Shown here: in pieces, positions 1 through 59,468 of the stretch
Layout: each line of letters starts with the position of its first letter
Position numbering within the stretch: the stretch's first letter is position 1
From: an uncultured Ruminococcus sp.
Lineage (GTDB): Bacteria > Bacillota > Clostridia > Oscillospirales > CAG-272
Assembly: GCA_902778145.1 (NCBI GenBank)
Contig: CACYWW010000006.1
Span: forward strand, 1 to 59,468
Reading direction: 5' to 3'
Length of the DNA: 59,468 bases
The notes under the pieces: generated by a model
Databases searched by the model: none
Seen by the model: the letters and a program-made list of their open reading frames with translations, nothing else
Told to the model about the DNA's origin: nothing
Position numbers and translations under genes: made by a program

Positions 1-15
1 ATAACTTCTGGCCAT
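1..15 (-). CDS. 5' end of a gene leaving the window leftwards (partial)
   Basis: Only five codons are visible, reading M-A-R-S-Y from an ATG at 13-15 on the minus strand. The start is supported by a perfect AGGAGG (23-28 on the plus strand as CCTCCT) seven bases upstream and by a well-formed promoter further upstream. Nothing can be said about its function. It is transcribed divergently from the sigma factor at 162. Confidence 0.5.
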
Positions 16-20
16 ATCAA

Positions 21-62
21 AACCTCCTACGGTATTTTTTCTTCATTATACCATAGGAGGTT
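21..62. repeat. 15-bp inverted repeat over the leftward promoter
   Basis: Arms at 21-35 and 48-62 are reverse complements with one mismatch and a 12-base centre. The left arm covers the ribosome binding site of the leftward gene; the right arm fills its -10/-35 spacer. On the plus strand the right arm is followed by a T-run (63-70), so it could also end rightward transcripts. An operator is the alternative reading, because the upstream arm would not be transcribed from the leftward promoter. Confidence 0.5.
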
Positions 63-73
63 CTTTTTTTCAA
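45..73 (-). promoter_or_regulatory. Sigma-A-type promoter of the leftward gene
   Basis: On the minus strand TTGAAA (68-73) and TATAAT (45-50) are separated by exactly 17 bases. It sits upstream of the AGGAGG and ATG of the leftward gene, leaving a leader of about 25 bases. Confidence 0.65.
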
Positions 74-94
74 TGTCCGTTTTTAACGGTTCTG

Positions 95-121
95 TTCACA
101 GGCGCATTTGTTTCGTATAAT
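95..121 (+). promoter_or_regulatory. Possible promoter of the first sigma factor
   Basis: A consensus TATAAT at 116-121 is preceded by TTCACA at 95-100 (15-base spacer, shorter than ideal). The -10 is preceded by CG, giving CGTATAAT, which also resembles some ECF -10 elements, so autoregulation is possible but not shown. Confidence 0.4.
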
Positions 122-161
122 AGGTGACAGAGCTGCAGATCCGTCGAAAAAAGGAGAAACA

Positions 162-707
162 ATGGGACAGGAAGCTGAATATTACAAGCGCTACCTTGAC
201 GGCGACGACGAGGGGAACGTGCTCCTCATCCGCGACTGCAAGGACGGCCTGATCCTGTATCTGTACGGGATATGCAAAAACATACACGACGCCGAGGATT
301 ACTGCGAGGACACGTTTGTCACACTGGTCACGAAAAGACCGGTTTACAACGGCAAAGCTTCTTTTAAAACGTGGCTTTACCGCATCGCGCGGAACATATG
401 TATAGACGGTATGAGACGGCGCCGCGATACGGAAAACGTGGACGACGTTGTGATCGCGGACGATTCCGAGATCGATGAGCTTTGCGCGCGTGCGGAGATA
501 ATAAACGCGGTAAAGCGCCTCGTCGCCTCGCTTGAGACGGATCAGCGTGAGGCTGTGTATCTTGTGTATTACGATGAGATGACTGTCGCCGAGGCGGCGA
601 AGATCATGCGGAAAAAGCCGAACGCCGTGCATCAGCTGCTGTTTCGCGCAAGGGAAAAATTGAGAGGTCTTCTTGAAGAGGAGGGGATAACAGATGAAGA
701 CGTATGA
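162..707 (+). CDS. RNA polymerase sigma factor, sigma-70/ECF family
   Basis: 181 residues with the two ECF domains. Sigma region 2 lies at about residues 20-85, with the DAEDYCEDTF segment followed by a FKTWLYRIARN stretch (the usual W-L-x-x-I-A-x-N signature) and an arginine cluster. A sigma-4 helix-turn-helix lies at about 125-172 (MTVAEAAKIMRKKPNAVHQL). The ATG at 162 is chosen over an upstream in-frame ATG at 108 because AAGGAG sits just before it and the domain begins there. Its 3' end overlaps the next gene by 14 bases, the standard coupling of a sigma factor with its membrane-bound antagonist. The signal it answers to is unknown. Confidence 0.88.
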   Translation: MGQEAEYYKRYLDGDDEGNVLLIRDCKDGLILYLYGICKNIHDAEDYCEDTFVTLVTKRPVYNGKASFKTWLYRIARNICIDGMRRRRDTENVDDVVIADDSEIDELCARAEIINAVKRLVASLETDQREAVYLVYYDEMTVAEAAKIMRKKPNAVHQLLFRAREKLRGLLEEEGITDEDV

Positions 708-1782
708 ACAAATGGCGCGGTCCGTGCTTTCAAAGCGCGACGCTTATGATGAAAAGAAACGCAAAGGGGACAGGATCAGAATGACGGTCGCGGGGGCGCT
801 CGCCGCCCTGATGATCATAAACGTCATGATCTTCGCGCCGGTCATCGCCCGCAAGTCGAAGAGCCCGGACGCGGCTCCGATAGCGGAACAGACGACCGTC
901 GCGCCGGATAACGGAACGTCTGACGCGATCACCGACGGAACAACTGAAGAAAACGGTGAAACGACGCAAAAGGAGATAACAGACGTTACCACCGATCCTG
1001 AGAATGCTCAGAGTGTTTATGTTCGGGAATTCGAACTTGTGGAAGATGAACGGTTGGAAAAGTTTGAAGTCGTTTACGGTAATGAGAATAAGGACGCCCG
1101 TCACGTGAGGGCTTGGTTTTATGTTTCAGAAACAGAAAAGGTGAAAACGTACAGGATACGCTATAACAACCGGGCATATCATAACTGGGAATTCTACGAT
1201 TACGATAAACGCCCGGATTGTCCGGATCACGTAAAGATCCTTATCAGAAATGAAACCGATGCTAAAATCATTTCACCTGAGATCATGACCCTCGATCTTG
1301 TTGACGGATCAGCGGAATTTGAACTGACTTTTGAATATACGGATATAACGAACGCAACTTTCAGTATATATGTCGACCTTCCGTTCGATGATGTGAGCGA
1401 ATTATCTGATTTTGACCCCGTACACGATCGTCAAAGTATTGGTTTCAGCGTTGCCACGGTAAAGGGCAAGGATTTCTTTACATGGTCTCGCTATTCGTTT
1501 GACAGTGTCTATCCGTTTGCTGCTAATTATTTCGGAGATGTTGACGAAAACGGAAAGCCATTATATAAAAATGATCCGTATATGCCGGAATACTACGACA
1601 ACCCGTGGTGTGAAAGCTTAAGAAAGGTTTATGAAGGCAGAAATAGCGAGCCTGAACGCATAGAAGAGAATCAATTAAGAACAGATGAGATAACAGTATG
1701 CGGGTATATTAATTGGACTGACAAAAAACAACTCGCTGCATCCGGCAAGAAATATGACGGTTTACGTAATCGACAGAGCTGA
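694..1782 (+). CDS. Anti-sigma-factor-like single-pass membrane protein, probably frameshifted near its 3' end
   Basis: 362 residues as read. A short charged cytoplasmic N-terminus (about 1-28) is followed by one membrane span (about 29-51), a Thr/Glu-rich linker (about 58-110) and an extracytoplasmic domain that I do not recognise. Position and topology fit an anti-sigma partner of the sigma factor it overlaps by 14 bases; no named anti-sigma domain is visible. The start has AGGAGGGG upstream. The frame ends in a weak tail (YDGLRNRQS), while the +1 frame stays open from 1754 to 1894 with protein-like sequence, suggesting one extra A in the AAA at about 1749-1752. This could be a real mutation or an assembly error. 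Confidence 0.65.
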   Translation: MKTYEQMARSVLSKRDAYDEKKRKGDRIRMTVAGALAALMIINVMIFAPVIARKSKSPDAAPIAEQTTVAPDNGTSDAITDGTTEENGETTQKEITDVTTDPENAQSVYVREFELVEDERLEKFEVVYGNENKDARHVRAWFYVSETEKVKTYRIRYNNRAYHNWEFYDYDKRPDCPDHVKILIRNETDAKIISPEIMTLDLVDGSAEFELTFEYTDITNATFSIYVDLPFDDVSELSDFDPVHDRQSIGFSVATVKGKDFFTWSRYSFDSVYPFAANYFGDVDENGKPLYKNDPYMPEYYDNPWCESLRKVYEGRNSEPERIEENQLRTDEITVCGYINWTDKKQLAASGKKYDGLRNRQS

Positions 1783-1894
1783 TCCGAATAACAGGCATGA
1801 AATACTTACAGATGATACGGGGTATTATGTAATACGGTACCCCGTTTCTTCTTTTTACGGGCATACGGTCGGCGCTTATGCGGAGTTGTCCTGA
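1754..1894 (+). other. Candidate displaced 3' end of the anti-sigma-like gene (+1 frame)
   Basis: The +1 frame encodes about 46 residues containing VYVIDRADPNN and TDDTGYYVIRYPV, with codon choice like the neighbouring genes. It joins the upstream frame if one A is removed near 1750. Against this, a terminator-like hairpin lies inside the same stretch. Confidence 0.4.
1818..1857 (+). terminator. Possible rho-independent terminator
   Basis: ACGGGGTA (1818-1825) pairs with TACCCCGT (1839-1846) and is followed by a T-rich run (1846-1857). It would end the sigma/anti-sigma transcript, but it overlaps the candidate frameshifted tail, so the two readings compete. Confidence 0.5.
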
Positions 1895-1944
1895 CGGGAG
1901 CTTATCACTTCGTTGATGGCCGCGTTTTTTTATTTTATCAACAC

Positions 1945-1973
1945 TTGACTTATTTGAAAAAATATGCTATATT
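1945..1973 (+). promoter_or_regulatory. Promoter of the barnase-barstar-surface protein operon
   Basis: TTGACT (1945-1950), a 17-base spacer and TATATT (1968-1973). The start site would fall near 1980, about 30 bases before the barnase ATG. Confidence 0.75.
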
Positions 1974-2011
1974 AAAGAAAAATACCCGGGAGAAAAGCAA
2001 GAGAGCAGAAG

Positions 2012-2770
2012 ATGAAAAATATATTCAAAAGATCCGCCGCTCTGATCCTCGTGCTCGCGGTGATGTTCTCGCTCGGATCGTGCGCCAAGAGAAGGCGCGG
2101 CGGCGCGGACAGCGTGACGGAGACGTCGTATCAGGGACTTACCGTATTCACGGACGCGCCGACCGACGCGTTGACGGAGCCTCAGACGGAGCCTGAGACA
2201 ACAGCGTCCGAGACCACGGGAGCCGAAACGACGGGACCGGAGACAACGGAGCCTGTGACAACGGAGCCGGAGACGACCGCTCCGGAAACGACGAAGCCCG
2301 AGACGACGGCGCCGGAGACAACGAAACCGGAGACGACCGCTCCGGAGACGACAAAGCCGGAGACTACAGCGCCGGTAACAACGGCGCCGGAGACTACCAA
2401 AGCGCCGGAGACCGAGCCTCCGAAGATAGACGAAAACGGAGTCTTCACGTCAAAGGACGACGTCGCGCTTTACATCCACACCTACGGCAAGCTGCCGAAG
2501 AACTTCATAACGAAGTCACAGGCGCAGAAAGCCGGCTGGGAAGGCGGCGGACTTGACAGTATAAAGTCGCTTTACGGCAAGTGCATCGGCGGCGACACGT
2601 TCGGCAACCGTGAAAAGCTTCTGCCGACGAAGAGCGGCCGCAAATATTATGAGTGCGATATAGACACGCTCCACGCGAAATCACGCGGAGTGAAGCGCAT
2701 AGTTTTCTCAAACGACGGACTCATCTACTACACGGACGATCATTACGAAACGTTCACTAAACTTTATTGA
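2012..2770 (+). CDS. Lipid-anchored barnase-family ribonuclease
   Basis: 252 residues. A signal peptide ends in the lipobox L-G-S-C with Cys24, so the mature protein should be anchored on the outer face of the membrane. Residues about 48-137 are a low-complexity linker of E-T-T-x-P units. Residues 141-252 are a microbial ribonuclease domain that aligns with barnase from LPKNFITKSQA to DDHYETFTK. All key barnase residues are present: K168 (K27), E214 (general base E73), R225 (R83), R229 (R87) and H244 (general acid H102). The enzyme should therefore cut single-stranded RNA. The linker is long enough to carry the domain through the wall. A barstar gene starts seven bases after the stop. The ribosome binding site is weak. 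Confidence 0.9.
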   Translation: MKNIFKRSAALILVLAVMFSLGSCAKRRRGGADSVTETSYQGLTVFTDAPTDALTEPQTEPETTASETTGAETTGPETTEPVTTEPETTAPETTKPETTAPETTKPETTAPETTKPETTAPVTTAPETTKAPETEPPKIDENGVFTSKDDVALYIHTYGKLPKNFITKSQAQKAGWEGGGLDSIKSLYGKCIGGDTFGNREKLLPTKSGRKYYECDIDTLHAKSRGVKRIVFSNDGLIYYTDDHYETFTKLY

Positions 2771-2777
2771 GGGGCAT

Positions 2778-3056
2778 ATGTTCGGAGTAAGAAAAATCGA
2801 GGTGGACGGAGCCGCGTTCACCGATAAAAAAGCCACGCACGCCGCGCTCAGAGCCGCGATAGGCTCGGAGGATTATATAGGCAGCAATCTCGACGCGCTG
2901 AACGACGTTCTGACGTCGATCTGTAAGAAAACGCGTATCACCGTAAAGAATTTCAACAAAGCGGAAGCGCAGCTGGAGGATTACGCGCAGGCTCTCGCGG
3001 CGACGCTCGCGTCCGCCGCCTCGGCAAATCCGTACCTCACTGTCATCTTCGAATAA
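2778..3056 (+). CDS. Barstar-family ribonuclease inhibitor (immunity protein)
   Basis: 92 residues without a signal peptide, so cytoplasmic. The barstar core YIGSNLDALNDVL is present; D39 and D43 correspond to barstar D35 and D39, which plug the barnase active site. The barstar tryptophan at position 38 is an asparagine here. It follows the ribonuclease gene by seven bases with GAGGGG as ribosome binding site, so the two are co-expressed. It should protect the cell from ribonuclease that fails to be exported, or from incoming kin toxin. Confidence 0.9.
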   Translation: MFGVRKIEVDGAAFTDKKATHAALRAAIGSEDYIGSNLDALNDVLTSICKKTRITVKNFNKAEAQLEDYAQALAATLASAASANPYLTVIFE

Positions 3057-3082
3057 AGATATATATGAAAGGCGGTAAATCA

Positions 3083-4690
3083 ATGAAAAAAGTTATCACC
3101 CTGATCCTGGCGGCGGTAATGGTATTCTCGCTCGCCTTGACAGTCTCGGCGTCGTACGAGGATATGGATATCCCCGTAATAGAAAGCGTGCCGAAAAACG
3201 TAAGCTGGCCGGAGGGCTCCCTTGCGTATTATCAGTGCGTCTGCTCCAACGACAAGGGACATGAGAAATACAGCTACGACTGGTATATCGTATATAACGG
3301 CGTAAAATACGCCGTGGGCCTCGGCGGCAAGGATACGGATCCGTGGCGCGCGTTCGCCGATTTCAGCGGCGGTATGACCGGCACTATTGGCAATACCATC
3401 ATGATCGACAAGATACAGAAGGGACTTGACGGCGCCGAGATCTACTGTGTTGTAAGAAGCAAGGATATATCGATCATTACGCAGTCAGCCCTCATAAGCG
3501 TCGGGAATTCCGATATGTTCGCCCCGCCGGAGATAACCGCGCCCGCCTCAATATCGTGTTATGAAGGCGACACGGTCGACATCGTAGTCGACGCAAAATG
3601 CAAGAGCGGAAACGTCTCGGAAAAAGGCGATTTTCTCAAATACTACTGGTACGAGACGACGACGGGCAATCTCGTCGACATCCATCTCATGTTCGACTCA
3701 AAGGGCAATGATATCACCGGCAAAAAGCTGACCGTCAAGCATAACACGGCGGGAACGTATTTCTACGTCTGCGGAGTTTTTGACGGAGAAGACACGCCGT
3801 ACGCGAATTTCAGCTATTCGAACGTCATAACGGTCGAGGTGCTCGAGAAGATAGAGAACATATCGCTTGAAGTGACCAAAATGCCCGACAGGACGGAATA
3901 CACCGCCGGCGAAACGTTCGATCCCAAGGGGATGAGGGTAAGACTGCTCAGATCCGACGGTTTCATCGATCTTGACGACGGCGATCAGCTGACGATCACG
4001 CCGACGGTTTTCGACAAGGACGGAAAGCAGACGGTCGAGCTCAGATATGAGGACGTCAGTACGACGATCGAAGTAACTGTCAAAAAGAAGGTCATAGCCC
4101 CGCCCGTTATAACGTCGCAGCCGAAGGGCGGAGTTTTCGAGCATGACGAGGAATGCTCGCTCGTCGTACAGGCGACGGCAAGCGGAAAGCTCGCGTATCA
4201 GTGGTACTCATCCGAAGAGAACGATACGTCGAAGGCGACCCCGATCACCGGAGCCACCGCGCCGATCTATATACCTCCGCGCACGACCGGCACCGTTTAC
4301 TATTTCTGCAGCGTTTATTCCGTGGAAGGCACCAACACGAGCGCGCCCGCGACGTCAAACGTGGCGGCGGTCGAATACAAAGCCGCGGAGACCGTGACGG
4401 ACACAGCACCTGTCGAAAGCGATACTCAGACGGACGCAGTCACCGAGGATACGGCGCAGTCAACGGATACGGCGACGGACACGAAATATGACACGGCGAC
4501 GGAACCCACTCAGACCTCGACCCCGGACGAAACGACCGGAAAAACAGGCACGGGAACAGGCATGAGAAAGGCGCTCGTAACAACGCTCATCGTTGCGGCG
4601 TCGGTGCTTGCCGCGGCTGTCGCAGCTGTCGCGATAGTGACCGCTGTTGCCCTTAAGAAAAAAGCCGGGAAAGAAAACGGCGGCAAATGA
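3083..4690 (+). CDS. Surface protein with Ig-like domains and a C-terminal membrane anchor
   Basis: About 535 residues. The ATG at 3083 is preferred over one at 3065, because AAAGGCGG precedes it at the right distance and the signal peptide (MKKVITLILAAVMVFSLAL) starts there. The body has Ig-like regions (about 20-150 and 150-255), a Big_3-type Ig domain (about 256-335, with the T-A-G-E-x-F-D-P-K-G-M pattern) and a further Ig-like region (about 340-430). A Thr/Asp-rich stalk follows, then a single membrane span and a lysine-rich cytoplasmic tail; there is no LPxTG motif. It starts 27 bases after barstar and probably shares its transcript. Function unknown; adhesion or wall display is an inference. 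Confidence 0.75.
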   Translation: MKKVITLILAAVMVFSLALTVSASYEDMDIPVIESVPKNVSWPEGSLAYYQCVCSNDKGHEKYSYDWYIVYNGVKYAVGLGGKDTDPWRAFADFSGGMTGTIGNTIMIDKIQKGLDGAEIYCVVRSKDISIITQSALISVGNSDMFAPPEITAPASISCYEGDTVDIVVDAKCKSGNVSEKGDFLKYYWYETTTGNLVDIHLMFDSKGNDITGKKLTVKHNTAGTYFYVCGVFDGEDTPYANFSYSNVITVEVLEKIENISLEVTKMPDRTEYTAGETFDPKGMRVRLLRSDGFIDLDDGDQLTITPTVFDKDGKQTVELRYEDVSTTIEVTVKKKVIAPPVITSQPKGGVFEHDEECSLVVQATASGKLAYQWYSSEENDTSKATPITGATAPIYIPPRTTGTVYYFCSVYSVEGTNTSAPATSNVAAVEYKAAETVTDTAPVESDTQTDAVTEDTAQSTDTATDTKYDTATEPTQTSTPDETTGKTGTGTGMRKALVTTLIVAASVLAAAVAAVAIVTAVALKKKAGKENGGK

Positions 4691-4705
4691 TATAAGAGAT
4701 AAATA

Positions 4706-4730
4706 AAGGTCGGGACATCCCGGCCTTTTT
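4706..4730 (+). terminator. Rho-independent terminator after the surface protein
   Basis: AAGGTCGGGA and TCCCGGCCTT form a ten-pair stem (one G-U pair) ending in TTTTT. Confidence 0.85.
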
Positions 4731-4800
4731 CATATGTTCGAAAAGATAAAGGAAAAAGATCCGCGTTTGCAATTCCGGATTCCTATTTTTTTCCGCCCTA

Positions 4801-4829
4801 TTGACAATTAAAAATATGTCTGCTATAAT
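4801..4829 (+). promoter_or_regulatory. Promoter of the ABC exporter operon
   Basis: Perfect TTGACA (4801-4806), 17-base spacer and perfect TATAAT (4824-4829). This is one of the strongest promoters in the window. Confidence 0.9.
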
Positions 4830-4854
4830 TATCCGTAAATCACAGGAGGGAAAT

Positions 4855-5118
4855 ATGAGGATACTGCGTTATCTCGGGGTGCTTTTTCTCAATCTGTTTT
4901 TCAACTTCTGGGGAAGCGTGCCCGCCTGGATCCTGCTTGTCATGCACTTCGTACGCGGCTGGCCGATCATCTGGTTCTGGCTCGCTCTTGCGGCGTGGAT
5001 CGCGGGAATTATGATATACATGCATGTGATCGGCGCGCTCGTATACCTCGGAAACACGGATCAGCCCGAAAACAAAAACAAAAATCCATATTCGCACAAA
5101 GAACGGAACGGAAAATGA
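4855..5118 (+). CDS. Small membrane protein at the head of the ABC exporter operon
   Basis: 87 residues, mostly hydrophobic: two or three membrane-spanning stretches rich in Trp and Phe (about 5-32 and 36-63), then a hydrophilic Asn/Lys tail. The ATG at 4855 follows CAGGAGGG. Its stop overlaps the start of the first ABC subunit (ATGA), indicating translational coupling. I recognise no family. A small accessory or regulatory subunit of the exporter is a guess from position. Confidence 0.7.
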   Translation: MRILRYLGVLFLNLFFNFWGSVPAWILLVMHFVRGWPIIWFWLALAAWIAGIMIYMHVIGALVYLGNTDQPENKNKNPYSHKERNGK

Positions 5119-6899
5119 TATTCGGTAAGCACATCAACAAATACTACCTGAAATACGGGTGGATGCTGCTGATAGGCATAGCGTCGCTCGTCATGGTGGA
5201 CTACGTACAGCTGATAGTCCCGGAGCTGTACCGCATAACCCTCAACGGGATAATAAAAGGAGAAGTGGAGATAAACGGGACGCTCACACCGTTCGGTATG
5301 GACGTCCTGCTCGACAACGTATGCCGGCCGCTTCTGCTCGTCATACTCGCGCTCGTCATTGGGCGCTTCGTCTGGCGTATCTGCTTCTTCGGCGCCGCGG
5401 TAAGGATGGAGACGGATCTCCGTTCCGTCATGTTCGACCGCTGCAAGGAGCTTTCACAGCAGTTTTACGACGAAAACAAGGTCGGCGGTCTCATGTCGCT
5501 TTTCACGAACGACCTCGAGACTCTTCAGGACTGCTTCGGAGGAGGCGTTCTGATGGTCGCGGACGCCGGGCTCCTCGGCGTTCTCGCCATAATAAAAATG
5601 GCGCGCATGGACCCGAGGCTCACGCTCTTCGCCCTGATCCCGATGATCCTTCTCGGGGTGATCGGCACGGTCGTCGGCAAGACGATGACGAAGCGCTGGG
5701 ACAGCAGGCAGGAGGCGTTCTCACGCCTGTCGGACTTTTCACAGGAGAGCTTTTCGGGAATTTCCGTCATAAAGGCGTTCGTCCGCGAGACTCGTGAGCT
5801 GATGGCTTTCGCGAGGCTCAACCGGGAGAATGAAAACGCGAACGTCGAATACGTCCGCATATCCGTTCTTCTCAACATACTCGTGACTCTGTTCGTCGAA
5901 TCCGTGCTCTGCATAATCTTCGGATACGGCGGATATCTCGTACATCAGGGAGTGTTCAACGTAGGCGATCTGATGGAATTCACCGGATATTTCACGTCCG
6001 TCATCTGGCCCATTATGGCTGTGGCGGAGCTGATAGACATGAGGTCCCGCGGAAAGGCGTCTCTCCAGCGCGTAACAAAGCTGATAGAGACCGAGCCGGA
6101 CGTGAAGGACGCCGAAAACGTTTCGGATCCCGGTGTGATAAACGGAAAGATAGAATTCAGGGATCTCACCTTCACGTATCCCGGAGCCTCGGCGCCGTCT
6201 CTCAGCCACGTTTCGTTTACGATCGAACCGGGAGAAAGCGTCGGTATAATCGGAAAGACCGGATCCGGCAAGACGACTATCGCCGATCTGATCCTCCGTC
6301 AGTACAACGTGGACGACGGTCAGCTGCTGATAGACGGAAGGGATATCAACACGATCCCGCTCGATACGATGCGCAGATACACGGCGTACGTCCCGCAGGA
6401 CAATTTCCTGTTCTCGGATACGATAGAGCATAATATCGCCTTTGCCGTCGACGATTATTCCGACGAGCAGGTTTCGCTTGCCGCCCGGTTCGCGGGCGTA
6501 CACGACGATATAGTCGAATTTCCGGAAAAGTATCAGACGGTACTGGGCGAAAGAGGCGTCACGGTATCGGGCGGTCAGAAGCAGAGGATATCGATCGCGC
6601 GCGCTCTTATGAAGGACGCGTCGATCATAATCATGGACGACGCGGTCTCCGCCGTCGATACGAAGACGGAGGAGCAGATCCTCTCGGCGCTTAAGACCGT
6701 CAGACAGGGCAAGACCACGGTGATGATCGCCCACAGGGTCAGCACCGTTGAGGATATGGATAAAATAATATACGTTGAAGACGGGACCGTCACGGCGGTC
6801 GGCACGCACGAGCAGCTGATCGAAACGTGCGAGGCGTACCGGAAGACCGTGGAGCTCCAGAAGCTGGAAGAAGAGAGGAGGGACGATCTCAATGCATGA
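5115..6899 (+). CDS. Heterodimeric ABC exporter, subunit with the degenerate ATP site
   Basis: 594 residues: an N-terminal six-helix transmembrane domain (about 15-320), then a nucleotide-binding domain. Walker A is GKTGSGKTT (about 376), the signature is SGGQKQR (about 483) and Walker B is IIIMDDA (about 504). The residue after the Walker B Asp is Asp rather than the catalytic Glu. The partner gene has a canonical Glu but an SAGQ signature, so the pair forms one competent and one degenerate site, as in TM287/288- or BmrCD-type exporters. Substrate unknown. The ATG is taken from the ATGA overlap with the small membrane protein. Confidence 0.9.
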   Translation: MIFGKHINKYYLKYGWMLLIGIASLVMVDYVQLIVPELYRITLNGIIKGEVEINGTLTPFGMDVLLDNVCRPLLLVILALVIGRFVWRICFFGAAVRMETDLRSVMFDRCKELSQQFYDENKVGGLMSLFTNDLETLQDCFGGGVLMVADAGLLGVLAIIKMARMDPRLTLFALIPMILLGVIGTVVGKTMTKRWDSRQEAFSRLSDFSQESFSGISVIKAFVRETRELMAFARLNRENENANVEYVRISVLLNILVTLFVESVLCIIFGYGGYLVHQGVFNVGDLMEFTGYFTSVIWPIMAVAELIDMRSRGKASLQRVTKLIETEPDVKDAENVSDPGVINGKIEFRDLTFTYPGASAPSLSHVSFTIEPGESVGIIGKTGSGKTTIADLILRQYNVDDGQLLIDGRDINTIPLDTMRRYTAYVPQDNFLFSDTIEHNIAFAVDDYSDEQVSLAARFAGVHDDIVEFPEKYQTVLGERGVTVSGGQKQRISIARALMKDASIIIMDDAVSAVDTKTEEQILSALKTVRQGKTTVMIAHRVSTVEDMDKIIYVEDGTVTAVGTHEQLIETCEAYRKTVELQKLEEERRDDLNA

Positions 6900-8778
6900 G
6901 TATTACCCCCTGCTCGCGGTAGGCGCGGCGGCGTCCGTCCTGGCGCTCATATTCATACTTGCCTACATATTCATGAAGGACAAGAAGGAAGCGATCGGAT
7001 TTGACCGGAACATGAAGGATTCCGAGATAATCAAACGCCTCTTCGCCTACGCGAAGCCGCACGTCGGCAGCTTCGCGATAGTGTTTCTGATAATGATATT
7101 CTCGATAGCTTACGATATCGTCTCGCCTCTGATCATAGGCAGGATCACCGATATCATAAAGATAGAGAATTTCGAGATGAGACGTCTTTTCTATACGCTC
7201 GGCATATACGCCGGGATCCTGATAGTCTCGCTCACCTGCCAGTATTTCCAGGCGATAATCCTGCAGAAGACGGGGCAGAAGATAATCTCCGCCATAAGAT
7301 ACGATACGTTTGCCCATATAGAGAAGCTCTCGCACGCGCAGTTCTCCGAGATACCGACCGGCAAGCTCGTGACGAGGGTCACGAACGACACGAACGCCGT
7401 TTCCATGATGTTCACGAACATCTTCGTGAACCTGACGAAGAACTCTCTCGTCATCATTGGCATACTGATCGCGATGTTCGCGTTAAACATTCAGCTCACG
7501 CTGATGGTGCTGTGCTTCGTGCCGTATATCGTGATATTCACGTTCATTTTCAGAAAGTTCTCAAGAAAAGCGTACAGGAAGGTCAAGGACGGGACGACGG
7601 ATATAAACACGTTTTTGTCCGAGAACCTGTCCGGTATGAAGATAATCCGCGTTTTCGACCGTAAAAAACAGAAGATGGCGGAATTCGACCGCAAGAACAA
7701 CGAGCTCGGCGCGGCAAAACGGCGTCAGATCTTCGTCTTCGGCATCTTCCGTCCGACGATATATATGCTCTATATTGCGAGCGTACTTTGTCTTCTTTAC
7801 CTGTCCGCGAGAAGCTCGATCAAGGACGTCTCGTTCCTCGGACAGAAGATAGATTCCGACGTGCTCGTCGCGTTCTATCTGTACGTTCAGAAATTCTTCA
7901 ACCCGATACAGTCGCTCGCGGAACAGTTCAACTGGCTGCAGTCCGCGCTCGCCTCGGCTGAGAAGATATTCACGATTCTCGACATAGATCCCGGCGTCAA
8001 GGACGATCCCGGAGCCGTCGATATCGGGGACGTGAACGGCTCGATAGAGTTCGACCACGTATGGTTCGCGTACAATGAGGAAAACTGGATATTGAAGGAC
8101 GTTTCGTTCAAGGTCGAGGCGGGGCAGACGGTCGCGTTCGTCGGCCCCACGGGCGCCGGCAAAACGACGATACTGTCGCTTTTGTGCCGCAACTACGACA
8201 TACAGAAGGGCAGGATCCTGATAGACGGCGTCGATATCAGAAAGTATACGATCCGGTCGCTGCGCCGCCAGTTCGGTCAGATGCTTCAGACGGTCTTCCT
8301 GTTCTCCGGCACCGTGAAATCGAACATAGTCATGAGAGACGATTCTATCACCGACGACGATGTGAAGGAAGCCTGCCGTTACGTCAACGCCGACAAGTTC
8401 ATAGAGCGGCTGCCCGACGGGCTCGATCACGAGGTGAGAGAGGACGGAAACAACTTCTCCGCGGGTCAGAGACAGCTCATATCCTTCGCCCGCACGATCC
8501 TGTTCAAGCCGAAGATAATGATCCTCGATGAGGCGACGGCGAACATCGACACCGAGACAGAGGTACTGATACAGGATTCGCTTGAGAGGATGATGAACAT
8601 AGGCACCATGTTGATCGTCGCGCACCGTCTGTCGACGGTCCAGCACTGCGATAATATCATAGTCCTGTCCGACGGCAGGATAGAGGAGCAGGGAAGCCAT
8701 GACGAGCTGCTTTCAAAGCGCGGCAGATACTACACGCTTTATACGCTCCAGCATCACAGACAACAGCTGATGAGCTGA
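6892..8778 (+). CDS. Heterodimeric ABC exporter, catalytic subunit
   Basis: 628 residues. An extra N-terminal hydrophobic helix (about 5-26) precedes the six-helix domain (about 50-350). The nucleotide-binding domain has Walker A GPTGAGKTT (about 418), a variant signature SAGQRQ (about 522) in place of SGGQ, and a canonical Walker B with catalytic Glu in MILDEAT (about 543). The start overlaps the partner gene by eight bases and follows AGGAGGG. With the upstream subunit it should make a heterodimer that exports a lipophilic compound, lipid or peptide; the cargo cannot be inferred. Confidence 0.9.
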   Translation: MHEYYPLLAVGAAASVLALIFILAYIFMKDKKEAIGFDRNMKDSEIIKRLFAYAKPHVGSFAIVFLIMIFSIAYDIVSPLIIGRITDIIKIENFEMRRLFYTLGIYAGILIVSLTCQYFQAIILQKTGQKIISAIRYDTFAHIEKLSHAQFSEIPTGKLVTRVTNDTNAVSMMFTNIFVNLTKNSLVIIGILIAMFALNIQLTLMVLCFVPYIVIFTFIFRKFSRKAYRKVKDGTTDINTFLSENLSGMKIIRVFDRKKQKMAEFDRKNNELGAAKRRQIFVFGIFRPTIYMLYIASVLCLLYLSARSSIKDVSFLGQKIDSDVLVAFYLYVQKFFNPIQSLAEQFNWLQSALASAEKIFTILDIDPGVKDDPGAVDIGDVNGSIEFDHVWFAYNEENWILKDVSFKVEAGQTVAFVGPTGAGKTTILSLLCRNYDIQKGRILIDGVDIRKYTIRSLRRQFGQMLQTVFLFSGTVKSNIVMRDDSITDDDVKEACRYVNADKFIERLPDGLDHEVREDGNNFSAGQRQLISFARTILFKPKIMILDEATANIDTETEVLIQDSLERMMNIGTMLIVAHRLSTVQHCDNIIVLSDGRIEEQGSHDELLSKRGRYYTLYTLQHHRQQLMS

Positions 8779-8792
8779 AGATCATACAGACG

Positions 8793-8821
8793 GGCGGGGA
8801 TCTGATCCCCGCCTTTCCTTT
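8793..8821 (+). terminator. Rho-independent terminator after the ABC exporter
   Basis: GGCGGGGATC and GATCCCCGCC pair around a short centre, followed by TTTCCTTT. Confidence 0.8.
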
Positions 8822-8856
8822 ATAAAAGTGCCGCGGGCCCATTTATCATTTTTGAC

Positions 8857-8885
8857 TTGACAAAGGAAAAAAAGTGTGATAAAAT
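8857..8885 (+). promoter_or_regulatory. mgtE promoter
   Basis: TTGACA (8857-8862), 17-base spacer, TAAAAT (8880-8885). Transcription would begin near 8892, leaving a leader of about 185 bases before the mgtE ATG. Confidence 0.85.
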
Positions 8886-8891
8886 ACATAA

Positions 8892-9077
8892 AAAAGAAAA
8901 AGGAAGTGAGAGACTGTGGACAACTGCGACGGTAATCCCCGAAGTACCGGGTACGGTATAACAGAAGACGGTGCGCTGTGGTCCGCGGTCGGACCCTGAT
9001 TTTTGCGTCCGTTTTTTGAAGTACCGTCGATCATCAAAGCGGCGGTTTTTGTTTTGCCGGAAATAACGGAGGTTTTT
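8892..9077 (+). promoter_or_regulatory. Structured mgtE leader with alternative hairpins (riboswitch-like, class unknown)
   Basis: A leader of about 185 bases without a protein-like frame. GGTCCG (8980-8985) pairs with CGGACC (8990-8995), while CGGAC (8990-8994) can instead pair with GTCCG (9007-9011), which is followed by TTTTTT (9012-9017). These two folds exclude each other, the usual logic of an antiterminator and terminator. A second stem, ACCGTC (9023-9028) with GGCGGT (9041-9046), is followed by TTTTTGTTTT, and its left arm can alternatively pair with ACGGTA at 8953-8958. GAAGTACCG occurs twice (8941, 9018). I do not recognise the M-box consensus that often precedes mgtE. Confidence 0.5.
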
Positions 9078-10604
9078 ATGGAAAACGAGAAAGAGAAAAA
9101 AACGGAAGAGATAGAAGAGTTAGGACCCGTCAAGGAGCCGGAGACGGAAGAAAAAGAGGAAGAAAAAGAGGAGGAAGAGGTGGACTTCACCTCCGAACAG
9201 GATTACGTCGGCGAGATCATCGGGCTTATCAGATCCGGGATCCCGGATGAAGAGCTTGTCAAAAAGCTGAGCGACTACCACGAAAACGATATCGCCGGCG
9301 CGTTTGAGCAGCTCGAGCCGGAGGAACGCCAGCATCTGTACAACATTCTCGGCGCGGAGCAGTTCTCCGAGATATTCGCATACGTTGAGAACGTCGAGCA
9401 GTACATAGAGGAAATGGGCGTCAAGACCGCGGCAAAGGTCCTTGAAAACATGGACTCGGACGACGCGGTAGACATACTCGACGAGATAGACGACGAGACG
9501 GAGAAGAAGATCGTCAGCCTGATGGACGAGGAGAGCAGCCAGGACATACAGCTCATACGTTCATATGACGACGACGAGATAGGCAGCCGCCTCACCACCA
9601 ATTTCATACTCATAAAAAACGACCTGACGATCAAGCAGGCGATGAGCTCGCTGATCGAGCAGGCGGGAGAAAACGACAATATTTCAACGATCTACGTCGA
9701 GGACGAGGATGAGCGTTTCTACGGGGCGATAGCTCTGAACGACCTGATCCGCGCTCGCGTTCAGGACGAGCTTGAACCGCTGATCAGTACGTCGTACCCG
9801 TACGTCACCGACCACGAAAAGATATCCGATTGTCTTGAACGTATACGTGAGTACACGGAGGATTCGTTCCCGGTGCTTTCCGAGGACGGCAAAGTGCTCG
9901 GAATAATCACCGCGCAGGACATAGTCGAGGTAGTCGACGAGGAATTCGGAGAAGACTACGCAAAGCTGGCAGGTCTTACCGCGGAAGAGGATCTGAACGA
10001 ACCGATAAAGGCGAGCATAAAGAAAAGGATCCCGTGGCTCATAACGCTGCTTTTCCTCGGACTCATAGTCTCCTCCGCCATCGGTATATTCGAGGACAAG
10101 GTCGTGGCGCTGCTGCCGATCATCGCGGTGTTCCAGTCGATGGTCTTCGATATGGCGGGCAACACCGGCACGCAGTCCCTTGCCGTCACGATACGTGTCC
10201 TGATGGACGAGGGCGTTGACAGAAAACAGAAGGCAAAGCTCGTATTCAAAGAGGTCCGCGTCGGCTTCTGCAACGGTCTGATCCTCGGAAGCGCGGCGTT
10301 CGTCGTCGTGGGGCTTTATATCCTCGCGTTCAAGAGGCCCGAGATGCTCAATATGCCTTTGGCGCAGTACGCGTTCACTATATCCGGATGTATCGCCTTT
10401 TCGCTGTTCATAGCCATGATCATAGCGTCGCTCGTCGGTACGACTATACCGATGGTACTGCATAAGATCGGCATCGACCCGGCGGTCGCCTCCGGCCCCA
10501 TGATCACGACGGTAAACGACCTGATAGCCACAATGGTCTACTACGGTCTCGCGCTCGCGCTTCTCATAAACGCGTTCCATATGGGAACGACTGTCGCAGT
10601 ATAG
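9078..10604 (+). CDS. mgtE: MgtE-family magnesium transporter/channel
   Basis: 508 residues. After an unusually acidic, Glu/Lys-rich N-terminus (about 1-40) come the MgtE N-domain (about 45-150, with repeated x-L-x-x-M-D-x-D-D-A-V-D-I-L-D), a pair of CBS domains (about 177-300) and a five-helix pore domain (about 315-508) carrying the conserved AGNTGTQSLA segment. The N and CBS domains sense cytoplasmic Mg2+ and close the pore. The ATG at 9078 follows ACGGAGG; a TTG further upstream lies inside the leader hairpins and is rejected. An isomerase-like gene follows after ten bases. Confidence 0.93.
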   Translation: MENEKEKKTEEIEELGPVKEPETEEKEEEKEEEEVDFTSEQDYVGEIIGLIRSGIPDEELVKKLSDYHENDIAGAFEQLEPEERQHLYNILGAEQFSEIFAYVENVEQYIEEMGVKTAAKVLENMDSDDAVDILDEIDDETEKKIVSLMDEESSQDIQLIRSYDDDEIGSRLTTNFILIKNDLTIKQAMSSLIEQAGENDNISTIYVEDEDERFYGAIALNDLIRARVQDELEPLISTSYPYVTDHEKISDCLERIREYTEDSFPVLSEDGKVLGIITAQDIVEVVDEEFGEDYAKLAGLTAEEDLNEPIKASIKKRIPWLITLLFLGLIVSSAIGIFEDKVVALLPIIAVFQSMVFDMAGNTGTQSLAVTIRVLMDEGVDRKQKAKLVFKEVRVGFCNGLILGSAAFVVVGLYILAFKRPEMLNMPLAQYAFTISGCIAFSLFIAMIIASLVGTTIPMVLHKIGIDPAVASGPMITTVNDLIATMVYYGLALALLINAFHMGTTVAV

Positions 10605-10614
10605 GAGGGTCATC

Positions 10615-11490
10615 ATGCTGTTATCAACACAAACACAGGCGCTTCAGGGAAAATTCGGCTACGAAGGCGCTGTAAGGATGCTCGCCCGTGCGGGATACGA
10701 CGCGTACGATATGTCGCTTTTCCATCCGCTCAGCGCCGACGATCCGCTTTACGGAGAGGGATACATTGAATACGCTGAGGAGCTGAAACGCATCTCAAAG
10801 GAAGCCGGAATAGTCTGCAATCAGGCGCACGCGCCGTTCCCTTCAAGCACGGGAGAGCAGGCGCAGGACAAAAAGATCTTCGACAGTATAGTCCACGCGA
10901 TGCACATAGCCTCTATCCTCGGCGCAAAGTGCATCATAGTCCATCCGAAGCAGCATCTCCCGTACCGTGAGAACGCGGAGGAGCTGAAACGGATAAATAA
11001 TGAGTTTTACAAGAGCCTGATCCCGTACTGTGAGAAGTACGATATAAACGTCGCGGTCGAGAATATGTGGCAGATGAACCCGATAGGCAGAAAGACGATA
11101 GTTGACAGCACCTGCTCGCGCGTTGAGGAATTCTGCGAATACGTGGATATGCAGAACAGTCCGCGCATCGTCGCGTGCCTCGATATCGGTCACGTTTCGC
11201 TCTGCGGCGAGGATATGGCGACGATGATCCGCGGCCTCGGCGGAAAACGCCTGAAAGCTCTCCACGTTCACGACACGGACGGTTACCGCGATCTGCACAC
11301 ACTCCCGTTCACGAGCGAAAACGATTTTGCGCTGATAATGCGTCTTTTTGCGGAGATCGGATACGAGGGCGATCTGACGTTTGAGGCGGATCACTTCTAT
11401 CACGGCTTCCCCGCGGAAATGTACGCCGACGTCGCGGAATTTATGCAGAAAACCGGACGTCAGCTGATCCGTATGATGAAAACGGAATAA
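10615..11490 (+). CDS. Xylose-isomerase-like TIM-barrel sugar phosphate isomerase/epimerase
   Basis: 291 residues, the full length of an AP-endonuclease-2-type barrel. Likely metal ligands sit at the ends of strands in VAVENM, CLDIGH, HVHDTD and LTFEADH, and there is a conserved IVHP segment. Such enzymes isomerise or epimerise sugars or inositols, or act as lyases; the substrate is not predictable. It starts ten bases after mgtE with GGAGGG and so shares its transcript, an unexpected partner for a magnesium channel. Confidence 0.82.
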   Translation: MLLSTQTQALQGKFGYEGAVRMLARAGYDAYDMSLFHPLSADDPLYGEGYIEYAEELKRISKEAGIVCNQAHAPFPSSTGEQAQDKKIFDSIVHAMHIASILGAKCIIVHPKQHLPYRENAEELKRINNEFYKSLIPYCEKYDINVAVENMWQMNPIGRKTIVDSTCSRVEEFCEYVDMQNSPRIVACLDIGHVSLCGEDMATMIRGLGGKRLKALHVHDTDGYRDLHTLPFTSENDFALIMRLFAEIGYEGDLTFEADHFYHGFPAEMYADVAEFMQKTGRQLIRMMKTE

Positions 11491-11498
11491 GAAAAAGA

Positions 11499-11674
11499 GC
11501 TAAATTCGCCTTGCGGCGAGCTAAATCGGGCGCTGCCCGGCTAAATTTGCTTCGCAAGCTAAATTCGGCTTCGCCGAGCTTACAGGCGAATTTAATTTAG
11601 CTGAAGCCGTGGGCTTCAATTTAGCTGTACGCCGACAGGCGTATAATTTAGCTGCCGCAAAGCGGCAATTTAGC
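11499..11674. repeat. Symmetric hairpin array (four GCTAAATT and four AATTTAGC linkers)
   Basis: Four forward linkers start at 11499, 11520 (seven of eight bases), 11540 and 11558. Four reverse-complement linkers start at 11594, 11618, 11645 and 11667. Each interval holds a short perfect hairpin: TCGCC/GGCGA, CGGGC/GCCCG, TTGC/GCAA, TCGGC/GCCGA, GAAGCC/GGCTTC, TACGCC/GGCGTA, GCCGC/GCGGC. The linkers can pair in nested order, giving a stem interrupted by four-way junctions with a hairpin on both sides. It lies in the 3' region of the mgtE transcript, before a bidirectional terminator. No coding potential seen. Confidence 0.85.
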
Positions 11675-11706
11675 AGATTATTTTCAAACATTTAAAAAGT
11701 GAAAAA

Positions 11707-11752
11707 TTCACCCGGGACACCTGCCTTACCGCAGACGCCCCGGGCGTTTTTT
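11707..11752. terminator. Bidirectional terminator between convergent operons
   Basis: A long stem of about 16 pairs, CACCCGGGACACCTGC against GCAGACGCCCCGGGCG (some G-U pairs), is followed on the plus strand by TTTTTT and on the minus strand by AATTTTTC. It serves both the mgtE operon and the leftward lipoprotein operon. Confidence 0.85.
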
Positions 11753-13682
11753 ATTTCATTGAAAGGAGATCTCCCGCGGCGGTACGCAGAGCGTTGAAGA
11801 GCTCCGCGTCGGTCTTATAGCTTCCGAGAGACGTCGTTATCTGTTTGATCACAAGATCCGACGTGCCCTCTCCGTACTTTTGGTCGAGCAGAGTGAAATA
11901 GTCGTAATCTTCAACTCCGTCCCGCACGGACTCGAGTCTCAGCGACCCGATCGGTCCGGGGTAGCCGTCATTTCCGTATTTTTCAACGTATTCGGGAAGT
12001 GCGCCTCCGGGATAGATCAGAACGCCGTTGCCGTAAGTGTTGACGACCTCGCCGCCGACGCTCTTTTCATATTTCTTCGTCCAGTTCTTCGCGTCCTCCC
12101 AGTCGTTGACCATGTAGTAGAGGAAGCCGTCGACGTTGTAAAGCTTCTGCTGCCAGAAAAGCAGGCGGTGCTTTATCGACTCGTCGTTTATCGAAAGTGT
12201 GATCTCCGGATCGTGCGGGTAGCGCGTTACATACCACCAGACCTCCTTGCCCTCCGCCTTCTGCTCAGCCATCCGCTCCTCGAACGTGCCGAGCTTCTCC
12301 TCGATCTTCTCCGTGCAGCGGTACGTCAGATCCTTGTTGTACTGCGTATCGGCGAAGCTGTTGAAGAAGAACGTGTGCGGACACCAGACGGTGACCGTCT
12401 TTTTCAGATATTCGAAGTGGTCGGAGGAGCCGTCTGTCTTCAGCTGCGTGTTGTAGTGCATCGGAATGATGAGCTTGTGCTCGCCGAACACCTTTTTGAT
12501 CAGCTTGTCGTGCGCTTTTATCTGATCGAGCGCGGCTTTCGTTATCGGCTCGTCGTCTTTGTCGGGATAAAAATACGCCTTGTCAAGTCTGCTCTGATAC
12601 TTTGACAGCCTGTCGTATGCGGCCTGCAAGTAATCCGGCAGCTCGGAATCGTTCTTCGCCGCGATCTTCCACAGAAGCGTGAACGCCGTGCATCGCGGAT
12701 CGTCGATATACTGATCGACGCGGTCGTCCCAGAACTGTCCGCGCTTGGCGTAGGGCAGTGTATAGCAGTTGACCTTGTTTTCAAGCAGATATTCGTAATA
12801 AAGGGCGTAAAGATCGTCTTCAAGCCCGTCCTTCGTCGTGTCCTCGCGGTTGCCGCCGACGATGACAGCCCATTCGTTGAGGTCGGACAGGGTCTTGCAG
12901 GAGGACGCGACGGGGAGAGTGAAATCCCAGACGAAGGCGTAAAGCGCCGCTTTTTTCAGCTCTTTATCTCCGTCGTATACGGAAACTGTTGCGGAATACA
13001 TGCCGGGCGCCGTTTCCGCCGTTGTTTTGATCTTGATGATGAACATCTGAGATCTGCCGGCCGCCAGATCGAACTCATGCTCGAGCACGGGGATCGGATC
13101 GGCGACGGTCTTGCCGTCAACGTCGTCGAAATAATAGCCGTAACAGATCTCGCATCCGAGCGCGTCCCCGTTTTCGTTCACGATATCGGAGACCTTGAGC
13201 GAAAGGCCGCTTTTGTCCTCCGACGCCGATACCATGAAATGACAGCCCTCGGTCTCGTTTTTCGCAAGCTTCACCGTGTAGTCGGCAAAGACCGGCGTCG
13301 TATCCTCGGACGGCGTGTTGACGTAAGAGTGGTCGAACCAGACTGAAAGCGTGCCGTCCTCGTCCTTCGCCGTAAGCGGCTTGCCGTCGGTTTTCGGAAC
13401 GGACGAAACCTTCACAAGTCCGAGAAGCGCCGCGGCCTTCTCCGCGTCAGCCGCGGAAAGCCTTCTCGGATCGTCGCCCCAGTCGGTCAGCGCTATCACA
13501 TTTTCGATCCCGGGCTGAACCGCGGGCTCCGTGTCCGGGCTCTCCGTGTCAGAACCCGATCCTTCCGCGGGCTCCGTGACAGTCGCTTCCGCGGACGTGT
13601 CAGCCGTCTTGCCGCAGGCGGCGATCGGCAGCATAAGTAAAACGCAGAGTATGAGCGATACCGCTCTGACAGTTATCTTCAT
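11751..13682 (-). CDS. Lipoprotein with a DUF4091-type (glycoside-hydrolase-like) C-terminus
   Basis: 643 residues. A lipoprotein signal ends at I-A-A-C (Cys23), followed by a Thr/Glu/Ser-rich linker (about 25-55). The C-terminal half matches the DUF4091 pattern, ending with PGPIGSLRLESVRDGVEDYD, a hallmark of this barrel-like family found near polysaccharide-utilisation genes. The N-terminal part is probably a beta-sandwich. It should be tethered outside the membrane and act on or bind carbohydrate; the activity is untested. It is the last gene of the mutase operon, seven bases after the previous stop, with an AGGTGAT ribosome binding site overlapping that stop. Confidence 0.75.
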   Translation of the reverse strand: MKITVRAVSLILCVLLMLPIAACGKTADTSAEATVTEPAEGSGSDTESPDTEPAVQPGIENVIALTDWGDDPRRLSAADAEKAAALLGLVKVSSVPKTDGKPLTAKDEDGTLSVWFDHSYVNTPSEDTTPVFADYTVKLAKNETEGCHFMVSASEDKSGLSLKVSDIVNENGDALGCEICYGYYFDDVDGKTVADPIPVLEHEFDLAAGRSQMFIIKIKTTAETAPGMYSATVSVYDGDKELKKAALYAFVWDFTLPVASSCKTLSDLNEWAVIVGGNREDTTKDGLEDDLYALYYEYLLENKVNCYTLPYAKRGQFWDDRVDQYIDDPRCTAFTLLWKIAAKNDSELPDYLQAAYDRLSKYQSRLDKAYFYPDKDDEPITKAALDQIKAHDKLIKKVFGEHKLIIPMHYNTQLKTDGSSDHFEYLKKTVTVWCPHTFFFNSFADTQYNKDLTYRCTEKIEEKLGTFEERMAEQKAEGKEVWWYVTRYPHDPEITLSINDESIKHRLLFWQQKLYNVDGFLYYMVNDWEDAKNWTKKYEKSVGGEVVNTYGNGVLIYPGGALPEYVEKYGNDGYPGPIGSLRLESVRDGVEDYDYFTLLDQKYGEGTSDLVIKQITTSLGSYKTDAELFNALRTAAGDLLSMK

Positions 13683-13689
13683 ATATCAC

Positions 13690-15825
13690 CTATTTGAGAG
13701 AGAATGATTTGACATATATCGTGTCGCCTGCCGCGCACGCGTCGAAGTAGTCGAATCTTATCTTGTTTATATCGCCCGCCCAGAAGGAAAGCGAGGCGAG
13801 ATCGACCGTACAGGTGTGATATTCGCCGTCTGCCGTGAGTGTCACGCGCGTCCGCTCCGAACCGTCCGGATTCATTTTCGAGCCGGTGCAGAGGAACAGA
13901 TCGCAGGCGTAGCTGTCAAGGCTCGCGGATTTCGGGATTTTGTATACGATCTCAAGCGAGGAGTAGTCGGACGCTTTCAGCTTGACGGACGAGCCGGTGT
14001 AGTCGATCATGACCTGCGGGTCATTCGGGCTCGTGACTCTCAGCTGCAGAGCCTTTTCGGCGCTGTTATACGAGATCTCCGTGTTGTTTGGCTCCTTCGC
14101 CGCGCTCTTCGAGCCCTCCTGCGAGAAGTCGATGTTCGAGTAGTCGATATCGATCACACGCATGCTCATGCTGTTCTTTTTGAGCGAGGAGTTGTCGGCG
14201 AAATCCTTGTTGTTCGTGAAGACTTCTCTTATATGAGCTGCGCTGCCGGTCGTGATCAGATAGCTGTATTCGATCGGCGTGTACGAAACCATTTTGATCA
14301 TCATAAGCGGAGCGACGTAGTTTGTCGCGCCGTCCGTGGCGGATTTTGAGCCGTTGTAAGAGAATTTTCCGGCGTAAAGCTGATCGATCCCGGGTACAAA
14401 CAGACCGATGCCGAAATCATCCTTCGCGGAGACCCAGGCGCACCACGTTTCGGTGTTTTCTTCCTTCACGGGGAATCTGCATGATTCGGAGTAACGCGCG
14501 TCGCCCCAGAACTGAAGATCGTCTTTATAGGAGAGCGGCTCGGAGGTCCAGCCGTTTTTTCCGTTGTACCACGTGAATCTGCTGAGATAGCTGACGGTAT
14601 AGAACGCCGGCAGCTCCTGATGCGCGTATCTGTGCTCCCAGCCGGAGAAATCGACAAAGCGGTTGTCGACTCTGACGTAATCGTCAGTCAGTGTATACGT
14701 GTTTTCCATATAGCTCGGGGTGATCTTGTTGTTGAGCGACCAGTCCTGCGGCTGTGCTTTGATGTATACCGAGCTGTCGGTCACAATGACGTCGATCAGA
14801 CGGCTCGCGTTGCCGTACTGGTCGCCGCCCTGTACCGGGTTATACGCCCATTTGCTGCCGTTGAAGCTGCCGGGCTGATACTTAGAGTTGCCGCCCGTGC
14901 CGTAGTAGGACTGCTGTATGAGCCTTCCGGTATCGTGACGGTTGACAAGGTTGGAAAGGCCGGATACCGGGCACCGCTTGTCCTCTATGTAGTTGAGACC
15001 GCCGCCCCAGGAGAGCTGGATCCCGACCTTGAATCTGTCGTTTTCAATAAAGTACAGCTTGTCGTTGTAGACCTTAACGAGCTCCGACTTTCCTGAGTGG
15101 AGGGTGAAGGCGGTGGATTTTCCGTCGCAGGTCGAAACCGTGACGGAGACGAGGCCTTTGCCATTGCCGTTCGAAAGATATGACGAGACGAGTCCGTTGA
15201 ACGTGACGCGTTCCCCGGCTTCAAGGAAGAAGTTATCAGCTTTCACCCCGTTCTGATTATATCTGACGGTTATCTTCAGCGGCTTGCCGGATGAGTACGT
15301 GAAGCTCATGCGGTTGAATTCCGATGTGAAAGCCTGATCGAACGTGAGGACTAAGTCTTTCGTCAGCGTGAACGTCGTTCCGCTTACCTTGCTGTAACCC
15401 GACGCCGTGTATTTCAGACCGTTTTCGGTGCTGTACTCTTCTGAAGCGGGATCCGGATCCGGCTTTTTCGTAGTCTCCGGCTCGGTCGTCTCGGGAGCGG
15501 TCGTCTCGGGCGCCGTCGTCTCCGGTGCTGTCGTCTCGGGCTCGGTCGTTACGGGCTCTGTCGTTTCGGGCTCTGTCGTTTCGGACTCCGTCGTTTCGGG
15601 CTCCGTGCTTTCCGGTTCGGTCGTTTCCGACGCCGTCGTCTCAGGCTCGGTCGTCTCCGATCCGGTCGTCTCCGATCCGGTCGTTTCAGGCACCGTAGAC
15701 TGTTCTTCGGTCGCGGTCGGCTCGGCGGTGTTTCCGGTATCGTCGGGCTTCTTCGAGCACGACGCGGACAGAAGCATCAGTGCGGCGAGCGCTGCGGCGG
15801 CTGTCTTTATAAATATCTTTTTCAT
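13690..15825 (-). CDS. Large lipoprotein with PETT-rich linker, putative carbohydrate-active beta-sandwich protein
   Basis: 711 residues. The signal peptide ends at about Cys23 (S-A-S-C, a slightly atypical lipobox). Residues about 40-125 are a repetitive E-T-T-x-P/E-T-T-x-S linker like that of the barnase lipoprotein. The body contains a Trp/Tyr-rich region (NKITPSYMENTYTL, HRYAHQELPAFYTVSYLSRF) typical of glycan-active beta-sandwich folds, and a C-terminal jelly-roll-like region (about 590-711). I cannot assign a family. Its ATG overlaps the mutase stop by one base (TAATG), so translation is coupled. Joint action with the following DUF4091 lipoprotein is inferred from the operon. Confidence 0.65.
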   Translation of the reverse strand: MKKIFIKTAAAALAALMLLSASCSKKPDDTGNTAEPTATEEQSTVPETTGSETTGSETTEPETTASETTEPESTEPETTESETTEPETTEPVTTEPETTAPETTAPETTAPETTEPETTKKPDPDPASEEYSTENGLKYTASGYSKVSGTTFTLTKDLVLTFDQAFTSEFNRMSFTYSSGKPLKITVRYNQNGVKADNFFLEAGERVTFNGLVSSYLSNGNGKGLVSVTVSTCDGKSTAFTLHSGKSELVKVYNDKLYFIENDRFKVGIQLSWGGGLNYIEDKRCPVSGLSNLVNRHDTGRLIQQSYYGTGGNSKYQPGSFNGSKWAYNPVQGGDQYGNASRLIDVIVTDSSVYIKAQPQDWSLNNKITPSYMENTYTLTDDYVRVDNRFVDFSGWEHRYAHQELPAFYTVSYLSRFTWYNGKNGWTSEPLSYKDDLQFWGDARYSESCRFPVKEENTETWCAWVSAKDDFGIGLFVPGIDQLYAGKFSYNGSKSATDGATNYVAPLMMIKMVSYTPIEYSYLITTGSAAHIREVFTNNKDFADNSSLKKNSMSMRVIDIDYSNIDFSQEGSKSAAKEPNNTEISYNSAEKALQLRVTSPNDPQVMIDYTGSSVKLKASDYSSLEIVYKIPKSASLDSYACDLFLCTGSKMNPDGSERTRVTLTADGEYHTCTVDLASLSFWAGDINKIRFDYFDACAAGDTIYVKSFSLK

Positions 15826-17552
15826 TATTTGTCACCGTATTCCCGGATGAGCTTATCCGGTATCTTTCTGAATCTTTCAAGTTTTTTCGCGGCTTTTTCC
15901 GCGGTGTCCTCGGACGCCATGCAGTAGAATTTTATTTTCGGCTCGGTGCCGGACGGGCGTATGACGACGACGTCGTCACCGAGTATATAGTAAAGCGAGT
16001 TCGTCGTGCCGCCAGGGAGCTTTTCCTTTGTCCCTTTTTTCAGATCGTACTTTTCGGGAACGGAGTAGTCGATATACGCCTTTACTTTGATCCCGGCAAG
16101 CCTTTCCGGCGGAGACTTGCGGAGTGCCGCCATAAGATCTGCCATCTTTTTTATACCGTCCAGCCCCTTCATATAAACGCTCTCGGTCGATTCGCGGAAG
16201 TATCCGTATTTTTCGTAGATATCCCGCATCGCGTCATAGAGCGTCTTTCCCTCGCCCGCGTAGTACGCCGCGGCCTCGCAGATGAGCATCGAGGCGACGA
16301 CGGCGTCCTTGTCCCGCGCGTAGGTCCCGCGCAGGTATCCGCAGCTCTCCTCGAATCCGAGCAGAAAATGCGTGTCGGTATCGTCGTTTTCAAGCTCGTT
16401 CATCTTCTCGCCGATATATTTGAAGCCGGTGAAAACGTCATAGCATTCGCAGCCGTTCGCCCTTGCGATCTTCGCCGCGAGCTCCGTTGAAACGAAGCTT
16501 TTTATGATATACGGATGAGCGGGATATTTTCCCGTCCGCTTCAGGGCGGAGATTATATATTCGGTGAGAAGCGCACCCTGCTGGTTGCCCGTCAGGACGG
16601 TGAAGCCTCCGTCGCCGCCGCGTACCGCGATGCCCATCCTGTCGGCGTCGGGATCTGTCGCGATGATGAGATCGGACCCTATTTCGTCGGCGAGCTTTAT
16701 TCCGGGCCCGAACACCTGTATGAATTCGGGATTCGGGAACGGCGTCGTCGGAAAGTCTCCGTCCGGCTCCGCCTGCTCCGGCACGATGTGGAGGTTCCCG
16801 ATCCCGATCCTTCCGAGTATCTCCGGAACCATCCTGTATCCCGCGCCGTTCAGAGGAGAGTACACGACACGAAGACCCGAAGCCCGTGCGACCGCCTCCC
16901 GGTCGATCAGCTGGGATTCCACCGCCTCAAGATAAGGCTTGTCGACGTCGGATCCGACGTACACGAGCAGGGAACTGTTCAGGGCGGCGGAAAGATCGGC
17001 GCGTTTTACGCCGTCAAGCACGTCGACGCGGCTCATGAAGGCGGAAACGCGGTCTGCGAGCGCGGGGGATAGCTGAGCGCCGTCATCCCAGTACGCCTTG
17101 TAGCCGTTGTATTCCTTCGGATTATGCGACGCCGTGATGTTTATGCCGGCGGCGCACTTCAGATGTCTAACGGCGAACGAAAGCACCGGGGTCGGGCGCA
17201 GGGACTCGAACAGATACGTCTTTATCCCGTTTGCGCAGAGAACGGACGCCGAGACCTCGGCGAAACGCCGTGAGTTGTGACGGCTGTCGTAAGCTATGAC
17301 TACGCCGTCGTCCGCCCTTTTCTCGTCGTTTATCAGGTCGGAAAGCCCCTGCGTGGCGTGGGCGACGGTATACTCGTTCATGGCGTTCGTTCCCGCCGCC
17401 ATTATCCCGCGCAGTCCCGCCGTGCCGAATGAAAGAAAACCGTGGAAATACAGCTCTTTCGTCTCATCATCATACTGTCTCAGCTCGTTTTTCGTCGCTT
17501 CATCGACCTTCGGCGAGCTGAGCCATCTTATATATTCCTTATTATAGTCCAT
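15825..17552 (-). CDS. Phospho-sugar mutase (phosphoglucomutase/phosphomannomutase family)
   Basis: 575 residues, normal for the PgcA-type alpha-D-phosphohexomutases. The phospho-serine loop TASHNP is at 140-145 with catalytic Ser142; the metal loop DPDADRMG lies near residue 300; the sugar-binding GFEESCG and the C-terminal phosphate-binding RPSGTEPK are present. It interconverts glucose-1-phosphate and glucose-6-phosphate, feeding wall and glycan synthesis. It has its own promoter and an AAGGAGTGAT ribosome binding site, and leads the operon with two exported lipoproteins. Confidence 0.92.
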   Translation of the reverse strand: MDYNKEYIRWLSSPKVDEATKNELRQYDDETKELYFHGFLSFGTAGLRGIMAAGTNAMNEYTVAHATQGLSDLINDEKRADDGVVIAYDSRHNSRRFAEVSASVLCANGIKTYLFESLRPTPVLSFAVRHLKCAAGINITASHNPKEYNGYKAYWDDGAQLSPALADRVSAFMSRVDVLDGVKRADLSAALNSSLLVYVGSDVDKPYLEAVESQLIDREAVARASGLRVVYSPLNGAGYRMVPEILGRIGIGNLHIVPEQAEPDGDFPTTPFPNPEFIQVFGPGIKLADEIGSDLIIATDPDADRMGIAVRGGDGGFTVLTGNQQGALLTEYIISALKRTGKYPAHPYIIKSFVSTELAAKIARANGCECYDVFTGFKYIGEKMNELENDDTDTHFLLGFEESCGYLRGTYARDKDAVVASMLICEAAAYYAGEGKTLYDAMRDIYEKYGYFRESTESVYMKGLDGIKKMADLMAALRKSPPERLAGIKVKAYIDYSVPEKYDLKKGTKEKLPGGTTNSLYYILGDDVVVIRPSGTEPKIKFYCMASEDTAEKAAKKLERFRKIPDKLIREYGDK

Positions 17553-17582
17553 AAGATCACTCCTTTTGTTATATCAACGCTG

Positions 17583-17611
17583 ATTTTACCACATTATATC
17601 CGCACTGTCAA
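17583..17611 (-). promoter_or_regulatory. Promoter of the mutase-lipoprotein operon
   Basis: On the minus strand TTGACA (17606-17611) and TAAAAT (17583-17588) with a 17-base spacer. It is back to back with the ribosomal promoter about 107 bases away. Confidence 0.8.
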
Positions 17612-17717
17612 GGTGATATAACGGAACACTTTTTTAATTTAGCGCTCTGAGAGCGGTGAAAAAAAGGGAACATCTCCAATATTTACAAAAAATTCACACA
17701 AATATTTTCGAAAGGTA

Positions 17718-17746
17718 TTGCCAAAAAAGAGCTTTTATGATATACT
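17718..17746 (+). promoter_or_regulatory. Promoter of the S10-spc-alpha ribosomal operon
   Basis: TTGCCA (17718-17723), 17-base spacer, TATACT (17741-17746). It is the only good promoter seen upstream of rpsJ. Confidence 0.75.
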
Positions 17747-17752
17747 TGCAAG

Positions 17753-18059
17753 GCTTGATGTGCGATGAGGCGGGAGGTTGCCGTTGATCAAAACGGGTTT
17801 TTCCGCGGAGTATGTCCGATTTTAAAACCGGGCGCAAAGAATTTACGAGCAGAATGACGGATCTTACGGGATATTCCCCGGCCATTTCATAAGCCGGCGG
17901 CAATCCGCAGGGGATCGGAGATCATTTACCCGGAGCTTGTTTTGAATGCCAAAACAATATCCGGTTTTCATAAGGGAAGAGGGCGAAACACCCGAAACCG
18001 TGTTTGCAAAATTCTTTAAAGCCCTTTTAAATCACAAAATTTAAAAGGAGGAAAACAAA
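17753..18059 (+). promoter_or_regulatory. Long untranslated leader of the S10 operon
   Basis: About 307 bases between the inferred start site and rpsJ. It holds GC-rich pairing segments such as GCCGGCGG near 17892 and several short complementary runs, but no stem followed by a T-run. A 30-codon frame starting at ATG 17765 lacks protein-like features and is not called. Leaders of ribosomal operons often bind a ribosomal protein for feedback; here that is inference only. Confidence 0.45.
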
Positions 18060-18386
18060 GTGGCAAAGAAGGAGATCATCAGAGTCAAGGTCAGATCCTA
18101 CGATCACACGCTGGCGGACGCCGCGGCGGAGAAGATAGCCGAGACCGCGAAGCGCGCGGGTGCGAGGATATCCGGACCCATACCGCTCCCCACAGAGCGT
18201 GAGATCGTCACGATACTCCGCGCCGTCCATAAGTATAAGGACAGCCGTGAGCAGTTCGAGACCAGGACTCACAAGAGACTGATCGACATCCTCAACCCCT
18301 CGGACAAGGTCTTATCCGCTCTCACGAGCCTGGATCTTCCCGCCGGTGTGGAAGTCAAGATCGACGCCAGCTCTACGCTGAAGTAA
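18060..18386 (+). CDS. rpsJ: 30S ribosomal protein S10
   Basis: 108 residues, full length. The conserved SGPIPLPTE loop and the THKRLIDI segment are present. Translation starts at GTG (18060) eight bases after AAAAGGAGG. It is the first gene of the ribosomal cluster. S10 lies in the 30S head and also joins NusB in antitermination. Confidence 0.98.
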
Positions 18387-18417
18387 GCCGGCAGCAGAAA
18401 AACGGAAATAGTTTACG

Positions 18418-18475
18418 TTATAATATAAATTCTATATTATCCGTAGACCGTTCGGTCATGTTGGAGAGATCCAAC
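18418..18475 (+). other. Three consecutive hairpins between rpsJ and rplC
   Basis: ATAATATA/TATATTAT (18420-18440), GACCG/CGGTC (18446-18457) and GTTGGA/TCCAAC with a GAGA loop (18460-18475) stand in a row in a 113-base spacer, while most spacers in this operon are under 25 bases. A processing or feedback site is possible. TATAAT-like bases occur at 18418-18424, but no -35 is clear. Confidence 0.45.
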
Positions 18476-18499
18476 CAATAATTGAATGGAGGAAAAACG

Positions 18500-19129
18500 A
18501 TGAAGAAAGGTATCATCGCAAAGAAGGTCGGCATGACGCAGATCTTCGCTGACGCGGGAAAAGTCATTCCCGTAACGGTCCTTGAAGCCGGCCCCTGCGT
18601 GGTCGCTCAGAAGAAGACCGTTGAAAACGACGGCTACGACGCCGTCCAGCTCGGATTCGGTTACGTTTCCGACAAGCATCTTACGAAGCCCCTTAAGGGA
18701 CATTTCAAGAAAACTGATTCCGCTCCCAAAAAGCACCTGAAGGAATTCAGACTTGAAGACTGCAGCGCCTATAACGCAGGCGACATCGTCACCGCGGACG
18801 TCTTCGCGGCGGGCGAAAAGGTCGATATCACGGGCATCACGAAGGGCCACGGATATTCCGGCGTTATAAAGAGATGGGGCTGCCACAGACTGAGAATGAC
18901 ACACGGCGTCGGCCCTGTGCATCGTCAGCCGGGCTCTATGGGCGCGAACTCCGACCCGTCCCGCATCTTCAAGAACAAGAAGATGGCAGGTCAGTACGGC
19001 GCGGAGAAAGTGACTGTCCTCAATCTTGAGGTAGTCAAGGTAGACGCCGAAAAGAATCTTATCGCCGTTAAGGGCGCCGTTCCCGGTGCCAAGGGCGGCA
19101 TCGTGTTCGTACGCGACACGGTCAAATAA
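18500..19129 (+). CDS. rplC: 50S ribosomal protein L3
   Basis: 209 residues. The family signature [20 protein letters not shown] is intact. The start at 18500 follows TGGAGG and is preferred over an in-frame ATG 18 bases upstream that would overlap that site. L3 is an early assembly protein close to the peptidyl transferase centre. Confidence 0.98.
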
Positions 19130-19146
19130 GCGGGGAGGAGAAGAAA

Positions 19147-19770
19147 ATGGCTAATTTCAAAGTTGTCACCATGACAGGTGCGGCGGCCGGCGAGATCGAG
19201 CTTGCCGATTCCGTGTTCGCTATCGAACCGAATGAAGCTGTGCTCCACGCGGCAGTACGCGCATACCTGCTCAATCAGAGACAGGGCACTCAGTCCACCC
19301 TCACCCGTACAGAGGTTTCCGGCGGCGGCAAGAAGCCCTGGAGACAGAAGGGCACGGGCAGAGCCAGACAGGGCTCGACCAGATCGCCCCAGTGGACGCA
19401 CGGCGGCGTAGCTCTCGGACCGAAGCCGAGAAAGTACCGCACGGACCTCAACAAAAAGGTCAGAAAGCTTGCGCTGTGCTCGGCGCTTTCCGCCAAGGCA
19501 CAGAGCAATGATCTTGTGATAGTCGACGCTATCACGACCGACGAATACAAAACCAAGACGATGGTGAATATGCTCAGCGCGGTCGGCGCGGGCAAGAAGG
19601 CTCTCGTAGTGCTCGACGGCACCGACGAAAAAGTCCTGAAGAGCTTCGCAAACATTCCCGGAGTCACGACGGCACAGTTCAACACGATCAACGCGTACGA
19701 CATACTCAACGCCGACACGTTCATCGCGACGAAAGCAGCCGCCGCAAAGATATCGGAGGTGTACGCATGA
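19147..19770 (+). CDS. rplD: 50S ribosomal protein L4
   Basis: 207 residues. The exit-tunnel loop, rich in Gly, Lys and Arg (GGGKKPWRQKGTGRARQGS), is conserved. L4 is the autoregulator of the S10 operon in enterobacteria, but that mechanism should not be assumed here. It overlaps rplW by four bases. Confidence 0.98.
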   Translation: MANFKVVTMTGAAAGEIELADSVFAIEPNEAVLHAAVRAYLLNQRQGTQSTLTRTEVSGGGKKPWRQKGTGRARQGSTRSPQWTHGGVALGPKPRKYRTDLNKKVRKLALCSALSAKAQSNDLVIVDAITTDEYKTKTMVNMLSAVGAGKKALVVLDGTDEKVLKSFANIPGVTTAQFNTINAYDILNADTFIATKAAAAKISEVYA

Positions 19771-20060
19771 AGACTGTATACGATGTTCTCGTAAGACCGA
19801 TAGTCACCGAAGCCACGATGTCCGAGATCGCTGACAAGAAGTACAGCTTTGAGGTACTTCCCGGGGCAACGAAGCCTGAGATAGCGAACGCGGTCGAAAA
19901 GGCGTTCAAGGTCCAGGTCGCAAAAGTAAACGTCATAAACGTCAAGAAGAAACCGAAGAGACTGGGTGTCCATTCCGGTTACACGAAGTCCTGGAAAAAG
20001 GCGGTCGTAACGCTCAAGCCCGAATCCAAGACGATCGAATTCTTCGACGGCATCATGTAA
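19767..20060 (+). CDS. rplW: 50S ribosomal protein L23
   Basis: 97 residues, the usual size. The start is set by the ATGA overlap with rplD and by GGAGG within the end of that gene. L23 lies at the tunnel exit and docks trigger factor and signal recognition particle. Confidence 0.97.
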   Translation: MKTVYDVLVRPIVTEATMSEIADKKYSFEVLPGATKPEIANAVEKAFKVQVAKVNVINVKKKPKRLGVHSGYTKSWKKAVVTLKPESKTIEFFDGIM

Positions 20061-20073
20061 GGAGGGGCTTTAA

Positions 20074-20904
20074 ATGTCTGTTAAAAAGTATAAGCCCACA
20101 ACACCGGGCAGAAGACATATGACTTCTCCGTCATTCGAGGAGATCACCAAGAAGACTCCGGAGAAAAGTCTTATATTCATCAAAAAGAAACACGCCGGCA
20201 GAAACAGCTACGGCAAGATAACCGTCCGTCATCACGGCGGCGGCAACAAGCAGAAATACAGGATCATCGATTTCAAGCGCAAGGACGACCGCGCGGCGAC
20301 CGTCACCGCCATCGAGTATGACCCCAACCGTACCGCTTATATCGCACTCATCCAGTATGAGGACGGAAAGAAATCCTACATCATCGCTCCGCTCGGACTC
20401 AAGGTCGGCGACGTGATCTATTCTTCCGCCGAAGCCGATATAAAGCCCGGCAACGTTCTGCCGATCGCGAACATACCCGTAGGTACGTTCATCAACAATA
20501 TTGAGCTCTACGCCGGCAAGGGCGCTCAGCTCGTCAGATCCGCAGGCTCCGCCGCTCAGCTCATGGCTAAGGAAAACGGCGTCGCCCAGATCAGGCTCCC
20601 CAGCGGCGAGGTCCGTATAGTCGGTCTCGACTGCAAAGCCATGATCGGTCAGGTCGGCAACCTCGAGCACGAGAACGTAAAGCTCGGCAAAGCCGGTAAG
20701 ACCCGCCACCTGGGCGTCCGTCCTACCGTCCGCGGTTCCGTCATGAACCCGTGCGATCACCCGCACGGCGGCGGTGAAGGCAAATCTCCGATCGGCCGTC
20801 CGTCTCCCGTCACTCCGTGGGGCAAACCCGCTCTCGGTTATAAGACGAGAAACAAGAAGGCAAGAACGGAACGCCTCATCGTAAAGCACAGGAACAGTAA
20901 GTAA
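20074..20904 (+). CDS. rplB: 50S ribosomal protein L2
   Basis: 276 residues, full length. The catalytically important C-terminal segment [19 protein letters not shown], including the conserved histidine, is intact. L2 binds 23S rRNA domain IV and is needed for subunit joining. Confidence 0.98.
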
Positions 20905-20921
20905 GAAGGAGGGAAAAAGCA

Positions 20922-21197
20922 ATGTCAAGAAGTCTTAAAAAAGGACCTTTTGTAGAAGAAAAGCTCTTCAACAGGATCGTTGCTATGAATGAATCGGGCA
21001 ACAAGCAGATCATCAAGACCTGGTCGAGAGCGTCTACCATATATCCCGAATTCGTAGGCCACACGATAGCCGTGCACAACGGTAAATCGCATATATCCGT
21101 ATTCATAACCGAGGACATGGTCGGTCATAAGCTCGGTGAGTTCGCTCCCACACGTACCTTCAAGGGTCACGCGGGAACAAAGGACAAAGCGAAATAA
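20922..21197 (+). CDS. rpsS: 30S ribosomal protein S19
   Basis: 91 residues starting [15 protein letters not shown], with the conserved [16 protein letters not shown] segment. It binds S13 in the 30S head. Confidence 0.98.
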
Positions 21198-21214
21198 TAG
21201 GGAGGATAACTTCA

Positions 21215-21550
21215 ATGGAAGCAAGAGCATATTTAAGATACGCCAGGATATCTCCCCGCAAGGTCTGCATTGTCCTTGATCTCATCAGAGGCAAAAAAGT
21301 AGATTATGCCATGGGTATCCTGAAGAATACACCCAAAGCCGCAAGCGAGTACCTGATAAAGCTGCTCAAGAGCGCGGAAGCCAATGCTGAGCATAACTTC
21401 AACATGGATCCCGAGAAGCTCTACGTTGCGGAATGCTTCGTCTGCCCCGGTCCTACGCTCAAGCGCATCCAGCCGAGAGCAAAGGGCAGCGCGAACAGGA
21501 TCCTTAAGAGAACGAGCCACGTCACCATCGTTCTTAAGGAAAAAGAATAA
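21215..21550 (+). CDS. rplV: 50S ribosomal protein L22
   Basis: 111 residues. [14 protein letters not shown] at the N-terminus and the tunnel hairpin near [14 protein letters not shown] identify L22. No insertion is seen in the tunnel loop. Confidence 0.97.
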
Positions 21551-21573
21551 TCGGAGAGGAGTTAAAACGAATT

Positions 21574-22458
21574 ATGGGACAAAAAGTTAATCCGCACGGT
21601 CTCCGTGTCGGCGTTATCAAAAAATGGGATTCGAGATGGCTCGTATCCGATATGGATTTCGGTGATACGATAGTCAATGACTATCACATCAGAGATTTCC
21701 TCAAAAAGAAGCTCTACAACGCGGGCGTTCCGAAGATAGAGATCGAGCGCAGCAACAGCGCCGTAACGATCATCATCTACTGCGCGAAGCCCGGTATGGT
21801 CATCGGTCAGAAGGGCGCGGAGAAGATGAAGCTCGAGGCTGAGGTCAAGAAGATTGTCCGTGACGATATGATCCACGCCGTCACGCAGCGCGCCATAAAG
21901 AACCACAAGGAAAACGTTGACCTTCAGGCGGCTCTCAAAGCGATAGTCGTTCCGGAAGTCAGGATCAACATCTTCGAAGTCAAGACGCCCGACCTCAACG
22001 CTCAGCTCGTTGCGGAGAGCATCGCTGACCAGCTCGTGCGCAGGATCGGTTTCCGCCGCGCGATGAAGAACGCCATCGGCCGCGCGATGAAGCTCGGCGC
22101 GAAGGGCATCAAGGTCGCCTGCTCCGGCAGACTCGGCGGCGCTGAAATAGCCCGTGCGGAGCACTACCACGAGGGCACGATCCCGCTGCAGACTCTGCGC
22201 GCCGACATCGAGTACGGTTTCGCCGAGGCGAACACCACATACGGCAAGATAGGCGTCAAGGTCTGGATCTACGGCGGTGAAGTTCTCAATGAGAGCAGAT
22301 CCGGCGGCAGACGCGACAACCGCGACAACAGAGACAGAAGAGACCGCCGCGGCAACCGCGACCATCGCGACAACAACCGTCGTGACGACCGCCGCGACAA
22401 CCGCGATCGCGAGAGAAAACCTTACAACAAGGAGGAACGCCGCGATGTTAATGCCTAA
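21574..22458 (+). CDS. rpsC: 30S ribosomal protein S3 with a long Arg/Asp-rich C-terminal tail
   Basis: 294 residues, against roughly 210-230 for most S3 proteins. The KH domain ([17 protein letters not shown]) and the C-terminal S3 domain are normal to about residue 240. From about 243 to 294 the chain becomes a run of R-D-N and R-D-R units of alternating charge, probably disordered. The gene still overlaps rplP by 14 bases, so the tail is part of the intact gene. Similar charged S3 tails occur in some Firmicutes; the role is unknown. Confidence 0.95.
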
Positions 22459-22876
22459 GAGAGTCAAATACAGACGTGTCCACAGAGGCAGAATGAAGGG
22501 CAAAGCCATGAGAGGCAACACCGTCACGTACGGTACCTACGGACTTGAAGCTCTTGAGCCCGCCTGGATCACGAGCAACCAGATAGAGGCAGCCCGTATA
22601 GCGATGACCCGTTATATAAAGAGAGGCGGTCAGGTCTGGATAAAGATATTCCCCGATAAGCCCATCACCGAGAAACCGGCTGAGACCCGTATGGGTTCCG
22701 GTAAAGGTTCTCCCGAGTACTGGGTAGCGGTCGTCAAGCCCGGCAGAATAATGTTCGAGATGGACGGCGTTACCGAGGATATCGCACGCGAGGCTATGAG
22801 ACTTGCGTCTCACAAGCTTCCGATAAAGACAAGGTTCGTCAAAAAGGACGTTGAAATCGAAGGAGAGGAGGAATAA
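22445..22876 (+). CDS. rplP: 50S ribosomal protein L16
   Basis: 143 residues beginning [19 protein letters not shown], the typical start. AAGGAGG lies nine bases upstream inside the end of rpsC. The conserved [17 protein letters not shown] segment that helps organise the tRNA sites is present. Confidence 0.97.
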
Positions 22877-22882
22877 GCTCAG

Positions 22883-23068
22883 ATGAAAGCAGAAGAACTG
22901 AGAAAGATGTCTAAAGACGATCTGAACAAGCAGTTGAACGAACTCAAAGAAGAGCTGTTCCGTCTCCGCTTCCAGCTTCAGATCAACCAGCTCGACAACC
23001 CGAACAAAATTCCCGAAACCAAGCGCAACATCGCTCGCGTTCTTACCGTTCTGAACGAGAAGAACTGA
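22883..23068 (+). CDS. rpmC: 50S ribosomal protein L29
   Basis: 61 residues. The helical hairpin pattern [14 protein letters not shown] is diagnostic. It starts six bases after rplP. Confidence 0.95.
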
Positions 23069-23088
23069 GGGAAGAGAGGAGATATGTC

Positions 23089-23349
23089 ATGAGTGAAGAA
23101 AGAAATCTGAGAAAAAACAGAGTCGGCATTGTCGTCAGCGACAAGATGGATAAGACCGTCGTCATCGCTATCGAGGAGCACGTAAAGCACCAGAAATACG
23201 GCAAAGTCATAAAGCGCACGATCAGGCTCAAAGTCCACGATGAGAACAACGAGTGCGGCGTAGGCGACAAGATACTCGTCGCCGAGACCAGACCGCTGTC
23301 CGCGGACAAGAGATGGCGCCTGGTAGAGATCATAGAGAAAGCAAAATAA
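23089..23349 (+). CDS. rpsQ: 30S ribosomal protein S17
   Basis: 86 residues with the OB-fold pattern [15 protein letters not shown] and the conserved [12 protein letters not shown] loop. It is followed by an unusually long spacer with a hairpin. Confidence 0.97.
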
Positions 23350-23376
23350 GCAAAGTACGACGATTGCTTACGCACG

Positions 23377-23399
23377 GGCGGCATAATAAAAATGCCGCC
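23377..23399 (+). other. Hairpin in the rpsQ-rplN spacer
   Basis: GGCGGCAT and ATGCCGCC form a perfect eight-pair stem with loop AATAAAA in a 106-base spacer. No T-run follows, so it is not a terminator; RNA processing or stabilisation is possible. Confidence 0.5.
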
Positions 23400-23455
23400 G
23401 CAAACGATGCGTAACGCGAGTTGTGAGATGCAAAACGCTAAGGAGGATTCACACA

Positions 23456-23824
23456 ATGATTCAACAGCAGTCACTGATGAAGGTGGCGGACAATACCGGC
23501 GCAAAAGAGTTAATGTGCATCCGTGTTCTGGGCGGTACGGGCAGAAGATATGCAAATATCGGAGACGTGGTCGTCGCTTCGGTCAAGAAAGCGGCTCCCA
23601 ACGGTACCGTTAAGAAGGGTGAGGTCGTCAAGGCCGTCATCGTCAGATCAAGACACGGTTTGAAGCGCGCCGACGGTTCGACCATAAAGTTTGACGAAAA
23701 CGCAGCCGTCATCATAAAAGAAGATAAAACGCCGAGAGGCACCCGTATATTCGGCCCGGTAGCAAGAGAGCTTCGTGAGAAGGATTACCTCAAGATACTC
23801 TCCCTCGCTCCCGAGGTACTGTAA
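23456..23824 (+). CDS. rplN: 50S ribosomal protein L14
   Basis: 122 residues, the canonical length, starting [18 protein letters not shown]. The ATG at 23456 follows AAGGAGG; an in-frame ATG 33 bases upstream lies before that site and is rejected. Confidence 0.98.
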
Positions 23825-23835
23825 GGAGGTAGACC

Positions 23836-24177
23836 ATGGAAAAGAAACTCCATATCAAAAAAGGTGACAAGGTCATCGTTATCTCCGGCGCAAGCAAGGG
23901 TGTCATAGGCAACGTAGTTGAGGTCTCCCGTGAAGAGGGCAAAGTCATAGTTGAGAAGGCTCACATGATCAGCAAGCACGTAAAGCCCAGAAAACAGGGC
24001 GAGAGCGGACAGATCGTCAACGTTGAAGGCGCCATCTACGCCGACAAGGTAATGCTCTACTGCGACAAATGCGGCAAGGGCGTCCGTGTAAAGACCGTCG
24101 TCGAGACCGTTGAAAAAGACGGCAAGACGGTAAAGAACAAGATCCGCACCTGCGCAAAGTGCGGTGCGAAGCTGTAA
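23836..24177 (+). CDS. rplX: 50S ribosomal protein L24 with a zinc-ribbon-like C-terminus
   Basis: 113 residues. The N-terminal KOW motif (KGDKVIVISGASKG) is typical. The C-terminal half has two C-x-x-C pairs (YCDKCGKG and RTCAKCGAK), as in several clostridial L24 proteins, suggesting bound zinc. Confidence 0.96.
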   Translation: MEKKLHIKKGDKVIVISGASKGVIGNVVEVSREEGKVIVEKAHMISKHVKPRKQGESGQIVNVEGAIYADKVMLYCDKCGKGVRVKTVVETVEKDGKTVKNKIRTCAKCGAKL

Positions 24178-24191
24178 GGAGGTAACAGGTC

Positions 24192-24734
24192 ATGTCAAGA
24201 CTCAGAGACTTATACAAGAACGATGTTGCCCCGCAGCTGATGAAGAAATTCGCATACAAGTCCCCGATGCAGATCCCGAAGTTCGACAAGATCGTCGTCA
24301 ACGTAGGCTGCGGAGACGCCAAGGACAACACGAAGGTCATCGATAACGTTATCGACGAGATAACCCAGATCACCGGTCAGAAAGCCGTCCCCACGTATGC
24401 AAAGAAATCCGTCGCTAACTTCAAGCTCCGTGAGGGCATGAAGATAGGCGTCAAGGTAACTCTCCGCGGTGAGACCATGTATGAATTCATGGACAGACTG
24501 TTCAACTTCGGTCTTCCCCGTGTTCGTGACTTCAAGGGCATCAACCCGAACGCCTTTGACGGCCGCGGCAACTACTCCCTCGGACTCAAGGAACAGCTTA
24601 TATTCCCCGAGATCGAGTACGACAAGATCGACAAGATCAGAGGCATGGACATAGTGTTCGTCACTACCGCTCATACCGATGAAGAAGCAAAAGAGCTGCT
24701 CACCCTTATGGGCGCGCCCTTTGCAAAGGAGTAA
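24192..24734 (+). CDS. rplE: 50S ribosomal protein L5
   Basis: 180 residues. Conserved segments [11 protein letters not shown] and [20 protein letters not shown] are present. L5 binds 5S rRNA. Confidence 0.98.
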
Positions 24735-24749
24735 GGAGGATAAATCAAA

Positions 24750-24935
24750 ATGGCAAAAACATCCATGAAGAACAAGCAGCAGCTTCGTCAGAAGTATTCC
24801 ACCCGTGAATACAACAGATGCAAGATCTGCGGCCGTCCTCACGCTTATCTCCGTAAATACGGTATCTGCCGTATTTGCTTCCGTGAGCTTGCCTACAAGG
24901 GACAGATCCCCGGCGTAAAGAAAGCAAGCTGGTAA
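24750..24935 (+). CDS. rpsN: 30S ribosomal protein S14, zinc-binding type
   Basis: 61 residues, the short zinc-containing form. Four cysteines are present in C-K-I-C-G-R-P and C-R-I-C-F-R-E. No longer zinc-free copy is in this window. Confidence 0.97.
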
Positions 24936-24997
24936 AATATCAAACAAAAAACTCCGTCTTGTGACAGGAAGCCCGGGGCTTAACCGGCGCAAGACAA

Positions 24998-25014
24998 GCC
25001 GCGGAAAACGCGGC
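24998..25014 (+). other. Hairpin in the rpsN-rpsH spacer
   Basis: GCCGCG and CGCGGC pair around GAAAA in a 116-base spacer. No T-run; function unknown. Confidence 0.4.
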
Positions 25015-25051
25015 AGCAAATAATATAATTGCCGAATGGAGGAGCAATAAA

Positions 25052-25450
25052 ATGCAAATGTCTGATGTTATAGCGGATATGCTCACACGCATAAGAAACG
25101 CAAATAACGCAAAGCACGACACGGTCGACATTCCCGCGTCGAACATGAAGAAAGCAATCGCCGACATACTCGTTGACGAGGGCTACATCAAGAATGTACA
25201 GATCATCGAAGACAACAAACAGGGCGTTATCAGAGTCACTCTGAAGTACGGTCCCGGCAAGACGAAGATCCTGCAGGGCCTCCGCAGAGTTTCCAAGCCC
25301 GGTCTGCGTATCTACGCCAACAGCAAGGATATGCCGAGAGTCATGAACGGACTCGGCATTGCGATCGTCTCCACGTCGAAGGGCATCATGACCGACAAAC
25401 AGGCAAGAGCCAACAACATCGGCGGCGAAGTACTCGCGTTCGTGTGGTAA
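25052..25450 (+). CDS. rpsH: 30S ribosomal protein S8
   Basis: 132 residues. The C-terminal [20 protein letters not shown] segment is diagnostic. S8 is a primary 16S rRNA binder and, in other bacteria, the repressor of the spc operon. Confidence 0.98.
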
Positions 25451-25463
25451 GGAGGTATATGCT

Positions 25464-26003
25464 ATGTCAAGAATAGGCAGAATGCCCGTTATCATACCTG
25501 CCGGCGTCACGGTAGATATCGAAGAGAACAACAAGGTCACGGTCAAAGGTCCCAAGGGTACGCTCGTATCCACACTGTGCCCGCTGATGACTCTTGAAAA
25601 AGAAGCCAACGTGATCCACGTAAAGCGCCCCGACGATGAAAAGGAAACGAGATCCCTGCACGGTCTTACCCGCGCACTGCTCGAGAACATGATCGTAGGC
25701 GTGACACACGGATATTCCAAGACACTTGAGATCGTAGGCGTCGGTTACAAAGCCGCGAAGACCGGCAAGACGCTCGATCTTACGCTCGGTCACTCCCACC
25801 CCGTAAAGTTCGAGGAGACCGACACGATAAAGTTTGAGGTTCCCAACCCCAACACCGTCGTGGTTTCCGGCATAAGCAAGCAGGAAGTCGGTCAGGTGGC
25901 TGCGGAGATCAGGGCTAAACGTCCTCCGGAGCCTTATCACGGCAAAGGCGTCAAGTATACGGATGAGATCGTCCGCAGAAAGACTCCGAAGACCGGTAAA
26001 TAA
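25464..26003 (+). CDS. rplF: 50S ribosomal protein L6
   Basis: 179 residues with the duplicated L6 fold. The C-terminal signature RAKRPPEPYHGKGVKY is intact. Confidence 0.98.
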   Translation: MSRIGRMPVIIPAGVTVDIEENNKVTVKGPKGTLVSTLCPLMTLEKEANVIHVKRPDDEKETRSLHGLTRALLENMIVGVTHGYSKTLEIVGVGYKAAKTGKTLDLTLGHSHPVKFEETDTIKFEVPNPNTVVVSGISKQEVGQVAAEIRAKRPPEPYHGKGVKYTDEIVRRKTPKTGK

Positions 26004-26021
26004 TGAAAGGAGCGGACTGAA

Positions 26022-26381
26022 ATGGTATCGAGAAAAGACAGTAACCAGCAGCGTCTCAAGAGACGCAAGAGAGTCAGAGGCAAGATATCCGGAACGACGG
26101 AAAGACCTCGTCTCTGCGTATACCGTTCACTGGCTAACATCAGTGCTCAGATCATTGATGACAGCAACGGTACAACGCTCGTATCCGCCTCCACTTATGA
26201 GGCCGGATTCACAGGCAACGGCGGCAACAAGGAAGCCGCGAAAGAGATCGGCAAGAAGCTTGCCGAAAGAGCAGCCGAAAAGGGAATCACCGAAGTCGTT
26301 TTCGACAGAAGCGGATATATCTATCACGGCCGTGTACAGGAACTTGCTGAGGGTGCCCGCGAGGGCGGCCTGAAGTTCTGA
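26022..26381 (+). CDS. rplR: 50S ribosomal protein L18
   Basis: 119 residues. [20 protein letters not shown] and the closing [11 protein letters not shown] are typical. It binds 5S rRNA next to L5. Confidence 0.97.
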
Positions 26382-26391
26382 GGAGGGTAAT

Positions 26392-26898
26392 ATGGCACAA
26401 CAGAGAATAAATCCTAATTCACTTGAACTCCAGGAAAGACTCGTCAAGATCAACCGCGTATCAAAGACGGTCAAAGGCGGACGTATCCAGAGATTCACCG
26501 CGATCATGGTCGTCGGTGACGGAGCCGGCCACGTCGGCTACGGTCTCGGCAAGGCTGCAGAGGTCCCCGAAGCTATCAGAAAGAGCATCGAGGATGCGAA
26601 AAAGAACCTTATCACCGTTTCGATGAACGGTACCACCATCCCCCACGAGGTCATCGGTGAGTTCGGCGCCGGCAGAGTTCTGCTGAAACCGGCATCCGAA
26701 GGTACCGGCGTTATCGCCGGCGGTTACGTAAGAGCGGTCATAGACATGGTCGGTATCAAGGATATCAGAGCCAAGTGCCTGCGCTCCAACAACCCCGGAA
26801 ACGTCGTCAAAGCCACGTTCGAGGGCCTGAAGTCTCTTCGCACCATAGAGGAAGTTGCCGCTATGAGAGGCAAAGAAGTTTCTCAGATAAAGAAATAA
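26392..26898 (+). CDS. rpsE: 30S ribosomal protein S5
   Basis: 168 residues. The double-stranded RNA-binding domain is marked by [19 protein letters not shown], and the C-terminal half by [18 protein letters not shown]5 lies at the mRNA entry and fidelity centre. Confidence 0.98.
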
Positions 26899-26912
26899 GG
26901 AGGACTTCGGAA

Positions 26913-27089
26913 ATGATTAAAGTAACACTCGTAAAGAGCCTTATAGCCTGCAAACCGAACCAGAAGGCGACCGCCGCCTCCCTCGGTCTGCGCAAGATCG
27001 GTGATAACTTCACCGCTGAAAAGACTGCTGTTTTAGACGGCAAACTGAACGTGATCTCACATCTCGTCAAAGTTGAGACTGTTGACTGA
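26913..27089 (+). CDS. rpmD: 50S ribosomal protein L30
   Basis: 58 residues starting MIKVTLVKSLIACKPNQ. The start follows AAGGAGG. A longer frame upstream reads through rpsE in another phase and is not real. Confidence 0.96.
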   Translation: MIKVTLVKSLIACKPNQKATAASLGLRKIGDNFTAEKTAVLDGKLNVISHLVKVETVD

Positions 27090-27122
27090 GAACACGGAAT
27101 TTGAGTATAAGGAGGAAACACA

Positions 27123-27566
27123 ATGAAGCTCCATGAACTTTCTCCCGCGGAAGGATCTGCTGTCGCGAAGTATCGCAAGGGCAGAGGACCCGGTTCGGGA
27201 AACGGCAAAACGGCAGGAAAAGGTCATAAGGGACAGAATGCCAGATCCGGCGGCGGTGTAAGACCCGGATTTGAAGGCGGTCAGTTCCCGCTTTACAGAC
27301 GTCATCCCAAAAGAGGATTCAAGAACCACTTCGCAAAGCATTACGCCACGGTCAACGTCGGCAGACTCGAAGTATTTGAGAACGGTTCCGTTATCAATCT
27401 TGAAGCTCTTATCGAGGCCGGTATCGTAACGAAGCCCCTTGACGGACTCAAGGTGCTCGGCGACGGCACTCTGACCAAGAATTTAACCGTTGAAGCGGCG
27501 ATCTTCTCCGCCCAGGCAAAGGAAAAGATTGAGGCTGCCGGTGGAAAGACCGAGGTCACCGAATAA
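27123..27566 (+). CDS. rplO: 50S ribosomal protein L15
   Basis: 147 residues. The Gly/Arg-rich N-terminal extension ([20 protein letters not shown]) is typical. Its stop codon overlaps the secY start by one base. Confidence 0.97.
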
Positions 27567-28981
27567 TGTTTAAAACCTTGCGCGACGCCTGGAACGTACC
27601 GGATCTCAGAAAGAAGATACTCTTCACTCTGTTCATCATAATCCTGTACCGTCTGGGCTCAGTCATACCGGTCCCGTTCGCCGATCCTGCCATCATGCAG
27701 AGCGCGGTGAACGCGGCGGGCAACTCCCTGCTGACGTACTTCACCTTCATAGCCGGTGAATCGTTCTCGCAGGCAACGCTGTTTGCGCTTTCCATCTCCC
27801 CGTACATCACCGCGTCCATAGTCGTCCAGCTGCTTTGCGTCGCAATACCGAAGTGGCAGGAATGGCAGAAGGAAGACGGCGAAGAGGGCAGAAGAAAGCT
27901 CGATAAGATCACCCGTTATATGACGGTCGGTCTGTCGCTCATCACGGCTTTCGGATACTATCAGTATCTGAGATCCAACAACGCCATAGTAAGCGTCAAC
28001 CTCTTCTCGAACGCCACTCTCAACAGATGGGCGGTCGCGATAGTTATGATAGCCTGCTACTGCGCCGGCGCCTGCCTGATCATGTGGCTTGGCGAAAAGA
28101 TAGACAATTTCGGTATAGGCAACGGCATCTCGATCATACTCTTCATCAATATCCTTTCGGGTATTCCGAGAATGATCCAGACGTTCTACCTCAGAAACCG
28201 TCATCCCGAACAGATGGGTCTCACGAACGTGAAGACGATGCCCCTGTGGCTGTTCATAATCGTCGGCGCACTCGTGCTGATCTTCTTCCTCGCGGCTATA
28301 ACCTTCATAGTCCATATGACTGAGGCGGAACGCCGCATCAAAGTATCCTACGCAAAGCGCATCCAGGGCAGAAAGATGTACGGCGGTCAGGATTCCGATC
28401 TTCCGATAAAGCTGAACATGTCCGGCGTTATGCCGATCATCTTCGCACAGTCGATCGTATCCATCCCCGCTACGATAGCTCTTATCGCCCCCGGTAAGGC
28501 TCCCGTATATGATGCCGAAGGCGTCATGACGCAGCCGGGCAACTGGTGGTACAACTTCACCAACAACGTGTTCTCATACACGAGCCCGCTTTATATGATC
28601 GTATTCTTCATACTGATCATCGCGTTCGCATACTTCTACATCGCGATCTCGTTCGATCCGACCGAGATTGCGAACAACCTCAAAAAGAACGGCGGATTTG
28701 TGCTCGGACTTCGTCCCGGCGCACCTACCGCAAGCTTCATAAAGAGAGTTACAAACCGCATCACGCTGCTGGGCGCGCTGTTCCTCAGCCTTGTTGCCAT
28801 CATCCCGCTGATCATCAACGCGACGATGGGCAACAGCCTCGGTATAGTCGCATTCGGCGGTACGTCGATACTGATCGTCGTCGGTGTCGCGCTTGAGACG
28901 GTCCGCGAGCTTGAGGCTCAGCTTACCACTTATCGCCGCCCCGGTTCTGCCGGCGGTATCTTCCGCGGTAAGAGGAAATAA
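27566..28981 (+). CDS. secY: Protein translocase subunit SecY
   Basis: 471 residues with ten predicted membrane helices. The cytoplasmic loop with ERRIKVSYAKR, the plug region and the final TYRRPGSAGGIFRGKRK match SecY. It forms the export channel used by the many lipoproteins encoded in this window. It is coupled to rplO through TAATG. Confidence 0.97.
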   Translation: MFKTLRDAWNVPDLRKKILFTLFIIILYRLGSVIPVPFADPAIMQSAVNAAGNSLLTYFTFIAGESFSQATLFALSISPYITASIVVQLLCVAIPKWQEWQKEDGEEGRRKLDKITRYMTVGLSLITAFGYYQYLRSNNAIVSVNLFSNATLNRWAVAIVMIACYCAGACLIMWLGEKIDNFGIGNGISIILFINILSGIPRMIQTFYLRNRHPEQMGLTNVKTMPLWLFIIVGALVLIFFLAAITFIVHMTEAERRIKVSYAKRIQGRKMYGGQDSDLPIKLNMSGVMPIIFAQSIVSIPATIALIAPGKAPVYDAEGVMTQPGNWWYNFTNNVFSYTSPLYMIVFFILIIAFAYFYIAISFDPTEIANNLKKNGGFVLGLRPGAPTASFIKRVTNRITLLGALFLSLVAIIPLIINATMGNSLGIVAFGGTSILIVVGVALETVRELEAQLTTYRRPGSAGGIFRGKRK

Positions 28982-28992
28982 GGGGTCAGCCC

Positions 28993-29637
28993 ATGAAGAT
29001 CATCTTTCTCGGAGCGCCGGGAGCGGGCAAGGGTACGCAGTCTGAGATCGTTTCGGCTCAGTACGGTATCCCCGCGATATCAACGGGCGCGATAATCAGA
29101 GAGGCGATAGCAAAAGGCACTGAAATGGGTCTTGCCGCAAAGGTCTTCACGGAAAACGGAGAGCTTGTTCCTGATGATGTCGTTATCGGCATCATCAAGG
29201 AACGTTTATCCGAGGATGACTGCAAAAACGGCTTCATACTTGACGGATTTCCCCGCACGGTCACTCAGGCGGAAGCGCTTGACGCGATGGGCGTGGATAT
29301 AGATCTCGTCATTTCCATCGAAGTGGCTGATAAAGATATTGTCAAGAGGATGAGCGGCCGCCGCGTCTGCGCGAACTGCGGAGCCTCCTACCATATCGTC
29401 TACAAGCCCTCTGCAAAGAAGACAAAGTGTGAGAAATGCGGTAAGAGACTGAGCATACGCTCGGACGACAAGCCCGAGGTAGTGCTCGAGAGGCTCAGCG
29501 TTTATCATGAACGCACAGAGCCGCTCAAAGACTTCTATAAGAATAAAGGCAAATGCGTTGAAGTTCAGGGTCAGGAGATCCTTGACGATACGACCGCACT
29601 TGTCAGACAGCAGCTTGAAAAAGCTTTCGGCAAATAA
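28993..29637 (+). CDS. adk: Adenylate kinase, zinc-LID type
   Basis: 214 residues. The P-loop GAPGAGKGTQ is at residues 7-16, the lid hinge DGFPRT near residue 84, and the lid contains C-A-N-C and C-E-K-C, which should bind zinc as in Gram-positive enzymes. It converts ATP and AMP to two ADP. Confidence 0.97.
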   Translation: MKIIFLGAPGAGKGTQSEIVSAQYGIPAISTGAIIREAIAKGTEMGLAAKVFTENGELVPDDVVIGIIKERLSEDDCKNGFILDGFPRTVTQAEALDAMGVDIDLVISIEVADKDIVKRMSGRRVCANCGASYHIVYKPSAKKTKCEKCGKRLSIRSDDKPEVVLERLSVYHERTEPLKDFYKNKGKCVEVQGQEILDDTTALVRQQLEKAFGK

Positions 29638-29640
29638 TAT

Positions 29641-30393
29641 ATGATACAAATCAAAGGTGAAAACGCAATAGCGGTAATGCGCATCGCCGGCAGGATAACC
29701 GGTGAGGCGATATATCTCGGCGGCGAAGCCGTAAAGGACGGAGTCAGCACGAAGCACATCGATGACATAATACGTCATCACATTGAGAAATGCGGCGCGA
29801 CGCCTTCGTTCCTCGGCTACGGCGGTTTCCCCGGCAGCGCGTGTATAAGCATAAACGATGAGGTCATCCACGGCATCCCGTCCAAGGACAGGATAATCCG
29901 CGACGGCGACATCGTGAGCATAGACGTGGGCGCGAAATACCGCGGCTATAACGGAGACAGCTGCTGCACGTTCATGTGCGGCAACGTCAGTGAAGAGGCT
30001 AAGCGCCTGATAGCTGCAACGGAGAGATCGTTTTATCTCGGAGCCGCGAAAGCGGTCGCCGGGAACAGGCTCGGAGATATCGGCTCTGCGATACAGGAAT
30101 ACGCCGAGTCACAGGGATACGGTGTGGTCCGTCAGTACGTCGGTCACGGCGTGGGACGCGATCTGCACGAGGATCCCGAGGTACCGAATTTCGGCCGTGC
30201 GGGTCACGGTCTGAGGCTTTACAGAAACATGACGATAGCGATCGAACCGATGATCACGGAAGGCTCTTACGACGTAAAGGTCGGACGTGACGGATGGCTC
30301 GTTAAGACTGTCGACGGCAAACTGTCGAGCCACTATGAGCACACCGTGCTCATCACCGACGGCGAGCCCGAACTGCTTACGAAGATCTCCTGA
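29641..30393 (+). CDS. map: Methionine aminopeptidase, type I
   Basis: 250 residues. The metal ligands are recognisable in SIDVGAKYRGYNGD (two Asp), GHGVGRDLHEDP (His), AIEPMI (Glu) and SHYEHTVLIT (Glu). It removes the initiator methionine. It starts three bases after adk; the ribosome binding site is poor, which suggests coupling to adk translation. Confidence 0.97.
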   Translation: MIQIKGENAIAVMRIAGRITGEAIYLGGEAVKDGVSTKHIDDIIRHHIEKCGATPSFLGYGGFPGSACISINDEVIHGIPSKDRIIRDGDIVSIDVGAKYRGYNGDSCCTFMCGNVSEEAKRLIAATERSFYLGAAKAVAGNRLGDIGSAIQEYAESQGYGVVRQYVGHGVGRDLHEDPEVPNFGRAGHGLRLYRNMTIAIEPMITEGSYDVKVGRDGWLVKTVDGKLSSHYEHTVLITDGEPELLTKIS

Positions 30394-30395
30394 AA

Positions 30396-30716
30396 ATGAA
30401 GATCTGGAAACCGCTTCAGAGACTCCTCTCGAGAGGAGCTGCCAAACGGGAAAGGGAGGACCTGACCGGACAGATAGCCCGGTCGGTATCCGGCAGGGAC
30501 GAGGGTACGCTGTACGTCATCGCCGGCAAGGAGGACGGTATCTACGTTACCGTCTGCGACGGCGAAAGGCGCACGGTATCCGTGCCGAAAAGAAAGAACG
30601 TGAGGCACCTGATGATGACGGGACGGCGCGTACCGGACGGGTTTATAGCCCGCGGCGTGCTGACCGCGACGGATGAGCAGATACGCTCGTTCCTTCACGG
30701 GTGCGATGAGATTTGA
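30396..30716 (+). CDS. KOW/L14e-like RNA-binding protein of the map-infA interval
   Basis: 106 residues. After a basic N-terminus (about 1-24), the central segment (GRDEGTLYVIAGKEDGIYVTVCDG followed by PKRKNVRHL) matches the KOW-domain proteins resembling eukaryotic L14e/L6e that are found between map and infA in many Clostridia. A role near the ribosome is inferred from this position. It starts three bases after map. Confidence 0.75.
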   Translation: MKIWKPLQRLLSRGAAKREREDLTGQIARSVSGRDEGTLYVIAGKEDGIYVTVCDGERRTVSVPKRKNVRHLMMTGRRVPDGFIARGVLTATDEQIRSFLHGCDEI

Positions 30717-30748
30717 TCATTTATATGTTACTATAAGGAGGAACAGAT

Positions 30749-30967
30749 TTGCCGAAAGACGATGTCGTCGAATTTGACGGTCAGGTGATCGAAGCGCTGC
30801 CGAACGCGACCTTCAGGGTCAGACTTACGAACGGACACATGGTGACCGCGAGTATATCCGGCAGGCTGAGATTGAACAGCATAAAAGTACTGGTGGGCGA
30901 CAAGGTCCATGTGGAGGTCTCGATCTATGACCTTTCCAAGGGACGCATCACCTGGAGATCGAAATAA
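30749..30967 (+). CDS. infA: Translation initiation factor IF-1
   Basis: 72 residues, the exact family length, with the OB-fold pattern ATFRVRLTNGHMVTASISGR. Translation starts at TTG (30749) after AAGGAGG. Confidence 0.97.
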   Translation: MPKDDVVEFDGQVIEALPNATFRVRLTNGHMVTASISGRLRLNSIKVLVGDKVHVEVSIYDLSKGRITWRSK

Positions 30968-31004
30968 ACATAGATCAAAAATCTGAAAGGACAGGTAATA
31001 CAAA

Positions 31005-31118
31005 GTGAAAGTTAAACCTTCCGTTAAAAAGATCTGCGAAAAGTGCAAGATCATAAAAAGAAAAGGCCGCGTTATGGTCATATGCGAAAACCCGAAGCAT
31101 AAGCAGAGACAGGGTTAA
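31005..31118 (+). CDS. rpmJ: 50S ribosomal protein L36
   Basis: 37 residues starting at GTG (31005), reading [20 protein letters not shown]. The zinc ligands C-E-K-C, then Cys and His in ICENPKH, are intact. AAGGACAGG lies upstream. Confidence 0.96.
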
Positions 31119-31139
31119 ATTACAGGAGGAACGGATTAA

Positions 31140-31508
31140 ATGGCACGTATAGCTGGTGTTGACATACCCAACGCAAAAAGAGTTGAGATCGGCCTTACCT
31201 ATATATTCGGCATAGGCAGAACCACCTCAAACCAAATACTTGCAAAAACCGGCATTGACCCCGACACAAGATGCAAAGATCTCACCGAAGAAGAGATCGC
31301 GAAGCTCCGTGAAGAGATCGAGAACCATCATCAGGTGGAAGGCGATCTCCGCCGTGAAGTAGCTCTCAACATAAAGAGACTCACCGAGATCGGCTGCTAC
31401 AGAGGCGTCAGACACAGAAAGGGTCTTCCCGTCAGAGGTCAGAGGACCAAAACGAACGCAAGAACGAGAAAAGGCCGCGCAAAGACGGTTGCGAACAAGA
31501 AGAAATAA
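31140..31508 (+). CDS. rpsM: 30S ribosomal protein S13
   Basis: 122 residues. The helix-two-turn-helix start ([20 protein letters not shown]) and the basic tail [13 protein letters not shown] are typical. It contacts the 50S subunit and the P-site tRNA. Confidence 0.98.
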
Positions 31509-31524
31509 GGAGTGAGATGCAAGT

Positions 31525-31926
31525 ATGGCAAAAGTAGTTAAAAGTAAGAAGGTAACGAAGAAGCGCCGTGAACGCAAGAATATCCCGAACGGTGCCGCGC
31601 ACGTACATTCGACCTTCAATAATACGATAGTTACCATCACAGACAGAGCCGGTAATACCGTCTCGTGGGCATCCGCCGGCGAGCTTGGTTATAAGGGCAG
31701 CAGAAAGGCAACTCCTTACGCTGCACAGATGACCGCTGAGGCTGCCGCGAAGGTGGCGATAGACCACGGCATGAAGACGATCGACGTCTACGTCAAGGGT
31801 CCCGGTCAGGGCAAAGAAGCTGCGATACGCGCACTCCAGACCGCAGGTCTTCAGATAGAGTGGCTGCGTGACGTAACGCCCATACCTCACAACGGATGCC
31901 GTCCTCCCAAGAGAAGACGCGTTTAA
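31525..31926 (+). CDS. rpsK: 30S ribosomal protein S11
   Basis: 133 residues. [18 protein letters not shown] and the closing [11 protein letters not shown] are diagnostic. Confidence 0.98.
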
Positions 31927-31947
31927 TTAACAAGGAGGAAACTGAAA

Positions 31948-32550
31948 ATGGCAAAGAATAATACGCCTGTTGCAAAGCGCTGCAAGGCACTTGGCATATC
32001 TCCCGCTGTTCTCGGCTACAACAAGAAGAACACGAACCGCAACAGCCAGAACAAGATGAAAAAGAAACAGAGTGAATACGGACTTCAGCTCGTTGAGAAG
32101 CAGAAAGTCAAATTCATCTACGGAATACTCGAGAAACAGTTCCATATCTACTACAACAAGGTTTCCAAGATGCCCGGTAAGACCGGTGAGAACCTCCTCA
32201 CCTATATCGAGCGCCGTCTTGACAACGTTGTTTTCCGCCTCGGTCTGGCAGCTACCCGCCGTGAAGCGCGTCAGCTCGTCAACCACGGTCATTTCACCGT
32301 CAACGGCAAGAAGGTAAACATCCCCTCTTACATCGTCAACGTAGGTGATGAGATCGAAGTCAAGGAAAGCAGCCGCACCTCTGTTGTCTTCACGAGACTG
32401 AACGAAGCGGATATGCTCATAACCGAGACACCCGCGTGGCTCGAACGCGATAAAGAAGCCTTCAAGGGCAAAGTCCTCAGACTTCCCCTGCGCGAAGACA
32501 TCGACTTCCCTGTGGAAGAGCACCTTATCGTCGAGCTTTATTCGAAGTAA
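31948..32550 (+). CDS. rpsD: 30S ribosomal protein S4
   Basis: 200 residues. The S4 RNA-binding domain ([19 protein letters not shown]) is clear. The N-terminal region lacks the four-cysteine zinc site seen in some S4 proteins. In other bacteria S4 represses the alpha operon. A 111-base spacer without a clear promoter separates it from rpoA. Confidence 0.97.
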
Positions 32551-32661
32551 TAAAGACCTCCCGCCGGCACGGTACGCTGCGGGGAGCCGCAACGCCGCGC
32601 CATTATGTAAACTATCAGATAACCCAATGTTTACTTTACTGTTATTTAGGAGGTATGCTAT

Positions 32662-33618
32662 ATGTTAGAAATCCAAAAACCGCAGATCTCTTTGCCCGAG
32701 AGCGGAGACGACAGGATCGGAACGTTCATCGTAGAGCCGCTTGAGAGAGGCTATGCGACGACGCTGGGCAACTCGCTGCGCAGAGTTCTGATGAGCTCGC
32801 TGCCGGGCGTTGCGCCGATATATATAAAGATCAGAGACGTCATCCACGAGATCTCGACCATCCCCGGAGTGAAAGAGGATGTTTGCGAGATAGTGCTGAA
32901 CGTGAAGGGTATAATCGCAAAGCTTTTCGTCGAAGGTCAGAAGACCGTGATGATAAGCGCTACCGGTCCCTGTGAGATAAAGGCCGGCGACATCACGCCC
33001 GACTCCGATATCGAGATCCTCAATCCCGATCTGCACATCTGCACGCTTTCCGAGAACACGAGCTTCTTCATGGAGATCACATTCGACCACGGCAGAGGAT
33101 ACGTCCCGCAGGACAAGAACAAAGAGATCAACGCGACTCAGCAGCTCGGCGTCATATATACCGACTCCATCTACACGCCCGTAAAGAGCGTAAACTTCAC
33201 ACCGGAGAGCATCCGTGTGGGCAATTCCGGAGTCACGGACTATGACCGGCTCACGCTGAATGTGGAGACAAACGGCACAATATCCGCAAAGGAAGCGGTG
33301 TCGCTTGCCGCCAAGATTCTCAACGAGCATCTCAACCTGTTCGTCAATTTGTCTGACGAAGCAAGGAACGCGGAGATCATGGTAGACAGCAAGGAAACTC
33401 AGAGAGACAAGATCCTTGAGATGACCATTGAGGAACTTGACATGTCGGTCAGAAGCTTCAACTGTCTGAAGCGTGCCGACATCCATACCGTAGAGGATCT
33501 GACAAACAGGACAGAAGAAGATATGATCAAGGTGAGAAACCTCGGCAAGAAGTCTCTTGAAGAGGTTATCGCCAAACTGAACGAGCTCGGACTCAGTCTC
33601 AAGAAGACCGAGGAATGA
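32662..33618 (+). CDS. rpoA: RNA polymerase alpha subunit
   Basis: 318 residues. The N-terminal dimerisation domain ([20 protein letters not shown]) and the C-terminal domain ([19 protein letters not shown]...[12 protein letters not shown]) that contacts UP elements and activators are both complete. A TTAGGAGG site precedes the ATG. Confidence 0.98.
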
Positions 33619-33641
33619 GCGATATAAGGAGGATAATCTAA

Positions 33642-34028
33642 ATGCCCGGCACAAGAAAGTTAGGCAGACCTACCGCTCACAGAATGCTCATGCTCCGCGG
33701 CATGGTCACTCTGCTGATCGAAAACGGCCAGATTGAAACAACACTTACCCGCGCTAAAGAGGTAGCACCTCTTGCCGAGAAAATGATAACTTTAGGCAAA
33801 AAGAATACGCTTGCGTCACGCCGTGCCGCATACGAATTCCTGACGAAGGAATCCGCCGTATTCAAGCTCTTCGACGAGATGGCTCCGTTCTTTGCGGATC
33901 GTACCGGCGGCTACACCGCCGTGTATAAGCTCGGACCCCGCCGCGGTGACGGCGCGGAGATGGCTCTCGTGAAATTCGTAGGCTACGAGAAGAAGGAAGC
34001 CCCGAAGGACGAGAAGAAGGATAAGTAA
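33642..34028 (+). CDS. rplQ: 50S ribosomal protein L17
   Basis: 128 residues. KLGRPTAHRMLMLRGMVTLL is the family start. The C-terminus carries an extra Lys/Glu/Asp-rich tail. It closes the ribosomal cluster before a terminator. Confidence 0.97.
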   Translation: MPGTRKLGRPTAHRMLMLRGMVTLLIENGQIETTLTRAKEVAPLAEKMITLGKKNTLASRRAAYEFLTKESAVFKLFDEMAPFFADRTGGYTAVYKLGPRRGDGAEMALVKFVGYEKKEAPKDEKKDK

Positions 34029-34040
34029 TATATAACCCGG

Positions 34041-34073
34041 AAAAGACCGCATCTTCAAAGTGCGGTCTTTTTT
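34041..34073 (+). terminator. Rho-independent terminator of the ribosomal cluster
   Basis: AAGACCGCA and TGCGGTCTT form a perfect nine-pair stem followed by TTTTTT. Confidence 0.9.
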
Positions 34074-34135
34074 GACGCCTTTGCCGCCGTATCTGCGGCG
34101 ATCCGCAAAAAAAGAAGAAACGCCGGGCTGAAAAC

Positions 34136-34170
34136 AGCCGCGTCGTGATACGGTGCGGCTTTATTATATT
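34136..34170 (+). terminator. Second terminator-like hairpin before ruvC
   Basis: AGCCGC (34136-34141) pairs with GCGGCT (34155-34160) with an inner CGT/ACG step, followed by TTATTATATT. It probably backs up the stronger terminator upstream. Confidence 0.5.
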
Positions 34171-34188
34171 AAAATTCACAAAAACTGT

Positions 34189-34218
34189 TTGATATGACCG
34201 TATACCTTATGGTATAAT
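34189..34218 (+). promoter_or_regulatory. ruvCAB operon promoter with overlapping palindrome
   Basis: TTGATA (34189-34194), 18-base spacer, TATAAT (34213-34218). TATACC-TTAT-GGTATA (34201-34216) is a perfect palindrome that overlaps the -10 box, a place where a repressor could bind. It does not resemble the Firmicute LexA box. Confidence 0.65.
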
Positions 34219-34246
34219 ACCGTGATAACTAAAATGGAGTAAGTAT

Positions 34247-34762
34247 ATGTATATACTCGGTATCGACCCCGGGCTCGCGATCGTCGGGTGGGGAGTGGTG
34301 GAATACAGGAACGAAAAGTTCACTCCGCTCGCCTACGGCGCGATAACGACGCCCGCGGGGATAGACGTCGAACAGCGCCTGATACAGATATATGACGCGC
34401 TCGACGGAATAATAAAAAAATATAAACCGGACGAGATGGCAGTGGAGGAGCTGTTCTTCAACACGAACCAGAAAACGGCTATCGCCGTGGCTGAGGCGCG
34501 CGGAGTGATACTGCTATGCGGCATACAGAACAAGGTCCCGCTTTACGAGTATACGCCGCTGCAGGTCAAGCAGGCGGTCGTCGGGTACGGACGCGCGGAC
34601 AAAAAGCAGGTCATTACGATGACGAATATGCTGCTCGATCTTAAAAAGTCGCCGAAGCTCGACGATACGTCGGACGCTCTTGCGATCGCTATCTGCCACG
34701 GACATACGACGGGGTCGGTCCTGCGCGATTTTTACAATGAAAAGAAAAAGAAACTGCTTTGA
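34247..34762 (+). CDS. ruvC: Holliday junction resolvase RuvC
   Basis: 171 residues. The RNase H-like core starts ILGIDPGLAIVGWG, with its first catalytic Asp, and ends in KLDDTSDALAIAICH with the C-terminal acidic pair. It cuts four-way junctions delivered by RuvAB, encoded next to it. Confidence 0.96.
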   Translation: MYILGIDPGLAIVGWGVVEYRNEKFTPLAYGAITTPAGIDVEQRLIQIYDALDGIIKKYKPDEMAVEELFFNTNQKTAIAVAEARGVILLCGIQNKVPLYEYTPLQVKQAVVGYGRADKKQVITMTNMLLDLKKSPKLDDTSDALAIAICHGHTTGSVLRDFYNEKKKKLL

Positions 34763-34771
34763 GGTTATATC

Positions 34772-35362
34772 ATGTTTTATTATATCGAGGGGAATATAGT
34801 TTACGCGGAGCCTTCCGTCGCGGTGATAGACGTAGGCGGCGTGGCTTATAAAATGACGGTTTCCTACAACACGTTCGCGTCCCTTGCCGGGCGTGACCGC
34901 GCGAGACTTTATACTTATCTTTCCGTGAGCGAGAACGGCGTCGAGCTTTACGGCTTCAATAACACGGACGAGCTCGATGTTTACAAGCTTCTGACGTCGA
35001 TCTCGGGCGTCGGACCGAAGGCGGCGCTCGCCGTCCTGTCGATAATGACTCCGTCACAGCTGCAGAGGGCGGTCGCGGCGGACGACAGCCGAGCGATATC
35101 AAGAGCGCAGGGCATAGGCGGAAAGACGGCGCAGCTCATAATCCTGAAGCTGAAGGATAAGCTCGACGCGTACCGTTCGGCAGACGGCGCGGCAGTCCCG
35201 GCGCCGAAGACGGCGGCGGGCGCCGCCGCGGCTGACGCGATAGACGCGCTCGTCTCGCTCGGCTATATAAAGAACGACGTCACGAAGATTATAGGCACGA
35301 TGGATATTTCCGGTATGAGCGCGGAGGACATAATCCGCGAAGCGCTCAAACGGATGAGTTGA
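34772..35362 (+). CDS. ruvA: Holliday junction DNA helicase subunit RuvA
   Basis: 196 residues: OB-fold domain I, helix-hairpin-helix domain II ([14 protein letters not shown] and [12 protein letters not shown]), an Ala-rich linker and domain III, which binds RuvB. Confidence 0.96.
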
Positions 35363-35369
35363 GGTCATT

Positions 35370-36449
35370 ATGGGAATTTACGAGGATTTCGGCGAGGAAT
35401 TCGCGGCTGAAAGGCTGACCTCCGCCGAACAGAACGAGGAAGAGGCCGCGGCGGAGGTTTCGCTTCGCCCCGAACATCTGGAGGATTTCACGGGGCAGGA
35501 GCCCGTCAAGGAGCAGCTGAGAGTCGCAATAGACGCGGCAAAGCTGCGCGGAGAGTCTCTTGAGCACGTACTGCTCTTCGGACCTCCCGGACTCGGCAAA
35601 ACGACGCTTTCGCAGATAATCGCGAACGAGATGGGCACGAATATACAGATAACGAGCGGACCCGCGATCGAAAAGCAGGGCGATCTGTTAGCTCTTCTGA
35701 CGAATCTCGGGCAGGGCGACGTGCTTTTCATCGACGAGATACACCGACTGCCGAAGACCGTTGTCGAAATGCTCTATTCGGCGATGGAGGATAAGGTCAT
35801 CGATATTTTTCTAGGTAAGGGACCGTCCGCCAGAAGTATCCGCATGCCGCTCAAGAGCTTCACGCTCGTCGGAGCCACGACGCGCGCGGGACAGCTCACT
35901 CAGCCGCTGCGCGCGAGATTCGGGCATATAATGAGGCTTGAGCTCTACACGCCCGCGGAATTATCGAAAATAATCAAAAGAAGCGCAGGTATCCTCGGGA
36001 TAGACATAGACGACGAGGGCGCGCTCGAGCTCGCGTCCCGTTCGCGCGGCACGCCGAGAATAGCGAACAGGCTTCTTAAGCGCGTGCGCGATTACGCGCA
36101 GATCAAGGGCGACGGGAAGATCGGGCTCGATATCACGCGCTACGCGCTCGAAAAGCTCGATATAGACAGACTCGGGCTCGACAGCATAGACAGACGTATG
36201 CTCACGACGATAATAAAATTCTACGGCGGAGGCCCCGTCGGCATGGAGACGCTCGCCGCGACGATAGGCGAGGAGTCGATCACGCTTGAGGACGTGTACG
36301 AGCCGTATCTGCTGCAGATCGGCTTCATATCCCGCACGCCGCGCGGACGGTGCTGTACGTACCTTGCCTACGAGCATCTGGGTATACCCATGAATAAAGA
36401 AGAGAAGAAAAGCGGTCAGGTGACCGCGTTCGACGGTGACGATCAATGA
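35370..36449 (+). CDS. ruvB: Holliday junction helicase motor RuvB
   Basis: 359 residues. Walker A is GPPGLGKT, Walker B FIDEIHR, sensor I near GATTRAG, and a C-terminal winged helix follows. It drives branch migration. It overlaps the next gene by four bases. Confidence 0.97.
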
Positions 36450-37312
36450 TTTTTACAACTGATAAATGGAAGGATTACGAGCTGATAGACTGCTCTGACG
36501 GGCAGAGACTCGAGCGCTGGGGAAAGGTCGTCATGATCCGCCCCGACCCGCAGGTCATCTGGCAGGGAAGGCGCGAAAGCCCGCTCTGGGACCGCGCTTC
36601 GGGGATCTATAAGCGGTCGTCCTCGGGCGGCGGAGCCTGGGTCAAAAACGAGATGCCGGAGAAGTGGAACATATCGTACGGCGATCTCAGATTCAACGTG
36701 CATCCGATGAGCTTCAAGCACACGGGTCTTTTCCCCGAGCAGGCGGTAAACTGGGACTGGTTCTCCGGACTTATAAAGCGCGCGGGGCGTCCCGTATCCG
36801 TCCTCAATCTTTTCGCGTATACCGGCGGCGCGACCGTCGCCGCGGCAAAGGCGGGAGCGAGCGTCGTCCACGTCGACGCGGCGAAGGGCATCGTCGCTCA
36901 GGCAAAGGAAAACGCGGCGCTCTCCGGACTTTCCGAGGCGCCCGTCAGATACATCGTTGACGACTGTAAGAAATTCGTTCTGCGTGAGCTGAGGCGCGGA
37001 AACAAATACGACGGGATCATAATGGATCCGCCGTCATACGGCAGAGGACCCGGCGGGGAGACGTGGAAGCTTGAGGAGTGCATCGACGAGCTTGTCGGGC
37101 TGACCGCGCGGCTTTTGTCGGATGAACCGCTGTTCTTCCTGCTCAATTCCTACACGACCGGCCTGTCCGCTTCGGCTATGGAGTGTCTGCTCCGCCTCAA
37201 TCTGGGCAGCAGCGGCGTGTTCGGATGCGGAGAGGTCGGGCTTCCCGTCACCGCGAAGAAAATAGTCCTCCCGTGCGGATCCGCCGCGCGCTGGAGCTTC
37301 GGAGATATCTGA
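36446..37312 (+). CDS. Class I SAM-dependent methyltransferase, RlmI-like
   Basis: 288 residues. The SAM-binding motif [10 protein letters not shown] is near residue 120 and the DPPSYGR motif near residue 195, as in the RlmI/YccW group that methylates cytosine in 23S rRNA, but the N-terminal PUA domain of RlmI is missing. The target is therefore uncertain. Translation is coupled to ruvB through ATGA, and ecfA1 follows after one base. Confidence 0.8.
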
Positions 37313-37313
37313 A

Positions 37314-38213
37314 ATGGATAACATAATAGAGATAAAGGATCTCAGCTTTTCATACAGGGATCCGGACGGGACGCTCCATCCGGCTCTGAAAAACATAAAT
37401 CTTTCATTCGGGCGCGGGACGTATACCGCCGTGCTCGGTCATAACGGCTCCGGAAAATCAACGCTCGCAAAGCTCATAAACATGGTGCTCACGCGTGAGG
37501 ACGGGGACATAGACGGCACGATAACCGTCTGCGGCAAGGATGTTACCGGCGAGCTGTCGGACGACGAGGCTTATGAAATACAGCGCCGCGTCGGCATGGT
37601 CCACCAGAATCCGGACAACCAGATCGTCGCGACGACGGTGGAGGAGGATATCGCCTTCGGCCCGGAAAACCTCGGTATGGACCCCAAGGAAATAAGGAGG
37701 ATCGTCACCGATATGCTGAAGGCGGTCGGTATGGAGGGACACGAGAAATCGGCGCCTCACAGACTGTCCGGCGGTCAGAAGCAGAGGATCGCCGTCGCGG
37801 GCGTGCTCGCGATGAATCCGGAATGTATAATTTTTGACGAATCGACGGCGATGCTCGATCCTCAGGGCAGAGAGGCGATCCTCAAAACGATCGACGAGCT
37901 GCACAGGCGCGGTGACGTCACTATCATAACGATAACCCACTATATGAACGAGGCGACGGACGCGGACCGTGTTGTTGTGCTCAACCGCGGCGAGGTCTTC
38001 ATGGACGGGACTCCGGAGGAGATATTCACGCAGGTGGAGAAGCTCCATTCCGTAAGCCTTGACGTTCCGCAGGTAACGGAGCTGTTTTATAAACTGAAAA
38101 AAGCCGGCAAATACAGCGGAAAGCTCCCGCTCCACACGGACGAGGGCGCGGAGGCGCTCGCCGGACTGCTCAAAAAAAGAGGTAAGCTTTGTCCATCAGA
38201 TTTGAAAATGTAA
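37314..38213 (+). CDS. ecfA1: ECF transporter ATPase EcfA1
   Basis: 299 residues. Walker A is GHNGSGKST, the Q-loop lies in HQNPDNQ, the signature is LSGGQKQR and Walker B with catalytic Glu is IIFDEST. It forms the energising module with EcfA2 and EcfT and serves several substrate-binding S components encoded elsewhere. It overlaps ecfA2 by 25 bases. Confidence 0.95.
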   Translation: MDNIIEIKDLSFSYRDPDGTLHPALKNINLSFGRGTYTAVLGHNGSGKSTLAKLINMVLTREDGDIDGTITVCGKDVTGELSDDEAYEIQRRVGMVHQNPDNQIVATTVEEDIAFGPENLGMDPKEIRRIVTDMLKAVGMEGHEKSAPHRLSGGQKQRIAVAGVLAMNPECIIFDESTAMLDPQGREAILKTIDELHRRGDVTIITITHYMNEATDADRVVVLNRGEVFMDGTPEEIFTQVEKLHSVSLDVPQVTELFYKLKKAGKYSGKLPLHTDEGAEALAGLLKKRGKLCPSDLKM

Positions 38214-39049
38214 CGTACGTTTACGGCGAGAACACTCCGTTCGAGCACAAAGCGCTCGACGGGCTCAGCCTTGAGATAAACGAGGGAGAAATAACGGGTC
38301 TCATAGGGCAGACGGGGTCGGGCAAGTCGACCATCGCGCAGCTCTGCAACGGGCTTTACAAGCCGACGTCGGGCACGGTATACGTCGACGGGACCGATAT
38401 TAACGCGGACAAGAAAAAGAAAAAAGAGAATTTTTTCAGAGTTGGACTCGTTTTCCAGTACCCCGAATACCAGCTTTTCGAGGATACGGTCGAACACGAT
38501 ATCGCGTACGGCCCAAAAAACATGGGGCTTGACGATAATGAGATCGCGCGGCGCGTATCGGACGCGGCGCACTTTGTCGGACTTGACGCGGAGTCGCTTT
38601 CAAAATCCCCGTTCGATATATCGGGCGGTCAGAGAAGACGCGCGGCGATCGCCGGCATCATCGCCATGGAGCCGAAATACCTGATACTCGACGAGCCGGC
38701 GGCGGGACTCGACCCGATGGGGCGCGACGATATCCTGACGAAGCTCAAAAAATACCAGCGTGAAAAGGGCACTTCGGTGATAATAATCAGTCACAGCATG
38801 GAGGATATGGCGAAATACTGTGACAGGATCATCGTCCTCGGAAAGAACGGCGTATATAAATACGGGACAAAGGCGGAGATATTCGCGAATCCGGTCGCCC
38901 TGCGGGATATGGGACTTTCCGTACCGCAGATAACGAAGATGATGTATCGCGCGGAGTCTCTCGGCGTCCGCTTCCACAGACCTCTCTATACGGTGGACGC
39001 CGCGTTTGAGGATATAATGAAAATGCTCGACGGGGAGGACGCCAAATGA
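38189..39049 (+). CDS. ecfA2: ECF transporter ATPase EcfA2
   Basis: 286 residues starting at TTG (38189), inside the end of ecfA1, with AGAGGT upstream. Walker A is GQTGSGKST, the signature ISGGQRRR and Walker B LILDEPA. The TTG start and 25-base overlap favour tightly coupled synthesis of the two ATPases. Confidence 0.94.
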   Translation: MSIRFENVTYVYGENTPFEHKALDGLSLEINEGEITGLIGQTGSGKSTIAQLCNGLYKPTSGTVYVDGTDINADKKKKKENFFRVGLVFQYPEYQLFEDTVEHDIAYGPKNMGLDDNEIARRVSDAAHFVGLDAESLSKSPFDISGGQRRRAAIAGIIAMEPKYLILDEPAAGLDPMGRDDILTKLKKYQREKGTSVIIISHSMEDMAKYCDRIIVLGKNGVYKYGTKAEIFANPVALRDMGLSVPQITKMMYRAESLGVRFHRPLYTVDAAFEDIMKMLDGEDAK

Positions 39050-39882
39050 TACGCGACATCACTCTCGGTCAGTATTTCCCGGGCGACTCTCCGATACACA
39101 CGATAGACGCGAGGATAAAGATCCTGATGGCGATCCTGATGATAGTCGCCACGTTCGCGGCGTCCGGATGGATCTCGTTCATCGTGCTGTTCCTGTCCGC
39201 GCTCGCGCTGTTTCTTTTGTCTGGGATCTCGGCGAAAACGCTTATAAAGGGTATGAAGCCGATAGTCTTCATACTCATATTCACCACGTTTTTCCAGGTG
39301 TTTTTCACGCGGACGGGCGACTTGTGGTTCAAATGGTGGATCATATCGATCTACTCGAACGGCGTGTTCTTTGCGATAAAGATGTTTATCAGGATCATAG
39401 TCCTGATAACGACGACGTCCGTGATACTTTCATACACCACCTCGCCGATAGTCCTGACCGACGGCATCGAAGGGCTGCTCAAGCCGCTTTCGCTGATCGG
39501 CGTCCCGGTACACGATTTCGCGCTCGTCATGTCAATCGCGCTCCGCTTCATACCGACGCTTCTTGAGGAGACCGAAAAAATAACGTCCGCGCAGAAGGCG
39601 AGAGGGACCGATTTTTCAACGGGATCGCTGCTCAAACGCGCAAGATCGCTTCTCGCGATATTCGTACCGCTGCTCGCGTCCGCCGTAAGACACGCGTTTG
39701 AGCTTGCGGACGCGATGATCTGCCGCGGCTACAGAGGCGGCAAGGGAAGGACGAAGCTCAATCAGATGAAGATGCACGCGTCGGATATCGCGTGGCTCGT
39801 ACTTACGGTATGCGTCGTCGTGCTCGTGTTCGCGCTCAACCGGCTCGGATTTTCCGATGTCGCGGCTTTGTTCGGAAGATGA
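39046..39882 (+). CDS. ecfT: ECF transporter transmembrane subunit EcfT
   Basis: 278 residues with about five or six membrane helices. The coupling-helix region contains the QKARGTDFSTGS and AMICRGYRGG segments (A-R-G family motifs) that contact the two ATPases. No S component is adjacent, as usual for shared (group II) systems. Confidence 0.94.
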   Translation: MIRDITLGQYFPGDSPIHTIDARIKILMAILMIVATFAASGWISFIVLFLSALALFLLSGISAKTLIKGMKPIVFILIFTTFFQVFFTRTGDLWFKWWIISIYSNGVFFAIKMFIRIIVLITTTSVILSYTTSPIVLTDGIEGLLKPLSLIGVPVHDFALVMSIALRFIPTLLEETEKITSAQKARGTDFSTGSLLKRARSLLAIFVPLLASAVRHAFELADAMICRGYRGGKGRTKLNQMKMHASDIAWLVLTVCVVVLVFALNRLGFSDVAALFGR

Positions 39883-40622
39883 CTTATTTACTTGAAATAG
39901 CGTTCTCGGGCGCCGCGTACAGCGGCTTCCAGATACAGAAAAACGCAAAAACGGTAGCGGGTGAGCTTACCCGCGCGTCAAGGCTGCTTTTCGGCGCCGA
40001 ATGCAAGGTGCAGGGCTGCAGCAGGACAGACGCGGGCGTCCACGCGAGACAGTTCTACGTCTCGGTACATACGGGAGAGGGCGCGAACGCCGTGCCGGCT
40101 GACCGCGTGCCCGCCGCGCTCAACTGTATTTTGCCGTATGATATCGCCGTCCTTGACGCGAGGATCGCCTCAGACGGCTATAACCCGAGGTTCGGGACCG
40201 TGATGAAACGGTACGAATATATCATATACAACCGTCCCGAAAAGGATCCGTTCTCGCACAGGCTCAAGCTCCATTACAAGCAGCCGCTTGACGCCGTTAT
40301 GCTTGACCGCGAGGCGAAGGATTATGTCGGCACGCACAACTTCACGTCGTTCATGGCGACGGGATCGGACGTGAAGAGCACCGTAAGAACGGTATTCTCG
40401 TCATACGTCGAGCGGCGCGGGGACGACGTTGTTTTCTCCGTCTCGGCTGACGGGTTTTTGTACAACATGGTAAGGATCATGGCGGGGACGCTGCTCTGCA
40501 TCTCCGAAGGGAAGATAGCCCGCGGATCGATCCCCGATATAATCGCAGCGGAAAACAGGAACGCCGCCGGCATCACGGTGCCGCCGGACGGACTTTACCT
40601 GTCGGAGGTAATACTCAGATGA
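39879..40622 (+). CDS. truA: tRNA pseudouridine synthase A
   Basis: 247 residues. The catalytic Asp lies in the CSRTDAGVHA motif (about residue 50). It modifies positions 38-40 of many tRNAs. The start is given by the ATGA overlap with ecfT. The ecfA1-ecfA2-ecfT-truA order is common in Firmicutes, though rplM-rpsI, which often follow, are absent. Confidence 0.95.
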   Translation: MTYLLEIAFSGAAYSGFQIQKNAKTVAGELTRASRLLFGAECKVQGCSRTDAGVHARQFYVSVHTGEGANAVPADRVPAALNCILPYDIAVLDARIASDGYNPRFGTVMKRYEYIIYNRPEKDPFSHRLKLHYKQPLDAVMLDREAKDYVGTHNFTSFMATGSDVKSTVRTVFSSYVERRGDDVVFSVSADGFLYNMVRIMAGTLLCISEGKIARGSIPDIIAAENRNAAGITVPPDGLYLSEVILR

Positions 40623-41923
40623 GTTTGTTTTTCAAAAAGAAGAAAAAGCCGCCGAAGTCGATGCGGGACGGCGAGCTCATGACGGCGCGCCGCGGCGGAG
40701 AGCAGAGCGGCGAGCAGATACAGAGCGTATACGATACCGGCGGCGAAAAGCAGCCGAACCGGCGTTACAAACGCCTTTCGGTCGCCGTGGGACTTTTAAA
40801 ATACGTTGTCATAACTCTGTTCTTTCTGTTCTTCATGACGATGACGTTCGTGTACTCGTCCGAGATAAACGTCGAAAAATTCAGGTACATCCTGAAGGAT
40901 ATGAATCTGAAAATACCGACGGGGATAGAGGAATACGGCGATATATACTACGTCGCCGATATCGAACAGAGCTTCGCTGTTTACCGTGATGATTTCGTCT
41001 GCGTCGGCAGAAGCTCGCTCGAGGTCGTGGACATGACGGGCAGGCAGGTCCAGAGCACGGAGCTGAAGTATATAAATCCGAGACTCGTGACGGGCGGAAA
41101 ATACATGCTCGTTTACGATCTGTCGAACACTCATTACGGTATATTCAACACGTTTTCCGAGCTTCACGCCGAGGCGCTCGAATATCCGATCTCAGACGCC
41201 GATATAAACGACGAGGGATATTATCTGATAGTGACGCGCGATACGGAATATAAGACCGCCGTATACGTGTATAATAAAGAGATGAAGCGCGTCTATACGT
41301 ATCAGAGCAACGAAAGATACATTTACGACGCGCATCTTGAAAACGACGGAAGCTTCACGCTTTACGCGGCGGACGCGGAAAACGGATCCTTCAGATCCGA
41401 GATAATAAAGGGCAATATAAGATCGGATCAGGTTGACGTCACGTTCAGAAGGAACGGGACGCTGATGCTCAGCGCCGGAAAGACCGGTCCGAACTCGACG
41501 GCGGTGCTTTGCTCCGACTGCATCCTGTTCTTCTCGGGAAACGATCTCGTATATGAGTATCAGTTCAACGGCAGAGTCTGCCGCAGATTCGCGTGCGGAG
41601 ACGGATACTCGGCGGTCGTGCTCTCATCGGAGGGAGCCGGCGCGGATTCCGGGCTTTTCGTCTTCGACTGCGAGGGCACGCTTTCGGGCGAGGCGGATTC
41701 CGGCTCCGATATCACCGCGCTTTACGTCAGCTCCGGCAGCGTGTTCAGCCTTTACACGGGGTCGGTCGAACGGTATGAGATAAGCACCGGAAAGAGATAT
41801 ATTTTCATTTCCGGACATGAAACGAAAGGGCTTGTGTTCCCGGACTCGGAGATAATGCTCGCCGCTGAGGCGAGCCGGGCGTACCCGGTCTCCGTATACG
41901 ACGGATTTACCGAACTTCGGTAA
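40619..41923 (+). CDS. DUF5711-like single-pass membrane protein with a beta-propeller-like outer domain
   Basis: 434 residues. A basic cytoplasmic N-terminus (about 1-58) and one membrane span (about 60-80) are followed by an extracytoplasmic domain of repeated strands resembling a propeller (recurring patterns such as FAVYRDDFVCVGR and ALYVSSGSVFSLY). It matches my recollection of DUF5711 proteins, which have no known function. It overlaps truA by four bases, and cvpA follows after 17 bases. Confidence 0.65.
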   Translation: MSLFFKKKKKPPKSMRDGELMTARRGGEQSGEQIQSVYDTGGEKQPNRRYKRLSVAVGLLKYVVITLFFLFFMTMTFVYSSEINVEKFRYILKDMNLKIPTGIEEYGDIYYVADIEQSFAVYRDDFVCVGRSSLEVVDMTGRQVQSTELKYINPRLVTGGKYMLVYDLSNTHYGIFNTFSELHAEALEYPISDADINDEGYYLIVTRDTEYKTAVYVYNKEMKRVYTYQSNERYIYDAHLENDGSFTLYAADAENGSFRSEIIKGNIRSDQVDVTFRRNGTLMLSAGKTGPNSTAVLCSDCILFFSGNDLVYEYQFNGRVCRRFACGDGYSAVVLSSEGAGADSGLFVFDCEGTLSGEADSGSDITALYVSSGSVFSLYTGSVERYEISTGKRYIFISGHETKGLVFPDSEIMLAAEASRAYPVSVYDGFTELR

Positions 41924-41940
41924 GGAAAGGACAGTAATCC

Positions 41941-42681
41941 ATGTTTATTTTGATCGACGTCATCCTTGTTGCCGTACTCGTCATATGTATGATAATCGGC
42001 TGGGTCAAGGGCTTCATAGACGAGGTGCTGAGACTGCTCTCGGGACTTTTGGCGTTTTTTATCGCGCTGTTTCTGACGCCGCATATCGCGCCGGTTTTGA
42101 ACGATCATCTGTTTTACGGCAGGATCTCCGGATACATGTCGGAGCAGATGGACGAGATCGACCGGAACAACGAAGGCGACATGCTGGAGGAGGGCAAGGC
42201 GAACGACGCACTTCGCGCGCTGCTTGAAAAGCTGGGCGCGGATTATGACGAAATAAAAGAATCGATCTCAAAACGCGCAAACGACAGCCAACAGGCGCTG
42301 AAGGAGGGGATCACGGAAAAAGCGGCGAAGCCCGTATCGTACGCGATATCGTACGCCATATGCTTCGTGGTGCTGTTCCTTGTGTCGCTTCTGCTTTTGT
42401 GGATCCTGCGGCACGTCCTCGATCTCGCGGCAAAGCTCCCGGTCATCAAAACGGCGAACAAGATACTCGGACTCGCCGTCGGTGCCGTGCTTGGCGTCCT
42501 GATCGTGTGGGTCCTGTCGGCGATGCTCAAGCTCGGTCTGCCGTACCTGTCGGTAATGGCGCCGAAGGTGTTCCCGCCCGATCTGTTCGAGCGTTCGTAC
42601 GTCTTGAGACTTACGTACTATCTGAACGCTCTGCGCGGCGCGGTCGATTTCTCATATATAAAAAGACTGATCGGTATCTGA
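41941..42681 (+). CDS. CvpA family membrane protein
   Basis: 246 residues with four membrane helices: about 1-22, 28-50, 137-160 and 175-200. The pattern DVILVAVLVICMIIGWVKGF at the N-terminus is typical of CvpA (colicin V production) proteins. A long acidic loop lies between helices two and three. Linked elsewhere to envelope homeostasis; the exact role is unknown. Confidence 0.85.
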   Translation: MFILIDVILVAVLVICMIIGWVKGFIDEVLRLLSGLLAFFIALFLTPHIAPVLNDHLFYGRISGYMSEQMDEIDRNNEGDMLEEGKANDALRALLEKLGADYDEIKESISKRANDSQQALKEGITEKAAKPVSYAISYAICFVVLFLVSLLLLWILRHVLDLAAKLPVIKTANKILGLAVGAVLGVLIVWVLSAMLKLGLPYLSVMAPKVFPPDLFERSYVLRLTYYLNALRGAVDFSYIKRLIGI

Positions 42682-42701
42682 TATACCAAGGAGATAAATA
42701 A

Positions 42702-44993
42702 ATGCAAATGTGCTCAAGATGTCACAAAAGGCCAGCGGTCGTATTTGTGACGAGAATGGAAAACAACGAAACGAAAAACGAAGGGCTTTGCCTGAACTGC
42801 GCAAAGGATCTCGGTCTGCCCGTAAACAACATACTGCAGAACATGGGCGTCAACGTTGACGACATGAACAACGAGGAAAACGATCTTGACGCGCTCGTCG
42901 AGCAGGAGGGGGACGAGACTCCGGAGCCCTCCATGGGCGACGACGAGGAGAACAACGCCCCGGCGATAGATCTCCGCTCGATCTTCGGCAGACTCTCTGA
43001 CGAGCTTTCGGGCATCGGCAGAAAGCAACAGAACAAAAGCAAGCCGAAGGAAAGCGCGGAGAAAAAGAATCCCAAGCGCAAGTTCCTGAACGACTACTGC
43101 AAGGATCTCACCGCCGCCGCGCGCGAGGGCAGGCTCGACAGGATCATCGGCCGTGAAACCGAGCTTGCGCGTATGATCCAGATTCTGATGCGCCGTCAGA
43201 AGAACAATCCGTGCCTGATAGGCGAGCCGGGCGTCGGCAAGACCGCTCTCGCGGACGCGCTCGCGCAGAGGATCGTGAACGGTACTGTGCCTTACAAGCT
43301 CAAAAACAAAGAGGTCTTCGTGCTCGACCTTACGGCGCTCGTCGCCGGCACGCAGTTCCGCGGCCAGTTCGAGGGCAGGATGAAGGGTCTGATCGAGGAG
43401 ATCAAGCGCGAGGGCAACATAATCCTCGTGATCGACGAGGTCCATTCCATCGTCGGCGCGGGAGACGCGGAGGGCAGTATGAACGCCGCGAACATCCTGA
43501 AGCCCGCGCTTTCCCGCGGGGAGATCCAGGTCATCGGCGCGACGACTCTCGGCGAATACAGAAAATATATTGAAAAGGATTCCGCGCTTGAACGCCGCTT
43601 CCAGCCGATCATCGTGGCTGAACCCTCGATCGCCAATACGGTCGAAATAATCAAGGGGATCAAGGGATATTACGAAAAATATCACGGCGTCATAATAACA
43701 GACGAGCTCGCGGAAAAAGCCGTGAAGCTTTCGGAGCGGTATATAACCGACAGATTCCTGCCCGACAAGGCGATAGACCTGATAGACGAGGCGGCGTCAT
43801 ACGTTGCGATAAACACGCCCGTTATCGATGAATACGCAAAAAAGAGCGACGATCTCAAGGCTGTCCACGCGGCGAGAGAGGCGCTTGAAAACGCGCCCGC
43901 CCCGCAGGAGGAGGCGGCTGTGAGCCGCCGTTACGAGGAGCTTGCGACGCTGAAGAGCGACGAGCTGAGGCTGAAGGGCGAGCTTGACGGACTGCAGAGC
44001 AGAAGGGACAGCGTTTATCTGACGACGGCCGACCTTGCCCGTGTCATAGAGATATGGACCGGCGTTCCGACCGGAAACGTCACCGCCGACGATTTTGAAA
44101 AGGTCGGCACGCTTGAGGAGAACCTGCATAAACGTATAATCGGTCAGGATCAGGCTATATCCGCCGTGGTCCGCGCCATAAAGCGCAAATACGCGGGAGT
44201 TTCCGTCAAACGCAAGCCGGTGTCGTTCATATTCGCGGGACCGACGGGCGTCGGCAAGACCGAGCTCGTAAAGCAGCTCGCGCAGAACCTGTTCGATTCG
44301 CCGGAGTCGCTTCTCAGACTCGATATGTCCGAATATATGGAAAAGCACTCCGTATCGCGCATGATCGGCTCGCCTCCCGGATACGTCGGCTACGACGAGG
44401 CGGGGCAGCTCACCGAAAAGATCCGCCGCAAGCCATATTCCGTCGTTCTGTTCGACGAGATAGAGAAGGCCCACCCGGACGTCCTCAATATCCTGCTCCA
44501 GATACTCGACGACGGCAGGATAACGGACGCACAGGGAAGGGAAGTCAATTTTGAAAACACGATAATAGTCATGACGACGAACGCCGGCTCGACTTATACG
44601 ACGGCGCCCGCCGGCTTCGGCTCGGGCGGTATGGAAACGAAGACGGAAAAAGCGCTTTCGGAATTTCTGCGCCCCGAATTCATCAACCGTATCGACTCGG
44701 TTATAACGTTCAATCCGCTTTCAAAGGAAGATTTCCGCGGTATAGTGCGCGTGATGATGTCCGATATAACGGCGGTCATGGCGGAAAAAGGGATAGCGTT
44801 CTCATACACCGACGCGCTCTGCGATCACGTGATCGAGAATTCGTATTCGAAGAAATTCGGCGCGCGCAATATGAGAAGATATATAGAGGCGAATATCGAG
44901 GACGCGATAGCGGATCGCCTCATCAGAGAGAAGGGAAAGACGCCGGAAACACTAACGGCGGACGTTGAAGACGGCAGGATCATCGTAAGATGA
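42702..44993 (+). CDS. clpE: ClpE-like AAA+ unfoldase with N-terminal zinc finger
   Basis: 763 residues. The N-terminus has a treble-clef-type zinc site (C4, C7, C30, C33) in place of the usual Clp N-domain, as in ClpE and McsA. Two AAA+ modules follow: Walker A GEPGVGKT (about residue 172) and GPTGVGKT (about 510), each with its Walker B (VIDEVHS and LFDEIEK). A middle coiled coil lies at about 385-430. An AGFGSG segment (about 640) may be the ClpP-docking loop. It should unfold proteins for ClpP. The start follows AAGGAG. Confidence 0.87.
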
Positions 44994-45008
44994 GCGAAGG
45001 AGCATCGG

Positions 45009-47762
45009 TTGAAACGGATTTACACTGAACAGCCGGTCATCGATTACGTGAACGATACCGACTGGTACAGATTCGACCCCGAGACCTTGTGCAGAAAGCT
45101 CGGAACGGACATGCAGACGGGACTCTCCCGGGACGTGCTGAAGCTGAAGCGTGAGGTCCATGAGAAAAACGACATATTCCCGGACGACGGCAACAGCGGC
45201 TCGAACGCCCCGAAGACCGCTTTTTCAGTGCTTTCCGCGCTGCTCATAATAATGCTCGCGCTCTCGTGGATCCTGATGAAGGACAAGACCGCCGCGGCGG
45301 GCATACTCATGACAGCGCTCGGCCACATCGCCGTCATGATACTGTTCCGCATCGCGCGGAAGGCGGTATCCGGGCTCGCCGGATACTCGGTGCCGGAGGT
45401 GCGTGTAATACGCGACGGAAAGAAATACCGCATCAGCCAGAGGAGCATCGTGCAGGGCGACCTCATATATCTGTCGGAGGGAGATCTTGTCCCGTGCGAC
45501 GGACGTCTCATCTCGTCAAACGGTCTGCGCGTGCTTGAGAAAAACATCTCCGGAGGCGACGGCGTCAAGGACGCTTCGTTCATTGAGCGGATGAACGGGC
45601 TCGAACCTGCCATGCAGAAGAGCATGGTCTTTGCCCGCTCCGCCGTATCGTCCGGATCGTGCTATATGATCGCCTGCGACACCGGTTCTCACACGCTGCC
45701 CGTGCGCCGCGGCATAAAAGCGAAATCAGCGGGGAGCGACGCGCTCGACGTTTTCACAAAGGTTACGGCGGTCTCGCGGATCTACGCGGTCCTCTGCAGT
45801 ATCATCCTGTTCGCCGTGACGGTGTTCGCGTTCGTCACGCGCGGCGAGACGGAGATCTTCGGAACGTTTCTGCTTTTGCTTTCAGTCGCCGCGTCGTCCT
45901 ACTGCGAGCTTTTGTGCGCGTTTTCATATCTTGCGATCGGATACGGCATATACCCGTCCGAAAACAAAAACAGTGAATACAACAACGGCGTCATAATAAA
46001 GAACCTGTCGGCCGTAAAACGCCTGAGAGAGCTCACGTGCCTGCTCGTTCCGAAGAGCTCCGGCATATGCGAAAAGCGCATAGTCGCGGAGAAGATATAT
46101 ACGAACGACCGCGAGCTTGACGTGTCGGAGGAAAACACGGACAGACTCAGGCGCACCGTTTACACGGCGCTTTCGACGTTCGGCGGCAGGGAACGCCATG
46201 CCAAGAGCCAGACGGCTCTCACTCAGGAGCAGGACGCGATAATGGAGCTCGCCGCCCGCCTCGGCATCGGCATCGACGAGACGGAGAAAGCCATGCTCCC
46301 GCTCGATTCCGCCGCAAGCGACGGAGAGAGGCTTTTCGATACCGCGCTCGTCATTTATAAAGAACAGTATATGATATGCGTGAGAGGGTCCGCCACGCAG
46401 GTAGTGAACCGCTGTACCTCGCGCATCTCCAACGGCTCTCCCGTCCCGCTTTCGGCTGACGGAAGAACGGATCTGCTTAAACGCGCCTCCGCTTACGAGG
46501 GCGAGGCGTACCGCGTCACGGCGATCGCGACAAAGCCTTCGCGCTACAATAACCTCGACCGGATAGGATATACCGAGGATGACCTTTGCTTCGAGGGCTT
46601 CATAGTCATGCGCGAGCCGTTCTCGGAGACGTGCTCGGATACCGTCGCCGCGCTTGACTCCCTCGGCGTGAAAACCGTCATGTTCTGCGATGACATGACG
46701 GCGCAGAGCGTCAATCTCGCAAAGCACATCGGCATCTGCCGCGATGAATCGCAGATGCTGTCGGCGCCGGAGTTCGTGTCGTCGAACATACATATAATCG
46801 ATCTCAAGATGAGCTCCTACAGGCTATTCAGAGGCCTCAGCAACAGGCAGAAAAGATACGTCTGTGACTCATATCTCGCGGCGAACGAGCATATCGGCGT
46901 CATCGGTCAGCATCTGTACGATATATCGCTTATGAACGGTACGGATACTGTCGGCTTCGCCGCGAACCTGACGCTGACGGAGAAAAAGCGCAAAAACGGC
47001 GCGGAGATCACGTCGTCCTTCAGCTCAGACGGAAGCGAGGCGCTCAAACGCGCCGCCGACGTCGTCATCCTCCCCGCTGACGAAAACGGGGCGGGCGGCA
47101 TCAATGCAGCGTATGACGCGATCCTCACGGCGCGCCGCGTCTGCAACAACATACGGAACATACTTTTCTATATCATAGCCTCAAACGCCGCGCGTCTCAT
47201 GTCCGCGCTCCTTGCGATATTCACCCGGATCCCCGGGATGGATCCCGTGCAGATGATATTCTCGGGCATTGTAGTTGACCTGCTCGCCGTGATGAGCATA
47301 TGTGCGTCGAACAACCGCAAAATGTCGGAGGAAAGGGATCTTTACGCGGAATACTCGCAAAACGGCTTCGGCACGACGCTCAAAGCGCTCGCTTCCGGGC
47401 TCTTCTGCGGACTTTTGTCGATCGGCGCCTCGTTCATGACGGCGGCTCTGTTCAATAACGGCACGTCGGCGTCGGCGGTCTGCTTCACCTCGCTTGTGAT
47501 CCTGCAGCTCTGTCTTTGTGCGCAGATCATGCGCGGCAGGTACGGATTTTTCGACGGGATGAACAATATGTTCGTGATCTCCGCCATGCTCGTGCTTGAA
47601 TATCTGATCGCGTCCGCGCTGTTCCCCGTATTCTTCGCGGAGCGCCTGACCGGAACGGTATATACGTCCGGCATATTCATCTGCCTTTTGCCGGCGCTCG
47701 TATTTTCAGCCGTCTGCTTCGTCATAAGGCTCCTGAAAAATCGAAAAATTCAAAAAAAGTAA
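45009..47762 (+). CDS. Catalytically degenerate P-type ATPase (pseudoenzyme)
   Basis: 917 residues from a TTG start, 16 bases after clpE. The whole P2-type fold can be followed: cation-ATPase N-domain (GLSRDVLKLKREVHEKN, 38-54), membrane helices (about 70-116), actuator domain (VRVIRDGKKYRISQRSIVQGD, 131-151), helices (about 255-310), nucleotide and phosphorylation domains, and C-terminal helices. Every catalytic motif is lost: the TGES loop is SGGD (181-184), the phosphorylated DKTGT is PKSSG (348-352), DPPR is replaced by REPFSE, TGD by CDD, GDGVND is unrecognisable, and the ion-site PEGLP is SYCEL. The frame is intact, so it appears maintained. A regulatory or scaffold role is inference. 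Confidence 0.85.
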   Translation: MKRIYTEQPVIDYVNDTDWYRFDPETLCRKLGTDMQTGLSRDVLKLKREVHEKNDIFPDDGNSGSNAPKTAFSVLSALLIIMLALSWILMKDKTAAAGILMTALGHIAVMILFRIARKAVSGLAGYSVPEVRVIRDGKKYRISQRSIVQGDLIYLSEGDLVPCDGRLISSNGLRVLEKNISGGDGVKDASFIERMNGLEPAMQKSMVFARSAVSSGSCYMIACDTGSHTLPVRRGIKAKSAGSDALDVFTKVTAVSRIYAVLCSIILFAVTVFAFVTRGETEIFGTFLLLLSVAASSYCELLCAFSYLAIGYGIYPSENKNSEYNNGVIIKNLSAVKRLRELTCLLVPKSSGICEKRIVAEKIYTNDRELDVSEENTDRLRRTVYTALSTFGGRERHAKSQTALTQEQDAIMELAARLGIGIDETEKAMLPLDSAASDGERLFDTALVIYKEQYMICVRGSATQVVNRCTSRISNGSPVPLSADGRTDLLKRASAYEGEAYRVTAIATKPSRYNNLDRIGYTEDDLCFEGFIVMREPFSETCSDTVAALDSLGVKTVMFCDDMTAQSVNLAKHIGICRDESQMLSAPEFVSSNIHIIDLKMSSYRLFRGLSNRQKRYVCDSYLAANEHIGVIGQHLYDISLMNGTDTVGFAANLTLTEKKRKNGAEITSSFSSDGSEALKRAADVVILPADENGAGGINAAYDAILTARRVCNNIRNILFYIIASNAARLMSALLAIFTRIPGMDPVQMIFSGIVVDLLAVMSICASNNRKMSEERDLYAEYSQNGFGTTLKALASGLFCGLLSIGASFMTAALFNNGTSASAVCFTSLVILQLCLCAQIMRGRYGFFDGMNNMFVISAMLVLEYLIASALFPVFFAERLTGTVYTSGIFICLLPALVFSAVCFVIRLLKNRKIQKK

Positions 47763-47780
47763 AAAATATTTCAAAAATGG

Positions 47781-47809
47781 TTGACAATTGAGAAAAAACC
47801 ATATATAAT
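47781..47809 (+). promoter_or_regulatory. Promoter of the BMP-type lipoprotein
   Basis: Perfect TTGACA (47781-47786), 17-base spacer and perfect TATAAT (47804-47809). Confidence 0.9.
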
Positions 47810-47841
47810 AAATGCAGTCATAAGAAAAGGGAAAGGACAGT

Positions 47842-48978
47842 ATGAAAAAGCTAATTTCCGTACTTCTGGCGACTGCATTTTTGCTTTTCGCCGCCGTCGC
47901 TCTTTCAGGCTGCCGTAAAAAGAATTACGAGCTCGTGCTTATAACCGACCCTGCCGGGATCGGGGACAGGGGCTACAATCACGGCGCGTGGGAAGGGATG
48001 ACGGAGTTCTGCATAGAAAAGAACATAGACTGCCGTTATCTTACGCCGCTGAATACCGAAAAAGACACGCTTCTGTCCGTCATACGCTCTGCCGCCGACA
48101 ACGGCGCGAAGGTCATAGTCACTCCCGGCTCCTGTTTTGAGGAGGCGGTGAACGAGGCGTCCGCGGAATATCCGGACGTCAGGTTCATACTGCTTGACGG
48201 TCAGCCTCGCGCGGCGGGAGCTCAGATCGCGGATATAAGAAAAAACACGTCGTCGATCCTGTTCCGGTCGGAGCAGTCCGGATATGCCGCGGGGTACGCC
48301 GCGGTGACTGACGGATATGTCAGGCTCGGCTTTGTCGGCGGCGTCGCTGACGCGGATACATACGCGTATCTCTGCGGATATCTGCAGGGCGCGGAGCACG
48401 CGGCGGAGGTCTTCGGCGCGGAAATAAGCGCCGCGGTGCATTTCACCGGGGACAAGCTCGAAAACGACGCTAACACGGCAATGGCGAAAAAGCTTTTCGC
48501 CGAGGACGCCGACCTGATATTCGTTTGCGCCGGAAACGCCGGAAAATCCGTGATAAAGGCGGCTGAGGAAGAGAAGAGCTACGTCATATGCTCGGATACG
48601 GACGGAAGATACGCGTCCACCCGCGTCGTCACGTCCGCCGTGAAAAACATCGGTACCGCGGTCAAGGCCGTGCTCCGCTCGGTATATGATACGAAGGATT
48701 TCGAATACGTGTACGGCGGCAAGCGCGTATACGTCGGCGCCGCTGAGGGCTGCACGGGACTCGCCTCATACGTCATCAACGACAGCAACGGCAACGCGTT
48801 CGACAGGCTGTTCAAATTCACGAAGACGGATCACGACGAGCTGTTGTCAAAGCTTTCGTCAGGCTCCCTTACCGTGAAGGATTCGGTCACGGTATCGGCT
48901 GAGAGCGGATACGCAACGGCTGAAGAGCTGACGGAGCAGCTGAGACTCGATAATATCACCGTCACGGTCATCCAGTGA
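47842..48978 (+). CDS. BMP-family substrate-binding lipoprotein
   Basis: 378 residues. The signal peptide ends in the lipobox L-S-G-C (Cys24). The body is a periplasmic-binding fold of the BMP/Med group (ITDPAGIGDRGYNHGAWEGM near the N-terminus, GYAAGYAAV in the middle), which bind nucleosides for ABC transporters. No permease or ATPase of that system is adjacent, and the gene has its own promoter, so it may serve a distant transporter or act as a sensor. Confidence 0.85.
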   Translation: MKKLISVLLATAFLLFAAVALSGCRKKNYELVLITDPAGIGDRGYNHGAWEGMTEFCIEKNIDCRYLTPLNTEKDTLLSVIRSAADNGAKVIVTPGSCFEEAVNEASAEYPDVRFILLDGQPRAAGAQIADIRKNTSSILFRSEQSGYAAGYAAVTDGYVRLGFVGGVADADTYAYLCGYLQGAEHAAEVFGAEISAAVHFTGDKLENDANTAMAKKLFAEDADLIFVCAGNAGKSVIKAAEEEKSYVICSDTDGRYASTRVVTSAVKNIGTAVKAVLRSVYDTKDFEYVYGGKRVYVGAAEGCTGLASYVINDSNGNAFDRLFKFTKTDHDELLSKLSSGSLTVKDSVTVSAESGYATAEELTEQLRLDNITVTVIQ

Positions 48979-48997
48979 GAAAAACGTATACGGTCAT

Positions 48998-49025
48998 GGC
49001 TTCTCCCGTGAGGGGGAAGCCTTTT
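48998..49025 (+). terminator. Rho-independent terminator after the BMP lipoprotein
   Basis: GGCTTCTCCC and GGGGGAAGCC pair around GTGA, with TTTT following. Confidence 0.7.
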
Positions 49026-49114
49026 AACATTTTACACATCTGATTTTGTGCATTATGCACAAAAACTACGGATTAAATTTTACAATTGCAAAACGGGAAA
49101 AATAAAAAAAACTC

Positions 49115-49143
49115 TTGATTAAACATCCGGCATAGTGTATAAT
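49115..49143 (+). promoter_or_regulatory. Promoter of the EF-G paralogue
   Basis: TTGATT (49115-49120), 17-base spacer, perfect TATAAT (49138-49143). Confidence 0.85.
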
Positions 49144-49195
49144 ACTTATGTTGTATTACGACAAGATAATTAAAATATATACAAGGAGTTATACT

Positions 49196-51259
49196 ATGGC
49201 AAAAAATATCCGCAACGTGTGTCTCATAGGACACAGCGGTCACGGCAAAACCACACTTGCCGAAGCAATGCTTTATCTGACCAAAGCTATCTCCCGTTTC
49301 GGTAAGATCACAGACGGGAATACCACTCTCGACTATGACAAGGAGGAGATAAAGCGCGGCTTTTCGATTTCTGCCGCGGTGGCTCCCATTGATTGGAAGA
49401 ATACGAAGATCAATATCATAGACACCCCCGGGTACCTCGATTTCTACGGTGAGGCAGCCGAAGGTCTGCGCGTTTCAGACAGCGCCGTCATCGTTGTTGA
49501 CGGCAGATCCGGCGCGGACGTCGGTACCGAGCTTTCCTGGGAGCGCGCGGTCGAGCGCGGCATCCCGAAGGCGTTCTTCATCAACCGTTTTGACGATCCC
49601 GAGGCGAGATTCGAGCGCGTTTTCGGCGAGCTCCGTGATAAATTCGGTCCCACCGTCTGCCCCGTCGTCATCCCGATGATAGAGGGCGACAAGGTCGTCG
49701 GCTTCCTCGATCTCATCGATATGCGTGAATACGTATATAAGGACGGCAAGCACGTCGAGGCCGAGATCCCCGCGAGCTTCATGGACACGGCGAACAAGTA
49801 CAGAGCAGAGCTGCTCGAATCCATCGCCGTCACGAGCGAGGAGCTCATGGAAAAGGTCCTCATGGAAGAGGAAGTAACGAGAGAAGAAGCGGTGGAGGCG
49901 ATACATATCGGCTTCAATTCCGGTGATATCGTTCCCGTCATCTGCGGCTCCGCCACGAATATGTGGTGCGTGGACGTCCTGCTTGACCATATCGCAGACT
50001 ACTTCCCGTCGCCCGAGGTGGCGAACAAGGACAAGGTCATCGACGGTGATGAGCTCAAGCCCGTCACGCTTTCCGCGGACGCTCCCGTTTCCATATTCGT
50101 CTTCAAGACGATAGCCGACCCGTTCGTCGGTAAGCAGTCCTTCTTCCGCGTTATGACAGGCACGCTCAAGCGCGATACCACGCTCAAGAACAACGAAAAG
50201 GGCACAAGTGAAAAGATCGGTCATATCTTCACCGTATGCGGCAAGGATATGAAGGAAGTGGACGAGCTTCCGTTCGGTGATATCGGCGTAACGACGAAGC
50301 TCGCGAACGTCAATACGAACGACACGTTCTCCGCCGACCCGAACGCTCTGCCTTATGCGAAGATCGTTTCCGACGCTCCGAACATGAGGATCGCGCTGTC
50401 CCCGAAGGCGAGAGGCGACGAGGAAAAAATCTCCCAGGGCATCCAGAAGCTCTGCGAAGAGGACCTCACCCTCCGTTTCGAGAACAATCCCGATACGAAG
50501 CAGTTCGTCCTCACCGCCGCCGGCGATATCCACGCGGACGTGACGCTTTCCAAACTGAAGACGAGATACGGCGTATCCGTTGATACGTCCGCTCCGAAGA
50601 TAGCATACAAGGAAGCCATCAGAGGCCGCTCCGACGTACAGGGCAAGCATAAGAAGCAGTCCGGCGGTCACGGTCAGTACGGCGACGTCAAGATCAGATT
50701 CGCTCCCGGTGAAAACGGTCTTGAATTCACAGAGTCCTGCGTAGGCGGCTCCGTTCCGAAGAACTTCCATCCGGCTGTCATAAAGGGCCTTGAGGAAGCC
50801 ATGCAGGAAGGCGTTCTCGCCGGATTCCCGATGGTAGGCCTCAAAGCCGATCTGTACGACGGCTCCTACCACGACGTCGACTCCTCCGAAATGTCCTTCA
50901 AGCTCGCCGCGAGACTTGCCTATAAAGACGGTATGGTCAAAGCCGGTCCGATCATACTCGAACCGATCGGCGATATGAAGGTCACGGTCCCCGGTGATTA
51001 CATCGGCGACGTTATGGGCACCATCACGAAGAAGCGCGGCAGAGTCATGGGTATAAACGACGCGGCGAAGAAGGGCTATCAGACCGTTGAGGCTGAGATC
51101 CCGTTCTCCGAGGTCGCCGACTATCCGACGGTGCTCCGCGCAATGACCCAGGGCAGAGGCAAATACACGATCGAGTTTGTCCGCTACGAGGAAGTCCCCG
51201 CCGCGAACGCAGAAAAGATAATCAAGGAAGCCCAGGCCGCAAGAGAAGCGGAACAGTAA
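49196..51259 (+). CDS. EF-G paralogue (translation-factor GTPase)
   Basis: 687 residues with all EF-G domains. The G1 motif is GHSGHGKTT (12-20), unlike the AHIDAGKTT of canonical EF-G and typical of the FusA2-like branch found in Clostridia and Actinobacteria. DTPGY (G3) and NRFDDPEA (near G4) follow. The ATG at 49196 has AAGGAG upstream; an in-frame TTG 48 bases earlier is rejected. It stands alone with its own promoter and terminator rather than in a str operon, which supports paralogue status; whether a canonical fusA exists cannot be seen here. Confidence 0.85.
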   Translation: MAKNIRNVCLIGHSGHGKTTLAEAMLYLTKAISRFGKITDGNTTLDYDKEEIKRGFSISAAVAPIDWKNTKINIIDTPGYLDFYGEAAEGLRVSDSAVIVVDGRSGADVGTELSWERAVERGIPKAFFINRFDDPEARFERVFGELRDKFGPTVCPVVIPMIEGDKVVGFLDLIDMREYVYKDGKHVEAEIPASFMDTANKYRAELLESIAVTSEELMEKVLMEEEVTREEAVEAIHIGFNSGDIVPVICGSATNMWCVDVLLDHIADYFPSPEVANKDKVIDGDELKPVTLSADAPVSIFVFKTIADPFVGKQSFFRVMTGTLKRDTTLKNNEKGTSEKIGHIFTVCGKDMKEVDELPFGDIGVTTKLANVNTNDTFSADPNALPYAKIVSDAPNMRIALSPKARGDEEKISQGIQKLCEEDLTLRFENNPDTKQFVLTAAGDIHADVTLSKLKTRYGVSVDTSAPKIAYKEAIRGRSDVQGKHKKQSGGHGQYGDVKIRFAPGENGLEFTESCVGGSVPKNFHPAVIKGLEEAMQEGVLAGFPMVGLKADLYDGSYHDVDSSEMSFKLAARLAYKDGMVKAGPIILEPIGDMKVTVPGDYIGDVMGTITKKRGRVMGINDAAKKGYQTVEAEIPFSEVADYPTVLRAMTQGRGKYTIEFVRYEEVPAANAEKIIKEAQAAREAEQ

Positions 51260-51272
51260 TACCGGTAAATAC

Positions 51273-51300
51273 GGCGCGCCGAAAGGCGCGCCTTTATTTT
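51273..51300 (+). terminator. Rho-independent terminator after the EF-G paralogue
   Basis: GGCGCGCC-GAAA-GGCGCGCC followed by TTTATTTT. Confidence 0.9.
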
Positions 51301-51408
51301 ACAAAGCGAGGTCATGATGAATATAACTTTATACGGCGCGTCCTCGGACAGAATGGACGCAAAATACAAGCAAGCCGTGTTTTCGCTCGGAGAGATCATT
51401 GCTGAAAA
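51291..51408 (+). repeat. Source copy of a 118-bp duplication
   Basis: This block, from the right arm of the EF-G terminator through the first 30 codons of the LOG gene, recurs at 55545-55662 with three mismatches and no gaps (97% identity). Confidence 0.95.
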
Positions 51409-51865
51409 CGGACACACGCTCGTATACGGCGCGGGGCGCGCGGGACTTATGGCGGCAGCAGCCGCCGGCGTCAGGGCACGCGGCGGCAGACTGATCGGCG
51501 TCACCACGGTTTTCATGCATGAATTCGAGCCGCCGTACGACGGCTGCGACGAGCTGATATACTGTCAGTCGATGTCGGAGAGAAAGGAAAAACTCAAGGA
51601 CATGGGCGACGCGATCGTCGCCGTGCCCGGCGGGATAGGAACGCTTGACGAACTGTTCGGCGCTCTGACCGAGCGGCTGCTCAGACGGCACGACAAGCCT
51701 ATTGCGCTTTTCGATCCGTGCGGCTTCTGGAACGGGACCGTATCCGAGCTTTATAAAATGTACGGCTCGGGCTTCGTCGCCGAACGCACCTTCGGGCTTT
51801 TCAGAGTCTGCCGCACGCCCACGGAAGTTTTATCATATTTTGAAGAAGAAAGTCAGGCAGAATAA
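51314..51865 (+). CDS. LOG-family protein (TIGR00730 type)
   Basis: 183 residues with the Rossmann-like fold and the conserved PGGIGTLDE motif (about residues 104-112); SMSERK precedes it. Members are cytokinin-riboside-monophosphate phosphoribohydrolases or related nucleotide hydrolases; the bacterial substrate is often unknown. Two ATGs stand side by side (51314 and 51317). The first 30 codons are duplicated downstream. The stop codon directly abuts the protease start. Confidence 0.87.
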   Translation: MMNITLYGASSDRMDAKYKQAVFSLGEIIAENGHTLVYGAGRAGLMAAAAAGVRARGGRLIGVTTVFMHEFEPPYDGCDELIYCQSMSERKEKLKDMGDAIVAVPGGIGTLDELFGALTERLLRRHDKPIALFDPCGFWNGTVSELYKMYGSGFVAERTFGLFRVCRTPTEVLSYFEEESQAE

Positions 51866-54800
51866 ATGAAAAAATGCAGATTTGCGTCGCTTGCGCTCGT
51901 GGTTTTGCTGCTTTTGCAGTCCTGCGTATTCATACATCCGTATGATACGGAGACAGACGGGACGACAGAGCCGTCGACGGAAGCCGTCGCCCCCGTGACA
52001 GGGTCCGAGACGACCGGTGAGGTGACGGACGCTCCGGGTCCCGACCCGTCGGGCAGCGCCGAGGCGTTCGCCGCAAGCCTTTCCCGTATCGTCAAAGAAA
52101 ACGGAACAGGTGACGGTATATCCGGGATGGACGGCGGCTCGACGCGTATAATCGTCAAGGAAAAGGCGGATCTTACGGGTTTTTCGCCGGTTGAGGTGAT
52201 AGAGGACCCGTACGGATATAAAATATACCAGTTCGCCACGCCCGAGGAGGCGACGGCGTTCAAAAACACGCAGGAATGGAATCCCGAAGTGCAGTTCGCG
52301 GAGGAGGATGGAAGCCTCGGATCAGACGGGAACGACGTCACGGAACTCTCCACGGGATCGTGGGGAACGTCATACGTCGAGGCGTCGGCGCTTTCCGCGC
52401 ACGTAAGATCAAAAGGCAAAAACAGCAGGACCGTCGTCGCCGTCGTCGACACGGGCGTCGAGCTTTCGCATTCGATGCTCGCGTCAAGGATAGAGTCCTC
52501 CGGTATAGACTACGTTGACGGAGACACGCGCGCCGACGATATGAAGGGACACGGAACGCACGTAGCCGGGATCATAGTCGATTGTACGCAGGATCTTGAC
52601 GTTATGATCCTTCCGGTGAGGGTCCTTAACGAAAACGGCAAGGGCTCGGCAATCGCAATAGCGAACGGCGTAAGATACGCGGCGGACCGCGGCGCCTCGG
52701 TAATAAACCTCAGCCTCGGCGGGCCGAAGTATTACGCCGTGATCCACGATGCGATCGTCTATGCGATAGACAAGGGCTCCGTCGTCTGTATAGCCGCCGG
52801 AAACGACTACGGACGCGATACAGCCGACTGCTGCCCGGCGTGCGAAACGTACCCCGGCGCCGTCGTCGTGAGCTCGCTCGATAAAAAGGAGCTTTTATCC
52901 GATTTTTCAAACGTCGGCGCCTCGGTCGACGTCTGCGCGCCCGGCGGTGCGATCATGAGCTCCGTTATGGGAAATCAGTACGGCGTAAAGAGCGGTACTT
53001 CAATGGCGACGCCGCATATCGCCGCGGAAGCCGCCATGCTCTGTCAGCTTTATCCGTATATGACGCCGTCCGAGATAGAAGGGCTTATCAAAACGAACGT
53101 CAAGGACCTCGGAGCCGCCGGGCGTGACGATAAATACGGCGCAGGCGCCGCGAAATTCAGCCTCGGAACGAAGGACATCCCCGTGACGGTCACATCGGTC
53201 GAGCTGCTGTCCGGCGCATCGAAGCGCGACTACTACACAGGCGACACGACGGATACGGCAGGCGTATCGCTCAAGGTGTCGTACAGCGACAAAACCGTCA
53301 AAACCGTAAACAGCGGCTTCAGCGTGTCGCCCGACAGGCTGAATGCAGCCGGCAGTCAGACGGTCACGCTGACTTACGGCGGCAAGAGCGTTACGTATAC
53401 CGTAAACGTCACGCAGACAAGGATAACTGAGTTGAAGATCGCCGGGAGCGCAAAGGTCACGCAGTTCTTCATAGGCTCGCGTATCGACACGACCGGACTC
53501 GTACTTGAAGCCGGGTACAATAACGGATCGAAGAGAAGCGTAACGAGCGGTTATACCGTATCTCCGGCCGTGCTCGATAAAGCCGGCGTGCAGACCGTTA
53601 CGGTTACGTATGACGGAATGACTGTAAAATACGACGTTACCGTCAGCAATATCACGCTGTCGAAAATCGAAATAAAAACGCAGCCGTCAAAGAAAAACTA
53701 TACTCAGGGCGAGCGACTCGACACCGCGGGGCTTGTCCTGTCCGCGATATATAACGACGGCTCGAAGCGCGACTTTTCAAGCGGATATACTTATTCGCCG
53801 AGCCTGCTGAACAAAGCCGGCTCTCAGACGGTCACCGTTACGTATAACGGCAAAACGGCGACCTTCACCGTAAACGTGGCGGAGCCGGTGGTGCTCTCGT
53901 CCGTAACCGTTTCAAAGGCGCCCGATAAAACGGTGTATATGACCGGTGAAAAGCTTGACACCAAGGGGCTTACCCTTATACTGAGATACAGCGACGGAAC
54001 GACCCGCAGCGTGACGGGCGGCTTCACCTGCTCGCCCGACGTGTTCACGACGGCGGGACAGCAGGCTGTCACCGTCAGCTACGACGGCAAAAGCGCGGCT
54101 TTCACGGTCACCGTAAAGGAACCGGCGGTGCTTTCATCCATATCCGTATCAAGGCTTCCGTCAAAGACTGTTTATGTCACGGGCGAAAAGCTCGATACGA
54201 GCGGTATGCAGATCACTCTTAATTACAGCGACGGGACGAAACAGACGTTGACGGAGGGCTTCACCTGCTCGCCCGTATCGCTCGGCACCGTCGGCACGCA
54301 GAAAATAACCGTCACGTACGGAAAGTTTACCGCTGATTTCAACGTCACCGTAAATGTCGCCGAGGTATCGTCGATCGAGGTAAAGACGCATCCGTCAAAG
54401 ACCGTGTATTACGTCGGCGACGTACTCGATCCGTCGGGGCTGAGCATCGTCGCCGTGTACAACAACGGCGAGCGGAAGACAGTCACGGATGGTTTTGAAT
54501 GCACGGCTGACATGAACGCCGCGGGCAGCAGACAGGTCACGGTCAGCTACGCGGGAAAGAGCGCTTCGTTTACGGTAAACGTAAAAGCGCCGTCTGTTAC
54601 CGGGCTTACGCCTCAATACAGAATGGCGCCCGGCGTGATAAAGACCTTCAACGTCTCGACCGATCCCGCCGGCTTGAATATAAAGTGGACCGTTTCGGGC
54701 GACGCGATCGAGCTGTTTGACAAGAAGGATTCTTACGTTATGATCCGTTCGGTGAAAGCCGGATCGTCAGCGACGCTCACCGGTACCGTTGAGTATAACG

Positions 54801-55393
54801 GACGCACGTTTGAAACGTCCGTCAGCGTTACGGTGCCGACGCCGTCCGTACAGCTCGGATCTCTTTCGTACACGGTGACGTTCGACGTCCACGGCGATTA
54901 TGACAGAGACATACTTCCGTTCTGCTACAAGACGGAGGTCAGCCGTCCTTCGATTTCGGTCGACGTTGCGTCGATGGGAGATTTCGGTGACGGAACGTAC
55001 GACGAAAGCGATCTGAATATGTATATCGGCAGACCCGATAACGCCGCTCAGAACAGCAATATAGCGTATTTCAGCTACTGGGACGTCAGCTTCAAGCAGC
55101 CCGGCACGTACGATCTGCCGGGGACCGTCTATTACAACGGAGTTGAGATCATAACCTTCACGATGCGCGTGACGGTGAAGATGAAGATGGCGGCGGCGTC
55201 AAACGGAAACTATCTGCGTGCCGACCATTACGAGTCGTCAAAGAGTCTGACGACGATACCGTCGTCCGTCACAAATCTCGCCGTGTCCGAAATATGGCTG
55301 AGCGGAAAAGCGTACACAAGCGGAACGTACGTCTGGGGCAAGGTCACGTACAACGGAAAGACCGGCTGGGCGGCGATATTCCATTGGAAATAA
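51866..55393 (+). CDS. Lipid-anchored subtilisin-family serine protease with six Ig-like repeats
   Basis: 1175 residues. A signal peptide ends at Cys20 (L-Q-S-C). A short Thr/Pro-rich linker and a prodomain-like region (about 65-155) lead to an S8 catalytic domain with D195 (AVVDTGVELSH), H229 (GHGTHVAG), oxyanion N313 (AAGNDYG) and S379 (SGTSMATPH), all intact. Six Big_3-type repeats of about 77 residues follow (about 435-905), each with a T-G-E-x-L-D-x-x-G-L core and ending in V-T-V-x-Y-x-G-K. Another Ig-like region and an SH3-like terminus (about 1110-1175) complete it. It starts at the base after the LOG stop, and should cleave proteins at the cell surface. Confidence 0.88.
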   Translation: MKKCRFASLALVVLLLLQSCVFIHPYDTETDGTTEPSTEAVAPVTGSETTGEVTDAPGPDPSGSAEAFAASLSRIVKENGTGDGISGMDGGSTRIIVKEKADLTGFSPVEVIEDPYGYKIYQFATPEEATAFKNTQEWNPEVQFAEEDGSLGSDGNDVTELSTGSWGTSYVEASALSAHVRSKGKNSRTVVAVVDTGVELSHSMLASRIESSGIDYVDGDTRADDMKGHGTHVAGIIVDCTQDLDVMILPVRVLNENGKGSAIAIANGVRYAADRGASVINLSLGGPKYYAVIHDAIVYAIDKGSVVCIAAGNDYGRDTADCCPACETYPGAVVVSSLDKKELLSDFSNVGASVDVCAPGGAIMSSVMGNQYGVKSGTSMATPHIAAEAAMLCQLYPYMTPSEIEGLIKTNVKDLGAAGRDDKYGAGAAKFSLGTKDIPVTVTSVELLSGASKRDYYTGDTTDTAGVSLKVSYSDKTVKTVNSGFSVSPDRLNAAGSQTVTLTYGGKSVTYTVNVTQTRITELKIAGSAKVTQFFIGSRIDTTGLVLEAGYNNGSKRSVTSGYTVSPAVLDKAGVQTVTVTYDGMTVKYDVTVSNITLSKIEIKTQPSKKNYTQGERLDTAGLVLSAIYNDGSKRDFSSGYTYSPSLLNKAGSQTVTVTYNGKTATFTVNVAEPVVLSSVTVSKAPDKTVYMTGEKLDTKGLTLILRYSDGTTRSVTGGFTCSPDVFTTAGQQAVTVSYDGKSAAFTVTVKEPAVLSSISVSRLPSKTVYVTGEKLDTSGMQITLNYSDGTKQTLTEGFTCSPVSLGTVGTQKITVTYGKFTADFNVTVNVAEVSSIEVKTHPSKTVYYVGDVLDPSGLSIVAVYNNGERKTVTDGFECTADMNAAGSRQVTVSYAGKSASFTVNVKAPSVTGLTPQYRMAPGVIKTFNVSTDPAGLNIKWTVSGDAIELFDKKDSYVMIRSVKAGSSATLTGTVEYNGRTFETSVSVTVPTPSVQLGSLSYTVTFDVHGDYDRDILPFCYKTEVSRPSISVDVASMGDFGDGTYDESDLNMYIGRPDNAAQNSNIAYFSYWDVSFKQPGTYDLPGTVYYNGVEIITFTMRVTVKMKMAAASNGNYLRADHYESSKSLTTIPSSVTNLAVSEIWLSGKAYTSGTYVWGKVTYNGKTGWAAIFHWK

Positions 55394-55404
55394 AAAAAAG
55401 TGAT
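55370..55404 (+). repeat. 35-bp segment at the protease 3' end, repeated near the window end
   Basis: The last codons and stop of the protease plus AAAAAGTGAT recur at 59202-59234 with two substitutions and a two-base gap. The shared segment ends exactly where the MITE-like element begins. Confidence 0.85.
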
Positions 55405-55546
55405 GGGGCTGTCGCAAGTTATGATTCTTGCGCTTGGCTCTATACAAATGTAACAAAAAATCAGTCTCGCACATTAATAACGAGACTGATTTTTTGTTGA
55501 TACTGAACAGGCTGTTCACGGCTTGTTAATGCTATGCGACAGCCCC
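55405..55546. mobile_element. MITE-like element with 12-bp perfect terminal inverted repeats
   Basis: 142 bases bounded by GGGGCTGTCGCA (55405-55416) and TGCGACAGCCCC (55535-55546). The ends resemble insertion-sequence termini. Inside is a perfect 16-pair hairpin (55454-55469 with 55481-55496) containing TCAGTCTCG/CGAGACTGA and flanked by A6 and T6, so it can terminate transcription in either direction. Smaller stems are GCAAG/CTTGC and GAAC/GTTC. No transposase and no clear target duplication are seen. Confidence 0.65.
55454..55496. terminator. Bidirectional terminator-like hairpin inside the MITE-like element
   Basis: CAAAAAATCAGTCTCG pairs perfectly with CGAGACTGATTTTTTG around an 11-base loop. 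It would end the protease transcript. Confidence 0.8.
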
Positions 55547-55662
55547 TTTATTTTACAAAGCGAGGGCATGATGAATATAACTTTATACGGCGCGTCCTCG
55601 GACAGAATGGACGCAAAATACAAGCAAGCCGTGTTTTCACTCTGAGAGATCATTGCTGAAAA
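55545..55662 (+). pseudogene. Broken duplicate of the LOG gene start
   Basis: 97% identical to 51291-51408. The copied frame starts at ATG 55568 and is stopped by TGA at 55643-55645, where GGA of the parent has become TGA, leaving 25 codons. Homology then ends at GAAAA. No ribosome-binding change is obvious, but the product would be non-functional. Confidence 0.92.
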
Positions 55663-55681
55663 AAACACGCAGGCATATTTT
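55653..55681 (+). promoter_or_regulatory. Weak candidate promoter of the second sigma factor
   Basis: TTGCTG (55653-55658), 17-base spacer, TATTTT (55676-55681). The -35 lies in the duplicated LOG fragment, so the duplication may have supplied part of this promoter. A nearby GTAACC (about 55697) recalls an ECF -35, but the spacing to the following CGTT is too short. Confidence 0.3.
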
Positions 55682-55758
55682 TTTGATATCCCCGTAACCT
55701 TTTTTGAAAAACGTTGCTTAATTGGTTGAAGGACCTTCGAAAACGAAAGGATAAAACA

Positions 55759-56319
55759 ATGGATGACAGCAACATAGTCGATCTCTATCTGCAGAGAAAC
55801 GAAGACGCGCTGGTCGAGACTGACAAAAAATACGGAAAAAAGCTGCTTTCCCTGTCCTTCGGCATCACCGGAGACGAAAGGGACGCGGAGGAATGCAAAA
55901 ACAGTACATATTTACAAGCCTGGAACAGCATCCCTCCTCATGAACCGAGGCAGTATCTTTTTCCGTTCCTTTCCCGTATCATCAGGCATCTGTCACTCAA
56001 CGTATGCAAAAGCCGCGGTACTCAGAAGCGCGGCGCTGTCTGCGTCGAGCTGACGGAGGAGCTTGAAAACTGTATACCTTCACAGGACGACGTGGAAAGC
56101 AGACTCGATGATATGGCGATCAAAAAGGCACTGAACGATTTTCTTTCGTCGCTGCCGAAAAACAGCCGTATGGTCTTCATGCGCAGATATTATTACTGCG
56201 ACAGCATATCGACCATAGCGGAAGGAATGGATATGAGCGAGAGCAGCGTCAAGGTCGTCCTTCACAGGTGCCGCGAAAAACTGCTGTCATATCTGACAAA
56301 GGAGGGGATAGAACTGTGA
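55759..56319 (+). CDS. RNA polymerase sigma factor, sigma-70/ECF family (second module)
   Basis: 186 residues. Region 2 is at about 15-75, and region 4 at about 125-180 with the helix-turn-helix SISTIAEGMDMSESSVKVVL. The ATG at 55759 follows GAAAGG; an upstream in-frame ATG at 55714 lacks a ribosome binding site. It is only distantly similar to the sigma factor at 162, but the layout is the same: its stop overlaps the start of a membrane-anchored partner (GTGA). Confidence 0.85.
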   Translation: MDDSNIVDLYLQRNEDALVETDKKYGKKLLSLSFGITGDERDAEECKNSTYLQAWNSIPPHEPRQYLFPFLSRIIRHLSLNVCKSRGTQKRGAVCVELTEELENCIPSQDDVESRLDDMAIKKALNDFLSSLPKNSRMVFMRRYYYCDSISTIAEGMDMSESSVKVVLHRCREKLLSYLTKEGIEL

Positions 56320-59159
56320 AAAGCAAAGACCTGCTTGAAAAAATAGAGCTGGCGGACGATAAATACATCAACAGCACGGCGGATTATAAAAAGAAGAACA
56401 GAGCCGCCGTCAACAGGATAATTTCGATCGCCGCGGCCGCCCTGCTCGTCGCGGCATCCATACCCGGAGCGGTGTATATAATCACTTCCATAAACAGAAA
56501 GATTGATCCGGCAGCGCCCGTCGTCACCGACGGCGGATCGACCGTGGTATACGGCACGGACACCGATACCGAAGGGACCGGCGCCGTAACCGTCACGGAA
56601 TATCACGATACGGATACGGAACCTGCGTCGCAGTACAATGATATAGACAGATTTCTGCTCGGACTTTCCGGTCGTGTACTTGACGATACGGAAATAGAAC
56701 AGCTGATCCTCGACCTTGAACAGAAGGGTCATCAGGACGATTATTTCACGTACTGCGTGCTGATGCTTAAGGATGGAAAAAGAGATCAGGAGCTGCTCAA
56801 CTGCGCCGGCCATTTCATAAACATATTCGCCCGGTATTATCCGGATCTTTATACGTGTAATGACTCGATCATGAATAATGTCATTACTATCGTGGGAAAA
56901 CCCGATCCGGGATCGGATTCGTACGGTACGTATTATACCGATTGGTATGACTATCTGATCAAACGGCTTGATTTGTATGCCTCCGGGATCACGGAAGAGA
57001 GAGCCCGCGAATTTGATTATTTTTATAAACTGATGACCCTGAACGGTTACACGGAATGGAACCATGAAAAAACTCCCGCACAGGCGGTCGAGGAATCGCT
57101 CAGATCGATGTTCGAAGTATACAACGCCGTTTACAGCGGCATACCGATGCCGGATACCGAAATAGAGCCGGTCTCCGCTCCGTATGAGAAGGAGCTGCAG
57201 GAGAAGATAAAGAGCTTCTGGGGAGACGAGGAGCGCGACTTCGTAAAAAGCTCGGTGACGCTATCCGAATATAAGAAAAAACTCAAAAACAGCATGCAGT
57301 CCTATATCGATCTGTATGTTGACGATACGAAGTATTTCATAACCGTAGGCGAAACGGTATATCTTACGACGGCAAAGGATACGGACGCCGACGCGGACAG
57401 ATATGAATTCGTTGAAATAACGAAAATAAACGAGCCGGAGGTAACGATGCGCTCCGTATACGGTGACGCAAAGGTCCTTCATAACGGAGCGGAGGAGAGC
57501 TTCCATTACAGCTTTTACGACGCGTACCAGGTCAGCTATTCAAAATGTGATAACGGCAGATTTGCGCTGGATGAGCATATAATTGTATTCAGAGGCGAAA
57601 AATCCGTAGTATACGCGATAGACAGGATCATCGGAACAAACGACTTCCCGGGCGTCGCATATACGTGCTGCAGTCAGCTGAAGGAGACGACGGTCAGCTA
57701 CGTCGCGTCGCATTACTTTGAGGAAACGGATGAAAAGACCAGAGCTGCCATGTCCGCGCTGCTGCATCAGTGTGCAGGAAGGGACGAATTCTCTTATTAC
57801 GATCTGCTCGGCAGCGAAACAGCCGACTCTTTCAGCCGCACGGAGGACGGAACTTATATTTTCAACGGTAATTACGTTAAGGAACGGTCAGCGTGGATCG
57901 ACAAATTCACCGAGGCGGTCAAAGAAGAGGTGAAGAACAGATATAAAGAGGAAATAGAGGAATATTTCCCGACGATATATATGTTCTTATCCGATATAGG
58001 TTTTGACGGATACAAACCCGGTGAGCCGGATCTCGCATTAAGGTCGCGCAAGGTCATAAACGAGGCGCTGACGCTTGCGAACGCGGTTTTGGGCGGTCTG
58101 GGAAGATACGATGAAACGTCGGTAATATACGGCGACAAGGAGACCGGAAACCTTGAATATCCGGAAGCCGTCGCGAAGATCATCGAAAACAACGGTATAG
58201 AATACTGGGAAGGCATCAGCACGCAGGCGCAGGGCTTCAAGACCGCGGACGAATGGAAACAGTATTATAAAAAGATACTTCCCGCCGACGTGGTCGAGGG
58301 CGCGATAAGGAACACAGGACGCTTCATTATTGCCGACGGGATCGTATATACGTCTTCATACGGCGGTGAAAGCTATTACGGGATAGATATATTGAACGTC
58401 AGAAAGACGGGCGATAAGAACGGGCACGCGATCCTTGCGACGGACGTGCGGATCCCGCTCGGTATGAGCTACTATACGCAGCAGGTAACGTTCGAGGTGG
58501 TCGAGGAGAACGGAGAGATCCGCATCGTCGGCGGCACGTTCATAGACATATTCTTAAAGGACGGCGCGACGGATGGCAAGGCGGCGCTGACGGTCTACGA
58601 GCTCATCAGAGCTCAGGAGATCCTGTACGACGGAAATATTAATTTCACGAGCTTCCAGGGCTATGAAAACTTCATAAAAGTCATAAACGATAAAAGTGAA
58701 CTTGAAGAATATATAAAATTCGTGTCTAAAGATGAACCCGTACCGGACGTGCCGGATGAACTTTATCCGCTGTACGTCTACGTCGGCTGGTCGTCAAAGA
58801 CATCGTGGGAATGGACACTTGAAAAGATGCTGCCGGAGGGATATTACGATATTATGATAACGAATAATAAAAACGTTGTTCCTATGAAATACTCGTACCT
58901 TCTGATCTCGGCAAACGTCGATAAGAAAACGACGCCTTTGATAGGCTCCGCGGATAAGATCACCGTTACAGACGTGTATAACAGTATGAAAGTGCTGTCG
59001 CGGGACGGCGATAAGATCACCGTATCGCTCGACTTTGTAAGAGAGGAAAACGGCAAGAGCAAAAACGTTACGTATACGTTCGAGCTTGAAAAGAACGCCG
59101 GATTATATCTTAAGCTCACCGGCGGAACGTTCGACTCTGAGGTCCTGCTCGGAAAATAA
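56316..59159 (+). CDS. Very large anti-sigma-like single-pass membrane protein
   Basis: 947 residues starting at GTG (56316), which overlaps the sigma stop and follows AAAGGAGGGG. A cytoplasmic N-terminus (about 1-30) is followed by one membrane span (about 32-55), a Thr/Asp-rich linker (about 66-105) and an extracytoplasmic part of about 840 residues. That part is rich in Tyr, Asp, Glu and Lys and contains no domain I recognise; two regions look like beta-rich modules (about 330-480 and 650-780). Topology and coupling suggest it holds the sigma factor at the membrane and senses an outside signal. This is far larger than usual anti-sigma factors. Confidence 0.7.
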   Translation: MKSKDLLEKIELADDKYINSTADYKKKNRAAVNRIISIAAAALLVAASIPGAVYIITSINRKIDPAAPVVTDGGSTVVYGTDTDTEGTGAVTVTEYHDTDTEPASQYNDIDRFLLGLSGRVLDDTEIEQLILDLEQKGHQDDYFTYCVLMLKDGKRDQELLNCAGHFINIFARYYPDLYTCNDSIMNNVITIVGKPDPGSDSYGTYYTDWYDYLIKRLDLYASGITEERAREFDYFYKLMTLNGYTEWNHEKTPAQAVEESLRSMFEVYNAVYSGIPMPDTEIEPVSAPYEKELQEKIKSFWGDEERDFVKSSVTLSEYKKKLKNSMQSYIDLYVDDTKYFITVGETVYLTTAKDTDADADRYEFVEITKINEPEVTMRSVYGDAKVLHNGAEESFHYSFYDAYQVSYSKCDNGRFALDEHIIVFRGEKSVVYAIDRIIGTNDFPGVAYTCCSQLKETTVSYVASHYFEETDEKTRAAMSALLHQCAGRDEFSYYDLLGSETADSFSRTEDGTYIFNGNYVKERSAWIDKFTEAVKEEVKNRYKEEIEEYFPTIYMFLSDIGFDGYKPGEPDLALRSRKVINEALTLANAVLGGLGRYDETSVIYGDKETGNLEYPEAVAKIIENNGIEYWEGISTQAQGFKTADEWKQYYKKILPADVVEGAIRNTGRFIIADGIVYTSSYGGESYYGIDILNVRKTGDKNGHAILATDVRIPLGMSYYTQQVTFEVVEENGEIRIVGGTFIDIFLKDGATDGKAALTVYELIRAQEILYDGNINFTSFQGYENFIKVINDKSELEEYIKFVSKDEPVPDVPDELYPLYVYVGWSSKTSWEWTLEKMLPEGYYDIMITNNKNVVPMKYSYLLISANVDKKTTPLIGSADKITVTDVYNSMKVLSRDGDKITVSLDFVREENGKSKNVTYTFELEKNAGLYLKLTGGTFDSEVLLGK

Positions 59160-59164
59160 ACGAT

Positions 59165-59194
59165 GCGCGTCAGCCGGAAGCCCGGCTCACGCGC
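59165..59194 (+). other. Twelve-pair hairpin after the second anti-sigma-like gene
   Basis: GCGCGT-C-AGCCGG and CCGGCT-C-ACGCGC pair around AAGC. It is placed like a terminator but lacks a T-run, so it may be the first unit of the following hairpin array. Confidence 0.55.
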
Positions 59195-59201
59195 CGACCC
59201 G

Positions 59202-59234
59202 GCGGCGATATTCCGTTGGTAATAAAAAAGTGAT
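59202..59234 (+). repeat. Second copy of the 35-bp protease-end segment
   Basis: GCGGCGATATTCC, TTGG and AATAAAAAAGTGAT match 55370-55404. Here the segment is not coding and is followed by CCGCAAGG instead of the MITE-like element. Confidence 0.85.
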
Positions 59235-59468
59235 CCGCAAGGCGATCAGCCTTAGCCGACTGTTCCAAAGGACAGTCGGCAACGAAATCCACCCCTGCGG
59301 GGTGGGTGAAATCGCCTGCGGCGGAGGAACGAAGTTCGGCTTCACCGAGCTGAAAAAAACGGCCCGTTAGCCGACTGTTCTGAAGGACAGTCGGCAGTTA
59401 TGAGTTCCGCTTACGCGGAACATTATTAGCGCTGACGCGCGTTATGATTGCTTCGCAAGTTATGAGTG
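59235..59468. repeat. Second hairpin array, running off the window
   Basis: Successive hairpins: GCCGACTGT/ACAGTCGGC twice (59254-59280 and 59369-59395), CCACCCC/GGGGTGG, CGCC/GGCG, TCGG/CCGA, AACGG/CCGTT, GTTCCGC/GCGGAAC, GCGC/GCGC and TTGC/GCAA. In the last part they are separated by four copies of an N-TTATGA-like linker (starting 59397, 59421, 59440, 59459). TTGCTTCGCAA is also a unit of the array at 11499-11674, where the linker is different. No coding sequence is seen. Confidence 0.75.

Follow-up and report, generated by a model that had tools for sequence, protein, structure and literature searches.

The array at positions 11499-11674 of the window (the whole stretch of 59,468 nucleotides that was analysed) is a copy of a dispersed mobile element rather than a lone new RNA, and its plan is related to that of Gut-1 RNA. 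Taken as a whole, our reading is that the array is the body of an element that is linked to S23 proteins and inserts into terminator loops, here in a truncated copy that lacks ends and genes; we consider this reading likely. Today, the window copy probably forms a passive structured part of a 3' UTR. We found no description of the element in the titles and abstract openings searched (bioRxiv and most subscription journals lay outside this search).

The initial annotation described a linker that occurs four times and is then followed by four copies of its reverse complement, with a hairpin in each interval. Its coordinates for the array are exact. On the + strand, three of the four linkers are exact copies of GCTAAATT (11499, 11540 and 11558), and the fourth, at 11520, is a variant with one change, GCTAAATC. 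The four reverse complements of GCTAAATT (11594, 11618, 11645 and 11667) are all exact. Counting both orientations, the window contains eight exact matches to GCTAAATT, seven of them within the array, compared with 1.3 expected; none of 100 shuffles reached eight. The hairpins, too, are present in the intervals of the window array (CGCC..GGCG, CGGGC..GCCCG, TGC..GCA, CGGC..GCCG, GAAGCC..GGCTTC, ACGCC..GGCGT and GCCGC..GCGGC). In many sister copies, the last ladder interval holds a direct repeat, GCGAGC..GCGAGC, and no hairpin. The central interval includes AGGCGAATTTA, 11 nucleotides that are perfectly complementary to the first linker plus the start of its hairpin. The array starts 8 nucleotides past the stop codon of an ORF (10615-11490) that sits 3' of a putative mgtE gene (ORF 9003-10604). 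The features of this region are as follows.

10615-11490, + strand: upstream ORF, 291 amino acids, putative sugar isomerase/epimerase-like (by eye)
11499-11674, + strand: ladder of four linker-hairpin units with four inverted units opposite
11499-11506, + strand: linker L1, GCTAAATT
11507-11518, + strand: hairpin 1, CGCCTTGCGGCG; its 5' side and L1 are also complementary to the centre
11520-11527, + strand: linker L2, the variant GCTAAATC
11527-11539, + strand: hairpin 2, CGGGCGCTGCCCG
11540-11547, + strand: linker L3
11548-11556, + strand: hairpin 3, TGCTTCGCA
11558-11565, + strand: linker L4
11566-11576, + strand: hairpin 4, CGGCTTCGCCG
11577-11593, + strand: centre; together with R1 contains AGGCGAATTTA, which is complementary to L1 plus the beginning of hairpin 1
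11594-11601, - strand: inverted linker R1
11603-11617, + strand: hairpin 5, GAAGCCGTGGGCTTC
11618-11625, - strand: inverted linker R2
11627-11644, + strand: hairpin 6, GTACGCCGACAGGCGTAT
11645-11652, - strand: inverted linker R3
11654-11666, + strand: hairpin 7, GCCGCAAAGCGGC
11667-11674, - strand: inverted linker R4
11675-11693, + strand: remnant of an S23 gene leader, AGATTATTTTCAAACATTT, 19 nucleotides, found unchanged in full copies L084 and L083
11711-11752, + strand: intrinsic terminator-like hairpin and T-run 3' of the array, seen in the sequence

Elsewhere in the window, an S10-Clostridia ribosomal protein leader (RF03136, 48.8 bits) is located at 17756-17835 on the + strand.

The region 11490-11680 is predicted to fold stably on either strand (z-scores of -6.15 for the + strand and -6.74 for the - strand), and none of 200 shuffles was as stable. 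The nested ladder that had been proposed lies near the thermodynamic prediction for RNA: the energy of the window array is -85.3 kcal/mol with the ladder forced, -86.1 kcal/mol for the minimum free energy structure and -56.9 kcal/mol with all linkers unpaired. The predicted probabilities of rungs are 0.93 for linker 1 with linker 8 and 0.96 for linker 2 with linker 7. Linkers 3 and 4, however, compete for partners in this model, and in place of neat four-way junctions it shows partial pairing between the outer hairpins. DNA parameters likewise yield a ladder-like fold (-56.4, versus -30.3 with linkers barred). We regard the ladder as supported as a predicted fold.

The initial annotation knew of no class of RNA or family of repeats built in this way. 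This view does not hold, because the array belongs to a dispersed repeat family, and the layout of its left arm resembles that of Gut-1 in Rfam. The genome search that had been suggested found 78 occurrences of the linker-gap-linker pattern (33 forward and 45 reverse), versus one for a reversed control. Searches with the array gave 37 matches in its own genome at E<=1, and 19 separate array places were counted, including that of the window; hairpins and their order are mostly conserved among these places. This family, called family A, has arrays in all 12 genomes of the genus and in two of 27 relatives outside it (G014 and G033).

The initial observation was right, and comparison of copies shows that the symmetry of the array is meaningful. 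Among 41 copies with 400 bases available on each side, the commonest form has four linkers facing four (20 copies), and linker numbers are equal in 21; the remaining copies have 2 to 12 left-hand and 2 to 7 right-hand linkers. Of 102 distinct hairpin units, 59 have four or more end pairs, versus 2.8 (maximum 7) when letters are shuffled. Covariation was assessed in an alignment (A2) of 24 of the 26 four-plus-four copies, which does not include L092 and one of the two copies at L213. It was counted on the left-hand hairpins, the right-hand ones being misaligned by MAFFT. In the four left hairpins, 12 of 16 pairs vary on both sides and 97.6% of cells pair, both values far above every shuffle and every slid register. 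Thus, the comparison across relatives that had been named as a check reveals compensatory changes in the left hairpins. Given these changes and the prevalence of the four-plus-four form, the symmetry is not accidental. Linkers are nearly invariant within family A.

Full copies of the element consist, in order, of an end hairpin, the ladder, an S23 gene, a second ORF (ORF2) and another end hairpin. Some complete copies, not all, include S23 and ORF2. In many copies, the left end is the hairpin GCGGTGTACTTC..GAAGTACACCGC, and the right end is the hairpin AACCCACTATGACACTTTC..GAAAGATGTCAAAGTGGGTT followed by the terminal sequence ..CCTCTCCC. A second form of the left end hairpin, GGGGCGTCCTCC..GGAAGACGCCCC, occurs in L041 and L042, with similar pairing and a different sequence. 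The right end has 116 matches across the 12 genomes of the genus, part of which are second-strand matches of one hairpin. Among complete family-A copies with both ends, only two (G011 contig 31 and G003 contig 126) enclose S23 together with ORF2; a third gene-bearing copy, on contig 23 of the window's own genome, is cut by the contig end. Short copies outnumber gene-bearing ones. The window copy has neither end, neither S23 nor ORF2, and continues into other sequence after the 19-nucleotide leader remnant.

The family-A S23 protein has 125 amino acids and belongs to the four-helix S23/23S_rRNA_IVP group (PF05635, 1.5e-28; TIGR02436, 3.3e-32; scored on the G011 copy). The protein encoded by ORF2 has 148 amino acids and is without a clear family, with no Pfam match up to E 1 and no PDB match up to E 10. 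A likeness to pyroglutamyl-peptidase appeared only at E 0.13, and the ORF was left unnamed. The ORF 3' of S23 varies by locus (L084, at 2051-2497, L099, L101, L303, L308 and L312); putative acetyltransferase-like and kinase-like proteins were recognized by eye among these ORFs, which are perhaps cargo. Gene-bearing copies carry S23 and ORF2 only, many ends being cut by contig edges, and no transposase, recombinase or reverse transcriptase is found within the element in these copies. Because no gene for a mover was found, its route of movement is inferred.

Complete copies occupy the loops of intrinsic terminators. We found 76 distinct right ends and analysed the 33 elements with a resolved left end and enough flanking sequence; the other 43 were excluded, having no resolved left end. 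In these 33 elements, an A-run and a G+C-rich arm tend to close the left flank, and the complementary arm and a T-run tend to open the right one. With 0 to 7 loop bases allowed per side, the longest uninterrupted complement of the arms averages 10.5 bp, versus 4.1 bp for re-dealt flanks (the largest of 500 means was 5.2). Arms reach at least 8 bp in 25 of the 33 elements, versus 3.8 among re-dealt flanks (largest 9), and are under 8 bp in the other 8. Position -2 from the left end is a T in all 33 elements. The base N beside the left end recurs immediately past the right end in 29 elements of the 33, compared with 9.3 expected and at most 19 in 2000 shuffles. The elements without a repeated N are L011, L138, L162 and L177, of which L138, whose arms do not match, may be a chimera. 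In the 15 of 33 elements tested, which were chosen for long arms, the ladder did not improve the predicted pairing between arms across the insert (0.91, versus 0.88 for shuffled inserts).

Orthologous sites lead to the same conclusion. The array occupies the place where orthologues of the upstream ORF (10615-11490) have a plain terminator: this is so in six of nine other genomes (G011, G009, G010, G005, G003 and G008). In G011, the plain terminator TAAGAAAAGGACCTCTTTGGTCCTTTTT stands in place of the array and both flanks are alike; the other five have different plain terminators and are alike in the upstream gene only. Of the remaining three genomes, G002 has AAAAAACGCCG followed by a family-A copy that points the opposite way, G004 contains 2.9 kb of other DNA, and G006 shares the right flank alone. 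At the site of the copy on contig 45, a plain terminator is present in G011, G004 and G006, such that three of six compared stretches are readable as empty. At the contig-29 site, G011 has AAAAAAAACGGCGCGACCGCCGTTTTTTT between flanks that are 86% alike, and one of five stretches is clearly empty. None of four stretches is clearly empty at site L001. Empty sites, matching arms and the repeated TN together indicate insertion in terminator loops, with TN as a probable 2-bp target duplication. Since the window copy lacks ends, insertion at its own site is inferred from the orthologues.

These sites also bear on whether the array might be a vertically kept regulatory RNA, or a bidirectional terminator or attenuator of the upstream operon. 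Its stable fold on both strands, its covarying hairpins and its place 3' of a possible operon are as such an RNA would have them. The plain terminator in six of nine other genomes, and the opposite-orientation copy in one, are not; moreover, copies follow unrelated genes, and hairpin sequences track the family, not the site. This explanation is already disfavoured, and we consider it very improbable.

Insertion in terminator loops follows the same logic as the replacement of rRNA tetraloops by intervening sequences (IVSs), in another transcript. In Coxiella, IVSs encoding S23 replaced small tetraloops of rRNA, as described in PMC4990558. IVSs of 23S rRNA with S23 (PF05635/TIGR02436; PMC4990558) are likewise small, contain an S23 ORF, replace a hairpin loop and adopt an extended stem-loop fold. 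Full family-A copies also code for PF05635/TIGR02436, the window copy being without the gene, and they likewise occupy the hairpin loop and keep the stem. Unlike rRNA IVSs, which reside in a helix of 23S rRNA, the 33 resolved copies are intergenic, at A-run and T-run flanks. Family A further differs in being multicopy, in entering terminators of many genes, in its linker-hairpin ladder and in that most copies lack a gene.

Defined ends and a target duplication are also features of ordinary transposon derivatives. MITEs, BOX and RUP elements are short, mostly non-coding, dispersed and structured repeats with defined ends and target duplication. Family A resembles them in its short, dispersed, structured copies, defined ends and duplicated TN (29 of 33). 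It differs in that no parent transposase was met in its copies, and in its terminator loops, modular ladder and link to S23. It is conceivable that the element is an ordinary MITE, moved by a DDE- or HUH-type transposase that is coded elsewhere, makes a 2-bp duplication and itself prefers terminators, with S23 and ORF2 as passengers. In agreement with this idea, the two ends share CGTAARGAAGWAC in inverted sense (by eye), TN is found at both ends, and short copies are more numerous than gene-bearing ones. However, the longest of the 33 two-ended elements is 1213 bp, too short to hold a transposase in addition to S23 and ORF2. This limit on length covers 33 of the 76 right ends; of the other 43, 36 have under 320 bases before the right end. 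An ordinary MITE also leaves unexplained the other linker families before S23 genes and the co-occurrence of Gut-1 and S23 among genomes, both described below. We consider this explanation unlikely.

The best Rfam match to the left arm in the window (11497-11570) is Gut-1 (RF01706), with 25.3 bits and an E-value of 0.0077, which is below the gathering score of 50. The plan of Gut-1, three hairpins split by a constant linker, is found in this arm with a different linker sequence. Gut-1 RNA resembles the window ladder in having short constant linkers (UGAAAU) between small hairpins of changing sequence; the window ladder differs in its linker, GCUAAAUU, and in its score of 25.3 bits versus the gathering score of 50. 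The Rfam model, with 77 nucleotides, corresponds to one arm, which is here accompanied by a facing arm, terminator sites and sometimes an S23 gene. Weinberg et al. 2010 (PMC2864571) rate Gut-1 as "certainly" an RNA, list it as not cis-regulatory and give it for human gut only. No role for Gut-1 was found in the literature searched.

Gut-1 matches and S23 genes are found together at two levels. Among the S23 loci scanned, 13 of 30 (2 of 10 and 11 of 20) reach the Gut-1 gathering score, and the matches cover the ladders: left arms are matched on the + strand and, in some cases, right arms on the - strand. Gut-1 is present in 64 of 147 genomes from the order (called at E<=0.001; 52 of the 64 exceed the gathering cut-off), S23 in 71, both in 55 and neither in 67. 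This co-occurrence has an odds ratio of 25.6 (p = 1.4e-16), with kinship ignored. S23 is absent in 9 of the 64 Gut-1 genomes, and some of the metagenome-assembled genomes (MAGs) are incomplete. In 14 control genomes, Gut-1 had one match (E. coli), under the cut-off.

By strict scripted criteria, 17 of the best 30 Gut-1 loci start only a few bases away from a perfect terminator hairpin with its T-run. Facing arms are present in 12 of 15 loci that were read. S23 is present in the available DNA of 2 of these 30 loci and in none of the other 28, so most of these copies are gene-less. A stem, GCACTTGC..GCAAGTGC (L321, L324, L325 and L347) or CGACAGATTCC..GGAATCTGTCG (L323, L326, L327 and L341), recurs beside Gut-1 ladders. 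Because these two terminator stems appear in different genomes, the terminator may travel with the element.

Ladders with other linkers occur at S23 loci beyond family A. PF05635 has eight matches in the window's own genome, some in 9 of the 12 genomes of the genus and none in the 14 control genomes, and family-A linkers are present at 5 of 30 S23 loci in the genus. At L104 and L111, S23 lies behind a ladder in which the linker CGTGAAGTG faces ACTTCAC, located after tRNA terminators; L116 has the left arm only. The element in these three loci begins right past an intact tRNA terminator (..TTTTCAACTAAG..), and in L099 and L101 S23 genes are also found downstream of tRNA genes. These tRNA-side families are placed after the T-run, not inside the loop. 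At L120, TCATAATT and AATTATGA flank the S23 gene on either side. A clear ladder is absent at L106 and L114, two of the six non-family-A loci of the genus that were read.

We also scanned S23 relatives in named genomes by alignment, using the best 80 of 574, many from MAGs of ruminant-gut Clostridia. Among these best 80 of 574, an 8-mer occurs at least five times (both strands) within 500 bp of S23 in 32, versus 4 in the largest of 20 shuffles, and at least four times in 53, versus 33 when shuffled; 27 have no word repeated more than three times. A tRNA or tmRNA gene ends within 600 bp upstream of S23 in 46 of the same best 80, always on the same strand. In 14 S23 loci that were read, linkers differ (ATGAAAT, TGAAATA, ATGAATTG, AGTGATGT, TGCGATAT, ATGAAGTT and others), and opposite each linker stands its own reverse complement, except at L293. 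There, upstream of S23, CGAGCGGAGCGAGC-like units with the linker ATATCGCG occur in a single orientation and in repeated blocks. In several of the 14, the start of the first unit is again complementary to the centre.

We take the linker differences between families to be both-sided change at the level of families. Such change would fit paired linkers, and would equally fit DNA sites read in both directions. The ladder could act at the DNA level, with linkers as binding sites in both directions and a cruciform serving a hairpin-cutting or single-stranded DNA mechanism, the RNA being irrelevant. Folds that are equally strong on both strands, the ladder-like fold under DNA parameters and the suitability of palindromic loops for insertion of single-stranded DNA speak for this possibility. 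Against it, several families have the ladder as leader of their S23 gene, and Gut-1 is considered "certainly" an RNA by its authors (PMC2864571). We view a purely DNA-level role as possible, if somewhat doubtful.

In the S23-linked reading that we prefer, S23 would bind the ladder, either as 5' leader RNA or as its DNA strand, and would help to move it in trans, acting on copies with and without the gene. The element would enter hairpin loops as the site of least harm, since both stem arms remain, which is also the case for S23-bearing intervening sequences of rRNA. Avd of diversity-generating retroelements is a four-helix protein of the S23 kind, and S23 is an Avd relative; unlike these retroelements, the family-A element contains no reverse transcriptase.

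A broader proposal, which we offer tentatively and with reservations, is that these copies represent a distinct class of mobile element, combining a ladder RNA with S23 as a mobility factor in trans and an undescribed route into or beside hairpins. Gut-1 would be half of a ladder, and the linker would be the address of a family. Targets would include the loops of terminators for the present family, the 3' side of tRNA terminators for its sister families and rRNA loops for classical IVSs. This reading links the Gut-1 RNA family and the S23 protein family to one kind of mobile element and, if true, gives a home to both. We know of no way of spreading for S23 proteins. With dozens of insertions and their empty sites, the question of how intervening sequences reach hairpin loops becomes testable. 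The terminators of these gut Clostridia have, on this evidence, been repeatedly invaded.

Several other carriers and movers were considered. The linker pattern is found in at least 120 viral-contig stretches, with a single match in each of the 80 listed, which we read as chance rather than phage carriage. Plasmids yielded 25 records of S23 relatives, all under 60% identity, the best located between hsdS and hsdR. This relative, L475, for which the PLSDB table gives no gene, lies in a type I restriction locus of a Monoglobus pectinilyticus plasmid. One reverse transcriptase, classified as UG26 by PADLOC, is present in 9 of the 12 genomes of the genus (8 over the cut-off, about 400-427 amino acids). 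Matches to it at 1e-10 occur in 14 of the 147 genomes of the order, and 11 of these 14 have Gut-1, such that it is somewhat commoner with Gut-1 (p = 0.009). It is unlikely to be a general mover, as 53 of 64 Gut-1 genomes are without it. The UG26-type enzyme is possibly a defence reverse transcriptase; its gene at G000 contig 5:108517-109698 (L354) adjoins a hydrolase gene that is the same in at least three genomes (G000, G004 and G006).
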